Shown here piece by piece: positions 1-49,239 of a DNA stretch of 49,239 nt; the first letter of the stretch is position 1, and every line of letters begins with the position of its first letter. The notes beneath the pieces were generated by a model. That model searched no databases and was not told the origin of the DNA. It saw nothing but the letters and a program-made list of their open reading frames with translations. Source of the DNA: an uncultured Clostridia bacterium (GTDB lineage: Bacteria > Bacillota > Clostridia > Lachnospirales > Bianqueaceae); assembly GCA_944376225.1 (NCBI GenBank), contig CALWBZ010000022.1:1-49239 (forward strand), in the 5' to 3' direction. A program made the position numbers and the translations under genes.

Positions 1-1
1 G

Positions 2-223
2 ATGACGGAAGAGGGAAATGGCAGCTACAGCTTTATTCAACCGGAAGGCGCGGTAACGATCAAGGTTGACTTTGAAAAATTGCCGAATGCGTCGGAAACG
101 ACAAATAGTCCACAGACCGGAGATGACAGATATATGGGCCTTTGGATAACGATCATGTTAGTTGCGATCGCCGGCATGGTAGGAACGTTGGTATATGACA
201 GAAAGAAAAATAGTCATCAATAA
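2..223 (+). CDS. C-terminal end of a sortase-anchored surface protein (partial)
   Basis: Only the last 73 residues are in the window; the reading frame is open to the left edge, so the ATG at position 2 is probably internal. The fragment carries a sortase sorting signal: SPQTGD at residues 36-41, a hydrophobic membrane span at about 45-65, and a basic tail (RKK at 67-69). The family knowledge is that sortase cleaves between T and G and links the protein to peptidoglycan. The extracellular part, and therefore the function, lies outside the window. A strong terminator follows 13 bases after the stop, so this is the last gene of its transcript. Confidence 0.8.
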   Translation: MTEEGNGSYSFIQPEGAVTIKVDFEKLPNASETTNSPQTGDDRYMGLWITIMLVAIAGMVGTLVYDRKKNSHQ

Positions 224-235
224 ACCATAAAGTAA

Positions 236-280
236 GTCCCCATAAGAGACAGTAAAATGTTTCTTATGGGGACATTTTTA
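236..280 (+). terminator. Rho-independent terminator of the surface protein gene
   Basis: A stem of about 15 bp (arms 236-250 and 259-273, one mismatch) with an 8-base loop is followed by ATTTTTA. Confidence 0.85.
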
Positions 281-310
281 TCTAGGAGAAATCGATATTG
301 TACTTCGCAG

Positions 311-742
311 GCCCGAATGTGCTCGTTTCAGCTCTTTCCCTGGTTTTCCTGTTAAATTAATGGGTTTTCTCCGGAATGTGCTGTTCCCGAAGGAGCTGCG
401 GGTTTCAGCTTTTTCCCCGGTTTTCCTGTTAAATTAATGGATTTTCCCTGGGATGTGCTGTTCCCGAAGTCCCCGGGTTTCAGCTCTTTCCCTGGTTTTC
501 GTGTTAAATTAATGGATTTTCCCCGGGATGTGCTGTTCCCGGAGCTCCGCGTTTCAGCTCTTTCCCTGGTTTTCGTGTTAAATTAATGGATTTTCCCTGG
601 AATGTGCTGTTCCCGGGGGGAGTCCCCGGGTTTCAGCTCTTTCCCCGGTTTTCGTGTTAAATTAATGGATTTTCCCCGGGATGTGATGTTCCAGGAGGAG
701 TCCCCGGGTTTCAGCTCTTTCCCTGTTTTTCCTGTTAAATTA
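311..742. repeat. Six degenerate tandem repeats of 74-79 bp
   Basis: The core GTTTCAGCTCTTTCCC recurs at 325, 402, 477, 551, 630 and 708, giving periods of 77, 75, 74, 79 and 78 bp. Each unit continues with TGGTTTTC, then TGTTAAATTAATGG, ATTTTCC, and GGRATGTGCTGTTCC, followed by a GC-rich part that varies most in length and sequence. In several copies CCGGGA and TCCCGG flank an 8-base loop, so a transcript could fold into small hairpins. No plausible gene runs through the array; the 86-codon frame at 602-862 consists of repeat sequence and has no ribosome binding site. Bases 743-869 hold nothing I can identify. Confidence 0.85.
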
Positions 743-869
743 ACCGAATTGACAGTTTCATATACAGCCTATCTGAGACAGGCTTTTCAAAAAGAAAATA
801 GTATGGAAAACGGAATGATAAAGTCGTGCCGAGTTCGAGCAAAAAGTACGGGTTTTTTGTAAAAAAGTA

Positions 870-898
870 TTGACGATCAGGAATGGGCATGGTATAAT
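870..898 (+). promoter_or_regulatory. Promoter of the proline tRNA pair
   Basis: TTGACG at 870-875 and TATAAT at 893-898 are separated by 17 bases, 22 bases before the first tRNA. Confidence 0.85.
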
Positions 899-920
899 GA
901 GTATCGCTTGTGAGAAGCAT

Positions 921-994
921 CTGGGTGTAGCTCAGTTTGGTAGAGCGCTTGAATGGGGTTCAAGAGGCCGCAGGTTCAACTCCTGTCACCCATA
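921..994 (+). tRNA. tRNA-Pro (anticodon GGG)
   Basis: The cloverleaf folds by eye: acceptor 921-927 with 987-993, D-stem GCTC/GAGC, anticodon stem CTTGA/TCAAG with loop ATGGGGT (anticodon GGG), T-stem GCAGG/CCTGT with loop TTCAACT, discriminator A994. CCA is not encoded. The first acceptor pair is C1 against U72, a mismatch, while the neighbouring tRNA-Pro has a normal C1-G72 pair. It would read CCC and CCU codons. Confidence 0.9.
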
Positions 995-998
995 CTTT

Positions 999-1073
999 CG
1001 GAATGTAGCTCAGTTAGGTATGAGCGCTTGGTTCGGGACCAAGAGGCCGCAGGTTCAAGTCCTGTCATTCCGA
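999..1073 (+). tRNA. tRNA-Pro (anticodon CGG)
   Basis: Acceptor CGGAATG (999-1005) pairs fully with CATTCCG (1066-1072), discriminator A1073. The D-stem is GCTC/GAGC, the anticodon stem CTTGG/CCAAG with loop TTCGGGA (anticodon CGG), and the T-stem GCAGG/CCTGT. CCA is not encoded. It lies 4 bases after the first tRNA-Pro and shares its promoter, and the extra-loop and T-stem segment is nearly identical, suggesting duplication. Confidence 0.95.
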
Positions 1074-1082
1074 CGCGTGAAA

Positions 1083-1119
1083 CCCGCTTAGATAAGCCAT
1101 TATCTAGGCGGGATTTTTG
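1083..1119 (+). terminator. Terminator of the tRNA-Pro pair
   Basis: CCCGC and TAGATAA pair with TTATCTA and GCGGG around a 4-base loop; ATTTTTG follows. Confidence 0.85.
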
Positions 1120-1271
1120 TAACCGGAGAGGGAAAAACGGCGTTTTGTCCGTTATTTGTCCGTTATTCAAATAAAAATTTCCTGGCAGAGAGTTGATCTC
1201 TTATCCGGCTGCGGTTACTTAGATTCATTATAGAGCTGGCGGCCCAGATTGTCAACGAGGGAGGGAACGAC

Positions 1272-1569
1272 ATGTATAAAAAATGGAATTGCCTATGCTG
1301 GAGAGCAAAAACAACCGCTAAAAATAAGCGGTGTGTGCCCTCTTGAAGATTATAAACTGTGGGTACGGTTTAATAATGGAGAAGTGAAAATTTTTGATTT
1401 TTCAAAAGCACTGAATTGTCCTGCTTTTTCCCCGGTAAAAGATAAATCTGTTTTTAACTCAGCTTATATAGATTATGGCGTAACCGTTTGGAATGATGGT
1501 GATATTGATATTGCGCCCGAATATCTTTATAAAAACGGAGTACCTGCAGAGGGTGTTGGTGATGCCTGA
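1272..1569 (+). pseudogene. DUF2442 domain protein, probably frameshifted at its start
   Basis: The readable frame (open from a TTG at 1249) resembles DUF2442 proteins: LEDYKLWVRFNNGEVKIFDFS followed by a DYGVTVWNDGDIDIAPEYLY end (both quoted in part). DUF2442 has no known activity and often sits beside small XRE regulators. The best start is the ATG at 1272, which has GAGGGAGGG six bases upstream, but it is out of frame. Removing one A from the run of six at 1278-1283 would read M-Y-K-N-G-I-A-Y-A-G-E straight into the domain. The TTG at 1249 has no ribosome binding site. I infer a one-base insertion; a sequencing error in the homopolymer is possible, but the next two genes are also broken. 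Confidence 0.6.
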
Positions 1570-1760
1570 GAGCTGTTCCCTTATTATTGATAGTCTTATT
1601 GAGCGGAGACACAGTAAAGGTATGACGCAGAAAGAGCTTGCTGAAGCATCCAGTTTATAGCTCGTTTGGAAAATAAAGAAACATTCCTCAGCTTGATACG
1701 TTGTTAAAGGTAGCTTCTGCTCTGGATTGCAATATTGAGATCGTCCCCGTTACTAAATAA
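1562..1760 (+). pseudogene. XRE-family helix-turn-helix regulator, broken
   Basis: The ATG at 1562 overlaps the end of the DUF2442 frame. It reads MPESCSLIIDSLIERRHSKG then MTQKELAEASSL and stops at 1658-1660. In other frames the rest of a Cro/CI-type domain is still legible: IARLENKET, then PQLDTLLKVASALDCNIEIV to a TAA at 1758-1760. Several residues of the recognition-helix region are missing at the first break, and a second frame change lies near 1685. The intact form would be about 70 residues. The overlap with DUF2442 points to a former two-gene toxin-antitoxin-like operon, which is inference. Confidence 0.75.
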
Positions 1761-1771
1761 GGAGAGGTAAC

Positions 1772-2136
1772 ATGTTATATATGTATCCGGCCATTTTTCA
1801 TAAAGAAGAAGGCGCGTATTGGGTGGAGTTTCCGGATCTTCCAGGCTGTCAGACCTTCGGTGATACGTTAAGCGAAACAATGGAAGATGCCCAAGAAGCT
1901 TTAGCCGCTTATCTTATAACGCTGATTTCTGACGGCGCTCCAATTCCTGCATCGTCTCCTATACAAGAGATAAGGACAAATGATGCAGGCGCATTTACTT
2001 CGCCTGTGAGCTGCACCCTATCGGGAGATTCCGAGAGAAATCCGTTAAGAAGACCTTAACCATTCCCGCATGGTTGAAGGGGATTAACTTTTCAAAAACA
2101 CTCCAAGAAGCCTTAATTCAGAAAGTCCAATCATGA
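1772..2136 (+). pseudogene. HicB-family antitoxin, frameshifted
   Basis: A good ribosome binding site (GGAGAGG) precedes the ATG. The first 65 or so residues are a HicB-like fold: MLYMYPAIFHKEEGAYWVEF, then PDLPGCQTFGDTLSE and EDAQEALAAYL. After about codon 70 the frame reads SPVSCTLSGDSERNPLRRP and stops at 2059. The proper C-terminal half continues in another frame as KSVKKTLTIPAWLKGINFSK then TLQEALIQKVQS with stop at 2134-2136; it also appears to lack several residues after PAWL. No HicA toxin gene is adjacent. HicB normally binds and silences HicA and represses its own operon through that C-terminal DNA-binding part, so this copy is unlikely to work. Confidence 0.75.
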
Positions 2137-2142
2137 GAAACG

Positions 2143-2171
2143 CCTCTCCCGTTTTGGGAGAGGTCTTTTTG
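2143..2171 (+). terminator. Terminator after the hicB remnant
   Basis: CCTCTCCC and GGGAGAGG (2143-2150, 2156-2163) flank a 5-base loop, followed by TCTTTTTG. Confidence 0.85.
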
Positions 2172-2226
2172 TGCCATGGTGTAATCTTCTTTCTCAGACA
2201 TAAACATCCCTCAAGCAGGAAGGTTC

Positions 2227-2255
2227 TTGCCATTTACGGAAGCCTATGCTATAAT
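2227..2255 (+). promoter_or_regulatory. Promoter of gdpP-rplI-dnaB
   Basis: TTGCCA at 2227-2232 and TATAAT at 2250-2255, 17 bases apart, about 60 bases before gdpP. Confidence 0.75.
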
Positions 2256-2317
2256 GGCTTTAGTCAGACATTTATTGCCACTTCCCCAAGGGGATGGGGC
2301 AGAAGGAGAGAGACGGG

Positions 2318-4330
2318 ATGAATCAAACGCTCAAGAAAAGCCTGTCCATGTATACGGCGATGCTGTACGGCATTCTAGCGTTGGCCGTAGCGCTTGCCAT
2401 TATCTACTTTATCGCGGAGCAAAACATCTTCGGGCTCATTATGCTCGGAGCCATCGTGATGATCGCGGTGGTGGCCGTGATCGGGATCCTGGCTTTCAGA
2501 AAGACGCTGCACGATAAAGTCCTCAACGATTCCGTAGAAATCGCCAACCGGCAGATGCAGTATATGCAGCACTGGGATTTTCCCTTCGCGCTGCTCAAGA
2601 CGGACGGAAGAGTCTTTTGGTGGAACGATACCTTCATGGAACTGTTCCGGGCAAAGCTGGAGGGTTCTGAGGAAGAGATCCGGATGGAAGCCCTTCTGGG
2701 AACGATCAAATATCCGGAAGAAGGCGGAAGCCTTACATCGGAAGTAGATGTAGAGGGTCGGACGTATCGGTTGATCGTCACCCAGGAATCGATTCTGGAG
2801 GCGGATACCGGCGAATTGTCGGAGCTTCTGTATTCCGTAAGCCTTTTGGATATCACCAAGGAGAAGATCTTGGCTTTGGAAAACGCCAATATTCGTCCGG
2901 TGGTGGCCCTGATCTATATCGACAACTACGATCAGGCGCTGGGGAGCATGGAAGAAACCCGCAGGCCCCTGTTGGAGGCGATGGTTTATAAGAGACTCAA
3001 CGATCTGACGGCCCATGTGAACGGGATACTGACCCGAATGGAAAAAGACCGACTGTTCTTAGTGTTTCCCCATGAGGCCTTGGAACGGCTAAAAGAGACC
3101 AAGTTCAAGGTGTTGGAGGACGTGCGGAAGATCAATATCGGCAATCGTCTGCCGGTCACGCTGAGTATTGGAATCGGCGTCGCGGAACGCCTGGAGGATT
3201 CTCACACATACGCGAGAGCGGCCGTGGACCTTGCCTTGGGCCGAGGCGGCGACCAGGCGGTATTGAAGAACGGGGAGAAAACCACCTTCTACGGCGGAAA
3301 ATCCGGCGGAGTGGAGAAGACGAACCGAGTAAGGGCTCGTCTTATTGCCCACGCCCTGCGAGAGGTGGTCGCGGACGCCCAGCAGGTGCTGGTCATGGGA
3401 CATGCCAATCCGGATCTGGACTGCTTCGGCGCCGCTCTGGGAATGGCCCATACGATCGCGTCCTTTGAGAAGAAGGTGGCGATCGTGCTAAGCGACCCTC
3501 ATCCCGCGATCGATATCCTCTACGAGCGTGTGATGGAAGAACGGGAGTACGCCGCGCAGATCATTACCGGAGCCCAGGCGGAGGCTCTTTCGGGGGACAA
3601 GACCCTGCTCATCGTGGTAGATGTAAACCGGCCCTCCATCGTGGCCCATCCGCCCCTTTTGGATTTGAATAAAAACATCGTGGTGATCGATCATCACAGG
3701 ACCAGCGTGGATCATATCTCCAGCGCGGTGGTATCCTATGTGGAGCCCTATGCGTCTTCCGCCAGCGAGATGGTGACGGAGCTCATCCAGTACATGACGG
3801 AGAGGACCCATCTGAAACCTCTGGAGACGGACGCTCTTTTTGCCGGCATCGCGCTGGATACCAAGAACTTTACGGTCAAAACAGGAATCAGAACCTTCGA
3901 AGCCGCGGCCTTCCTGCGGAGAAACGGGGCGGACTCCCTGCGGGTGCGCCAGCTGTTTAAGAACGACATCACGGAATATCGGGCCAAGGCGCAGATCGTC
4001 AGCAAGGCGGAAATCATCTACCAGCAGATGGCCCTGTCCTATTGGGACGGGAGAGAGACGTCGAACGCCCTGGCGCTGGCTGCTGCCGCTGCGGACGAGC
4101 TCTTAGATATCCGGGGCGTGGAAGCCTCCTTCGTACTCACCGAGATGGAAGGCGTGATCAACATCAGCGCCCGTTCCTTAGGGGACATCAATGTGCAGGT
4201 CATCATGGAAGCCATAGGAGGAGGCGGACACTTGACGATCGCGGGAGCGCAGCTTGCGCAGACGGATATGGACGAGGCTCTGGAGAGGCTAAAGAAGGCT
4301 ATCAAGGATTTTTTAGAGAATAACAAATAA
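2318..4330 (+). CDS. gdpP: GdpP, cyclic-di-AMP phosphodiesterase
   Basis: This 670-residue membrane protein matches GdpP (about 660 residues), which hydrolyses the second messenger c-di-AMP to pApA and so affects cell wall and potassium balance. Two membrane spans lie at about 13-60, then a PAS-like region, a degenerate GGDEF domain (GRGGDQ in place of GGDEF), a DHH domain with GHANPDLDCFG and VVIDHHR, and a DHHA1 end with GGGGHLTIAG. All DHH metal-binding motifs are present. The start at 2318 has AAGGAGAG at a good distance; the upstream in-frame ATG at 2294 lacks such a site. The gene is followed after 15 bases by rplI and then dnaB, the usual Firmicutes order. Confidence 0.95.
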   Translation: MNQTLKKSLSMYTAMLYGILALAVALAIIYFIAEQNIFGLIMLGAIVMIAVVAVIGILAFRKTLHDKVLNDSVEIANRQMQYMQHWDFPFALLKTDGRVFWWNDTFMELFRAKLEGSEEEIRMEALLGTIKYPEEGGSLTSEVDVEGRTYRLIVTQESILEADTGELSELLYSVSLLDITKEKILALENANIRPVVALIYIDNYDQALGSMEETRRPLLEAMVYKRLNDLTAHVNGILTRMEKDRLFLVFPHEALERLKETKFKVLEDVRKINIGNRLPVTLSIGIGVAERLEDSHTYARAAVDLALGRGGDQAVLKNGEKTTFYGGKSGGVEKTNRVRARLIAHALREVVADAQQVLVMGHANPDLDCFGAALGMAHTIASFEKKVAIVLSDPHPAIDILYERVMEEREYAAQIITGAQAEALSGDKTLLIVVDVNRPSIVAHPPLLDLNKNIVVIDHHRTSVDHISSAVVSYVEPYASSASEMVTELIQYMTERTHLKPLETDALFAGIALDTKNFTVKTGIRTFEAAAFLRRNGADSLRVRQLFKNDITEYRAKAQIVSKAEIIYQQMALSYWDGRETSNALALAAAAADELLDIRGVEASFVLTEMEGVINISARSLGDINVQVIMEAIGGGGHLTIAGAQLAQTDMDEALERLKKAIKDFLENNK

Positions 4331-4345
4331 CGGGAGGAAAATGAA

Positions 4346-4792
4346 ATGAAGATTTTACTGCTGCAGGACGTTAAGAAACTGGGAAAGGCAGGCGACATTG
4401 TAGAGGTCAGCGACGGATACGCCAAGAACTTTATCATGCCTCAGAAACTGGGAAAAGAAGCGACCAAGGAAGTCCTAAACGAATGGAAACTGAAAAAGGG
4501 AAGCGAGGCAAACCGTCGGGAGCAGGAAAAGCAGGCGGCTATCGCGATGGCGGAGGAGCTGTCTAAGGTAAAGGTACGCCTCCAGGTCAAGGGCGGCGAA
4601 GGAGGCCGGCTCTTCGGCTCGGTCACGGCTAAAGATATAGCGGACGCCCTGGAGAAACAAGCGGGCGTCAAGGTGGATAAAAAGAAGATCCAGCTAAAGG
4701 ACGGCATCAAGAACGCGGGCGCCTATCAGGTGGAGATTCGGCTGCATCCGGCGGCGACCGCGAAAGTAAGCGTACAGGTGGAGGCCCAGTAA
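4346..4792 (+). CDS. rplI: Ribosomal protein L9
   Basis: The product (148 residues, the normal length) binds 23S rRNA in the large ribosomal subunit. The N-terminal domain has the L9 signature: MKILLLQDVKKLGKAGDIVE followed by V-S-D-G-Y-A-K-N-F. A long charged helix at about 45-75 leads to the C-terminal domain (GGEGGRLFGSVT). A GGGAGG ribosome binding site lies in the 15-base gap after gdpP, so the genes are co-transcribed. dnaB follows 37 bases after the stop. Confidence 0.97.
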   Translation: MKILLLQDVKKLGKAGDIVEVSDGYAKNFIMPQKLGKEATKEVLNEWKLKKGSEANRREQEKQAAIAMAEELSKVKVRLQVKGGEGGRLFGSVTAKDIADALEKQAGVKVDKKKIQLKDGIKNAGAYQVEIRLHPAATAKVSVQVEAQ

Positions 4793-4829
4793 AAGGCAGG
4801 GCAACTGAAAGACAGAAAAGAGGATGGAG

Positions 4830-6194
4830 ATGGCGGAAGAGAAGATGGCGCCCCGCGTGCGGCCCCATAGCGAAGAGGCGGAGCAGGCGGTTTTGGGCTC
4901 GATGCTGATGGATCGCGACGCGGTAAACGCGGCCATGGAGATCCTGGAGCCGGAGGATTTTTACAACGAGCGGCATCGCGTAATCTACCGCGGGATGCAG
5001 GATCTGTATCGGGAAAACAGAGCGATCGACCTGATTACGCTGAAAGACAAGCTGGAACAGGGTGGGACGCTGGAGACGATCGGAGGCCTTGTCTACCTGG
5101 GTCAGGTCGCCGCGGCGGTACCCAGCTCGATCAATGCCGGACATTACGCCCGGATTGTGAAAGAGAAGGCCCAGTACCGGCAGTTCATCAATATCGGCGA
5201 AGCGATGATGCAAAAGGGCTACGCCGGGGAGATGCCCATTAACGAGCTGTCGGAAAACGTGGAGAAGGACGTGTTTCAGATTCTTTCCAATCAGCGGGGA
5301 GAAGGATTCACCCATATCCACGATGTCCTGTTAGAGACCTATGAGGATATCGAACGACTGGCGAGCCAGCCGGGAACCATCACGGGCGTGCCCACGGGAT
5401 TCACGGATCTGGATCGCCAGACCACGGGGCTGCAGCCCTCGGATCTGGTGCTTCTGGGCGCGCGTCCTTCCATGGGAAAGACGGCCTTTGCCCTGAACAT
5501 CGTACAGCACGCGGCCGTCAGAGAGCACAAAGTGTGCGCCATTTTCAGCCTGGAAATGTCGAAGAAGCAGCTCGCCAACCGTCTTTTGTGCGCGGAGTCC
5601 TTGGTAGATTCCGAAAGGATCCGCCGAGGGATGCTGGAGAACGAGGATTGGGAAAAGCTGCTGGAAGCCTTAGCGCCCCTGTCGGAGGCGCCGATCTATA
5701 TCGATGATACCTCAGGCATCACCCTGTCCGAGCTTCGGTCCAAATGCCGGAAGCTAAAACTGGAGAAGGGGCTGGACCTGATCATGATCGACTATCTGCA
5801 GCTCATGAGCGGCTCCAAAAGTAATAGCGGGGAGAACAGACAGCAGGAAATATCGGATATCTCCCGGGGCCTCAAGGCGCTGGCGAGAGAAATGCAGGCG
5901 CCGGTGCTGGCGCTGTCCCAGCTGTCCCGCGCGTTGGAGAGCCGGTCGGACCGCAGGCCCATGCTGTCGGACCTCAGAGAATCGGGAGCCATCGAGCAGG
6001 ACGCGGACGTGGTAATGTTCCTGTACCGGGACGAATATTACAATAAAGATTCCAAAGATCACAACATCGCGGAAGTGATCGTGGCCAAGCAGAGAAACGG
6101 CGCCACGGGCACCATCAAACTGGCTTGGTTAGGGCAGTACACGAAGTTCGCGAATCTGGATCATTCACAATATGCACGGGGGCAGGAAGCATAA
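4830..6194 (+). CDS. dnaB: Replicative DNA helicase DnaB
   Basis: The 454-residue product is the hexameric helicase that unwinds DNA at the replication fork (called DnaC in Bacillus). The N-terminal helical domain begins PHSEEAEQAVLGSMLMDRDA, and the RecA-like motor holds Walker A GARPSMGKTAF (Lys217) and Walker B IMIDYLQLM (Asp321). DLRESGAIEQDADVV is the typical late motif. No intein or insertion is visible. I prefer the ATG at 4830 over 4824: AGAGG at 4819-4823 is six bases from 4830 but directly abuts 4824. The next gene's ATG follows the TAA with no gap. Confidence 0.96.
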   Translation: MAEEKMAPRVRPHSEEAEQAVLGSMLMDRDAVNAAMEILEPEDFYNERHRVIYRGMQDLYRENRAIDLITLKDKLEQGGTLETIGGLVYLGQVAAAVPSSINAGHYARIVKEKAQYRQFINIGEAMMQKGYAGEMPINELSENVEKDVFQILSNQRGEGFTHIHDVLLETYEDIERLASQPGTITGVPTGFTDLDRQTTGLQPSDLVLLGARPSMGKTAFALNIVQHAAVREHKVCAIFSLEMSKKQLANRLLCAESLVDSERIRRGMLENEDWEKLLEALAPLSEAPIYIDDTSGITLSELRSKCRKLKLEKGLDLIMIDYLQLMSGSKSNSGENRQQEISDISRGLKALAREMQAPVLALSQLSRALESRSDRRPMLSDLRESGAIEQDADVVMFLYRDEYYNKDSKDHNIAEVIVAKQRNGATGTIKLAWLGQYTKFANLDHSQYARGQEA

Positions 6195-7574
6195 ATGAGA
6201 CATGAGACGAATTTTATCGAGTGGGATCACCGCGGCCGGTGGTCAGAAGGGCAAACAGAAGGACTTCGGATCACGGAAGAAGGGTGGCTCGTCTTAGCGG
6301 AAGGAGCGGCGGAAGGTACGTATACGACGCCGGAAGTGGATACTCTGCCCTTCGAGAACCTTGTGGCCTGTTGGAACGCCGACACACCGGAAGGATGCTG
6401 GGTGGAGATCTCCGCCAGGGTCTATCTAAACGAAAAGAAAGATTGGAGTCCCTGGGGAAGTTGGGGACGGTGGAGTCCCTATATCGAGAGGAAGAACCGG
6501 GGCGGGGAGTATCCCGAGGAGGCACCGGTCATTCGCATGAACTGCGATATCCTGGAGCCGATGGGGGATTTCGCGCAAAAGCTTCAAATCCGGGCGCGTC
6601 TGGTGAGGGAGAAGGAGGGCGTAACGCCCCGCTTGCGCCGCCTAACGGCTTCTTTGCGAAACCGCGAGCTGCCGGAGATCCCCACGGGGGAACAGGCGAC
6701 GGAAAGCTTTCCCACAGAGCGCGTTCTGAGTATGCCGGCCTGTTCCCAGATGGTGCGGGATCCGGAGATCGGAAACATCATCTGCAATCCCACCACCATG
6801 ACGATGCTCCTTGCCGCCCGGGGAACCCAGGCGCTGCCGGAGCAGACGGCGATGACTTGTGTGGATCTTATCGAGGGGTTCGGCAACTGGACATACGCGG
6901 CGGCCGCCGTGGGAATGTACGGATACCGGGCTTACGCCAGATTCGGGGATTATGACCTGATTCGGCGGGAGATCCTCGCCGGCCGTAGCGTGGGCGTCAG
7001 CGTACACTATGCCGGTTCCCGGGAAAAGGCGGAAGAAAGGGGATTGCCCTATCTGGAAGGAGCGCCTTGTACGACCCCCGGACACATCCTGGCGGTAAGG
7101 GGCTTTGGACAGGAAGGCGATCAGGAGTATGTGTACGTGTGCGATCCGGCGGCAAAAGACGACCGGGAGGTTCGAAGAAAGTACCGCAAGGAACAGTTTC
7201 TCGAGGCCTGGAGCGGTCGCTTGTGTTATCTTGTGGACCGAGAGCCGGAAACGAAAGAAGGACTTTATGTGCCGGCCTTTCGTGAGGCTTCGGCAGAGAA
7301 AGGGGAGGACGGCCGCTATCGGTGGGTGATCGACGGCAGGCCCTATCCCGTGTTGCCGGAGATGCTCTCCCAAAAGAGGAGCAAAGCCGGGCGGATGACG
7401 TTTATGATCCGGCAAAAACGGGATTATCCCGAGCCGCGAATGGATGCCAACGATCTGTTTTTATATCCCGAGCCGGAAGAGGACGGATCCTTCGCGCTCC
7501 CCGCGGGAGACTGGATTTTGTATCTCATGAGCAATACGGGAGAACGCTGGCGGGCTTATCGATCGGAATCATAA
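6195..7574 (+). CDS. C39-like cysteine peptidase domain protein
   Basis: The 459-residue product resembles the Peptidase_C39_2 group seen in Firmicutes. The first 170 residues look like a beta-rich domain (WVEISARVYL, WSPWGSWGRWSPY). The peptidase part has a likely catalytic Cys197 (NIICNPTTMTMLLAARG), His297 (TTPGHILAVRGF) and Asp317 (YVCDPAA), the order Cys-His-Asp of papain-like enzymes. No signal peptide is visible, so a cytoplasmic site is suggested, which is unusual for this group. Its ATG abuts the dnaB stop codon, so it is probably translated from the dnaB message. The substrate is unknown; an inactive binding role is possible. Confidence 0.75.
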   Translation: MRHETNFIEWDHRGRWSEGQTEGLRITEEGWLVLAEGAAEGTYTTPEVDTLPFENLVACWNADTPEGCWVEISARVYLNEKKDWSPWGSWGRWSPYIERKNRGGEYPEEAPVIRMNCDILEPMGDFAQKLQIRARLVREKEGVTPRLRRLTASLRNRELPEIPTGEQATESFPTERVLSMPACSQMVRDPEIGNIICNPTTMTMLLAARGTQALPEQTAMTCVDLIEGFGNWTYAAAAVGMYGYRAYARFGDYDLIRREILAGRSVGVSVHYAGSREKAEERGLPYLEGAPCTTPGHILAVRGFGQEGDQEYVYVCDPAAKDDREVRRKYRKEQFLEAWSGRLCYLVDREPETKEGLYVPAFREASAEKGEDGRYRWVIDGRPYPVLPEMLSQKRSKAGRMTFMIRQKRDYPEPRMDANDLFLYPEPEEDGSFALPAGDWILYLMSNTGERWRAYRSES

Positions 7575-7591
7575 GTTTGCAGAAATTGTAC

Positions 7592-7620
7592 TTGCAAATT
7601 TTAGTGAAATGGGATACAAT
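7592..7620 (+). promoter_or_regulatory. Promoter of the ferredoxin gene
   Basis: TTGCAA at 7592-7597 and TACAAT at 7615-7620, 17 bases apart, 47 bases before the start codon. Confidence 0.75.
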
Positions 7621-7622
7621 GA

Positions 7623-7838
<216 letters not shown>

Positions 7839-7872
7839 GACCCCAGGGGTATACGGCTTTTTTGGATCAAAA

Positions 7873-7907
7873 CGATGCCCGGAAGTTTTCTTCCGGGCAT
7901 CGTTTTA
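7873..7907 (+). terminator. Terminator of the ferredoxin gene
   Basis: A 13-bp perfect stem (CGATGCCCGGAAG at 7873-7885, partner 7890-7902) with a 4-base loop, then TTTTAT. Confidence 0.9.
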
Positions 7908-7934
7908 TATGCGGATTTTTTGTGGGGAATAGAG

Positions 7935-7963
7935 TTGTAATTTAGGGGAAAATGTATTATAAT
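7935..7963 (+). promoter_or_regulatory. Promoter of the DUF1858 gene
   Basis: TTGTAA at 7935-7940 and TATAAT at 7958-7963, 17 bases apart. Confidence 0.75.
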
Positions 7964-8010
7964 AAGTCCTGCGCGGACACGCGACATATAAGACGAGGAG
8001 GTTTACAATC

Positions 8011-8223
8011 ATGGCGGTAAAAATTACAAAGGACATGATTATCGATGATATTATCAATACGGATCAGAATCTGGTGGCAATTCTCATGAAAGAGGGCATG
8101 CATTGCGTAGGATGCCCCGCTTCCAGAGGAGAGTCCCTGGAAGAAGCCTGCTTCGTGCATGGTCTGGATCCGGACGTGGTGGAGAATAAGTTGAACGAGT
8201 ATTTGCAGCTGAAGAGCGAATAA
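8011..8223 (+). CDS. DUF1858 redox-disulfide domain peptide
   Basis: The 70-residue product matches the DUF1858 family (a hybrid-cluster-protein-associated redox disulfide domain). ITKDMIIDDIINTDQNLVAI is the family's N-terminal helix, and MHCVGCPAS holds the two cysteines (CXXC) expected to form a redox-active disulfide. It has a GAGGAGG site and its own promoter and terminator. These proteins are found free-standing or fused to hybrid cluster proteins; no such partner is nearby. A redox-sensing or thiol-exchange role is inference. Confidence 0.85.
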   Translation: MAVKITKDMIIDDIINTDQNLVAILMKEGMHCVGCPASRGESLEEACFVHGLDPDVVENKLNEYLQLKSE

Positions 8224-8240
8224 GCAGTTAACGGCAAATA

Positions 8241-8287
8241 AAAAAGCCGCTGCAATCTAACATTGCGCTAGTTTGCAGCGGCTTTTT
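8241..8287. terminator. Bidirectional terminator between DUF1858 gene and mecA
   Basis: AAAAAGCCGCTGCAA (8241-8255) pairs with TTGCAGCGGCTTTTT (8273-8287), so it can end both converging transcripts. Confidence 0.85.
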
Positions 8288-8915
8288 AAGTGATCTGCCG
8301 GAGCTTTGTAAGGGCGCGCGCGTTAAGGACACAGCGGGCGTGTTCCTTTAAGTAGGCGGCGGTCAACGGGTCGTCGTCCACATCGGAAGCAAACTCGTAT
8401 AGCACGCGGATGGCCGGAAGGACAGCCTCCGAGTTCGATCGCTGCTGGACTTGCAGGTAATAAAGGCTCGACTGAGCGTCCCAGTACAGGCGGCTCTTCA
8501 GGGGCAAGTCTTCCGAAAGAAGGGAAGCGGCCCGGCACAGAACGGAAAAATCGGAGAAGATAAAGAGCGGCCACGCCTCATCCTTTGGCGTCTGGCGGCT
8601 TTTTGGAGCCTTCGGCATGCCGGGATCGGCAGGGGAAGAACCGCTTGGCACGGCCCGGTCCTGCACGGCCTTGCGGATTCTGGTCACGGTGATCATGATG
8701 CTGTCTTTGGCAAGGGGCACGGCCTCGATGACGACGGGCTGAGAGGAAAAATCGAATCCGAATTCCTGCTTAGCGGTCTTCATCATATCCTGAAATAAAG
8801 CCTTTGCCTTATCGGAGCCGTAGGACAGTTCGGAAAGGCAGATATTCCGCGCTGATAAATCCTCCGCGTTCAAAGTAAAACGAATCTGATTCGGATTGAC
8901 GCGTTCGGCTTTCAT
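8286..8915 (-). CDS. mecA: MecA-family adaptor protein
   Basis: The 209-residue product resembles MecA, which delivers substrates to the ClpC-ClpP protease. The N-terminal segment is typical: IRFTLNAEDLSARNI, then a DMMKTAKQEFGFDF stretch and VVIEAVPL. A linker at about 90-115 is proline- and serine-rich, and the C-terminal half (from about 120) is the ClpC-binding type of domain with an FSDFSVLCRAASLL stretch. The ATG at 8915 is nine bases from AAAGGAG; the in-frame ATG at 8924 touches that site directly and is less likely. A paralogue (YpbH-like) is the main alternative name. Confidence 0.85.
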   Translation of the reverse strand: MKAERVNPNQIRFTLNAEDLSARNICLSELSYGSDKAKALFQDMMKTAKQEFGFDFSSQPVVIEAVPLAKDSIMITVTRIRKAVQDRAVPSGSSPADPGMPKAPKSRQTPKDEAWPLFIFSDFSVLCRAASLLSEDLPLKSRLYWDAQSSLYYLQVQQRSNSEAVLPAIRVLYEFASDVDDDPLTAAYLKEHARCVLNARALTKLRQIT

Positions 8916-8952
8916 GATGATCATCTCCTTTCAAAAGCCGGGAGTGTTAATG

Positions 8953-8981
8953 ATTATAAACGAGAACGCATGTTTTGTAAA
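8953..8981 (-). promoter_or_regulatory. mecA promoter
   Basis: On the minus strand TTTACA (8981-8976) and TATAAT (8958-8953) are 17 bases apart. Confidence 0.8.
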
Positions 8982-9031
8982 GAGGATATTCTTGATAATC
9001 TTTGGAAAGGGAAAACGACGGTACACGAGAG

Positions 9032-10453
9032 ATGGTATTTTCCAGTTTATTGGTTCTTTTTTATTTCCTACCCTTCGTGCTGGCGCTGTATTTCGTGGCG
9101 CCCAAGGGGTTTCGCAATGGCATCTTGTTTTTCTTCAGTCTGATCTTCTATGCCTGGGGAGAACCGGTATATGTCATTCTGATGCTGTTTTCTATCTTGC
9201 TGAATTTCACGGCGGGATATGTGGTGGAAAAATATAAGAGGCAGGAAGAAATCAAGAAGGCGCAGATTGTGCTGGTGATTTCGGTCGTCGTCAATCTGCT
9301 GCTGCTCGGCATATTTAAGTATTCGGATTTCGTGGTAGAGAATCTGAATCATTTGACAGGGCTGTCCGTGCCGCTGCCGCGTCTGGAGCTGCCCATCGGC
9401 ATCTCCTTTTATACGTTTCAGGCTATGTCCTATGCCATCGACGTATATCGGGGAGAGGCAGAGAGGCAGACGAATGTGATCGCCTTCGGAGCCTATGTGA
9501 CTCTCTTCCCGCAGCTGATCGCCGGCCCCATCGTGCGGTATCAGACCGTGGCGGAGGAGCTGACCGGCCGCAGGGAGAATCTGGACGATTTCTCCCAGGG
9601 CATCGGTCGTTTCATGGTCGGCCTGGGCAAAAAGGTGCTTCTGGCCAACAGCATCGGCATGGTCTGGGAGCAGATCTGCGCCATGGGGATCGACACCCTG
9701 CCGGCGCTCACGGCCTGGATCGGGATCTTTGCCTTTACCTTCCAGATCTATTTCGACTTCGCCGGCTATTCGGACATGGCCATCGGTCTCGGAAAGATGT
9801 TTGGATTCCATTTCCTGGAGAACTTTGAATATCCTTATCTTTCAAAGAGCATCACCGAGTTCTGGCGGCGCTGGCATATCTCCTTAGGAACCTGGTTCCG
9901 GGAATATGTATATATTCCTCTAGGGGGCAACCGAAAGGGAATGAGAAGACAGATCTTTAACCTAGCGGTGGTCTGGGCGCTTACGGGTATTTGGCATGGG
10001 GCCTCCTGGAACTTCCTGCTATGGGGATGCTATTTCGGCGTCATCCTGATCGCGGAAAAACTGTTCCTGCTGAAATGGCTGCGGCGTTGGCCCCGTTTTT
10101 TACAACATTTCTACGCGATGTTCCTGGTGGTGATCGGCTGGGTCTTATTCGCGCTGACCGATCTCGGACAGGTGGGTGGGTATCTCGCGGCCATGTTCGG
10201 ACTTAACGGCGCGGGGCTGGCGAACGAAGCTTCCCTCTATCTCCTGACGTCGAACTTGGTGCTTTTGATCATCCTGGCGCTGGCCTCCACGGACTGGCCC
10301 AAGAGGATGGCGCTGTCCCTCATGCTGCGTCTAAAGAACAGGATGAGCGTCAGCATCGCCTTGCAGAATGTGTTTCTGGCGGCGGTGTTTCTGCTGTCCG
10401 TGGCCTACCTTGTGAATTCTTCGTATAATCCGTTTCTGTATTTTCGGTTCTGA
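9032..10453 (+). CDS. MBOAT-family O-acyltransferase (DltB/AlgI-like)
   Basis: The 473-residue polytopic membrane protein belongs to the MBOAT family, which transfers acyl groups across the membrane onto cell-surface polymers. WRRWHISLGTWFREYVYIPL and GIWHGASWNFLLWG (likely catalytic His322) are the family motifs. About ten hydrophobic spans are visible. I start at the ATG 9032; an in-frame TTG at 9002 would add ten polar residues. The next gene, a DHHW protein, is 20 bases downstream, the same pairing as AlgI with AlgJ. The acceptor polymer cannot be told from sequence; no dlt genes are nearby. Confidence 0.9.
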   Translation: MVFSSLLVLFYFLPFVLALYFVAPKGFRNGILFFFSLIFYAWGEPVYVILMLFSILLNFTAGYVVEKYKRQEEIKKAQIVLVISVVVNLLLLGIFKYSDFVVENLNHLTGLSVPLPRLELPIGISFYTFQAMSYAIDVYRGEAERQTNVIAFGAYVTLFPQLIAGPIVRYQTVAEELTGRRENLDDFSQGIGRFMVGLGKKVLLANSIGMVWEQICAMGIDTLPALTAWIGIFAFTFQIYFDFAGYSDMAIGLGKMFGFHFLENFEYPYLSKSITEFWRRWHISLGTWFREYVYIPLGGNRKGMRRQIFNLAVVWALTGIWHGASWNFLLWGCYFGVILIAEKLFLLKWLRRWPRFLQHFYAMFLVVIGWVLFALTDLGQVGGYLAAMFGLNGAGLANEASLYLLTSNLVLLIILALASTDWPKRMALSLMLRLKNRMSVSIALQNVFLAAVFLLSVAYLVNSSYNPFLYFRF

Positions 10454-10473
10454 GGAAGGGAAAGGAGAGAAAG

Positions 10474-11628
10474 ATGAAGAAAAAAGAAGCGATCATTACC
10501 ATAGCGGTTTTTCTGGTTCTTTTATTCGGACTGACGATTTGGAATCTCTTGACTCCGGATCGAGAATTTTCATATAATGAGAACAAATACCTGGATCAGA
10601 TGCCTTCTTTCTCATGGGAGAAGCTCCTCAGCGGAGAATGGCAGGAGGATTTTGAAAGCTACATCACCGATCAGTTTATCGGAAGGGATACCTGGGTGGG
10701 CATGAACGTGGCCAGCGAACGGGCGATAGGCAAGAAGGATGTAAACGGAGTGATTTTCGGAAAGGATCACTATATGATTCAGATGCACACCCCTCAGGAT
10801 GTGGACGGAGAACTGGTCGAGAAGAACCTGGAGAGACTGCGTCTTTTTGTAGAGAAGTCGAAGGTGATGGTGGGAGAGGAGCATACTTCTGTCATGTTAG
10901 TCCCCACGGCCTCGGAAGTCCTCGCGGAGAAGCTTCCCTCCTTCGCCTCCGGAATGCTGTACGATCAGAAGGCCTTGCTCGAGCGGGCGAGGGAACAGGC
11001 AGGAGCGGAAGCCTGGATCGACGCGGAGGAGCTGTTGGGGCAGCATAAGGAAGAGTATATTTTTTACCGTACCGATCATCACTGGACGATGACGGGGGCT
11101 TTCTACGCCTATCAGGAATGGATGAGCCGGAAAGGGTACGGGTCGGTGAAGCTGGAAGATTACGAGCAGGTGACGCTGAGTGAGGATTTTCTGGGCACCA
11201 CCTATTCTAAGGCGCCTGATGGCAGCGCGAAGGCGGATACGATGCTGTTATTCGAGAAGGATCCGGAGCGGGAATATACCGTGTATCTAGAGGGCGCCGA
11301 CCAGGGGCGGCAGGGTCTGTACGACCCGGCGAAGCTGCAGGAGAAGGATAAATACGCGTCCTATCTGTACGGCAATAACGGACTCGTAGAGATTAGGGGA
11401 GGAGAAGAAAACGGACGGACGCTCCTCATCATCAAGGATTCCTACGCCCATTGTTTCGCGACGCTCGCGGCCCAGGATTTCGAGAAGGTATACCTGATCG
11501 ATCCCAGATATTTCCTGCAGGATGTATGGGAATTCGCGCGGACCCATCAGGTAACCGACACGCTATTCCTGTTTAATACGATGAATTTTGCCCAGGAGAG
11601 CTACTTGTATATTCTGGATGAGGCATAG
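10474..11628 (+). CDS. DHHW-motif, AlgJ/AlgX-like acyltransferase partner
   Basis: The 384-residue product has one N-terminal membrane anchor (residues 6-25) and an extracellular SGNH-like domain. The DHHW motif is in YRTDHHWTMTGAFYAYQEW, and the nucleophile-type motif is in LIIKDSYAHCF. AlgJ/AlgX-type proteins take the acyl group from the MBOAT partner and place it on a polysaccharide. A GGAAAGGAG site sits in the short gap after the MBOAT gene, so they form a two-gene operon. The substrate polymer is not known. Confidence 0.88.
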   Translation: MKKKEAIITIAVFLVLLFGLTIWNLLTPDREFSYNENKYLDQMPSFSWEKLLSGEWQEDFESYITDQFIGRDTWVGMNVASERAIGKKDVNGVIFGKDHYMIQMHTPQDVDGELVEKNLERLRLFVEKSKVMVGEEHTSVMLVPTASEVLAEKLPSFASGMLYDQKALLERAREQAGAEAWIDAEELLGQHKEEYIFYRTDHHWTMTGAFYAYQEWMSRKGYGSVKLEDYEQVTLSEDFLGTTYSKAPDGSAKADTMLLFEKDPEREYTVYLEGADQGRQGLYDPAKLQEKDKYASYLYGNNGLVEIRGGEENGRTLLIIKDSYAHCFATLAAQDFEKVYLIDPRYFLQDVWEFARTHQVTDTLFLFNTMNFAQESYLYILDEA

Positions 11629-11633
11629 AAAGG

Positions 11634-11662
11634 TTGCATTTTTCGACAGAATGGTGTAATAT
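11634..11662 (+). promoter_or_regulatory. purA promoter
   Basis: TTGCAT at 11634-11639 and TAATAT at 11657-11662, 17 bases apart. Confidence 0.65.
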
Positions 11663-11704
11663 AAAAACACATAGATATATGAATCAAAGAGGAGGAGTGA
11701 GAGC

Positions 11705-13009
11705 ATGTCCAGTATTGCAATTATCGGAACCCAGTGGGGGGACGAGGGGAAGGCAAAGATCGTCGATTTGCTCGCGGGTAACGCGGACGCCGTAGTTCGG
11801 ACGTCAGGAGGCAACAACGCGGGACATTCGGTCGTTGTCGCGGGGACGAAGTATCGCTTCCGTTCGATTCCTTGTGGGATACTGTATCCCGGCACCCTGG
11901 GGATTTTAGGAAACGGTACGGCGCTTTATCCTCCGGAACTTCTGGAGGAGATGGATTCTCTTAAGGAGAAGGGGCTGCATACGGAGAATATTCGGATCAG
12001 TCTGAGAGCCCATGTGGTCATGCCCTATCATCTGATCCTGGACGGTCTGATGGACGAGGCTAGGGAAGATCGGGAAGAGGGAGATCCGGCGGGGGCCCGC
12101 CATGGGATCCGTCCCTGTTATATGGATAAAGTAGAGGGCATAGGAATCCGCATGTGCGACCTGATAGATCCGGATACCTTTGTCAAAAAGGTGCGGAGCA
12201 ACGCGGCGATCAAGAACCGGATCATCACCCGCGTCTACGGAGGCGTCCAGCAGGTGGACGCGGAAAAAATCATCCAAGAATATTTGGCATACGGCGAGAG
12301 GCTGCGTCCCTATATCATGGATACGGGGAAGCTCCTGGACGATATGCTTAGAGAGGGCAAGAAAGTCCTTTTTGAAGGGGCGCAGGCCACCATGCTGGAT
12401 CCGGATTACGGTACATACCCTTATGTTACTTCGTCCCATCCCACCATCGGCGGCGTAGCCTGTGGCTGCGGCGTCGGGCTTGGAAGCATCACCCATGCCC
12501 TGGGCGTCATGAAGGCCTATACCACCAGGACGGGGCGAGGACCCTTTCCCACGGAGATCTTTGGGCCGGAGGGCAGGGAGCTTCGGGATCGGGGCCATGA
12601 ATATGAGCCCAGCGGTCAGTTTCGCAGGGTCGGCTGGTTTGATGCCGTCGCCGCCCGGTACGCGGTGCGCGTGAACGGTCTGGAAGGGATCGCCCTCACG
12701 AAGATGAACGCGCTGCGGGATCTGGATGAAGTGAAGATCTGCGTAGGGTATCGTCGGGGCGAGGAGCTGATTCAGGTGTTTCCGGCCAGCGCGGAGTGGC
12801 TGGCGGAGTGCGAGCCCGTCTACGAGACGATGCCGGGTTGGGGGCCGATAGAGGGGTGTAATTCTTATGAGGAACTGCCCCAGGAGGCCAAAGATTTTGT
12901 GAAACGCATCGAAGAGCTCACCGGAACAAGCGTCATGGTGTTGGAGATGGGATCGGGACGCAATAAGATCGTCTCCTGGGGACCGGTCAACGAATGGTTG
13001 AAGGGATAA
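11705..13009 (+). CDS. purA: Adenylosuccinate synthetase (divergent)
   Basis: The 434-residue product has normal PurA length and plan. PurA joins IMP and aspartate with GTP to make adenylosuccinate, the first AMP-specific step. Catalytic Asp13 (QWGDEGK) and His41 (GGNNAGHS) are both present, as are GTYPYVTSSHPTIGG and KAYTTRTGRGPFPTE. Several normally strict positions differ: GDEGKAK instead of GDEGKGK, GARHGIRPCY instead of a GTT..GIGPAY loop, KVEGIG where KVARRG holds an IMP-binding Arg, and EPSGQFRRVGW instead of TTGRxRR. The comparison is with remembered canonical sequences. It may be a true PurA with relaxed loops or a paralogue with another substrate. It has its own promoter; an unknown gene follows after 12 bases. 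Confidence 0.85.
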   Translation: MSSIAIIGTQWGDEGKAKIVDLLAGNADAVVRTSGGNNAGHSVVVAGTKYRFRSIPCGILYPGTLGILGNGTALYPPELLEEMDSLKEKGLHTENIRISLRAHVVMPYHLILDGLMDEAREDREEGDPAGARHGIRPCYMDKVEGIGIRMCDLIDPDTFVKKVRSNAAIKNRIITRVYGGVQQVDAEKIIQEYLAYGERLRPYIMDTGKLLDDMLREGKKVLFEGAQATMLDPDYGTYPYVTSSHPTIGGVACGCGVGLGSITHALGVMKAYTTRTGRGPFPTEIFGPEGRELRDRGHEYEPSGQFRRVGWFDAVAARYAVRVNGLEGIALTKMNALRDLDEVKICVGYRRGEELIQVFPASAEWLAECEPVYETMPGWGPIEGCNSYEELPQEAKDFVKRIEELTGTSVMVLEMGSGRNKIVSWGPVNEWLKG

Positions 13010-13021
13010 GGGAGGTTACGG

Positions 13022-13546
13022 ATGTTAGCGTTTCAGAAAGGGGAAATCTTCCCGCTGCCGCCCCAGGCGGAAGAAGGGGTTGTATTCTCCGTCGAACCGT
13101 ACACGATGATGCTGATCTACTATTTTCGCAGGCCCACCGTGCAGGAACGGGAAGCCTTCTGCCGCGGAAACGCCCAGATGGCGGTGACGAAGCTTCAGGA
13201 CACGCTTTTTATCCTGTCCCGCTTTTCCCCCATGACCTGGATGGATACGCCCTACAGCGCCTGCTTGTCCCAGTCCTTTAAGAGCTTTCCCGATCTGAAG
13301 CAGAATCAGGGATACGCGGTGGACGCTTTTCTTGTGGATTGTCAAACGAATATCCTAATGGAACATCGCCTGATGCATCTGGATACGGCTTCTTCCCTAA
13401 AAATGCGGGAACTGATCTTGGAAGATCAACAGCAGAAGGATTTTTCCGAGGAGCGGTATCAGAGGACGGTGCAGGAGGTTTATCGAAACTATCCGCCGAA
13501 AGAGCTTTTGAATCGAGCGGTTTTTGTGGCGAAGATGAGACCATAG
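13022..13546 (+). CDS. Protein of unknown function, downstream of purA
   Basis: I do not recognise this 174-residue protein. It has no signal peptide, no membrane span and no cysteine motif. The sequence is mostly alpha/beta with YTMMLIYYFRRPTVQEREAF early and a charged helix (EDQQQKDFSEERYQRTVQEV) late. It starts 12 bases after the purA stop with GGGAGG upstream, so it is probably translated from the purA transcript, and a terminator follows. A link to purine metabolism is only suggested by position. Confidence 0.7.
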   Translation: MLAFQKGEIFPLPPQAEEGVVFSVEPYTMMLIYYFRRPTVQEREAFCRGNAQMAVTKLQDTLFILSRFSPMTWMDTPYSACLSQSFKSFPDLKQNQGYAVDAFLVDCQTNILMEHRLMHLDTASSLKMRELILEDQQQKDFSEERYQRTVQEVYRNYPPKELLNRAVFVAKMRP

Positions 13547-13557
13547 GGGGCCATCGA

Positions 13558-13607
13558 AAGGAGCCGTTACATCCGTGATCTTTTATCATCGGTGTAACGG
13601 CTCTTTT
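13558..13607 (+). terminator. Terminator of the purA operon
   Basis: AAAGGAGCCGTTACA pairs, with one mismatch, with TGTAACGGCTCTTTT around a loop that can itself pair weakly. Confidence 0.8.
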
Positions 13608-13626
13608 GGGAAGAAAGGGAAGGCGC

Positions 13627-13660
13627 GAAAAAGGACTGCCGCGTTTTCGGGCGGCAGTCC
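13627..13660 (-). terminator. Terminator of the XRE regulator
   Basis: GGACTGCCGC (13633-13642) pairs with GCGGCAGTCC (13651-13660); read on the minus strand it ends in CTTTTTC. Confidence 0.8.
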
Positions 13661-14004
13661 TAAAATTGCTGACGGTATTTACGAAACTTGAGATACTCGA
13701 TGAATAAGCGAACCTCTTGTAATTCCTCCCGTGTCAGATCCCGTGTATCGCGAAAAACAATGGAATTTTCAGGAATAGGAAGATCCGCGCTGGAATCACC
13801 GGTCAACAGAAACTCCATGGATACATGGTAGAGCTTGGAGAGCTTATACAGCATTTCAATATCCGGTGTACGGCGGCCGTTTTCGTAATGGGAATATGCT
13901 TGTGGACTGATACATAGTTTTTCGGCCGCATACTTCTGATTAAAACCATATTGTTCTCGCAAAGAACGGATCCGGCGGCTTAATTCTGTATACAAGAATA
14001 CCAC
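13660..14004 (-). CDS. XRE-family transcriptional regulator
   Basis: The 114-residue product has an N-terminal Cro/CI helix-turn-helix (residues about 7-68): IRSLREQYGFNQKYAAEKL, ISPQAYSHYENGRRTPDIEM, LSKLYHVSMEFLL. The remaining 45 residues (REELQEVRLFIEYLKFRKY) form a short helical tail that could serve dimerisation. It is transcribed away from the glycerate kinase gene, with about 170 bases between the two starts, so control of itself or of that operon is possible but not shown. No phage genes are nearby. Confidence 0.9.
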   Translation of the reverse strand: MVFLYTELSRRIRSLREQYGFNQKYAAEKLCISPQAYSHYENGRRTPDIEMLYKLSKLYHVSMEFLLTGDSSADLPIPENSIVFRDTRDLTREELQEVRLFIEYLKFRKYRQQF

Positions 14005-14112
14005 TCCCTTCCCCGGTTTTACTGGTTATACTCTACCATATTTTGTGAGGAAAAAGACGAATTCCTCCAAGAAGTATCCGCCGGATACGAAACGTATGTG
14101 AAAGAAATGGCT

Positions 14113-14140
14113 TTGCAGAAAAGAATAAATATGTTATACT
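14113..14140 (+). promoter_or_regulatory. Promoter of the glycerate kinase / sensor kinase operon
   Basis: TTGCAG at 14113-14118 and TATACT at 14135-14140, 16 bases apart. Confidence 0.7.
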
Positions 14141-14176
14141 GAATATAAATGTGTGCAGGAAAGGAGAAATCGATCG

Positions 14177-15325
14177 ATGAGTCGTTATGTGCTTATACCG
14201 GATTCTTTTAAGGGAACCATGAGTTCCGAAACTGTCTGTCAGATTATGGCCCAGGCGATTCGGCGTTTTGAGCCCGCGGCGGATATCGTCCAGATTCCCG
14301 TGGCGGACGGCGGAGAGGGGAGTGTGGACGCCTTTCTGACGGCTCTGGGGGGAGAAAAACGCGGTGAACGAGTGACGGGCCCCTTGGGGAAGACGGTGGA
14401 TTCCTTCTGGGGAGTGCTTTCGGGCGGAGAGACGGCGGTGATCGAAATGGCGGCAGCGGCCGGGCTGCCGCAGGTGGGAAATACGCCGGATGCCGCCGGA
14501 GCCACGACTTATGGGGTGGGCGAGCTGATACGCTGCGCCTTGAAGGCCGGCTGCTCAAAGATCATCCTTGGACTGGGGGGCAGCGCGACGACGGACGGCG
14601 GCTGCGGGATGGCGGCCGCTCTGGGGGCGGTTTTTCGCGACGAGAAGGACAGGGCCTTCGTGCCGGTGGGAGGCACTTTGCATAAGATCCGCCGCATTGA
14701 ATTAGAAGGCCTGGATCCCCGCCTGCAGAAGGTGGAGATCACGGCCATGTGCGATATCGATAATCCCCTCTTCGGCCCGGAAGGCGCCGCGTATGTGTTT
14801 GGTCCGCAGAAGGGGGCCGATCCGGTGTGCGTGGAAATGCTGGATCAGGGCCTTAGACATCTGTCGAAGGTGATGGGGGAACAGACGGGGAGAGACCTGG
14901 AAAACCGACCCGGCGCGGGAGCGGCGGGCGGCCTGGGATACGGAGTGGAGGCCTTTCTTGGGGCAAAGCTTCAGATGGGCATCGAAACGGTGCTGGAGAC
15001 GGTTCGCTTCGATCAGGTTTTACAGGGAGCGGATATGGTTTTCTCCGGAGAAGGCAAGATCGACTCTCAGAGTGTGCGCGGCAAGGTGATCAGCGGGATC
15101 GCCAAACATACGAAGGCCGCGGGAGTACCCTTTGTGGCTGTGGTCGGAGATATTGGGGACGGGATTGAGGAAGCCTACCGGCAGGGGGTCAGCGCGGTAT
15201 TCAGCATCAACCGGCTGGCGATTCCCTTCGCCAAGGCCAAACCCAGGGCGCGGGAAGATCTGCGTCTGACGATGGAGAACATCATCCGTTTCTCCCGCGT
15301 TCTTGGCTCTGGGAGAAACGCATGA
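14177..15325 (+). CDS. Glycerate kinase (GlxK/GarK type)
   Basis: The 382-residue product is a type-I glycerate kinase that phosphorylates D-glycerate with ATP, feeding it into glycolysis. Family segments are VLIPDSFKGTMSS at the start, VADGGEGSVDAFL, GLGGSATTDGGCGMAAALGA, and GAAGGLGYGVEAFLGAKL. The start at 14177 has AAGGAG eleven bases upstream; the in-frame frame before it adds only eight weak residues. Its stop codon overlaps the ATG of the hybrid sensor kinase (ATGA), so the two are translationally coupled. No glyoxylate or glucarate genes are adjacent. Confidence 0.92.
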   Translation: MSRYVLIPDSFKGTMSSETVCQIMAQAIRRFEPAADIVQIPVADGGEGSVDAFLTALGGEKRGERVTGPLGKTVDSFWGVLSGGETAVIEMAAAAGLPQVGNTPDAAGATTYGVGELIRCALKAGCSKIILGLGGSATTDGGCGMAAALGAVFRDEKDRAFVPVGGTLHKIRRIELEGLDPRLQKVEITAMCDIDNPLFGPEGAAYVFGPQKGADPVCVEMLDQGLRHLSKVMGEQTGRDLENRPGAGAAGGLGYGVEAFLGAKLQMGIETVLETVRFDQVLQGADMVFSGEGKIDSQSVRGKVISGIAKHTKAAGVPFVAVVGDIGDGIEEAYRQGVSAVFSINRLAIPFAKAKPRAREDLRLTMENIIRFSRVLGSGRNA

Positions 15326-17832
15326 GTTCTCACGCGAAAGAGAATCGGTATAAACTATATCGGTGGATTGCCGTATGGTTTCTGCTGGCTGCCCTGGCCC
15401 TATGCAGTCTCATCATGATCCGCCGGATCTTACTGGAAAACGCGCAGAAGATGGGGAACGAGATGGCCCACAGCTACTCGGTGGACGGAGAGAAGGATAT
15501 CGTCGCCTATGAGACGCTGATGCAGGTGACTTCGCGGTATATCGGCGCGCAGCTTCGGCAAAGCGAGAATCCCACAGAATGGATTGCCTCTTATTTGCAG
15601 ACGGTGGGCAGTACCCTGGGGGAGAATATCATCGACCCGTATGCGGTCATTGACGGAAAGATTATCGCGGCGAATCCATGGGAAGGAGACGCGTCCTATG
15701 ACGTCCAGGAGGCCGGATGGTATAAAGAAGCATTGGATGCAGGGGGAGAAGTGATCTATACCGACGGATATACGGACGTCATCACAGGAGAAATGGTCAT
15801 CACCATCGCACAAGCCGTAGACGGGACGGAAAACGTCGTCGCCTTCGACATCTTTCCGGAACATTTTCTGCAAAACGCGGAAAAGGGGGACCTGCCGGAG
15901 GCGAGTTCTTATCTGTTAGGAGACTCCGCCGGTGTGCTTTTGTATGCCGAGTCTCCGTCCGGCGTAGACCAGGAGGAGTTTACGAGGATCCTGGAGATGA
16001 TCCGTCAGGGAGAGCTTCAGGATTTCAGTTCCTATGTGGTAGACAAAAACGGAGAGCGGCAATCGGTCTATTATGATGTGGCGCCCAACGGATGGATTTC
16101 GGTGGTGATGATTCCTCAGCAGGAGCTCTTGCAGGGAGTACGGCTGCTGTCCAATTCGTATATATGTATTTTAACGCTTTTTTTCATCGTGGTCATCACC
16201 ATGAGTCTGCGAGAGAAGAAGGCCAACAAAAAATACCGGCATACCAACGATACCATGCGGGCGTTGGGCAATTCCTATTACGCCATCTATCGGGTTAATT
16301 ATTCAGAAAATACCTATGATATGATCAAAGGGTCCGATTATGTGCGCCAGAGGATTCCGGCTCAGGGAGACTATGACCTTCTGATTCGTACGGCCGGGGA
16401 AATCATCGAGGAAAACGCCTTCGAGGATTTCAGCGTGAGTTTTTCCACGGAGCATATCCGGGAACTGGTCTCTAAAAGGATCCGTAACTTCGGCGGCGAT
16501 TTCATGAGACGGTTCGGGGAGGAGTATCGTTGGGTGGACGTCCGCCTTCTGTTTGACGAATCCTTGAATCCGGAAGAGGTTATCTTGTGCTTTCGAGAAG
16601 TCAACGACGAGAAAAAAGAGCAGCTGGGGCAACTGCGTTTATTGAGGGAATCCCTGGAAGCCGCGAAGGAAAGCGAGAAATCGAAAAACGATTTCTTCTC
16701 TAGTATGTCCCATGACATGAGAACGCCCCTCAACGCGATGCTGGGCCTATTGGATCTTTGTGAGAATAACGCTCAGGATTCGTCTAGGGTGAGAGAATAT
16801 GTAGAGAAAATCCGCTATTCCGCGAAACAGCTTCTGGGGCTTATTAACGATATCCTGGAGATGTCCAGGCTTCAAAACGGCCGCCTGACTCTGGAAAACC
16901 GGCACTTTAACCTGCGCCGCTGCATAGAAGAGGGGGCGAGCCTCTTTATCCCCCAGATCGAGCAGGAGAAAAAGAAGATCAGTACCTCCTTTGAAATACG
17001 CCATCCGGAGGTGTACGGAGACTCCTTCCGTCTCACTCAGATCCTGAATAACCTGCTGTCAAACGCCGTAAAGTTTACTGAGGCAGGGGACAGCATCAGT
17101 CTGAGTGTCTCGGAAATTGATCAGCAGGAATACGCGAAATATCAGATTGTGGTGGAGGATACAGGCATCGGTATGTCCGGGGAGTTTCTGGAAAAAATCT
17201 TTGAACCTTACGAGAGGGAAACTCGGTTCAGCGCCAGGAGCATTTCGGGAACGGGTCTGGGGATGTCTATTACGAAGAATATCATTACCCAGATGAACGG
17301 GGAGATCCGTGTGGAAAGCGTCCTGGGAAAAGGAAGCGTCTTCACGGTAACACTGCCTTTCCAGCGGCTCGACGGGGAAGAATCGGCGCCTGTGACAGAA
17401 CCGACAGCTCCTAGCCAGGATTTTCTGCGGGATAAAACGATTCTCGTGGCCGAGGACAATGAGATCAACATGGAGGTGGCCACGGAATTTCTGACTATGT
17501 ACGGGGCTAAGGTGATTCCTGCCTGGAACGGGCGGGAAGCGTTGGAGACCTTCGTCAATTCCCGGGAGGGAGAGATTCAGATCATCCTCATGGATATGCA
17601 GATGCCTCAAATGGACGGATGCAGCGCGGCGCGGGCGATCCGCGCGCAAAAACGGGAGGACGCGAAGACGGTGCCCATCATCGCCGTAACGGCCAACGCT
17701 TTCGCGGAGGATCTGGCGGCCACGACGGCGGCGGGGATGAACGGCCATATCTCGAAACCCATTGATTTTCGAGCGCTGAGTGAACAACTGCAGAAAATCA
17801 TCGCCCAGAGGGATGAAAACACATCTTCATAA
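15322..17832 (+). CDS. Hybrid sensor histidine kinase with C-terminal receiver
   Basis: The 836-residue membrane protein has a span at about 15-35, an extracellular sensor of about 240 residues with a Cache-like look (IIDPYAVIDGKIIAANPWEG, then YTDGYTDVITGEMVITIAQA), and a second span at about 278-297. Inside are a PAS-like stretch, a HisKA domain with SMSHDMRTPLNAML (His464), an ATPase domain (NNLLSNAVKFTE, DTGIGM, SGTGLGMSI), and a receiver with acidic pair EDNEIN, phospho-acceptor Asp758 (ILMDMQMPQMDG) and a late KP. There is no output domain, so signalling must pass to another protein. It overlaps the glycerate kinase gene by 4 bases, hinting that the sensed compound relates to that pathway (inference). 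Confidence 0.92.
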   Translation: MSSHAKENRYKLYRWIAVWFLLAALALCSLIMIRRILLENAQKMGNEMAHSYSVDGEKDIVAYETLMQVTSRYIGAQLRQSENPTEWIASYLQTVGSTLGENIIDPYAVIDGKIIAANPWEGDASYDVQEAGWYKEALDAGGEVIYTDGYTDVITGEMVITIAQAVDGTENVVAFDIFPEHFLQNAEKGDLPEASSYLLGDSAGVLLYAESPSGVDQEEFTRILEMIRQGELQDFSSYVVDKNGERQSVYYDVAPNGWISVVMIPQQELLQGVRLLSNSYICILTLFFIVVITMSLREKKANKKYRHTNDTMRALGNSYYAIYRVNYSENTYDMIKGSDYVRQRIPAQGDYDLLIRTAGEIIEENAFEDFSVSFSTEHIRELVSKRIRNFGGDFMRRFGEEYRWVDVRLLFDESLNPEEVILCFREVNDEKKEQLGQLRLLRESLEAAKESEKSKNDFFSSMSHDMRTPLNAMLGLLDLCENNAQDSSRVREYVEKIRYSAKQLLGLINDILEMSRLQNGRLTLENRHFNLRRCIEEGASLFIPQIEQEKKKISTSFEIRHPEVYGDSFRLTQILNNLLSNAVKFTEAGDSISLSVSEIDQQEYAKYQIVVEDTGIGMSGEFLEKIFEPYERETRFSARSISGTGLGMSITKNIITQMNGEIRVESVLGKGSVFTVTLPFQRLDGEESAPVTEPTAPSQDFLRDKTILVAEDNEINMEVATEFLTMYGAKVIPAWNGREALETFVNSREGEIQIILMDMQMPQMDGCSAARAIRAQKREDAKTVPIIAVTANAFAEDLAATTAAGMNGHISKPIDFRALSEQLQKIIAQRDENTSS

Positions 17833-17851
17833 AATCGTAAGAATGGGCGTC

Positions 17852-17880
17852 TTGACAAATGGATGACGCGCGCTTATACT
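17852..17880 (+). promoter_or_regulatory. Promoter of the LCP gene
   Basis: TTGACA at 17852-17857 and TATACT at 17875-17880, 17 bases apart. Confidence 0.85.
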
Positions 17881-17918
17881 GAATTCATTCTGGTATTTAA
17901 GAAAGGGGAAGGGACGGA

Positions 17919-18947
17919 GTGTCTGCAAAAGGACCGAAAAAGAAAAAAAATGCCGCGCTGATCGCGGGAATCGTCGTGACGGCGATTGTGCTCATCATTG
18001 TGCTTGTCGCGTTATTGGCGCTGGGATATATTTATATGAGGCTTAATAGCATTCAGAGGATCCCCCAGGTACAGCAGAGTTCTGTAACGGAGACCTTTGA
18101 GCAGGACAGCATCGGGGAGGATAATTCCGCGATGGTGGTGGATCCGGGGGATGTGACATGGCCGGTGACGAATCCGGCGGAAGAAAGCGAGAGCACTTAT
18201 GACGGAGAGTGGGTGTATTCTGATCCGAATATCGTGAACATCCTGCTGATCGGCATCGACGGAAGGGAGTATTCCGGCCGTTCCGATACGATGATTCTGT
18301 GCAGCTTAAACCGTGAGAAGAAGACGGTTTCGATGACTTCTTTCCTTCGAGACCTTTACGTGCAGATTCCGGGATACAGCGACAACCGCTTAAACGCGGC
18401 CTATGCCTTTGGCGGCACGGATCTTCTGGACGCCGCGCTGGAACTGAACTTCGGGATCCATGTGGACGGACACGTGATGGTGGACTTTAATTCCTTCCCC
18501 CAGGTGATCGACGCGCTGGGCGGCGTGGACATCACCCTCACCCAGGCGGAGTCCGATTATCTGGGACTCTCCGGGGCGGGAGACTATCATATGGACGGCG
18601 AGCTCGCCATGCGCTATTCCCGTATCCGGTATATCGACAGCGACTTCGGCAGGACGAACCGTCAGAGAACGGTGCTCAACTCCCTATTCATGCGCTTTAA
18701 GGATCTGGGCTGGGGCGAGATCCTGGGGGCGGCGAATCAGGTGCTGGATCTGGTCTATACGGATATGGACGCGGGGACGATCCTGGCCTACGGCAGCGAG
18801 ATGCTGGGCGTTCAGGAGATCGAGCAGCACCATGTGCCGGACGACGGAGAGTATTACGACGCGGTTATCAACGGGATGATGGTATTGGTTCCCTATCTGG
18901 ACGACATTCATACCCGGTTGGGAGAGGTGCTTTACGGCATCGGATAA
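17919..18947 (+). CDS. LytR-CpsA-Psr (LCP) family cell-wall protein
   Basis: The 342-residue product starts at GTG with a GAAAGGGGAAGG site. A lysine-rich start (GPKKKKN) leads to one membrane span at about 15-38, then an extracellular LCP domain. Motifs are ILLIGIDGREYSGRSDTMIL, SFLRDLYVQIPG, NAAYAFGG, and MRYSRIRYIDSDFGRTNRQR. LCP proteins transfer teichoic acids or capsule polymers from lipid carriers to peptidoglycan. It stands alone with a consensus promoter and a strong terminator. Which polymer it attaches is not visible. Confidence 0.93.
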   Translation: MSAKGPKKKKNAALIAGIVVTAIVLIIVLVALLALGYIYMRLNSIQRIPQVQQSSVTETFEQDSIGEDNSAMVVDPGDVTWPVTNPAEESESTYDGEWVYSDPNIVNILLIGIDGREYSGRSDTMILCSLNREKKTVSMTSFLRDLYVQIPGYSDNRLNAAYAFGGTDLLDAALELNFGIHVDGHVMVDFNSFPQVIDALGGVDITLTQAESDYLGLSGAGDYHMDGELAMRYSRIRYIDSDFGRTNRQRTVLNSLFMRFKDLGWGEILGAANQVLDLVYTDMDAGTILAYGSEMLGVQEIEQHHVPDDGEYYDAVINGMMVLVPYLDDIHTRLGEVLYGIG

Positions 18948-18949
18948 AA

Positions 18950-18983
18950 AAAGCGGGGCGCTTCACAAGGAGCGCCCCGCTTT
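18950..18983. terminator. Bidirectional terminator between LCP and MATE genes
   Basis: AAAGCGGGGCGCT (18950-18962) pairs perfectly with AGCGCCCCGCTTT (18971-18983). Confidence 0.9.
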
Positions 18984-18995
18984 GCATCTGTTTTT

Positions 18996-20402
18996 TTACA
19001 GCGTTTGATCCGCCGCGGCCTCGTCTTTGGCGAGGCGTTCTTTATATTGCGCGTTAAGCCTGCGAAACATGCGAAGCAATACGATGACGGCCACGACGGA
19101 CAGAACCAATTCCGCGCAGAACTGGGCGTAGGCCAGGCCGTAGAGGGGGAAGAGCTGATTCAAAATCACCAGCGCCGGGATCTCCAAAACGATCTTACGC
19201 AGGATCGCGAAGATCAGGGATTTCATGCCCATGCCCACGGCCTGGAACACGCCGACGGCCAGGAAGTCCAGGCACAGGAAGGGAAGACCCAGGCAGAATC
19301 CTCGCAGGAATTGCGACCCGTAGGCGATAATGCTTTCATTCTGCATAAAGAGATTGACCACGAAGTCCGCCGCGAAGAAGTAGACGGCAGACATGCAGAA
19401 GATGAAGGAGAGCGAAATCTTCATGGCGAAGGTCAGTGTCTTTCGCATCCTGGGGATATTGCCGCTGGAATAATTGTAGCTGATCAGGGGCATGATTCCC
19501 TGAGACAGTCCCATGGAGATATTCATGGGAACCATGTTGATCTTTTGGGTAATGCCCATCGCCGCGACGGCGTCCGCTCCGAAGGCGGAGGTGAAGTTAT
19601 TGAGTACCGTCATTCCCGTCACGTTCAGGAGGTTTTGAATCGCCGCCGGGATTCCGACGCCGAAAATACCGAGAGCCACATGCTTGCGGACGCGGAACAT
19701 GCGGGGCCGGATACAGACATAGGTATTCTTCCGCTTGATGAAGAGAAGCACGAAGAAGTAGCAGCACGCCACGCAATTGGAAATCAGGGTAGCGAGTCCC
19801 GCCCCTGCGGCGCCCATGTTAAAGCCCCAGGGCAGGATGAAGATGGGGTCCAGGATGATGTTGAGAAGGCAACCGCTCATCGTACCCAGGCTGGCGTGGA
19901 GGGAAGCGCCCTCGGCGCGCACCATATAGGCCATCACCACGTTCAGGATGGAGGGGACGGCGCCCAGGGTGACGGTCCAAAGCATATAGCCGTCCGTGGC
20001 CGCGAAAGTCTCCGCGTCCGCGCCCAGAAGATTCATCAGGGGGTACTTAAAGACCGTACACAGAAGGGAAAACAGCAGGCCGGAGATGACGGAACAGTAG
20101 AAGCCGAAGGCGGAACTGCGGTATACCGTGTCATAGTCTTTTCGGCCCAGGGCTCGGCTCATCATGCTGGAGGAACCCACGCCGAACAGGTTATTGACGG
20201 CGTTAAAGGCCAGGAGAACGGGAGCCGCCAGCGCGACGCCCGCGTTCTCGATGGGATCGTTCAGCATGCCGACAAAGTATGTATCGGCCAGGTTATAGAA
20301 AACCATGACGAGAGAACTGAGCACCGTGGGAACGGCCAGAGTCATCACGGCTTTCGGAATCGGCATTTGTTCAAAAAGAATCGTTTTTTTCTGATCAACC
20401 AT
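18996..20402 (-). CDS. MATE-family efflux transporter
   Basis: The 468-residue membrane protein has about twelve hydrophobic spans in two similar halves, the plan of MATE cation-drug antiporters. Typical segments are VPTVLSSLVMVFYNLADTYF near the start and GADAVAAMGITQKI in the second half. The start at 20402 has AAAGG at eight bases; an in-frame ATG at 20456 lacks a good site. It follows the flavoprotein gene by 66 bases on the same strand, so they may share a transcript. The exported compound is unknown. Confidence 0.92.
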   Translation of the reverse strand: MVDQKKTILFEQMPIPKAVMTLAVPTVLSSLVMVFYNLADTYFVGMLNDPIENAGVALAAPVLLAFNAVNNLFGVGSSSMMSRALGRKDYDTVYRSSAFGFYCSVISGLLFSLLCTVFKYPLMNLLGADAETFAATDGYMLWTVTLGAVPSILNVVMAYMVRAEGASLHASLGTMSGCLLNIILDPIFILPWGFNMGAAGAGLATLISNCVACCYFFVLLFIKRKNTYVCIRPRMFRVRKHVALGIFGVGIPAAIQNLLNVTGMTVLNNFTSAFGADAVAAMGITQKINMVPMNISMGLSQGIMPLISYNYSSGNIPRMRKTLTFAMKISLSFIFCMSAVYFFAADFVVNLFMQNESIIAYGSQFLRGFCLGLPFLCLDFLAVGVFQAVGMGMKSLIFAILRKIVLEIPALVILNQLFPLYGLAYAQFCAELVLSVVAVIVLLRMFRRLNAQYKERLAKDEAAADQTL

Positions 20403-20468
20403 ATGAAAGACCTTTCTTGAGAATAATATCGGATTTGTCCTTCCGGGAAAGGGCATGAGAAGGAGGGC

Positions 20469-22397
20469 TTAATCGTCCTCTATATTTTGATTCTCCCGGT
20501 AGCCTCGCCAGACGTTCTCGAAGAAATCGCCGCTTCGATCGGGCACGGGGCGCACGGGACGCCAGAAGGCTTTACTTCCGGCAGGTGATTGCCGGATCAT
20601 CTGGATCTTGCCGGACAGGCTTCCGTCATCCGGCAGAAAACGAAAGAGATCGGGCGCCGCGTCAAGAGCCAAGCGAGGCAAATCTCCGGAAGGCGTCTGA
20701 TAGAGGGCGCTTCCCCGGCTCCGCCCGCTATGGCGGGCATAATCGATCATGGCGGACAGGTAAGCTTCCGCGGCAAGGAGTTGATCATAAAGCCGCAGGG
20801 CCTGAATAAGCCCGTCTTTTCGATCTCCCGCCCCCACAGAATCCGGGAAACGTTTAAGGAGATCCCGCGCCTCCGAAAGAAGGGGTTCCATGCGGGAAAG
20901 GGAACGGAAGGCGCCTGCGGTATCGCTCATGGCCCGACGCAGCCGTCGGGCGGTTTCCCCTCCGGTCTCGGGACGGGAACGCAGCCGTCGGATCCAATCT
21001 TTCCACCTTATTAGCGCCTCCTCGCCGGCAGAAGAGGGGGAAGAAGGGACATCCCCACGCCGGGCGGCGATATAGCGGGCGCAGCGCAGCGCCCCCACCT
21101 GCCCCGCGTTCAGCGCGCTCCCACCGGGACGATAGACGCCGTGGGTTCCCGCCGCTTCCCCGATGACGAAGAGCCCTTCCACACAGGTCCTCCACCAGGA
21201 ATCTACGGAAACGCCCCCGTTGTTATGTTGGGCGCATAGGGCGATTTCCAGAGGTTCCGTCTCCAAATCCACGCCCCGACCGCGATAAAATTCCACCGCC
21301 GGCCGGTTCATATGAGCCAGGCGGGCAAAGGGTGTATCCTGCAAGGCGCCGGCTCGGCGCAGGTACTCGGAAGTCTCCGGAGAAAGCCCATCCCAGGGAA
21401 TCTTCCCGCCGCCGGGGTTCTGCCGGTAATCGAGGAAGACGCGGCGCCCCTTAAGGGAACGCTCCTGATAGACTAAAAGATCCAGACGGGAAGAACCTTC
21501 CGCCGCCTTGCGGCTGTCAAAGGGCCATTGATAGCCCTTCAGAAAGATCTGATCCAGCATGTCCTCATGGCTGAGGAAAGCGTCCGGGAGAAATTCCCGC
21601 TCGTCGCTCCCGTCCTCCTTTGTGGAGAAGAAGCGGGGCAGGGCCTGCATATAGGTGCCCGACACGTTCCAACGGGGATGTATAGAGGCGATGCCGTACT
21701 GCCACTCCGTCAGATTCTGCCCGAGGGCTCCGCAGGAGAGGATGATCCCCGTGGCCCCATGCTGACCGGCGGGGTAGACGGAATCCTCATATAGGCAGGC
21801 GGGGCCGCCGGTGGCCATAATCAGGTTGCTGCATTGTATGAATACCGGTTCCTCCCGGTCAAGATCCAGACAGACGATCCCCTGCAACCGATTTTCTTCC
21901 GTGACGATCTGTAATACCAGGTGTCGGTCTAAGAAGGGGACGCCCAACTCTGTCACGGCATGTTCCAGCGCCTCCGTCATCATGCGGGAAGTGAGGGGGC
22001 CCGCGGAGGTGGCCCGTTCTCTCGGGTCATGGTCGGTCTTATATCCCACGTATTCTCCCCAGCGATTGGTGGGAAAGGGAACGCCCAGCTCGGCGAGATG
22101 GAGGAAGCAGGGGACGGATCCCACCGCCTCGGCCAGCGCCGTATCCCCGTCTGCCGAGCCGCCCTCAAACAAAGTCTTAGCCATCTCCGTATAGGAATCC
22201 TGGCCGTCTCCGGATAAAGTCAATTTATAATAGGTCTGCTTGTCGGATCCCGTGTTGCGGGAAGTGCCGCTGTTTTTCCCCTCCGTCAGTAAAAGGATGT
22301 CGTGCCGACCCAGCTGCCACAGTCGTTTGGCGGCGCTGTATCCCGCGGCGCCGGTACCGACGATGACGGTATTATACTTAGCCTGTGTCTGTCCCAT
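20469..22397 (-). CDS. FAD-dependent fumarate reductase-like flavoprotein
   Basis: The 642-residue product resembles flavoprotein subunits of the fumarate reductase / succinate dehydrogenase / aspartate oxidase superfamily. An FAD-binding fold is at the start (VIVGTGAAGYSAAKRL), followed by TEGKNSGTSRNTGSDKQ, an ATGGPACLYE stretch, HNNGGVSVDSWW, and GLFVIGEAAGTHGVYRPGGS near the second FAD contact. A helical C-terminal domain follows. No iron-sulfur or membrane-anchor subunit gene is adjacent, so it is an orphan and its substrate and electron partner are unknown. A strong GGAGG site precedes the ATG. The MATE gene follows after 66 bases. Confidence 0.82.
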   Translation of the reverse strand: MGQTQAKYNTVIVGTGAAGYSAAKRLWQLGRHDILLLTEGKNSGTSRNTGSDKQTYYKLTLSGDGQDSYTEMAKTLFEGGSADGDTALAEAVGSVPCFLHLAELGVPFPTNRWGEYVGYKTDHDPRERATSAGPLTSRMMTEALEHAVTELGVPFLDRHLVLQIVTEENRLQGIVCLDLDREEPVFIQCSNLIMATGGPACLYEDSVYPAGQHGATGIILSCGALGQNLTEWQYGIASIHPRWNVSGTYMQALPRFFSTKEDGSDEREFLPDAFLSHEDMLDQIFLKGYQWPFDSRKAAEGSSRLDLLVYQERSLKGRRVFLDYRQNPGGGKIPWDGLSPETSEYLRRAGALQDTPFARLAHMNRPAVEFYRGRGVDLETEPLEIALCAQHNNGGVSVDSWWRTCVEGLFVIGEAAGTHGVYRPGGSALNAGQVGALRCARYIAARRGDVPSSPSSAGEEALIRWKDWIRRLRSRPETGGETARRLRRAMSDTAGAFRSLSRMEPLLSEARDLLKRFPDSVGAGDRKDGLIQALRLYDQLLAAEAYLSAMIDYARHSGRSRGSALYQTPSGDLPRLALDAAPDLFRFLPDDGSLSGKIQMIRQSPAGSKAFWRPVRPVPDRSGDFFENVWRGYRENQNIEDD

Positions 22398-22445
22398 GGG
22401 AAACCTCCTGATCCGATTTTGACGCGCCTAAAGCATCATAATAAT

Positions 22446-22474
22446 ATATTACTTTGGTTTTCGCGAAAATTCAA
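22446..22474 (-). promoter_or_regulatory. Promoter of the flavoprotein gene
   Basis: On the minus strand TTGAAT (22474-22469) and TAATAT (22451-22446) are 17 bases apart. Confidence 0.6.
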
Positions 22475-22499
22475 GCTTTTCTTTTCGAATATCCTGTGG

Positions 22500-22505
22500 T
22501 ATAAT
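22500..22505 (+). promoter_or_regulatory. -10 element of the pyk promoter
   Basis: TATAAT 54 bases before the pyk start; the -35 region is poor (T-rich around 22477-22482), suggesting a regulated or weak promoter. It diverges from the flavoprotein promoter within about 50 bases. Confidence 0.6.
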
Positions 22506-22558
22506 GCAGAAAGATAGAACAAAAGATAGGGTCATAAATCGGAGTGAGGTTATAGAAG

Positions 22559-23974
22559 ATGAGAAGAACCAAGATTATCTGCACATTAGGGCCGGCGGTG
22601 GACGATCCGGCTAAGATCAGACAACTGATGTTAAACGGCATGAACTGTGCCAGATTCAATTTCTCTCATGGAGATCATGAGGAGCAGCGAGGGAGAATCC
22701 AGATGGTGAAGGAGATTCGGGAGGAGTTAGATCTGCCCGTAGCCCTTCTCCTGGATACCAAGGGGCCGGAGATCCGCCTGCAGAATTTTGAGAATGGTTT
22801 TGCCATGCTGAAAGAAGGAGAACTATTTACCCTGACGCCCAAGGAGGAGATGGGGACGGCTCAGAGGGCCTCTCTTTCCTATGCCTATTTAGCGAAAGTG
22901 GTCAAGAAGGGGACGCATATCCTGCTGGACGACGGCAACATCGATATGGAGGTTGTGGAGATCCAAGGACAGGATGTGGTATGCCGTGTGTTAAACAGCG
23001 GGCGTATCAGCAATCATAAGAGTGTGAACGTGCCCAATGTGGCCATTCCCACGCCCTATATCAGCAAGGCGGATCTGGAGGATATCGTCTTCGGTATCGA
23101 ACAGGGAATCGACTTTATCGCCTGTTCCTTCGTGCGTTCCGCCGACGATGTGCGCCAGGTGCGCGCGGTGCTGTCCTTGTATGGGGCGGAAAATGTCCAG
23201 ATCATCTCGAAGATCGAAAACACCCAGGGGATCGAACACCTGGACGAGATCATCGACGTGAGCGACGGGATCATGGTGGCGCGGGGCGACATGGGCGTGG
23301 AGGTAGCTTTCAGGGAGCTGCCCGCGCTGCAGAAGATGATCATCGAGAAATGTTATCGTAAGGGAAAGCATGTGGTGACGGCGACGCAGATGCTGGAATC
23401 CATGATCAACAACCCCCGTCCGACCCGGGCGGAGGTATCCGACGTGGCCAACGCGATCTATGACGGAACCACGGCGATCATGCTCTCCGGAGAGGTGTCC
23501 GTGGGCAAATATCCTGTGGAGACCGTCAAGACGATGGCTTCCATCGCCGAGGCTGCGGAGCGGGCCCAGGATTATGTAAAGCAGTTTGAGACGGAGCATC
23601 TCCAGCTAGGCAGGGAGACCGTGGACGCGCTGGCCCAGGCGGCCTGCGACGCGGCCCATTATCTGGATGCCAAGGCCATCTTAGTGGTGACCCGTTCCGG
23701 CATGACGGCCCGGGTTCTTTCCAATTACCGTCCGGCATGTCCCATCATCGCGGCCACGGTGAGCCAGAAGGGTTATCAACAGCTGAGCCTGGCCTGGGGC
23801 GTCTCCCCGGTGCGGGCCACGGAGCAGGAGTCTCCGGAACAGCTGGTGGAATACGCCAAGATCCGCGCCCTGGAGGTGGGGGCCGTTTCTTCCGGAGACC
23901 TGGTCATCGTCCTGTCCGGCACGTCCCTGGAAATGGGCGATCAGTGCAATATGCTGAGGATCCTGCGGGTATAA
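22559..23974 (+). CDS. pyk: Pyruvate kinase
   Basis: The 471-residue product converts phosphoenolpyruvate and ADP to pyruvate and ATP. It opens with RRTKIICTLGPAVDDPAKI, and the active-site motif is in ISKIENTQGIEHLDEIIDVS followed by DGIMVARGDMGVEV. TATQMLESMINNPRPTRAEV is also canonical. The length fits the form without the extra C-terminal PEP-utiliser-like domain found in Bacillus pyruvate kinase. It is a single-gene unit: the terminator directly follows the stop. Confidence 0.96.
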   Translation: MRRTKIICTLGPAVDDPAKIRQLMLNGMNCARFNFSHGDHEEQRGRIQMVKEIREELDLPVALLLDTKGPEIRLQNFENGFAMLKEGELFTLTPKEEMGTAQRASLSYAYLAKVVKKGTHILLDDGNIDMEVVEIQGQDVVCRVLNSGRISNHKSVNVPNVAIPTPYISKADLEDIVFGIEQGIDFIACSFVRSADDVRQVRAVLSLYGAENVQIISKIENTQGIEHLDEIIDVSDGIMVARGDMGVEVAFRELPALQKMIIEKCYRKGKHVVTATQMLESMINNPRPTRAEVSDVANAIYDGTTAIMLSGEVSVGKYPVETVKTMASIAEAAERAQDYVKQFETEHLQLGRETVDALAQAACDAAHYLDAKAILVVTRSGMTARVLSNYRPACPIIAATVSQKGYQQLSLAWGVSPVRATEQESPEQLVEYAKIRALEVGAVSSGDLVIVLSGTSLEMGDQCNMLRILRV

Positions 23975-23976
23975 CG

Positions 23977-24023
23977 AAAAAACGTCCCGAGAGCCGCAAG
24001 AGGGCTTCCGGGACGTCTTTTTA
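23977..24023. terminator. Bidirectional terminator between pyk and the LysR gene
   Basis: ACGTCCCG (23982-23989) pairs with CGGGACGT (24009-24016), with inner pairing GAGAGCC/GGGCTTC-like; A-rich before and CTTTTTAT after. Confidence 0.8.
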
Positions 24024-24947
24024 TCAGAGGGAGCGGACATAATCTTTCATGAATTCGATGCAGCGCTTTGACCATTCCGAGAGTTTCTTGTTCCGAAGAT
24101 AGATGATTGCGTCGCAGTTCTCGGTATCGAAATCCTGGCAGGACAGAGCAACCAGCTGATATTCATCCAGGGTTTCTTGGGGCATGGGGGAAACCCACAT
24201 GTAGGAGCCGGATACCTGGCGCAGCACTTCAAACTGGCTGCCCCGGTCATAGACATAGATCTTCTGACTATGGGAAGAGGTGGGAGAGGGGGAAGAGGGA
24301 AACTCGGCCAGCGTCAGGGCGGGCACCTGATAATCCCCGTGAACCACCTCGATATAGGGGGCGAGGTCTTGGGCGGAAACCAGGGCGCGATCCGCCAGCG
24401 GATGGGAACGGCTCATCAGGGCCAGCTGGCGGAAGGAGAGCAGGGGCTCATAAACCAGGTTCCATTCCTCCATGAGATTCAGGAAAAAGCCGTAATAAGG
24501 CTCCTGATAGCGTATGATGGCAAAATCCATATCGCCTCGCGCCACGTCCTGCACCGCGTTCATCGGCGATTCTTCCTTGAAGTGAATGTTCATCTCCTGG
24601 GAGGAACGGATGGTGTTGAGAAAGCGGGTGAAGGCGAGGGAAGCGTAGGTAGCCCTGGGAAGGGCCACGTTGAGATAGACGGAATCCGCGCCGTCCGCCC
24701 GGTACAGCGTTTCCAGCTCGTCTAATTGGGAAAGGATGCCGGCCGCCCGTTCCAGGAAGGCGCGGCCTTTCTCCGTAGGCGTCACGCCTTTAGTGGTGCG
24801 TTCAAAAAGGATGATGCCCAGATCCTTTTCCAGATCACGGATGGCCCGGCTCAGGTTGGGCTGCCCCATGTACAGGTTCTGGGCGGCCTTGGTGATAGAG
24901 CGGGTACGGTTGACTTCCAGCGCGTAACGCAAAGACAAAGTATTCAT
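24024..24947 (-). CDS. LysR-family transcriptional regulator
   Basis: The 307-residue product has an N-terminal winged helix-turn-helix (ITKAAQNLYMGQPNLSRAIR, then DLEKDLGIILFERTTKGVTP) and a periplasmic-binding-like effector domain from about residue 90. It is transcribed divergently from the iron alcohol dehydrogenase gene, the classical LysR layout, so control of that gene and of itself is likely. The effector is unknown. The shared region of 145 bases holds a TTTGATA/TATCAAA inverted pair. Confidence 0.92.
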   Translation of the reverse strand: MNTLSLRYALEVNRTRSITKAAQNLYMGQPNLSRAIRDLEKDLGIILFERTTKGVTPTEKGRAFLERAAGILSQLDELETLYRADGADSVYLNVALPRATYASLAFTRFLNTIRSSQEMNIHFKEESPMNAVQDVARGDMDFAIIRYQEPYYGFFLNLMEEWNLVYEPLLSFRQLALMSRSHPLADRALVSAQDLAPYIEVVHGDYQVPALTLAEFPSSPSPTSSHSQKIYVYDRGSQFEVLRQVSGSYMWVSPMPQETLDEYQLVALSCQDFDTENCDAIIYLRNKKLSEWSKRCIEFMKDYVRSL

Positions 24948-24972
24948 AGGAGAACCTCCCGGTTATGTGTTT

Positions 24973-25040
24973 TTTGATATGGGATCCAGTCTAATTATAC
25001 ATTACCCGTTCCCGAAATGCAATGTTAAAATATTATCAAA
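24973..25040. promoter_or_regulatory. Possible promoter and regulator sites between LysR and alcohol dehydrogenase genes
   Basis: Plus-strand TTGATA (24974-24979) and TATACA (24996-25001) are 16 bases apart. TTTGATA at 24973-24979 is repeated inverted as TATCAAA at 25034-25040. Both are weak by eye alone. Confidence 0.35.
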
Positions 25041-25092
25041 CTGAGAGGGATCTCAGCAGGATTTTTTATCGAAACAACAGGAGGTATGCGCA

Positions 25093-26283
25093 ATGGCACG
25101 TTTTACACTTCCCCGGGATCTGTACTGGGGCAAAGGTTCTTTGGAGACACTGAAGACACTGACCGGTAAGAAGGCCATCATCGTCGTCGGCGGCGGTTCT
25201 ATGAAGCGCTTTGGTTTTTTGGGACAGGCGGAGGAATACCTGAAAGAGGCAGGTATGGAGGTTCGTCTGTTTGAGAATGTGGAGCCGGATCCGTCCGTGG
25301 AGACGGTGATGAAGGGCGCCGCGGCCATGCGGGAGTTCGAGCCTGATTGGATCATCGCCATGGGCGGCGGTTCTCCCATCGACGCCGCGAAGGCGATGTG
25401 GGCGTTCTACGAGTATCCGGAGACCTCTTTCGAGGATCTGATCACGCCTTTCTCCTTCCCCACGCTGCGTCAGAAGGCGAAATTCCTGGCGATTCCTTCC
25501 ACGTCCGGTACCGCTACCGAAGTGACCGCCTTCTCCGTTATCACCGACTACGAGAAGGGAATCAAGTATCCTTTGGCCGATTTTAATATCACGCCGGATG
25601 TGGCGATCGTGGATCCCCAGTTGGCGGAGACCATGCCCAAGAAGCTGACGGCTCATACGGGTATGGACGCGCTGACCCATGCCATCGAGGCTTATGTGTC
25701 CACGCTGCACGGCCCCTTCACTGATCCTCTGGCGATGGAAGCGATCAAGATGGTATTCAGCTATCTGAAGACGTCTTATGAGGGAGACGAGAAGGCGAGA
25801 GAACATATGCACTACGCGCAATGTATGGCCGGTATGGCGTTCTCCAACGCCCTGCTGGGTATCGTTCACTCCATGGCCCATAAGACCGGCGCGGCCTACA
25901 AGAACGGACATATCGTACACGGATGCGCCAACGCCATGTACCTGCCCAAGGTCATCAAATACAATTCCAAGAATCCGGAGGCGGCCGCTCGTTACGCGCA
26001 GATCGCCCTGGCAGTAGGCCTGACCGGAAACACCACGGAGGAACTGGTGGAGGCTCTGATTCAGAAGATCCGCAACTACAACGTACTTCTGGACATTCCG
26101 AGCTGCATCAAGGATTACGAGAACGGCATGGTGCCGGAGGACGAATTCCTGGAGAAGCTGCCGAAGGTGGCGGAACTGGCGATCGGCGACGCCTGCACGG
26201 GCTCCAATCCTCGGATTCCCACACAGGAAGAGATGGAGAAGCTCTTAAAGGCTTGCTACTACGATACCGAGGTAGATTTCTAA
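25093..26283 (+). CDS. Iron-containing alcohol dehydrogenase
   Basis: The 396-residue product is a group III alcohol dehydrogenase, which interconverts alcohols and aldehydes or ketones with NAD(P)H. The nucleotide-binding GGGSPIDAAKAMW and IPSTSGTATEVTAFSV motifs are present. Expected metal ligands are the Asp and His of HTGMDALTHAIEAY, and two His in IVHSMAHKTGAAYKNG and HIVHGCANAMYLP. Family members include butanol, 1,3-propanediol and lactaldehyde dehydrogenases; sequence alone does not fix the substrate. AGGAGG lies near 25079-25084. Likely controlled by the divergent LysR protein. Confidence 0.93.
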   Translation: MARFTLPRDLYWGKGSLETLKTLTGKKAIIVVGGGSMKRFGFLGQAEEYLKEAGMEVRLFENVEPDPSVETVMKGAAAMREFEPDWIIAMGGGSPIDAAKAMWAFYEYPETSFEDLITPFSFPTLRQKAKFLAIPSTSGTATEVTAFSVITDYEKGIKYPLADFNITPDVAIVDPQLAETMPKKLTAHTGMDALTHAIEAYVSTLHGPFTDPLAMEAIKMVFSYLKTSYEGDEKAREHMHYAQCMAGMAFSNALLGIVHSMAHKTGAAYKNGHIVHGCANAMYLPKVIKYNSKNPEAAARYAQIALAVGLTGNTTEELVEALIQKIRNYNVLLDIPSCIKDYENGMVPEDEFLEKLPKVAELAIGDACTGSNPRIPTQEEMEKLLKACYYDTEVDF

Positions 26284-26298
26284 ACAAGAAGAACGCGA

Positions 26299-26334
26299 TG
26301 AAAAGAGCGCCCGAGAGATCGGACGCTCTTTTAT
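26299..26334. terminator. Bidirectional terminator after the alcohol dehydrogenase gene
   Basis: AAAAGAGCG and CCGA pair with TCGG and CGCTCTTTT around GAGA; it also lies at the 3' end of the minus-strand operon. Confidence 0.8.
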
Positions 26335-26347
26335 TTTCCGGGAGGCT

Positions 26348-28090
26348 TTAGCGGCGAGGGCCGCCGCCCGGCATATTGCCCATACCCATGGAACCGGGAG
26401 AACCGGGCATGCCGCCCATTTGCTGACCGGAACCATAGATCAGGGAGCTTAAGGAAATATCGGTTTCATAAGAACCGGCGCTAAGCGTATAAGTCTCGCC
26501 TACCGTCAGATCGGGACAGCTGATTACAACGGAATTAAAAGCTTTCTCGGCCGTAAAGGAGACCAGCGTCTGGCCGGAACCGTCGGTCAGGGTGATCGTG
26601 GTTCCCGCGGACTGGGAAGAGAGGGTCAGAAGCATGGACGCCTGCGTCGAGGAGGTCCCGAAGTTTTCGGCCATCTGGGAAGACCCTGCCGCGATAAAGA
26701 CGCCGCCGGAGATCGTCGCCTCGGAGGCAAAGTCCAGGGCGCCGTTGGCGCCGTCCACCGGGCCGGAGACGTAGACCTCGCCGCCGGAGACGGTGATGCT
26801 GCCGTTGGAGTCGATACCGTCCCCGGAGGCGTCGATGATGAGCGTACCACCGGAGATCTGGATATAGGCGTTTTCGTCCACCGCGAACATATCTTGCCCA
26901 AAGCCGCCGCCGAAACCGCCAAAACCGCTTTCATCGTTTCCGCCGGCGGCGTTCAGCCCGTCGTCGCTCGCCTTCAGCGTGATCGTCCCGCCGGAGATGT
27001 CGATGCTCTGGCCTTCGATTCCCTCGTAACTTTCGGTAATCTCTATGGTACCCGCGGTGATAGATAGGTTGCCGTCGGCATGCATGCCGTCGTCGCCGCT
27101 GGCAATCCGGAAGGAGCCGCCGGAAATAAGAATATCCCCATTGGAATGAAGAGCGTCGTCCTCGCAGTTAAGGACAAAGGAACCGTCCCGAATCGTGAGG
27201 GTTTGGGCCGCCTTGATCCCCTTGATGCTTGTGGTATCGCCGCCGGAGGCCGTCGTGATCGTAAACGTGCCGTTAAGGATTTCCAGGGTGTTTCCCGCGC
27301 TCAGGCCGTCTCCACCGGCGGTGATCTCAAAATCCCCTCCCTCGATATACAGGGAACCTAAAGAGTCGTCATCGTTGTTTTCGGCGTGAATCCCGTCGCT
27401 TCCGGCGGTCAGCCGGAAAACCCCGTCCGTAATTTGGATGCTGTCCTTGCCGGATAGGGCGTGTTGAGCGGAGTCGATGACATAGGTGCCGCCGGCGACG
27501 ATCAGATCGTCCTTGGAGACGACGCCGTGTCCCGCCGCGGCCTCTAGGGTGAGCGTGCCCGTACCGCTAAGGGTCAGGTCGGACTTGGAAAAGATCACGC
27601 TGTCGATGTTGTTGTCATCGATCGCCGCATAGGTCCCTCCGTTAGATAGGGTATTTTCGGAACCCTGGGCGGTGGTGATGTAGACATGTTCCGCCTTTCG
27701 CACATACAGGGCGGCAGAATCCTGATGAGAGATGACCGCGCCATCCAGAATGATCTGAATCGTGTCCGTCTTTTCCGCGTCCACGATGATCATGCCGTCT
27801 TCCAAAGTGCCGGAGAGGATATAGGCGCCTTCATCGGTAATCGTGACGGTGCGATCCTGGATCTGCACCGCGTCGGAGGCGCATTGGACAGAGTCTCCGC
27901 CTAACGCGATCAGGACGCCATCTTCGGAAGAGACAAGCGCGGAGGCTGCGGATTCTTCCGCGGCGGAACTCTCTTCGATGACGGAGCTCTCTTCTCGAAT
28001 AGAGGAAGTCTCCGCCTGCGAGGAGGGGGTGCAGGCGGAGAACAGCATGAACATGAGTATCCATAATGAAAAGAAATGTCGATATTTCAT
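26348..28090 (-). CDS. DUF4353 carbohydrate-binding-type lipoprotein
   Basis: The 580-residue product has a lipoprotein signal (lipobox LFSAC at about residue 20), a Ser/Glu-rich linker, and then a long repetitive beta-rich body typical of DUF4353. The repeated pattern is a short strand, then GG, then D-D-G-[ILM]-[HNS]: for example AGSDGIHAENND, AGGDGLSAGN, ASGDDGMHADGN, KASDDGLNAAGG, DASGDGIDSNG. Such repeats suggest a parallel beta-helix that may bind calcium or glycan, which is inference. The C-terminus is Gly/Met/Pro-rich. It starts 10 bases after the DUF4956 gene in the same operon; GGAG precedes the ATG at 28090. Confidence 0.85.
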   Translation of the reverse strand: MKYRHFFSLWILMFMLFSACTPSSQAETSSIREESSVIEESSAAEESAASALVSSEDGVLIALGGDSVQCASDAVQIQDRTVTITDEGAYILSGTLEDGMIIVDAEKTDTIQIILDGAVISHQDSAALYVRKAEHVYITTAQGSENTLSNGGTYAAIDDNNIDSVIFSKSDLTLSGTGTLTLEAAAGHGVVSKDDLIVAGGTYVIDSAQHALSGKDSIQITDGVFRLTAGSDGIHAENNDDDSLGSLYIEGGDFEITAGGDGLSAGNTLEILNGTFTITTASGGDTTSIKGIKAAQTLTIRDGSFVLNCEDDALHSNGDILISGGSFRIASGDDGMHADGNLSITAGTIEITESYEGIEGQSIDISGGTITLKASDDGLNAAGGNDESGFGGFGGGFGQDMFAVDENAYIQISGGTLIIDASGDGIDSNGSITVSGGEVYVSGPVDGANGALDFASEATISGGVFIAAGSSQMAENFGTSSTQASMLLTLSSQSAGTTITLTDGSGQTLVSFTAEKAFNSVVISCPDLTVGETYTLSAGSYETDISLSSLIYGSGQQMGGMPGSPGSMGMGNMPGGGPRR

Positions 28091-28100
28091 GGTTTTCTCC

Positions 28101-28796
28101 TTATAATTCATATACGGAGGTCTCCTGTTTGGAGACGGAGATCTCCAGGTTTCCGTTGCGGCAGCGAAGCTGGTCGATCAGCTCTTTTTCCTTCTCGGGA
28201 GAGCGCAGGACGATATCATAAGTCAGGCGAAACAGGCTGCCCATATTGGTGGTTTTTACCTGTACCAATTCATAGGAAGAAGCGCAGGTCTTGAATAGGT
28301 CATCGAAGACGCCGGAGTAGTCAAGGTCTTCCGGAATTGTAACATGGAGAGTCTTATATAGCAAGGATTTCTTACGGGAACCGAAATCCAGGCGAGTGTA
28401 GAGCAGCATGGCGGCGGTCATGATGACGGAAAATAAAAGGGCGTATCCCAAGTATCCCATGCCCGTAATGAGTCCCGCGCCCATGGCGAGGAACAGGACG
28501 CCGATCTCCTTGGCCGTTCCGGGAACGGAACGAAAGCGTACGAGGCTGAAGGCGCCGGCCACGGCCACGCCCGTGCCCACGTTGCCGTTGACCATCATGA
28601 TGACTACGCAGACCACGGTGGGCAAAAGGGCGAGGGTCACCACGAAGCTCTTGGTGTATCGTGTACGATAGGTATACATGAAGGCGAATAATAAACCGAT
28701 GATCAGGGAGCAGCCTACGCACAGGAGAAAAGTCCCCACGGGGATGACGCTGGTCATATCCGTATCGAACAGGCCGCGAAACAAAGAATTAAGCAT
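28101..28796 (-). CDS. DUF4956 membrane protein
   Basis: The 231-residue product has four hydrophobic spans in the first 135 residues (around 18-38, 46-68, 75-95, 97-125) and a cytoplasmic C-terminal domain of about 95 residues. GAFSLVRFRSVPGTAKEIGV between spans is the family's most conserved segment. DUF4956 proteins typically occur beside VTC-domain proteins, as here; their activity is unknown. The start overlaps the end of the VTC gene by 8 bases, implying coupled translation. Confidence 0.88.
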   Translation of the reverse strand: MLNSLFRGLFDTDMTSVIPVGTFLLCVGCSLIIGLLFAFMYTYRTRYTKSFVVTLALLPTVVCVVIMMVNGNVGTGVAVAGAFSLVRFRSVPGTAKEIGVLFLAMGAGLITGMGYLGYALLFSVIMTAAMLLYTRLDFGSRKKSLLYKTLHVTIPEDLDYSGVFDDLFKTCASSYELVQVKTTNMGSLFRLTYDIVLRSPEKEKELIDQLRCRNGNLEISVSKQETSVYEL

Positions 28797-29508
28797 ACAA
28801 AATACCTCCTTGGTCTTGAGAATAGATGGTCCGCTGATAAGCGGCGCCGTACTTGGAAAAAGACGTCTTATACAGATGGTTCCGGGTCAGCCAATGCGTC
28901 AGCCAGAGAGGAAGGCCCTGGGAGGTCTTGATCTCTAAGAGCATGGTTTTCGGCTCCAGCAGAGGGGTGCCATAGAGAGGGGAATCCAAGCGGAAGTCCG
29001 TTCTCCGAGACAGAATGTTTTGATCGACGGTGATCCGCAGGTCGCCGCCGTCCAGAGCCCGGTAGGCGTCCCGCTCGTAGGAAAGAAAAACGGCGGGAGA
29101 AAGGGTCTGGTAATAAGCGCAGAAGTAATCGATCTCCGAGGCAATCTGGGAGGGATCCGGCAAGGGCTTTCGATGCAGGATACAGTCTATCGCCGTCTCC
29201 TGAGGCAGACTGAGACGCCTTTTGTAGACCACGGAACGATATTTTTTCTTCAGCTCCACAAAGACGGGATCTTCAGGGCCTGCCGGCGCGTAACTGCGAA
29301 CCCGGAGCTTTTCTTTGTAGGCCGGATGTTCCAGAGAATGGCGGATCAAGCGGTAAGTGTCGGTATCGAAATAGATATTGCGTATCGTGGTGTGACCATA
29401 GGTATCTGCGGTCATATAGGGCTTCATGGCATCTTGCAGAGAGGAAACCTGGGTTTCAGAAAGCAGGTATTTGATCTCATGGCGTTCAAAGACCATCTGG
29501 TATGACAT
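28789..29508 (-). CDS. VTC-domain (polyphosphate polymerase-like) protein
   Basis: The 239-residue product is a stand-alone VTC domain, a triphosphate-tunnel fold. ERHEIKYLLSE at the start, IRNIYFDTDTYRLIRHSLEH, YKEKLRVRSY, VFVELKKKYRSVVYKRRLSL and a late LLEIKTSQGLPLW supply the Lys/Arg and Glu residues that line the tunnel. In yeast Vtc4 this domain makes polyphosphate from ATP; bacterial stand-alone versions are largely uncharacterised. It is the first gene of a three-gene operon with DUF4956 and DUF4353. AAAGGAG lies upstream of the ATG. Confidence 0.88.
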   Translation of the reverse strand: MSYQMVFERHEIKYLLSETQVSSLQDAMKPYMTADTYGHTTIRNIYFDTDTYRLIRHSLEHPAYKEKLRVRSYAPAGPEDPVFVELKKKYRSVVYKRRLSLPQETAIDCILHRKPLPDPSQIASEIDYFCAYYQTLSPAVFLSYERDAYRALDGGDLRITVDQNILSRRTDFRLDSPLYGTPLLEPKTMLLEIKTSQGLPLWLTHWLTRNHLYKTSFSKYGAAYQRTIYSQDQGGILYA

Positions 29509-29648
29509 AGAACCTTCGACTCCTTTATTATGATATCATCGACGCGGGAGGGCGTCTGACGGCAATCATTATATTATCAAAACTATAATTGAACTTAAAA
29601 GCAGATGTGAACTTTTTATGACAGATGGTCTTTCTATGAGAAATATGT

Positions 29649-29703
29649 TATACTGCAATGGATGAGTCACTTTTAACTTGGTTTAATGTTTGCAGGGTAT
29701 ACT
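29649..29703 (+). promoter_or_regulatory. Candidate -10 elements before the two-component operon
   Basis: TATACT occurs at 29649-29654 and again at 29698-29703. Neither has a good -35 element at 16-18 bases, so which is used, if either, is uncertain. Confidence 0.35.
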
Positions 29704-29732
29704 GGTATAGAATACAGGAAGGAGGAAGAAAC

Positions 29733-30407
29733 TTGAAGTTATTATTAGTGGAAGACGAGGTCTCCCTGTCCAGAGCCATTACGACGATCCTGCAGAAGAA
29801 CGGGTACACGGTAGAAGCCGTATATAATGGAAGGGACGCCCTGGAATACATGGAGGCAGAGGAGTACGACGGCGTCATCCTGGACCTGATGCTGCCGGAG
29901 ACGGACGGAATCACGGTTTTGCAGACGGTGAGGAAAAAAGGAAATAAGACGCCGATCCTGATCCTGACCGCGAAGGCGGAGGTGGATGATAAGGTATTGG
30001 GACTGGACAGCGGCGCCAATGACTATCTGACAAAACCCTTCGCCATACAGGAACTCATGGCCCGTATCCGCGCCATGACCCGGAATCCGTGGACCCAGAC
30101 GGATACCCGCCTGCGCTTCGGAAACCTGACGCTGGATTGCGCCACCTTTGAACTGTCCTCCCCCAGCGGCAGTTTTCGTTTGGCGAACAAGGAGTTTCAG
30201 ATGATGGAACTGTTTCTGCGTAATCCCAGGAAGCTGATCTCGACTAATCGGTTTATCGAGAGAATCTGGGGATATGACAGCGACGTGGAAGCCAGCGTGG
30301 TTTGGGTGTATATTTCCTATCTGCGGAAGAAACTGGCCTCCTTGGAGAGCAATGTCCAGATCAAGGCTGCGCGGAACGCGGGGTATTCATTGGAGGAATG
30401 CCCATGA
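29733..30407 (+). CDS. OmpR-family response regulator
   Basis: The 224-residue product has a receiver domain (LLLVEDEVSLSRAI, phospho-acceptor Asp51 in VILDLMLPETDG, Lys in TKPFA) and an OmpR/PhoB winged-helix DNA-binding domain (RLANKEFQMMELFLRNP, then VSVVWVYISYLRKKL-like end). The start is a TTG at 29733 with GGAAGGAGG upstream; no ATG fits the domain start. Its stop overlaps the kinase start (ATGA). The targets are unknown; the genes that follow the kinase have their own promoter. Confidence 0.92.
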   Translation: MKLLLVEDEVSLSRAITTILQKNGYTVEAVYNGRDALEYMEAEEYDGVILDLMLPETDGITVLQTVRKKGNKTPILILTAKAEVDDKVLGLDSGANDYLTKPFAIQELMARIRAMTRNPWTQTDTRLRFGNLTLDCATFELSSPSGSFRLANKEFQMMELFLRNPRKLISTNRFIERIWGYDSDVEASVVWVYISYLRKKLASLESNVQIKAARNAGYSLEECP

Positions 30408-31627
30408 TCCGCAGATTACGCATTCGATTGACGCTCGTGGCCGCCGCTTCCCTCCTGGGTGTCTTGCTTCTCATCATGGGTACGGTCAATACCCTGAACT
30501 ACTGGCAGATCCTGCGGGAGGCGGATCAGATCCTAAACATACTCAAGGAGAACCAGGGAAAGTTTCCTCAGCGAGAGCCGGAAAAGGGGGAATGGGCGCC
30601 GGGCCGAATGTCTCCCGAGCTTCCCTTTGAATCCCGGTACTTCTCTGTATTGTTAACGGAAGAGGGAGAAGTCATCGCGACGGACACGGGCCGAATCGCC
30701 GCCGTGGATGAGGAGAGCGCGGCGGAGCTGGCGACGGAAGTTTTACGGGGAAATCAGGAAAAAGGCATGCGGGGCATATACCGATTCGCGCGGTATGAGG
30801 AAGAGGGCGGGATCCGGATCATCTTCCTGGACTGTTCCCGCAATCTATCTACTTTCCGGTCTTTCTTGTGGGCCAGCATCGCAATCTGCCTGTCGGGCCT
30901 AATAGCGGTGTCCGCCCTGATTCTTCTGTTTTCCGGACGCATCATTCGTCCGATTGTGGAGAGTTACGAGAAACAAAAGCGTTTCATCACCGACGCGGGG
31001 CATGAGCTTCGTACCCCGATTACGATCATCGACGCGGACACGGAGGTTCTGCGGTTGGAGACGGGAGAAAACGAATGGCTGTCGGACATTCAATTGCAAA
31101 CCAAGAGGCTCACGGCTCTCACTAAGGACCTGGTGTATCTCTCTAGGATGGAAGAGGATCAGAAGCAGCGTCCCCGGCTGGAATTTTCTCTGTCCGATCT
31201 GGCGGAGGAGACGGCGCAGTCCTTCCAGGGGCCGGCCCGAGTGCAGAACAAGGATTTTCGGTTCCGGATCGAGCCTATGCTTTCCTATACCGGGGACGAG
31301 AACGCGCTGCGCCAGCTTTTTTCCATTTTACTGGATAACGCGCTGAAATACTCGCCGGAAGGCGGACGGATCCTGTTCGGGGTGGAGAAGCAGGGAAAAA
31401 CGATTTCCCTATGGGTGGAAAACAGCACAAAAGAAGCGCTGCCACAGGATCTTAACCGGCTTTTTGAGCGCTTCTACCGAGGGGATCCCTCGAGAAATTC
31501 CCAATCCGGCGGTTATGGCCTGGGGCTATCCATCGCCCAGGCGATTGTGACGGCCCATAAAGGCAGGATCACCGCGAAGCAAGGCAGTGAAGGAAACCTG
31601 CGCGTATGTGTCAGCCTCCCGGATTGA
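30404..31627 (+). CDS. Sensor histidine kinase
   Basis: The 407-residue product has two membrane spans (about 10-32 and 152-178) around an extracellular loop of about 115 residues with no motif I recognise. The HisKA domain holds DAGHELRTPITIID (His200), followed by an ATPase domain with LLDNALKYSPEGG, VENS in the usual D-x-G position, and GGYGLGLSIAQAIV. There is no clear HAMP domain. The ATG at 30404 overlaps the regulator's TGA and has GGAGG seven bases upstream. It is the cognate kinase of the upstream regulator. Confidence 0.92.
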   Translation: MIRRLRIRLTLVAAASLLGVLLLIMGTVNTLNYWQILREADQILNILKENQGKFPQREPEKGEWAPGRMSPELPFESRYFSVLLTEEGEVIATDTGRIAAVDEESAAELATEVLRGNQEKGMRGIYRFARYEEEGGIRIIFLDCSRNLSTFRSFLWASIAICLSGLIAVSALILLFSGRIIRPIVESYEKQKRFITDAGHELRTPITIIDADTEVLRLETGENEWLSDIQLQTKRLTALTKDLVYLSRMEEDQKQRPRLEFSLSDLAEETAQSFQGPARVQNKDFRFRIEPMLSYTGDENALRQLFSILLDNALKYSPEGGRILFGVEKQGKTISLWVENSTKEALPQDLNRLFERFYRGDPSRNSQSGGYGLGLSIAQAIVTAHKGRITAKQGSEGNLRVCVSLPD

Positions 31628-31652
31628 CAGGTCCTTTCAGGATTGGTATAAT
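31624..31652 (+). promoter_or_regulatory. Consensus promoter of the TlpA-CXXC-polyferredoxin operon
   Basis: TTGACA (31624-31629) and TATAAT (31647-31652) are 17 bases apart, a perfect match to the housekeeping consensus. The -35 box contains the kinase gene's stop codon. Confidence 0.9.
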
Positions 31653-31689
31653 CAGCATGATTATACTAGTTCTAAGGAGGAGAAGAGGG

Positions 31690-32229
31690 ATGAAAAGTAG
31701 GCGTATTTGGATGATTTTGGTGATATTGGCGGTGTTTCTATGCGGCGCTTGTCAGGAACAGGAGAAAGAGGCGGGTGTACTCTCGCGGTTTTCCACGACG
31801 GATTTGGAGGGAGAAACTGTGGATGAGACGGCGTTTCAAGATTATGATGTGACGATGATCAATATATGGACCACGTATTGTGGGTACTGCCTCAATGAGA
31901 TGAGCGCGTTGGGAGAGTTGTCCAGAGAGTATGAAGACAAAGGGGTACGGATCATGGGAATGGTGACGGACGTGATCAATTCGGACGGGACGCTTAGTGA
32001 CTCTCAGATGGATTTAGCCAGAGAAATCGTTTCCGGAACCGGAGCGGATTATACGCACATGGTACCTTCCGAAAGTCTGGCGGCGCTTTTGAGGCAGATC
32101 TACGCGGTGCCCACAACCCTTTTTGTGGATAAAGAGGGGAAACAGGTAGGGTATGCCTATACGCAGGCGATGAGCAAAGATCAGTGGATCCAGGCGATCG
32201 AAGAAGCCTTGAGTCAGGTGCGGTCATGA
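31690..32229 (+). CDS. TlpA/ResA-like thioredoxin-fold lipoprotein
   Basis: The 179-residue product has a lipoprotein signal peptide (lipobox FLCGAC) and an extracytoplasmic thioredoxin-like domain with the redox pair Cys64 and Cys67 (IWTTYCGYCLNEM) and a cis-Pro-type segment YAVPTTLFVDKEG. Relatives reduce or oxidise thiols outside the membrane, for example in cytochrome c maturation. AAGGAGG precedes the ATG. Its TGA overlaps the ATG of the next, 48-residue gene (ATGA), so the two are coupled. Confidence 0.9.
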   Translation: MKSRRIWMILVILAVFLCGACQEQEKEAGVLSRFSTTDLEGETVDETAFQDYDVTMINIWTTYCGYCLNEMSALGELSREYEDKGVRIMGMVTDVINSDGTLSDSQMDLAREIVSGTGADYTHMVPSESLAALLRQIYAVPTTLFVDKEGKQVGYAYTQAMSKDQWIQAIEEALSQVRS

Positions 32230-32372
32230 CAGAGAAAAGAAGAAACGGGATCGCGAGAGGGCTGCTTGCGATCGGTATCATTTTCATGGCAATCGGCTTT
32301 TTCCGGGGAGAAACGGAAGTGGTTTTGCGTCAGGCCGTGAATATCTGTCTGGAGTGTATTGGCATTGGGTAA
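32226..32372 (+). CDS. CD1871A-family CXXC membrane peptide
   Basis: The 48-residue product has a basic start (TEKRRNG), one hydrophobic segment (GLLAIGIIFMAIGFF) and a C-terminal CXXC in VNICLECIGIG. I recognise this as the small CD1871A family known from clostridial genomes, always very short with this ending. It overlaps the TlpA-like gene by 4 bases and the polyferredoxin gene by 14 bases, so all three are probably made together. The CXXC could pass electrons or hold a metal; its function is not established. Confidence 0.85.
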   Translation: MTEKRRNGIARGLLAIGIIFMAIGFFRGETEVVLRQAVNICLECIGIG

Positions 32373-33258
32373 GCTAAGGGGGTGGATCGGGAGGCATTTG
32401 CGCGGCTGTGTTCAGTTCATGGCCACGGCCCTCGGCAACGGATACGCAGCCGGTTTTCTCCACGGCAGCATCTATCGGGGGGATACGAAGGCGCTCTGTC
32501 TGCCGGGACTCAACTGCTATTCCTGTCCCGGCGCGCTGGGCGCGTGTCCTATCGGCGCGTTTCAGGCGGTCATCGGGAATAGGAATTATCATTTTGCGTT
32601 TTATGTGGCGGGTTTTCTGATTTTTGTAGGCGCGTTGGCGGGGCGTTTTGTTTGCGGTTGGCTCTGTCCCTTCGGCTGGATCCAAGAGCTTCTCTATAAG
32701 ATTCCTTTTGTGAAGAAACTGCGCAGGCTCCCCGGTGAAAAGTGGCTTTGCCGTATTAAATATGGAGTATTGCTGATTTTCGTGATCCTGCTGCCTATGA
32801 CGGTGCTCGATCTGGTGGGACAGGGCAGCCCATGGTTCTGCAAATACATATGTCCATCGGGAACGCTGATGGCCGGATTTCCGTTGGCGGTTCTGAATCC
32901 TTCCATACGAGCGGGAATGGGTGGGCTCTTTTTGTGGAAGACGGCGATTCTCGTAGTTGTGGCGCTGCTTTCTCTTTTGGTCTACCGTCCTTTTTGTCGG
33001 TATCTGTGTCCTTTGGGCGCGGTGTATGGGTTGTTTAATCCTGTGGCGGTGTATCGTTATCGTATCGACGAACATCGTTGTACAAAATGCGGGCTTTGCC
33101 AGAAAGCGTGTAAACTGGATATTCCGGTGTATCTAAAACCTAATAGCATGGAATGCATACGGTGCGGTGAATGCAAAAGGGCATGTCCCCAGGAGGCCAT
33201 TCTCTGTGGAAAGAGGAAGGATGTTTCAAAAAAGGAAAGAAAAATCATAAACGTATGA
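32359..33258 (+). CDS. Membrane polyferredoxin (4Fe-4S binding, NapH-like)
   Basis: The 299-residue product starts at a TTG with GGAG four bases upstream. About five membrane spans are broken by cysteine motifs: LNCYSCPGALGACPIGAF, then FVCGWLCPFGWIQ, then CKYICPSGTLMA, and CRYLCPLGAVYG. Two classic [4Fe-4S] motifs end the protein (CTKCGLCQKACK and CIRCGECKRACP). NapH/RnfB-like proteins carry electrons across or along the membrane. Coupled to the TlpA-like lipoprotein and the CXXC peptide, it could feed electrons to the outside thiol protein (inference). Confidence 0.9.
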   Translation: MALGKLRGWIGRHLRGCVQFMATALGNGYAAGFLHGSIYRGDTKALCLPGLNCYSCPGALGACPIGAFQAVIGNRNYHFAFYVAGFLIFVGALAGRFVCGWLCPFGWIQELLYKIPFVKKLRRLPGEKWLCRIKYGVLLIFVILLPMTVLDLVGQGSPWFCKYICPSGTLMAGFPLAVLNPSIRAGMGGLFLWKTAILVVVALLSLLVYRPFCRYLCPLGAVYGLFNPVAVYRYRIDEHRCTKCGLCQKACKLDIPVYLKPNSMECIRCGECKRACPQEAILCGKRKDVSKKERKIINV

Positions 33259-33286
33259 AGGAGTCGAATGAGGGCTCCTTTTTTTG
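33258..33286 (+). terminator. Terminator of the polyferredoxin operon
   Basis: AAGGAG and CTCCTT (with inner C/G pairing) around a short loop, followed by TTTTTTT; it overlaps the stop codon. Confidence 0.75.
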
Positions 33287-33376
33287 TGCGAAAATAAAAC
33301 GAAAAAAGAAAATGCGACAATGAAAGAGGACAATGAGCACAATGAAAAAAATTTGGATGAATTGGAATTATGAATA

Positions 33377-33405
33377 TTGACATAAAGGTGAAAAAGTGTT
33401 ATGAT
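33377..33405 (+). promoter_or_regulatory. Promoter of the sugar ABC importer operon
   Basis: TTGACA at 33377-33382 and TATGAT at 33400-33405, 17 bases apart. Confidence 0.85.
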
Positions 33406-33450
33406 AAACCCATCCATTACAGGGGGTAAATTGAACAAGGAGGCGATGAC

Positions 33451-34413
33451 GTGATCACACAAACAGTACAGGAAACGACAAAATCCCCTCGAAAACAGGG
33501 ACGAAAACGCAGCTTATGGAGACGGAACGCGATTCGCAACGCGGACCTCTATCTCTTTCTCCTGCCCACCCTGATTTATTTCGCGGTCTTTCACTACGCG
33601 CCCATGTATGGGCTGCAAATCGCCTTCAAAGATTTTAAGGCGACCAAGGGCATATGGGGAAGCGAATGGGTCGGGTTCGAGCATTTCATCCGTTTCTTCC
33701 ATTCCGCCCAGTTCTGGGACATTCTGTTAAACACCGTCATTCTCAGTCTGGAGAGTCTGGTTCTTGGCTTCTTCCCGCCCATCATTCTCGCGCTGATGTT
33801 GAATCAGGTGGAAAACCAGAAGTTCAAGAAGATCGTACAGGGCGTGACCTATGCCCCCCACTTCATCTCCACGGTGGTCATGGTCAGCCTGCTCTATTGT
33901 CTGCTGTCCACGAGAAACGGTATCGTGAACCGCATCATTGAAATGCTGGGCGGCACGGCGGTGCCCTTTATGCGGGACGCGGAGTATTTCCGAGGCACCT
34001 ATATCGTCTCGGGGATCTGGCAGGGAATGGGCTTTTCGGCCATCATCTACATCGCGGCCCTGGCGGGCATCAGCGCGGAGCTGCACGAGGCGGCGATCAT
34101 CGACGGGGCCAACAAGGTGCAGCGGATCTGGCATATCGACATTCCCGGGATCCTGCCCACCATCACGATCCTTTTGATCATGCGCTCCGGCAGCATCATG
34201 AGCGTCGGGTTCGAGAAGGTCTTCCTCATGCAGACCTCTCTGAATCTAAAGCGATCCCAAGTGATTTCTACATATGTATACCAGGTCGGACTGGTGGACG
34301 CGGACTTCAGTTTCTCCGCGGCCGTCGGATTCTTTAATTCGATCGTCAATTTTATTATGATCATGTTCGTGAATTTCATCTCCGGCAAGGTCAGCGAAAC
34401 CAGTCTATGGTAA
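33451..34413 (+). CDS. ABC transporter permease, LplB/YtcP-type carbohydrate importer
   Basis: The 320-residue product starts at GTG with AAGGAGG upstream. It has six membrane spans and the permease EAA-type loop EAAIIDGANKVQRIWHIDIP that contacts the ATPase. The basic N-terminus (KSPRKQGRKRSLWRR) and YFAVFHYAPMYGLQIAFKDF are typical of the LplB-like branch for oligosaccharide uptake. It is the first gene of a three-gene importer operon (second permease, then solute-binding lipoprotein). No ATPase gene is present. Confidence 0.93.
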   Translation: MITQTVQETTKSPRKQGRKRSLWRRNAIRNADLYLFLLPTLIYFAVFHYAPMYGLQIAFKDFKATKGIWGSEWVGFEHFIRFFHSAQFWDILLNTVILSLESLVLGFFPPIILALMLNQVENQKFKKIVQGVTYAPHFISTVVMVSLLYCLLSTRNGIVNRIIEMLGGTAVPFMRDAEYFRGTYIVSGIWQGMGFSAIIYIAALAGISAELHEAAIIDGANKVQRIWHIDIPGILPTITILLIMRSGSIMSVGFEKVFLMQTSLNLKRSQVISTYVYQVGLVDADFSFSAAVGFFNSIVNFIMIMFVNFISGKVSETSLW

Positions 34414-34425
34414 GGGGGGAGTCAG

Positions 34426-35310
34426 ATGGCCATTGGAAAGACAAAAGGAGATAAGATCTTTAATTTCATCAATTATACGCTGCTTTCTTTGCTGGCGCTG
34501 TCCTTCATCTATGTCTTGATCTTCGTCATCAGCGCCTCCTTCAGCTCTCCCACCGCGGTCTATAGCGGCAAGGTGGTGCTGTGGCCCGTGGATGTGACGC
34601 TGGAAGGGTATGAACGGGTTTTCAGGGAGTCGAAGGTATGGATCGGATACCGCAATACCGTCTTCTATACGCTGGTGGGTACGCTTCTGAGCGTGGCCTT
34701 GACCACGACGTCGGCCTACGCCCTTTCCCGAAAGGATCTTCCGGGGCGAGGTGTGGTCACGGGACTTTTGGTTTTCACCATGTTCTTCAGCGGCGGTCTA
34801 ATCCCCACCTATCTGATCATCCGGGATCTAAACCTGTTAGATAGCATGTGGGCGGTCATCCTGCCCAGCTGCGTGAGCATGAGCAACATCATTATCGCGA
34901 GGACTTTCTTCGCGAACTCGATACCCATCGATCTGTTGGAGGCGGCGCAGCTAGACGGATGCAGCAACAGCCGGTACTTCTTCAGCATCGTATTGCCCCT
35001 GTCCCAAGCCATTATCGCGGTACTCTGTCTGTATTATGCCGTGGGGTATTGGAACCAGTATTTCAATGCCATGATCTATTTGAAGGATCGGGAAAAATAC
35101 ACCCTGCAGCTGATTCTCAGGGAGATCCTGATCGAGGCCCAGGCCAGCGAGGCCATGACGGACAACCTGGAGGCGGCCCAGCTGCAAGAGGTATCGGAAG
35201 TCTTAAAATACGCGCTGATCATCGTGGCCAGCGTCCCTATGCTGATCATCTATCCCTTTGTGCAGAAGTATTTCGTCAAGGGCGTGATGATCGGATCGTT
35301 AAAGGGATAA
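34426..35310 (+). CDS. ABC transporter permease, LplC-type carbohydrate importer
   Basis: The 294-residue product is the second permease of the importer, with six membrane spans and the EAA loop EAAQLDGCSNSRYFFSIVLP. FSGGLIPTYLIIRDLNLLDS is a usual conserved segment of this subfamily. GGGGGGAG lies before the ATG, 12 bases after the first permease gene. It would form a heterodimer with that protein and use a shared ATPase of the MsmX type encoded elsewhere (family knowledge). Confidence 0.93.
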   Translation: MAIGKTKGDKIFNFINYTLLSLLALSFIYVLIFVISASFSSPTAVYSGKVVLWPVDVTLEGYERVFRESKVWIGYRNTVFYTLVGTLLSVALTTTSAYALSRKDLPGRGVVTGLLVFTMFFSGGLIPTYLIIRDLNLLDSMWAVILPSCVSMSNIIIARTFFANSIPIDLLEAAQLDGCSNSRYFFSIVLPLSQAIIAVLCLYYAVGYWNQYFNAMIYLKDREKYTLQLILREILIEAQASEAMTDNLEAAQLQEVSEVLKYALIIVASVPMLIIYPFVQKYFVKGVMIGSLKG

Positions 35311-35368
35311 TCCCCACGGCCAAAGTGGGATTATTATAAAAATCCATTATAAAGGAGGAAGAACTATC

Positions 35369-37039
35369 ATGCTGAGAAAGAGTGTTACGTGGATGCTGGT
35401 CGTACTGCTGCTGTTAGGGACGCTCGCGGGCTGCAGCGGCGGAGGAAACGAATCGTCCGCGCAGAGTACGGGAGGGTCATCCGGTACGGAGAAGCCCGAG
35501 GATTCCGCGGGAGAGGATCTGCCGGAGAACCTGGCGGTTCTGAATACGGAGTCGGATTATCCCGTCGTCAACACCCCGATCACGCTAACCCTTATGGGGT
35601 CCCGCAGCGGGTCCCAGGGAGAATGGGAGGATCTGAAATTTTTCAAGAAATGGCAGGAACTGACGGGCATCACGTTGGATATGGACGCCGTCTTGTCGGA
35701 TAACTGGGCCACGCAGAAGAACCTGGCCTTTGCCAGTAATACCCTGCCGGATCTTTTCTACGCGGGAAGTTTCTCCACCGCGGAGGAACTGGATTACGGA
35801 GACGATCAGAAGATGCTTTTAGACATCTCCGGTTTGATCGATACCTATTGTCCGAATCTGACCGCTGTATTGGAAAAGAATCCTACGGTGCGGAGCAGTA
35901 TCACCACTCCCTCGGGAGCAGTCTACTGCCTGCCCTACATCAACGACATGGACCGAGACCTGACCACCAAGTATTGGATCAATGCCACTTGGATCGAGCA
36001 GTTGGGGATGGAGACGCCTACGACGGCGGACGAACTGTATGCCATCCTGGAGGGTTTCCGGGATCAGGATATGAACGGGAACGGAGATACCACCGACGAG
36101 ATCCCCTTCTCTTGGTCTAAGGGTATCGAGAACTTCTACAAGACCACATCCTGGTTCGGCGCTACCTTTGATACGAGCACGATGATGGGATATGAGGACG
36201 ACGGCACGGTGTTCTACGGGCCGTTCACGGACGCGTTCAAGCAGATGGTACAGTGGTTTGCCAACGCCTGGGCGGATGGGCTTCTGGACAGCGAGATCTT
36301 TGAGCAGGACGGAAACCAGCTGAAGGCGAAGGGTCAGGGCGAAGAGCTGATCCTGGGCGCGTTCACTTCCGCGGGCCCCTATATCACCCTCCCGACAGAG
36401 TATAATGAGGATTATATCGCGATTCCGGCCCTTACGGCGGATAACGGCAAGCAGGAATGGTTCCGGACCAGCGGTCTGAAGAGGGGAACTTTCGCGATTA
36501 CCACCGGCTGTCAGTATCCGGAGGCTGCCCTTCGTATGGTGGACTGGGTCTACGGCAAGGAAGGCGCGCTGTATCAAATGCGCGGAGAGGCCGGCGTGGA
36601 CTTCGTCTATCAGGACGAGAACGAGGAGACCTGCGTCGTACAGTGGCCGGAAGGGTATGATAACTTCGAGACTTACCGGGCCAAGGAGATCACGCCCAAT
36701 TCCGGTTCCAGCACGCCGGGTATCGGCGGCGGAACGCTGCCCCAGGTGGTGAATCCCCTGAACGACTGGATCAACCTTCAGGTAGAGACCCAGCTGAAGC
36801 CTTACTGGAAGCTGGCGTTCCCGGACGTATACCTGTCTCCGGACGATACGGAGAAAGCGGCGTCGATCCTGGCGGATCTTAAAAACTATCTGGAGATCGC
36901 CGTGGGAGAATTCATCACGGGCAAACGTGATGTGGACGCGGATTGGGACAGCATGATCGCCGAGCTGGAAAGCATGGGCGCCAAGGACTATGTGGCCATC
37001 TATCAGGAGGCCTACACGAGCTGGGCGTCGAATAGTTAA
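35369..37039 (+). CDS. Carbohydrate ABC transporter substrate-binding lipoprotein
   Basis: The 556-residue product has a lipoprotein signal peptide (lipobox LAGC near residue 21), a Ser/Gly-rich linker, and a large extracellular solute-binding domain of the LplA type. DMNGNGDTTDEIPFSW at about 230 is a calcium-loop-like motif common in this group, and FASNTLPDLFYAG is the usual early signature. The operon with two permeases shows it delivers an oligosaccharide; which one is unknown. A terminator follows. Confidence 0.92.
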   Translation: MLRKSVTWMLVVLLLLGTLAGCSGGGNESSAQSTGGSSGTEKPEDSAGEDLPENLAVLNTESDYPVVNTPITLTLMGSRSGSQGEWEDLKFFKKWQELTGITLDMDAVLSDNWATQKNLAFASNTLPDLFYAGSFSTAEELDYGDDQKMLLDISGLIDTYCPNLTAVLEKNPTVRSSITTPSGAVYCLPYINDMDRDLTTKYWINATWIEQLGMETPTTADELYAILEGFRDQDMNGNGDTTDEIPFSWSKGIENFYKTTSWFGATFDTSTMMGYEDDGTVFYGPFTDAFKQMVQWFANAWADGLLDSEIFEQDGNQLKAKGQGEELILGAFTSAGPYITLPTEYNEDYIAIPALTADNGKQEWFRTSGLKRGTFAITTGCQYPEAALRMVDWVYGKEGALYQMRGEAGVDFVYQDENEETCVVQWPEGYDNFETYRAKEITPNSGSSTPGIGGGTLPQVVNPLNDWINLQVETQLKPYWKLAFPDVYLSPDDTEKAASILADLKNYLEIAVGEFITGKRDVDADWDSMIAELESMGAKDYVAIYQEAYTSWASNS

Positions 37040-37069
37040 GTCGATCTGAAACAAACAAATAATAAGAAA

Positions 37070-37115
37070 GAGGCTCTGTGCAAACGGCAATGCCGCGCGC
37101 ACAGGGCTTTTTTTA
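37070..37115 (+). terminator. Terminator of the sugar importer operon
   Basis: GCTCTGTGC pairs with GCGCACAGGGC (one bulge) around an inner CGGCA/TGCCG hairpin, followed by TTTTTTT. Confidence 0.8.
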
Positions 37116-37169
37116 TGGATCGAGGATATTATGGCCGTATCGAGGGAAAATAAATATAGGCGCAATATC

Positions 37170-37234
37170 TTCACGGGATTTTACATGGATTTTACAAAGA
37201 GGGGAATACAGATTTTACAAGACTCTCTTATACT
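37170..37234 (+). promoter_or_regulatory. Pho-box-like repeats and -10 element before pstS
   Basis: TTTACA is repeated at 37180, 37191 and 37214, with a weaker TTCACG at 37170. Spacing is about 10-11 bases, or two turns in one case. TATACT at 37229-37234 serves as -10 and there is no -35 box at 17 bases. This fits an activator-dependent promoter with PhoP boxes (TTAACA-like with 11-base period in Bacillus). Confidence 0.65.
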
Positions 37235-37276
37235 AATCCCGTAAGTTCAAAATAAGCAATAGAGGAGAAATGCAAG

Positions 37277-38233
37277 ATGAAAAAGATGATTTCATGGATG
37301 CTTGGTTTGATGATGATTGCAGCCGGTCTGGCCGGCTGTGCATCCGAGGGAAACAGTTCCGGCGCGGAGGCCAGTTACGGATCGAACAGCAGCGCGGCAC
37401 AGGAGAGCAGTGCGGCGCAGGAGAGCAGTACCGCGCAGGAGAGCAGCGTCCAGACGGCCGGTATGAGCGGAGCGATCTCCGTGATCTCCCGTGAGGACGG
37501 ATCCGGTACGCGCAGCGCCTTTATCGAACTGATGGGAATCGAGCAGGACGATGTGGATATGACCACGGATCTGGCGGAGATTACCAACAGCACCGCCGTC
37601 ATGATGACGACGGTAGCGGGAAATAAGCAGGCTATCGGATATGTATCCTTGGGGTCTTTAGACGAGTCCCAGGTGAAGGCTTTACAGGTAAACGGCGTCA
37701 AAGCTTCCGCGGAGGCGGTAAAGGACGGTTCCTACAGCGTGTCGAGACCCTTTAACATCGCCACGATGGGAGAGGCGGAAGGCCTCGCGGCGGACTTTAT
37801 CAGCTTCATCATGAGCGAGGAAGGCCAGGCCGTAGTAGAGGAGAACGGTTACATCAGCCAGGGCAATACCGGCGCCTTTAACGGGACGATGCCGGAGGGG
37901 CAGATCACCGTTGGCGGATCTTCTTCCGTCATGCCGGTGATGGAGAAACTGGCGGAGGCCTATCAGGCGCTGAATACGAAGGCCACCATCCAGCTGCAGC
38001 AGAGCGACTCCACCACGGGAATGAACTCCGTCATCGATGGATCTTATGACATCGGCATGGCTTCCCGTGAGGTGAAGGACAGCGAACTGGAAGCGGGTCT
38101 TCAGAATACGGTGATTGCCCTAGACGGTATCGCGGTCATCGTAAACCTGGAAAATCCCGTTGACAGCCTGACCAGCGAGCAGATCATGCAGATCTACACC
38201 GGAGAGGTCGAGCAGTGGGAGGACCTGCAATAA
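37277..38233 (+). CDS. pstS: Phosphate-binding lipoprotein PstS, lobes in swapped order
   Basis: The 318-residue product has a lipoprotein signal (lipobox LAGC), a linker with a repeated AQESS motif (about residues 39-56), then a phosphate-binding domain. ISREDGSGTRSAFIEL, normally in the second half of PstS, comes first, followed by NSTAVMMTTVAGNKQAIGYV and the FISFIMSEEGQAVVEENGYI segment. ITVGGSSSVMPVMEKLAEAY, normally at the start, comes after it, and the protein ends in IYTGEVEQWEDLQ, normally the middle. This is a circular permutation of the usual order. It heads the pstSCAB-phoU operon behind a Pho-box-like promoter. Confidence 0.9.
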   Translation: MKKMISWMLGLMMIAAGLAGCASEGNSSGAEASYGSNSSAAQESSAAQESSTAQESSVQTAGMSGAISVISREDGSGTRSAFIELMGIEQDDVDMTTDLAEITNSTAVMMTTVAGNKQAIGYVSLGSLDESQVKALQVNGVKASAEAVKDGSYSVSRPFNIATMGEAEGLAADFISFIMSEEGQAVVEENGYISQGNTGAFNGTMPEGQITVGGSSSVMPVMEKLAEAYQALNTKATIQLQQSDSTTGMNSVIDGSYDIGMASREVKDSELEAGLQNTVIALDGIAVIVNLENPVDSLTSEQIMQIYTGEVEQWEDLQ

Positions 38234-38269
38234 TCCAAAGCTTCAAATCTATGAAAGAGGAGCTTCCGA

Positions 38270-39121
38270 ATGAAAAACTTTAGAGAATTACTGATGCATG
38301 TGGTCTTTTTCCTGACCGCATGCATCTCCATACTGGCGGTGATCCTGATCTGTGTGTTCCTGTTCGCCAACGGCGTTCCGGCAATGCAAGAGATCGGTTT
38401 TCTTGACTTTCTATGCGGAATGCGGTGGAAGCCGGGACAGGATCTATACGGGATCTTTCCTATGATTATCGGCAGCATTTACGTTACGGCAGGCGCTATC
38501 ATCGTGGGAGTTCCCATAGGACTCCTCTGCGCCATCTTCATGGCCAGATTCTGTCCCCCCAGACTCCACCGTATTCTGAAACCGGCTGTGGATCTTCTGG
38601 CGGGGATTCCGTCGATCGTATACGGATTCTTTGGGCTGGTGGTTATCGTTCCCTGGATTCAGCAGCTGACCGGCACCGGTGGTAAAAACGTGCTGACCGC
38701 TTCTATTATGCTGGGTATCATGATTCTGCCCACGATCATCAGCGTGTCCGAATCGGCGCTCAGGGCCGTGGACAACAGCTATTATGAGGGAGCGCTGGCG
38801 TTGGGGGCCACCCATGAGCGCAGTGTCTTTAAGGTCGTGCTGCCCGCCGCCAGTTCCGGCGTATTGGCCGGTGTGATACTGGGAATTGGCCGCGCCATCG
38901 GAGAAGCAATGGCGGTCAGCATGGTCGCGGGAAATCAGCCCATCATCCCGGACAGCATCCTGTCCGGCGTCAGAACCCTGACCGCCAACATCGTCCTGGA
39001 AATGGGATACGCGGCCGATCTGCACCGGGAAGCGCTGATCGCGACGGCAGTGGTCCTGTTCGTGTTCATCTTGATTATTAACCTTTCCTTCTCGGCGATC
39101 AAAAGGAGGAAGAAACAATGA
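38270..39121 (+). CDS. pstC: Phosphate ABC transporter permease PstC
   Basis: The 283-residue membrane protein has six spans and typical PstC segments: [40 protein letters not shown], and LGATHERSVFKVVLPAASSG in the ATPase-contact loop. It forms the channel with PstA for high-affinity phosphate uptake. A GAGGAG site lies in the 36-base gap after pstS. Its stop overlaps the pstA start (ATGA). Confidence 0.95.
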   Translation: MKNFRELLMHVVFFLTACISILAVILICVFLFANGVPAMQEIGFLDFLCGMRWKPGQDLYGIFPMIIGSIYVTAGAIIVGVPIGLLCAIFMARFCPPRLHRILKPAVDLLAGIPSIVYGFFGLVVIVPWIQQLTGTGGKNVLTASIMLGIMILPTIISVSESALRAVDNSYYEGALALGATHERSVFKVVLPAASSGVLAGVILGIGRAIGEAMAVSMVAGNQPIIPDSILSGVRTLTANIVLEMGYAADLHREALIATAVVLFVFILIINLSFSAIKRRKKQ

Positions 39122-39999
39122 AAACGGCGCAGAGCATAAATTACCAGACTTTGGGAGATAAGATGCGGTATTATAAGAAGCATCCCTTCTCCCTGTTAGC
39201 GGCCATACTGGTTGGGCTGGCGGCATTGATCACCGTATGCGTGCTGTTTCTGCTGGTGGGGTATATCTTGATCCAGGGGATCCCCAATATCACGCCGGAT
39301 CTGTTCGCCTGGAAATACACGAGCGATAACGTATCCATGATGCCGGCGATCATCAATACCCTCACGATGACGGGAATCACCCTGATCATCGCGGTTCCCG
39401 TCGGCGTTTTTTCCGCGATCTATCTGGTGGAATACGCCAAGCGGGGCAACAAGATTGTCGGCCTTGTGCGAATGACGACGGAGACCCTGGCGGGGATTCC
39501 TTCTATTGTATTTGGCCTGTTCGGATATTTGATCTTCGTCATCGCCATGAAATTCGGCCTTTCCATGATGTCCGGCGCGCTGACGCTGGCGATCATGGTG
39601 CTTCCCACGATCATGCGGACGACGGAGGAAGCGTTGAAAGCCGTTCCCGATAGTTACAGGGAGGGCAGTTTCGGCCTGGGAGCGGGGAGGCTCCGCACCG
39701 TGTTTCGGGTCATATTGCCGTCGGCGGTCCCGGGAATCCTGTCCGGCGTGATTCTATCCATCGGGCGTATCGTGGGAGAGACGGCGGCCCTGATCTATAC
39801 ATCGGGCACCGTGGCGGGGATTCCGGATAATCTGATGGGGTCGGGACGCACCCTGTCCGTCCATATGTACGCGTTATTGTCGGAGGGGCTGCACACGGAA
39901 GAAGCCTATGCCACAGCCGTCGTGCTCTTGATCATGGTCATTTTGATCAACGCGCTGTCCGGTTTTGCGGCTAAAAAAATTCAGTCCAATAAAGGATGA
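39118..39999 (+). CDS. pstA: Phosphate ABC transporter permease PstA
   Basis: The 293-residue product is the second Pst permease. [36 protein letters not shown] and [20 protein letters not shown] are its characteristic segments. It starts within the pstC stop codon, so translation is coupled, and pstB follows 10 bases after its stop. Confidence 0.95.
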
Positions 40000-40009
40000 G
40001 GATACACGC

Positions 40010-40759
40010 ATGGATAAATTTACAATCAATCACCTGGAATTATGGTATAATGATTTTAAGGCCCTGAAGGGGATCAGCATGAGGATTCCCGAGAAAGAAA
40101 TCACGGCCTTTATCGGGCCCTCCGGCTGCGGAAAATCTACGCTTCTGAAGACGCTCAACCGCATGAACGACCTGGTAGAGGGTTGTCGGATCACGGGAGA
40201 GATTCTGCTGAACGAGGAGAATATCTATAAAGGAATGGATGTCAGCCTGCTGCGAAAGAGAGTGGGTATGGTGTTTCAGAAGCCGAATCCCTTCCCGATG
40301 AGCGTGTACGACAATATCGCCTTCGGTCCGAGGACTCACGGGATCCGGTCCAAGTCCAAGCTGGATCAGATCGTGGAGGAGTCTTTGCGGAACGCCGCGA
40401 TCTGGGATGAGGTAAAGGATCGACTGAAAAAGAGCGCCCTGGGCTTATCCGGTGGTCAGCAGCAGCGTCTGTGTATCGCCCGGGCGCTGGCGGTCAAGCC
40501 TGAGGTACTCTTGATGGATGAGCCCACCTCGGCCCTGGATCCGATCTCCACCTCGAAGATCGAAGACCTGGCGGTGCAGCTTAAGAAGGATTATACCATC
40601 GTTATGGTAACCCATAATATGCAGCAGGCAGCCCGTATTTCGGATAAAACCGCGTTTTTCCTGCTCGGTGAAGTGGTGGAATTTGGAGAGACGAATCAGA
40701 TCTTCAGCATGCCGAAGGATCCGCGGACAGAAGAATATATCACAGGGAGGTTCGGTTAA
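40010..40759 (+). CDS. pstB: Phosphate ABC transporter ATPase PstB
   Basis: The 249-residue product powers phosphate import. Walker A is [19 protein letters not shown], the signature is [19 protein letters not shown], and Walker B is [34 protein letters not shown] (Q-loop) is specific to PstB. The ATG at 40010 has AAAGGATGAGG upstream; an in-frame ATG at 39965 lies inside pstA. Its TAA shares one base with the phoU ATG. Confidence 0.97.
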
Positions 40760-41436
40760 TGCGAGATCGATTTATGGGACAGCTCAAGGAGCTGCATGAA
40801 AACATGATTCAGATGGGAAACCTGTGCGAGGAGGCGATCTCCGCCGCGGCGGCTTCTCTGATGGAGCGCAATCCCCAGCAGCGCGTCAAGGCCTATCAGT
40901 CGGACGAGCAGATCGACAGGCTGGAACGAAAGGTCGAGAATCTATGTTTACAGCTGCTTTTGCAGCAGCAGCCCGTAGCCAAGGATCTGCGGGTGATTTC
41001 CTCCGCCCTCAAGATGATTTCCGATATGGAAAGAATCGGCGACCAGGCGGCGGATATCGCGGAACTGGCCAAGTATGTGGCGACAAGCCATCTTCCCAGC
41101 AAAGAACATCTGCAGACAATGGCCAAGGAAACGGTGCAGATGGTGAACGAGAGCATCTCCGCGTTTGTAGAGAACGATCTGGAGAAAGCGGGAAGAGTCA
41201 TCGAACAGGACGATCGTGTGGACGATCTTTTCGATCAGATTCGGATGGAACTGCCTAATATGATGGCCAGGGGCGAGGCGGAGGCCAGAGAGGGACTGGA
41301 TATCCTGATGGCGGGAAAATACCTGGAAAGAATCGGCGACCACGCCGTGAACATCGCCGAATGGGTAGAATACTCGATTACGGGTGTGCATAAGAGCCAT
41401 GAACATCAGCTCTGGGAAGCAGAAACAAAAGAGTAA
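40759..41436 (+). CDS. phoU: Phosphate regulator PhoU
   Basis: The 225-residue product is a two-repeat helical protein with the PhoU metal-binding pattern: SALKMISDMERIGDQAADIA in the first repeat and MAGKYLERIGDHAVNIAEWV in the second. PhoU links the Pst transporter to the phosphate-sensing kinase and damps the Pho response. It ends the pst operon, and a terminator follows. No phoR/phoB pair is adjacent. Confidence 0.95.
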   Translation: MRDRFMGQLKELHENMIQMGNLCEEAISAAAASLMERNPQQRVKAYQSDEQIDRLERKVENLCLQLLLQQQPVAKDLRVISSALKMISDMERIGDQAADIAELAKYVATSHLPSKEHLQTMAKETVQMVNESISAFVENDLEKAGRVIEQDDRVDDLFDQIRMELPNMMARGEAEAREGLDILMAGKYLERIGDHAVNIAEWVEYSITGVHKSHEHQLWEAETKE

Positions 41437-41454
41437 TGTTCTTGCCTACGATTC

Positions 41455-41496
41455 CAAAAAAATCGGGAATGACTTTTTAAGCATTCCCGATTTTTT
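41455..41496. terminator. Terminator of the pst operon
   Basis: AAAAATCGGGAATG (ending 41471) pairs with CATTCCCGATTTTTT (41482-41496); it works in both directions. Confidence 0.85.
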
Positions 41497-41506
41497 AGTT
41501 TGCGTG

Positions 41507-41623
41507 TTACAATGCGCTTTCAATGTCGCTGGTCGTTACCAGAGCATTTTTTTGCAGATACTGGATTGCTTTTAAGGCGTACTGATGCGCGTCAACCGCC
41601 GTTTTGTGATGAGGTACTCCCCC
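41507..41623 (-). pseudogene. Possible remnant of a minus-strand gene (3' end only)
   Basis: A 38-codon frame without a start codon ends in a clean stop: GGVPHHKTAVDAHQYALKAI then QYLQKNALVTTSDIESAL. Its composition looks coding. Just upstream a TGA interrupts it, and another frame reads FYAELTYPIEGEYLIT, so a larger gene may have been broken here. I do not recognise the family. It may be chance. Confidence 0.3.
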
Positions 41624-41662
41624 TCAATCGGGTAAGTCAATTCCGCATAGAAGGAAACGAGC

Positions 41663-41690
41663 TTGTTTTTTCGTTGAAATCGTGTATAAT
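41663..41690 (+). promoter_or_regulatory. Promoter of the M32 carboxypeptidase gene
   Basis: TTGTTT at 41663-41668 and TATAAT at 41685-41690, 16 bases apart. Confidence 0.7.
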
Positions 41691-41713
41691 CAAGAGTGGA
41701 GGGAGTGTTAAAC

Positions 41714-43219
41714 ATGACATTAGACGAAGCTTTATACCAATTAAAAGACGTACAGCAGAAGATCTACGCGCTGCAATACGCGGGATCGGCGATTTCATTG
41801 GACGCGGTGACGGTGGCGCCGCGGGACACGGCCGAGGGAAGATCCCTGGCTCAGGGGATCCTCAGCGGATACTTGTACCCCCTTATTTCGGGAGAGGAAA
41901 CGGGAAAACTTCTCGACTTCCTGGCAGAGCATAAAGACGAATTGGATCCTCTCAGGGCGCGTCAGGCGGAGGAACTAAAACGGCAGTACGACGAGCTGCA
42001 CAGGATGCCCGAGCAGGAATATGTGGAGTATTCCATGCTGCTTAACGACGCCCAGACGGTCTGGCATCGGGCCAAGGAAGAGGATGATTATGCCGCCTTC
42101 GCCCCGTACCTTTCCCGTATCATCGAGGCCAACAGGAAGCAGGCCGCCTATATCGACGAGAAGAAAGCGCCTTACGACGCCCTTTTAGGTCAGTATGAGA
42201 GGGACCTGACGATGGAGCAGCTAGACGGCTTTTTCTCCGAGCTGCGGCAGACGATCGTGCCCCTTCTTGAGAAAATAAGAGAAAAGGGACAGGTTGTTGA
42301 CGACAGTTTTCTGAGACAGGACTTTCCGATCGAAAAACAAAGGGAGCTCTCGGATTATCTCATGGCGCTTCTGGGAATCGATAGGGCCCATTGTACGATC
42401 GGGGAGACGGAACATCCCTTTACCATGAACTTTACGAAAAATGACGTGCGCATCACGACGAAGTATGATCGGGGAAATTTCATCAGTTCCATGTATTCGG
42501 TGATCCATGAATCCGGACACGCCCTGTATGAACTGGGCGTGGGGGACGAGTATCAGTATACCGTGCTTTCCGGCGGTGTTTCCATGGGCATTCACGAGAG
42601 CCAGTCGAGATTTTTTGAAAACATGCTGGGACGGAGCGAAGCCTTCATCCGGCTGATCTTTCCAAAGCTGAAGGAGCTCTTTCCCAAGCAGCTCGCGGGC
42701 GTGTCGGCCCGGGATCTGTATCTGGCGGTCAACAAGTCCGAACCGAGCCTGATTCGGACCGAGGCGGATGAGCTCACCTATTGTCTGCACATCATGGTGC
42801 GGTACGAGATCGAAAAGAAGATGATCGCCGGAGAGGCAAGCGTTCAGGAATTGCCCGCGCTCTGGAATCAAAAGATGAAGGAGTATCTGGGGGTGGAGGC
42901 GCCGAATGACCGGGAGGGCGTCTTACAGGATTCCCATTGGAGCGGCGGAGCGATCGGATACTTCCCCTCCTACGCCCTTGGCAGCGCCTACGCGGCGCAG
43001 TTCATGCACAGGATGGAACAGGATCTGCCGGTGTATGACCTTGTGGCCCGGGGAGATTTTCGGAAGATCAACGCCTGGCTGGATGAGCACATTCATCGGT
43101 ATGGCTGCTTTTATCCCCCGGCGGAGCTCTTTAAACGCTGCTGCGGTGAGGAATTTGACCCTCGGTATTACATGGACTATCTGAAAAAGAAGTATGGAGA
43201 GATTTATCGGCTTTCCTGA
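41714..43219 (+). CDS. M32-family metallocarboxypeptidase
   Basis: The 501-residue product has the length and plan of M32 (Taq) carboxypeptidases, which remove C-terminal amino acids with a broad specificity. The zinc motif HEXXH is at residues 265-269 (VIHESGHALYELG); the following MGIHESQSRFFENMLGRS provides the third ligand region. TRTEADELTY-like and LQDSHWSGGAIGYFPSYALG segments are also typical. The ATG at 41714 has GGAGG upstream; an in-frame start 18 bases earlier would begin inside that site. No signal peptide, so cytoplasmic. Confidence 0.94.
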   Translation: MTLDEALYQLKDVQQKIYALQYAGSAISLDAVTVAPRDTAEGRSLAQGILSGYLYPLISGEETGKLLDFLAEHKDELDPLRARQAEELKRQYDELHRMPEQEYVEYSMLLNDAQTVWHRAKEEDDYAAFAPYLSRIIEANRKQAAYIDEKKAPYDALLGQYERDLTMEQLDGFFSELRQTIVPLLEKIREKGQVVDDSFLRQDFPIEKQRELSDYLMALLGIDRAHCTIGETEHPFTMNFTKNDVRITTKYDRGNFISSMYSVIHESGHALYELGVGDEYQYTVLSGGVSMGIHESQSRFFENMLGRSEAFIRLIFPKLKELFPKQLAGVSARDLYLAVNKSEPSLIRTEADELTYCLHIMVRYEIEKKMIAGEASVQELPALWNQKMKEYLGVEAPNDREGVLQDSHWSGGAIGYFPSYALGSAYAAQFMHRMEQDLPVYDLVARGDFRKINAWLDEHIHRYGCFYPPAELFKRCCGEEFDPRYYMDYLKKKYGEIYRLS

Positions 43220-43297
43220 TGTAAATACCTGGTGGTTAGAAATCGATCAGGTTGTTCCAACGTTAGTCGATAAAAAACGCTACAAGGAGGTATACCA

Positions 43298-43762
43298 ATG
43301 AAAACAATATGCGGATTGGATTGCGATGCTTGCGGCGCCAAAAAGCAAGGCCGCTGCAAGGGGTGTAAAGAAACCGACGGAAAACCCTTCGGAGGAACCT
43401 GCATGATTGCGCTCTGCTGCGAAAAGAAGAATTGTGAGAATTGCGGAAAGGCTTTTGAGGCTGTCTGTCATCTGAAGGAAGAACTGATTCAAGAATTTAA
43501 CGCGTTGGGAATCGATGATATGGAACCGATTACAAACCTAAACGCGCTGTATGGTGGTTACATTAATTTACAATACACCCTTCCCGGCGGACAGCAGATC
43601 AAATTCTGGGATGACAGCAGAGTATATCTGGGCAATCAGGTTCATAAATCGCACAGCGACCGGTGTTATGGACTGACCGCGGATGAGGATTATCTTCTGG
43701 TATGCGAATACGGAGAGGGCGGATCCGACGCGGAAATCGTTGTTTTTAAGAAAAGGAGATAA
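43298..43762 (+). CDS. DUF3795 cysteine-rich protein
   Basis: The 154-residue product has a cysteine-rich N-terminal half: CGLDCDACGAKKQGRCKGC, then CMIALCCEKKNCENCGKAF and one more Cys at about 58. This spacing fits the DUF3795 family, probably zinc-binding; function unknown. The second half (GGYINLQYTLPGGQQIKFWD and onward to KKRR) is beta-rich and looks like an added domain. AAGGAGG precedes the ATG. It stands alone between the carboxypeptidase and htrA genes. Confidence 0.8.
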   Translation: MKTICGLDCDACGAKKQGRCKGCKETDGKPFGGTCMIALCCEKKNCENCGKAFEAVCHLKEELIQEFNALGIDDMEPITNLNALYGGYINLQYTLPGGQQIKFWDDSRVYLGNQVHKSHSDRCYGLTADEDYLLVCEYGEGGSDAEIVVFKKRR

Positions 43763-43830
43763 CGCGGGGACCGGATATCCTTTTTCAAAAATATTTATCT
43801 GCCGTTCATACTTTTGATACAGGTAATGAG

Positions 43831-43836
43831 TATACT
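43831..43836 (+). promoter_or_regulatory. -10 element of the htrA promoter
   Basis: TATACT 60 bases before the htrA start. No good -35 box at 16-18 bases, which would fit a regulated stress promoter but is not proof. Confidence 0.4.
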
Positions 43837-43895
43837 AAGACGTGTTGGAAAAAACATATACCAAGCGGTTTCGCGCTGGAAGGGAGATAGAGAGT

Positions 43896-45140
43896 ATGGA
43901 AGGCAAGGAAGGCAAAAAGATGACCTTTGGACGAGGGCTGCGATGGGTTCTCGGGTTTCTGCTGATCGGCGTTATCGTAGGCGGCTCCTTTGGAATCGGC
44001 TACACGCTGTCTAGGCAGCCGCGAAATACGGATGCCGAGGGAGCGAATTATATGTTAAAGGACAACGGTTATACGGGTAACTCCGATCAGAACCTGTTGG
44101 CCAATCCCTTGGTGGAAGAAAACGTAAAGACGGTGACGGAGAACGTGAAAGACGCTGTGGTCGTCATCATCACGAGGGCCCAGGAGGAAGTGCAGACCGT
44201 CTTCGGGCAGAGCTACGTACAGGAATATACGGCCTTGGGATCCGGCGTCATCTTCCGGGAAGAAGAGGATCGGCTATATGTACTGACGAACGCTCATGTG
44301 CTGGAAGGGGCGACGGAAGCCTATCTTTATTTTGATGAGGAGACGACGGCGCCGGTGTACCTGGTGGGAGAGAGCGTCTCCAACGATCTGGCTGTCATCT
44401 ATGTGAATAAAGCGGATTTGTCGGAGGAGATTCTGAACCGGTTGAAAGTGGCGACCCTGGGAGACAGCAGCGCGGTGCGTAAGGGAGACCTGGCCATCGC
44501 CATCGGTAGTCCGTTTAGCCAGAACATGGCCCATACCACCACGGTGGGAATCGTGACGGGCGTGGATCAGGATTTCGAGATTGAGGATCGAGTGCTGAAC
44601 GTGATTCAGACCGACGCGGCCCTGAATCCGGGCAATTCCGGCGGCGCTCTCTTTAATGATCAGGGAGAAGTCATCGGCATCAATTCCGCGGGATACCGGA
44701 GCGATTCTACGGAGGGGTTGGGCTTTGCCATTTCGATTAATAAGGCCAAAGAAGTCATCGAGGAGATCTTTAATCACGGTTCTATCGAGAAGGCGTCCAT
44801 CGGTATCAGCAGTTCTACGTTTATCGATGAAGAATTGGCTAAGCTTTACCGAGTACCCAGCGGACTGTTTATCTATCAGTTGGAGTCCGGAGGAGCCGCG
44901 GAACGGGCGGGGCTGGAAATGGGAGATGTGATTACCTCCATCAACGGTATCGCCTTGACGGATGAAAACTCCATCAATGATATCCTGGCGGCGCTTAACG
45001 GCGGAGACACGGTAGAAGTGGAGGTTATCCGAAACCGGGATGTGCAGAATGTGCTCACCATTCAGGTCACGCTGGATTCCGTATCGGATACCAATACGAA
45101 CCTGCCGACACAGGCGGAAGAGAACGATGCCGCCGCGTAA
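43896..45140 (+). CDS. HtrA/DegP-like serine protease
   Basis: The 414-residue product has one membrane anchor at about 14-36 and an extracellular trypsin-like domain with triad His134 (LTNAHVLEG), Asp164 (SNDLAVIYV) and Ser248 (NPGNSGGALF). A single PDZ domain follows (GLFIYQLESGGAAERAGLEM, then GDVITSINGI). Such proteases degrade or refold damaged proteins at the cell surface. The start at 43896 has GGGAG nine bases upstream; a frame from a GTG at 43842 has no site. Single-gene unit with terminator. Confidence 0.94.
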   Translation: MEGKEGKKMTFGRGLRWVLGFLLIGVIVGGSFGIGYTLSRQPRNTDAEGANYMLKDNGYTGNSDQNLLANPLVEENVKTVTENVKDAVVVIITRAQEEVQTVFGQSYVQEYTALGSGVIFREEEDRLYVLTNAHVLEGATEAYLYFDEETTAPVYLVGESVSNDLAVIYVNKADLSEEILNRLKVATLGDSSAVRKGDLAIAIGSPFSQNMAHTTTVGIVTGVDQDFEIEDRVLNVIQTDAALNPGNSGGALFNDQGEVIGINSAGYRSDSTEGLGFAISINKAKEVIEEIFNHGSIEKASIGISSSTFIDEELAKLYRVPSGLFIYQLESGGAAERAGLEMGDVITSINGIALTDENSINDILAALNGGDTVEVEVIRNRDVQNVLTIQVTLDSVSDTNTNLPTQAEENDAAA

Positions 45141-45159
45141 ATCAGAAAAAGAGGAAGAA

Positions 45160-45203
45160 CCAAGGGGAGAGGCCGCGGGTATAAACGGCCTCCCTCTTTT
45201 TTT
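45160..45203 (+). terminator. Terminator of htrA
   Basis: GGGAGAGGCC pairs imperfectly with GGCCTCCCTC around a 10-base loop, then TTTTTTT. Confidence 0.75.
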
Positions 45204-45337
45204 GATGATCGGCGGCACGAAGTAGACAAAACAGCCTTCCTGTGTTATGATTATCTCGCCTCTCAAAACCCGGGATGGGAGAGCGAGACGAGTAAGACCT
45301 CGTCGGGAATGATTACTAAAGAAGAAGGGATGAGTAC

Positions 45338-46147
45338 ATGGGTGAGGCGTATTATGTTTTTACAGACGAAGCGGGCACATACAATAAGTGCCCATCCGAA
45401 AAGTTCCGACGTAACCACCCCTTTTATCTGCGCGGGAACGTTCGACTATCAATAGACGATTACCGTTTGTTTCAGAGCGAGATTCAGGAACTCAAACTTG
45501 AGTATGGGATTCCCGTGGGAGAAGAACTCAAGTGGTCCGATATGTGGGAAATCTCAAAGGGGAAATACCGCGCGGATTTCCTCAAATCTCTGACGGCCAA
45601 TAAACTCAAGGGTTATTATCGCCGCTTTTTTAACCGAGCAGTGGATAAACCTTCTCTGCAATTTATCTTTACGATCACTTGCGTATACGCGCAGCCGTGC
45701 CGTCAGGCAGAACATGAAGTGTTGAAATTCCATATGCAAGAGGCGTTTCAGCGCATCCAGATGGAGACGCGGCCCAATGGCTTTGCCACGGTGATTATGG
45801 ACGAATTAAACCAGGATAAGGTCAAACAGCTCAAAGAAGCCTGTCATCGCATGATGGTCGAGGGCGACTTTGTGCAATATGAAAATGTATATCACGGAGT
45901 GCTGACGGAATGTAGTTCGCAAAGCGCGGGGGTTCAGCTCGCGGATTACGCCGTGGGGATCATGAATGGGTATTTGCGTAAGCATCTCCTCGATCGTGGA
46001 GATTATTCCTACGCGACCGATCTCTACGAGGAGTTTGTACAACCCCATCTCAGGAAACATTCCAACGGAACGATCATCGGTTATGGGGTGAGAGAAGTGC
46101 CCAGTGATTCCTCGATCCGGCAAATACTGATACCGTTGTTCAGTTAA
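45338..46147 (+). CDS. DUF3800 domain protein
   Basis: The 269-residue product matches DUF3800, a family with an RNase H-like fold. The acidic motif near the start is YYVFTDEAGTY (residues 5-15), later acidic segments are FATVIMDELNQDKVK and SAGVQLADYAVGIMNGYL, which together could bind metal. Many members occur in mobile or defence regions; activity has not been established to my knowledge. The ribosome binding site is modest (GAAGGGATGAG). The gene stands alone and is followed by an accessory group (ART-like, GNAT, HipA-like). Confidence 0.85.
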   Translation: MGEAYYVFTDEAGTYNKCPSEKFRRNHPFYLRGNVRLSIDDYRLFQSEIQELKLEYGIPVGEELKWSDMWEISKGKYRADFLKSLTANKLKGYYRRFFNRAVDKPSLQFIFTITCVYAQPCRQAEHEVLKFHMQEAFQRIQMETRPNGFATVIMDELNQDKVKQLKEACHRMMVEGDFVQYENVYHGVLTECSSQSAGVQLADYAVGIMNGYLRKHLLDRGDYSYATDLYEEFVQPHLRKHSNGTIIGYGVREVPSDSSIRQILIPLFS

Positions 46148-46148
46148 A

Positions 46149-46192
46149 GAAAAGGCTTTGAAAACGAATCCATGTTTTTCAAAGCCTTATTA
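46149..46192. terminator. Bidirectional terminator between DUF3800 gene and minus-strand gene
   Basis: AAGGCTTTGAAAA pairs with TTTTCAAAGCCTT around a 12-base loop; A-rich before, TATTAAAA after. Confidence 0.75.
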
Positions 46193-46196
46193 AAAC

Positions 46197-46511
46197 TTAC
46201 AGTTCCGCGATCAGCCGAACCTTTATGGGACGGCGGGTCAGGAATTCCGCGTTCTCGTCCATCGTTGTCCTGGGATGAGGGTAAATATCCCTTCCGATGA
46301 CCAGCGGTTCATCGACAACATATAGATATCCCTTTTCCTGTCCGTCGTGTTCGATATGTCCCGTATCGTCGTAACAGAGACTGCGGGGCTTGTGGGAAAA
46401 CGCCTCCGCCAAAGCCTTCCATTGGGTGATGGTGCTCCCCGAGCGAAGCTCGGAAAGCGGCAGATTTGAACCGTGATACCAGACGCCCTCTGGATCGATT
46501 TGAATTTCCAT
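46197..46511 (-). CDS. Small protein of possible ADP-ribosyltransferase fold (Arr-like)
   Basis: I do not recognise this 104-residue protein with certainty. VWYHGSNLPLSELRSGSTIT near the start, AEAFSHKPRSL, GYLYVVDEPLVIG, and HPRTTMDENAEFLTRRPIKV at the end follow the order seen in rifampin ADP-ribosyltransferase (Arr) and related small ART folds: a YHG motif, a middle helix, a Y-V-V/I-E-P strand, then a T/S-rich loop before the last strand. This is pattern resemblance, not a search result. GAGGAGG precedes the ATG and it has its own promoter. Alternatives are a hypothetical toxin or a phosphotransferase-like protein. Confidence 0.7.
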   Translation of the reverse strand: MEIQIDPEGVWYHGSNLPLSELRSGSTITQWKALAEAFSHKPRSLCYDDTGHIEHDGQEKGYLYVVDEPLVIGRDIYPHPRTTMDENAEFLTRRPIKVRLIAEL

Positions 46512-46543
46512 GGGAAAACCTCCTCTCGACCAAATTTAAGTTC

Positions 46544-46572
46544 ATCATATCATAATCGAGAGGAAAAAACAA
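46544..46572 (-). promoter_or_regulatory. Promoter of the Arr-like gene
   Basis: On the minus strand TTGTTT (46572-46567) and TATGAT (46549-46544) are 17 bases apart. It lies back to back with the GNAT promoter. Confidence 0.7.
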
Positions 46573-46613
46573 CGTCGCATCGTATATTCTTGGATAGACG
46601 GCAGACAAAAAAG

Positions 46614-46642
46614 TTGACAGCTTATTTTGAAGGACATATAAT
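46614..46642 (+). promoter_or_regulatory. Consensus promoter of the GNAT gene
   Basis: TTGACA (46614-46619) and TATAAT (46637-46642), 17 bases apart, both boxes perfect. Confidence 0.9.
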
Positions 46643-46701
46643 AAAATCAAGGAAATTTGAAATTCTTCAAGAAATCATTCACACATGGAGGAACCAAGAA
46701 A

Positions 46702-47187
46702 ATGAATATCAATATACGAACCGCCGTCATAGAGGATTGTGAGCGTATCCGTTCACTTCAGAAAGAGATTGCTGACCTACACCATAAAGGCAGACCTGAT
46801 TTATTCAAAACCGAGGCGCGGTATTTCACAAAGGAAGCTTTTGCAGAAAGGTTAAACGATCCCAGACATACGATCTACATTGCCGAAACCGATCATGGCG
46901 AAGTGGTAGGATACGCTTTTGCTTGGGTTGTGTCTTACCGTAATCACCCCACATACATCGACTTTGACTGTTTCTACATCGACGATATTTGCGTCTTAAA
47001 ATCCTATCGAAGAAACGGAATAGGAAAAAGACTCTTCGACTGTTGTAAACAAAAAGCGCAAGAGCAGAAGTGTAAAATAATGGATCTTGGCGTATGGGGA
47101 TTCAATAAAGACGCGATTGCATTTTATGAAAATTGCGGTATGACCGAGCGTATCCGTAGGATGGAATATAAATTGGAAGAAAAGTGA
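46702..47187 (+). CDS. GNAT-family N-acetyltransferase
   Basis: The 161-residue product has the GNAT fold. The acetyl-CoA site motif is VLKSYRRNGIGKRLFDCC (R-R-N-G-I-G), preceded by FYIDDICV and followed by LGVWGFNKDAIAFYENCGMT. GNAT enzymes acetylate amines of small molecules or proteins; the substrate is not readable. The ATG at 46702 has TGGAGGAACC upstream; an in-frame ATG at 46657 precedes that site and is unlikely. It has a full consensus promoter, so is probably well expressed. The HipA-like gene follows 32 bases later. Confidence 0.92.
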   Translation: MNINIRTAVIEDCERIRSLQKEIADLHHKGRPDLFKTEARYFTKEAFAERLNDPRHTIYIAETDHGEVVGYAFAWVVSYRNHPTYIDFDCFYIDDICVLKSYRRNGIGKRLFDCCKQKAQEQKCKIMDLGVWGFNKDAIAFYENCGMTERIRRMEYKLEEK

Positions 47188-47219
47188 TTATAATTAAAAA
47201 GAAGAGGGGGTGAGCGGAG

Positions 47220-48428
47220 TTGAGGTATCATCTGATGCAGAGGAACCGACCCGTGGCGGATCTGGAGATCGAAGAGACGACGGGCCGCATTCGGAAGATC
47301 TATGGGGTGTGGGAGGCAGAGCGCTTGCCCGTGGGGGTGACGGTGCGAAAAGGAGTCCCGGATCGGGCGGCGCTGAACGAATGGTGGGCGGACCGGGCCA
47401 TTCCCATGGACCGCCGGGGGGTTCGCGAGGCAATCTCCTATCTTGGCGTGTCCGATACGGCGGTATTGCCGCCGGCCGCCCTGGGGATGAGCCTGTCGGA
47501 CGCCTATTGGATTCGTCCGGAGGGAAGCGGCGCGACCTGGGAGGAAAAGAACTTCTTTACCAACCCCTTTAGAGGCGATGTGGGCGAGGCCCTGCTTGGA
47601 AAGTTTGCGGAAGGCGAAACGCCCGATTTATACTCTCCGGATAATACGACGGACGGATACCTGATCAAAAGATGGGAGATCATCGACGGAAAACGGTATT
47701 TATTAAAAGGCGGAAGCCCTCCCTTCTATCAGCAGCCCTTCTGTGAAGCGGCGGCGTCGGAGATCATGGACAGGCTGGGGATCGATCACGTCCCCTATTC
47801 CCTCGTCGTTAGAGAGGGGGAGCCCTACAGCCTGTGTGAGGATCTGGCCGACCAGGACAGGGAGCTTGTCAGCGCCTGGCGTATCATGCAGACCCGGAAG
47901 AAATCAAGCAGTACATCGGTCTATCGGCATTTTGTCGATTGCTGTCAGGCATTGGGGGCGGGGGATGTGACGGAGGCCCTGAACCGGATGATCGTCCTCG
48001 ATTATATCATTGCCAACGAGGACCGTCACCTAAGCAACCTCGGCCTGCTTCGCGATACGCGGACACTTTCTTGGATCGGTTTTGCGCCCGTCTATGACAG
48101 CGGATCCTCGCTGGGCTATAACAAGACGGCGAATCAGATCCTCGGCGGGACGGGGATCCAGTGCAAGCCCTTCAAGAAGAATCATGAGGATCAGCTGAAA
48201 TTGGCGGGGGATCTTTCCTGGGTGAATTTCACACGGTTGGCGGATATAGAAGACTGGATACGGGATCGGGGGCGTTTTCTTGACGAGGACAGGAGGGAGG
48301 CGATCTGCCGCGCCCTCAGAGGAAGAATCGACAGGCTAAAAGAGCAGGCGTCCCGCGGGAGAAGCGAGACGATGATGAATACGGAGGGAGACGTGGAGAG
48401 AGACCTCCGGGAAGATTATAGAATCTAG
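47220..48428 (+). CDS. HipA-like Ser/Thr kinase domain protein
   Basis: The 402-residue product has HipA-type kinase motifs: a Lys in YLLKGGSPPFYQQPF as likely ATP-binding residue, catalytic IIANEDRHLSNLGLLRD (Asp268) and metal-binding FAPVYDSGSSLGY (Asp293). The first 130 residues (with LNEWWADRAIPMDRRG, GMSLSDAYWIRP) are a domain common to a Firmicutes subgroup and not the usual HipA N-terminal fold. HipA proper phosphorylates glutamyl-tRNA synthetase and is held by HipB; no HipB-like gene is adjacent. The start is a TTG with GAGGGGGTGAGCGGAG upstream; an ATG at 47235 is possible. Confidence 0.82.
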   Translation: MRYHLMQRNRPVADLEIEETTGRIRKIYGVWEAERLPVGVTVRKGVPDRAALNEWWADRAIPMDRRGVREAISYLGVSDTAVLPPAALGMSLSDAYWIRPEGSGATWEEKNFFTNPFRGDVGEALLGKFAEGETPDLYSPDNTTDGYLIKRWEIIDGKRYLLKGGSPPFYQQPFCEAAASEIMDRLGIDHVPYSLVVREGEPYSLCEDLADQDRELVSAWRIMQTRKKSSSTSVYRHFVDCCQALGAGDVTEALNRMIVLDYIIANEDRHLSNLGLLRDTRTLSWIGFAPVYDSGSSLGYNKTANQILGGTGIQCKPFKKNHEDQLKLAGDLSWVNFTRLADIEDWIRDRGRFLDEDRREAICRALRGRIDRLKEQASRGRSETMMNTEGDVERDLREDYRI

Positions 48429-48438
48429 CATTTTCGTC

Positions 48439-48467
48439 TTGACAACGCCCCTAAAATCCGTTATAGT
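48439..48467 (+). promoter_or_regulatory. valS promoter
   Basis: TTGACA at 48439-48444 and TATAGT at 48462-48467, 17 bases apart. Confidence 0.85.
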
Positions 48468-48474
48468 TATGACT

Positions 48475-48692
48475 GAAATGGTCAGAAGAGGAGTACGGGA
48501 TACCGCCTTGCAGAGAGAGAGCCACAGGGTGCGAGGCTCTTAAGGCAAAGGTCTCGGAAGGTCGCTTCGGCAGCCTGGCTGCGCCAGCCCGGGGGAATTC
48601 AGTAGTTCGGGACGTTTGCCGCGTTACGGCATGGAGTGATAAATTAAGGTGGTACCGCGGTCTCCGCCCTTAGAGGGGCGGGGCCTTTTTGT
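48475..48692 (+). ncRNA. T-box riboswitch for valyl-tRNA (valS leader)
   Basis: The T-box sequence AAGGTGGTACCGCGG is at 48646-48660; its TGGTACC pairs with the uncharged tRNA end. In Stem I, GAAG (48485-48488) can pair with CTTC (48565-48568); the 5' side of the loop carries the AGTA turn (48492-48495) and the 3' side shows GTC (48561-48563) followed by a purine, a valine codon in specifier position. AGAGCC/GGCTCT forms the upper stem. Uncharged tRNA-Val should stabilise the antiterminator and turn on valS. Confidence 0.9.
48658..48692 (+). terminator. Conditional terminator of the valS T-box
   Basis: GGTCTCCGCCC and GGGGCGGGGCC pair around TTAGA and are followed by TTTTTG. It overlaps the T-box sequence, so it competes with the antiterminator. 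Confidence 0.85.
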
Positions 48693-48754
48693 TTTAGTGA
48701 CGGGAACAGGATTCCGGCGGTAGGGAGCCTTGAATGAGAAAGAGGAGGCATAGG

Positions 48755-49239
48755 ATGAATCAGGAATTGGCCAGCAAGTATGATCCTAAAGAGGTGGAAG
48801 ACAGGCTCTACGCCAAATGGGAGAATAACGGATATTTTAAGGCGGGGGAAGATCCGGACAAGGAGAACTTTTCGATCGTGATCCCGCCTCCGAACGTGAC
48901 GGGGCAGCTTCATATGGGTCATGCCCTGGATGAGACCATGCAGGATATCCTGGTGCGTTACAAGCGTATGGCGGGATACAACGTGCTGTGGCAGCCGGGA
49001 ACGGATCATGCCAGCATCGCCACGGAGGTCAAGCTGGTGGAGCAGCTTGCCGAGGAGGGTCTGACGAAAGAAGAGATCGGCCGGGAGGCTTTCATGAAGA
49101 GGGCCTGGGCCTGGAAAGAAAAGTATGAGAACCGGATCGTTCAGCAGCTTAAAAAGCTGGGGGCCTCCTGCGACTGGAGCCGCACCCGGTTCACCATGGA
49201 CGAGGGGCTCTCCCACGCCGTGGAGGAGGTCTTTATCTA
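48755..49239 (+). CDS. valS: Valyl-tRNA synthetase (5' part)
   Basis: The first 161 codons are in the window; the frame runs off the right edge. It reads [20 protein letters not shown] and then [20 protein letters not shown], where HMGH is the class I HIGH motif, followed by [20 protein letters not shown], which identifies ValRS. The enzyme charges tRNA-Val with valine. AGAGGAGG lies before the ATG at 48755. The upstream T-box with a GTC specifier agrees with the identity. Confidence 0.97.

Follow-up and report, generated by a model that had tools for sequence, protein, structure and literature searches.

A membrane polyferredoxin and its 48-residue CXXC peptide as the probable electron route to a TlpA-like protein in a Clostridia bacterium

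In the DsbD/CcdA systems that work with TlpA, ResA or Etrx, electrons from the cytoplasm reach a thioredoxin-fold lipoprotein through a membrane protein, by way of an intramembrane cysteine pair that is fed by cytoplasmic thioredoxin. Ferredoxin:thioredoxin reductase (FTR), which is soluble and cytoplasmic, holds a [4Fe-4S] cluster beside a disulfide and turns one-electron into two-electron chemistry. Membrane proteins of the NapH/MauN type (NapH, NosR and CcoG/YccM; we take CcoG to be of the same kind as NapH) combine a repeat of a transmembrane helix and CxxxCP with two C-terminal ferredoxin motifs. NapH-like proteins are described with varied partners in a passage of PMC8238504, and a passage of PMC7558416 presents CcoG as a cupric reductase, a precedent for reductase activity in a protein of this kind. 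Part of PMC8238504 also describes DUF4266, a small DsbD-associated extracytoplasmic CXC protein that works with DsbD and the flavinylated DUF3570. For the DsbD/CcdA type itself, an excerpt of PMC3914529 gives the CcdA1/2-Etrx1/2-SpMsrAB2 system of pneumococcus.

We analyzed a stretch of 49,239 nucleotides from an uncultured Clostridia bacterium (the window), in which three adjacent genes encode a TlpA-like protein, a small membrane peptide and a membrane polyferredoxin. This triplet is probably a membrane device in which electrons, carried via iron-sulfur clusters and the 48-residue peptide, keep an outside thioredoxin-like protein reduced. It has the following features:

31690-32229, + strand: TlpA/ResA-like thioredoxin-fold protein, predicted lipoprotein (lipobox LCGAC, Cys21)
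31879-31890, + strand: TlpA active site CGYC, residues 64-67, read from the sequence
32226-32372, + strand: single-span membrane peptide of 48 aa, CD1871A family (NF040920), predicted N-terminus in and C-terminal CXXC out
32346-32357, + strand: CLEC with peptide Cys41 and Cys44, followed by IGIG-COOH, read from the sequence
32359-33258, + strand: membrane polyferredoxin, NapH-like core plus 6 extra Cys predicted on the outer face (PF12801 68 bits, PF00037 36.7 bits)
32497-32550, + strand: motif A, CLPGLNCYSCPGALGACP, 4 Cys, outer face by predicted topology, Cys kept in 100-101 of 101 homologues
32653-32670, + strand: motif B, CGWLCP, predicted inner face, Cys in 101/101, positive loop after it
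32839-32856, + strand: motif C, CKYICP, predicted outer face, Cys in 101/101
32995-33012, + strand: motif D, CRYLCP, predicted inner face, Cys in 100/101 with one gap
33079-33186, + strand: two [4Fe-4S] ferredoxin motifs, predicted cytoplasmic, Cys in 99/101 with two gaps (PF00037 in two stretches)

An ORF check confirmed that the three genes overlap. The end of the TlpA gene (32229) and the start of the peptide gene (32226) share a 4-base ATGA, and the polyferredoxin start codon, a TTG at 32359, lies within the peptide gene, whose stop is at 32372. This arrangement is not due to chance, because the peptide scored 62.1 bits (E 3.1e-17) against NCBIfam NF040920, the CD1871A family, which has a curated cut-off of 32 bits, and hundreds of loci have the same layout. 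The first-pass annotation had described three overlapping genes and six cysteine groups in the polyferredoxin, and both descriptions match what we found (motif A with four Cys, the pairs B, C and D, and two 4-Cys ferredoxin groups). It had also let the peptide end in CLEC; the motif is there, but the residues IGIG come after it. Directly upstream of the triplet, window positions 29658-31627 hold two-component genes that we take to encode a response regulator and a histidine kinase. Similar genes were near only a handful of 116 compared loci and are no regular feature of triplet loci.

A Pfam search placed the TlpA-like protein above the cut-offs of PF08534 (38 bits) and PF00578 (38.9 bits), and it has the Redoxin/AhpC-TSA fold together with a CXXC. 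Its score against the ResA model NF002854 (46.7 bits) was under the 170-bit cut-off. The lipobox LCGAC is non-canonical, and a loose lipobox pattern was present in 120 of 167 TlpA homologues, fragments counted. This is the sole TlpA-type redoxin found in the assembly; a second PF08534 match resembles a Bcp-type peroxiredoxin by sequence. At one other locus (L135:4681-5868) a rhodanese domain (PF00581, 71.7 bits) precedes the TlpA partner in a single fused protein, a hint of extracytoplasmic sulfane-sulfur chemistry. Just upstream of TlpA in a Treponema MAG lies the gene of a 665-aa UGSC-family protein (PF24696, 64 bits; L181:3350-5347) that looks exported. The same cluster occurs in 3 loci, and the protein is a possible substrate.

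The CD1871A family has so far been named without a function: we found neither a function nor an account of the triplet in the open-access literature. The name suggests that the family was called after a neighbour of the CD1871 gene. For C. difficile, part of PMC12772354 lists CD18710 as lying in a conjugative transposon, and a passage of PMC11326576 calls CD1871 an ABC transporter permease. The window peptide has the C-terminal CXXC in its tail CLECIGIG. Across the paired peptides both Cys are kept in 271/272 sequences, both Gly in 271/272 and Glu43 in 266/272. The charge of 244 free peptides follows the positive-inside pattern: in 221 the N-side carries more positive charge, and in 22 both sides are equal. 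At loci with a TlpA-polyferredoxin fusion (L031-L033 and L116-L118), the CXXC tail ends larger multi-span proteins, encoded by ORFs of 273-303 aa and 146 aa, respectively; a Pfam search of these proteins gave nothing beyond a weak hit.

We searched 391 genomes of the class twice, with NF040920 for the peptide and with the window polyferredoxin for its family, which we defined as E <= 1e-50, a cut that we placed at a score gap. Below this cut were matches of about 1e-34 in two genomes and a second piece of a gene already counted, and all others were at 1e-21 or worse. The peptide was present in 71 genomes and the family polyferredoxin in 70, and the two sets differ only by genome G168, whose peptide has lost the CXXC and shows SLHY in its place. 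Loci selected by the polyferredoxin alone contained the peptide in 101/102 cases (250 genomes of the family of G384), 31/31 (the genus of G384) and 80/80 (named GTDB-contig loci), these sets sharing a few genomes. The sole miss, L225, runs off its contig end. Conversely, only 2/73 peptide loci had no polyferredoxin in the stretch. One of them, L071, has SLHY instead of CXXC and lies in a one-contig genome whose best polyferredoxin match has an E of only 5e-16. The other (L072:103-309) is a peptide copy with a divergent C-terminus near the end of a 3.3 kb contig, which probably reflects an assembly break and not a true variant, and its genome has a polyferredoxin elsewhere (L307). Among 285 pairs the peptide was ahead of the polyferredoxin in 268, fused to it in 12 and scored as behind it in 5, two of which (L081 and L204) are artefacts of a long ORF start. 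The polyferredoxin was also detected in 93/250 genomes of the family of G384 and the peptide in 70/100 of the family of G333, and eight loci with titles that name Treponema, Treponemataceae or Spirochaetaceae had both.

The invariant unit is therefore the peptide with the polyferredoxin, an obligate pairing supported by computation, and TlpA is the usual third partner. A TlpA profile match was present in 60/71, 88/102, 29/31 and 78/80 polyferredoxin loci. It was absent from 11/71, 14/102, 2/31 and 2/80 of the fetched stretches, which reach 1.5 to 6 kb per side, are in some cases cut by contig ends and may hold adjacent redoxins that score under the threshold. The TlpA family was beside 87 of the 116 loci compared, and the next neighbour family was beside 8. 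No conserved substrate gene was found next door, as the most frequent neighbour after TlpA reached only these 8/116 loci. At three loci (L090, L214 and L215) the pair directly follows an ABC/FtsX-type transporter gene, not TlpA. These neighbours recall the ABC permease CD1871 of C. difficile as it appears in parts of PMC12772354 and PMC11326576.

Natural fusions join the same parts. In 10 genomes, all of one genus, the polyferredoxin ends in the peptide (12 loci, two of them fetched twice: L034/L073, L035/L107, L103-L106 and L108-L111). In 10 other loci (L031-L033, L085, L114-L118 and L225) the polyferredoxin runs via an additional hydrophobic segment into a TlpA domain. Co-occurrence and fusions back the earlier proposal that the three proteins act together. 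To its question of how strictly the three genes co-occur, the answer is that peptide and polyferredoxin almost always go together, whereas TlpA is usual but not invariant.

The polyferredoxin matches Fer4_5 and Fer4 in Pfam and is the only Fer4_5 protein of the assembly. All 18 Cys of its six groups are conserved: each is present in 99-101 of 101 homologues, and the exceptions are gaps and a single W at C63. With E. coli NapH it shares the B and D CxxxCP pairs and the two ferredoxin motifs; NapH has only these 12 Cys and one N-terminal Cys, and is without motifs A and C. The NapH/MauN model TIGR02163 gave 61.4 bits against a cut-off of 213.05, with a match that begins at residue 88. If TlpA is extracytoplasmic, the fused TlpA domain is outside and the ferredoxin end inside, which by parity assigns B and D to the inner face and A and C to the outer face. 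Loop charge agrees with this topology (mean K+R of 6.3 after B vs 2.1 in loop C). The loop of motif A counts against it, being net positive (K+R 4.0, D+E 0.5), which is unusual for an outside loop. The segments TM1 plus motif B and TM3 plus motif D form an internal repeat (hhalign probability 93.4%, E 2.4e-7), and B and D therefore likely share one [4Fe-4S] cluster.

Twenty further loci of the class were examined. Seventeen hold distant relatives without motif A, as judged by a spacing pattern that can overlook variants. L307 holds a member of the family, and the remaining two, L291 and L292, hold a cousin whose motif A is wider-spaced and was overlooked by the pattern. This cousin (L291:3650-4783 and L292:3650-4783) is 377 aa long and matches at an E of about 1e-34. 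None of the six outer Cys is missing, its peptide-like N-terminal helix has no CXXC, and the stretch shows no TlpA match. Its gene lies just downstream of another ORF, which looks to us like chorismate synthase.

Mean-field co-variation was computed on 272 unique pairs (~206 effective sequences), 281/285 having passed the gap filter. The top inter-protein pair was peptide Ile47 with polyferredoxin residue 187, which ranked 6 among all pairs (z 9.84). Eight random pairings reached maxima of only z 4.65-5.4, and the real pairing had 26 pairs above z 4 vs 2-6, although random pairing strips shared ancestry too. Other pairs above z 4 link the region around the peptide CXXC with residues 183, 186 and 187, which follow motif C, and the part preceding the CXXC with residues 45, 59, 62 and 79-81, at motif A and the start of TM1. 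At z > 3, the partners of the outer half of the peptide lay in outer segments in 36/58 cases (p 2e-5), compared with 7/40 for the inner half and a base of 0.35. The Ile47-187 pair is missing from the top list of a Lachnospiraceae-only subset (130), and several strong pairs (e.g., 28-121 and 30-114) disagree with the topology. Alignment A1, made from free peptides and polyferredoxins, was dropped because MAFFT set the peptide Cys on motif A; alignment A2, made from natural fusions and polyferredoxins, replaced it. Charge, fusions and co-variation put the peptide CXXC on the predicted outside, beside the six outer-face Cys, and not on the wrong side, which would have spoken against the earlier proposal.

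A confident AlphaFold model of a natural fusion (pLDDT 91.7, pTM 0.88) contains a transmembrane helix at 277-299 and a second helix at 302-317 that ends at the CXXC. The peptide tail is less certain, with a pLDDT of 59-80 over the last 20 residues. A fold search with the whole fusion gave only weak ferredoxin-domain matches and no solved relative of the membrane part. The membrane domain alone had no match, which is not proof of a new fold. When PDB sequences were searched with a profile, the best 60 of 114 matches aligned essentially with the ferredoxin part.

The DsbD/CcdA membrane domains PF02683 (DsbD_TM) and PF13386 (DsbD_2) were not found in the window's assembly, which is 94.6% complete, and neither were VKOR or the DsbA family. 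The statement that no CcdA or DsbD is seen thus extends beyond the window to the whole assembly. Across the class, PF02683 occurred in 21/70 genomes with the family polyferredoxin vs 175/321 without it (odds ratio 0.36, p 2e-4, uncorrected for ancestry). Some genomes with the system thus keep a CcdA-type domain, although it is depleted among them, and this counts in part against the earlier proposal. The first-pass annotation had called the triplet an anaerobic counterpart of DsbD. With CcdA in 21/70 genomes, the system is either an alternative to CcdA or runs in parallel with it, and does not replace it strictly.

Topology and fusions suggest that electrons would pass across the membrane to a thioredoxin-fold protein. 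We think it reasonably probable that the triplet is a ferredoxin-level transmembrane dithiol reductase for TlpA. The gene unit, the obligate pairing, the topology, the contact face, the fusions and the absence of DsbD/CcdA from this genome have computational support; from these features we infer its clusters, its donor, the flow and direction of electrons, the reduction of TlpA and the final substrates. Low-potential electrons would enter the two cytoplasmic ferredoxin clusters, move on to a cluster that motifs B and D would form in the inner leaflet and cross to the outer-face Cys of motifs A and C. From there they would reduce the CXXC of the peptide, which would be docked on the outer face as an obligate subunit. 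The TlpA lipoprotein would then be reduced by the peptide dithiol, or by a cluster beside the peptide, and would in turn reduce thiol-dependent proteins outside the cell. In such a chain, iron-sulfur wires would replace the cysteine-pair relay of the DsbD/CcdA membrane domain. Anaerobe ferredoxins are more reducing than thiol/disulfide couples by textbook values, and this low potential argues for the outward direction.

Two versions of the last step stand: a redox CXXC beside a cluster, as in FTR, or a CXXC that is itself a cluster ligand in trans. In the ligand version, the peptide would give two ligands to an outer Fe-S cluster, from which electrons would jump to TlpA. The 18 invariant Cys of the polyferredoxin and the two of the peptide would make up five four-Cys clusters, E. 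coli NapH has a single N-terminal Cys beyond those of B, D and the ferredoxins, and co-variation links the peptide tail to residues next to motif A and to the loop after C. However, the L291/L292 cousin keeps six outer Cys without a peptide CXXC, so that motif C needs no completion in trans and a count of 20 Cys is ruled out as proof of a trans cluster. Redox dithiols, too, usually take the CXXC form. The cousin thus weakens the ligand version, which we consider rather unlikely, and favours the FTR-like one. A tentative proposal, which we regard as possible, makes the triplet a membrane-spanning analogue of FTR: the CXXC of a separate membrane peptide of ~48 residues would complete or gate an outer-face [4Fe-4S] site, so that single electrons from ferredoxin would be converted into the two-electron reduction of disulfides outside the cell.

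The pair might also be a general electron exporter, a role that has been proposed for NapH-like proteins and CcoG, with TlpA as one optional client and others (metal, transporter or reductase) equally important. The pair does stay together where no TlpA match is nearby, it follows ABC/FtsX genes at L090, L214 and L215, and parts of PMC8238504 and PMC7558416 describe NapH-like proteins that serve varied partners and a CcoG that reduces Cu(II). However, TlpA is by far the commonest neighbour (87/116 loci vs 8 for the next family) and is fused to the polyferredoxin in 10 loci, which argues that a role with many equal clients is unlikely. Electrons could also flow inward, in the manner of DsbB or VKOR, if extracytoplasmic thiols were oxidised and their electrons dumped into cytoplasmic ferredoxin. 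TlpA-type folds can in principle act either way, and the oxidising role is vacant in a genome where neither VKOR nor DsbA was found. Without DsbA, however, there is no obvious oxidase client, and the flow would run uphill given the reducing power of anaerobe ferredoxins. We consider it highly improbable.

Outward reduction of TlpA, the reading we prefer, gives a testable function to NF040920, a curated small-protein family that was so far only a name. It is a possible answer to how anaerobes without DsbD/CcdA keep TlpA-type proteins reduced and, if true, adds a further way of pushing reducing power across the membrane to thiols. If the CXXC does sit beside or inside an iron-sulfur site, this would be a chemically new way to bring electrons to thiols on the far side of a membrane. 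The pair is common, with the polyferredoxin in 70/391 sampled genomes of the class, and the complex is easy to produce and assay because fusions of two of its three parts occur naturally.

FTR would be the chemical analogue of the proposed last step, but it is soluble and cytoplasmic whereas the triplet is membrane-bound, and no FTR family was among the Pfam hits of the three proteins up to E 1. The polyferredoxin has the helix and CxxxCP repeat and the two C-terminal ferredoxin motifs of NapH/MauN-type proteins. It differs from them in scoring far under the NapH cut-off, in its six extra outer Cys and obligate CXXC peptide, and in having no conserved neighbour besides TlpA. Like DUF4266, as described in part of PMC8238504, the peptide is small, has a conserved C-terminal Cys motif and accompanies both a transmembrane electron carrier and a thioredoxin-like protein; DUF4266 has CXC and the CD1871A peptide CXXC, and the likeness noted here is one of motif and context. 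In DsbD/CcdA, likewise, a membrane protein hands cytoplasmic electrons to a thioredoxin-fold lipoprotein. The three proteins have neither DsbD_TM nor DsbD_2 (PF02683 and PF13386) among their Pfam hits, and an Fe-S polyferredoxin with a CXXC peptide stands in their place. The triplet works like the DsbD/CcdA-TlpA systems but is not a member of them.
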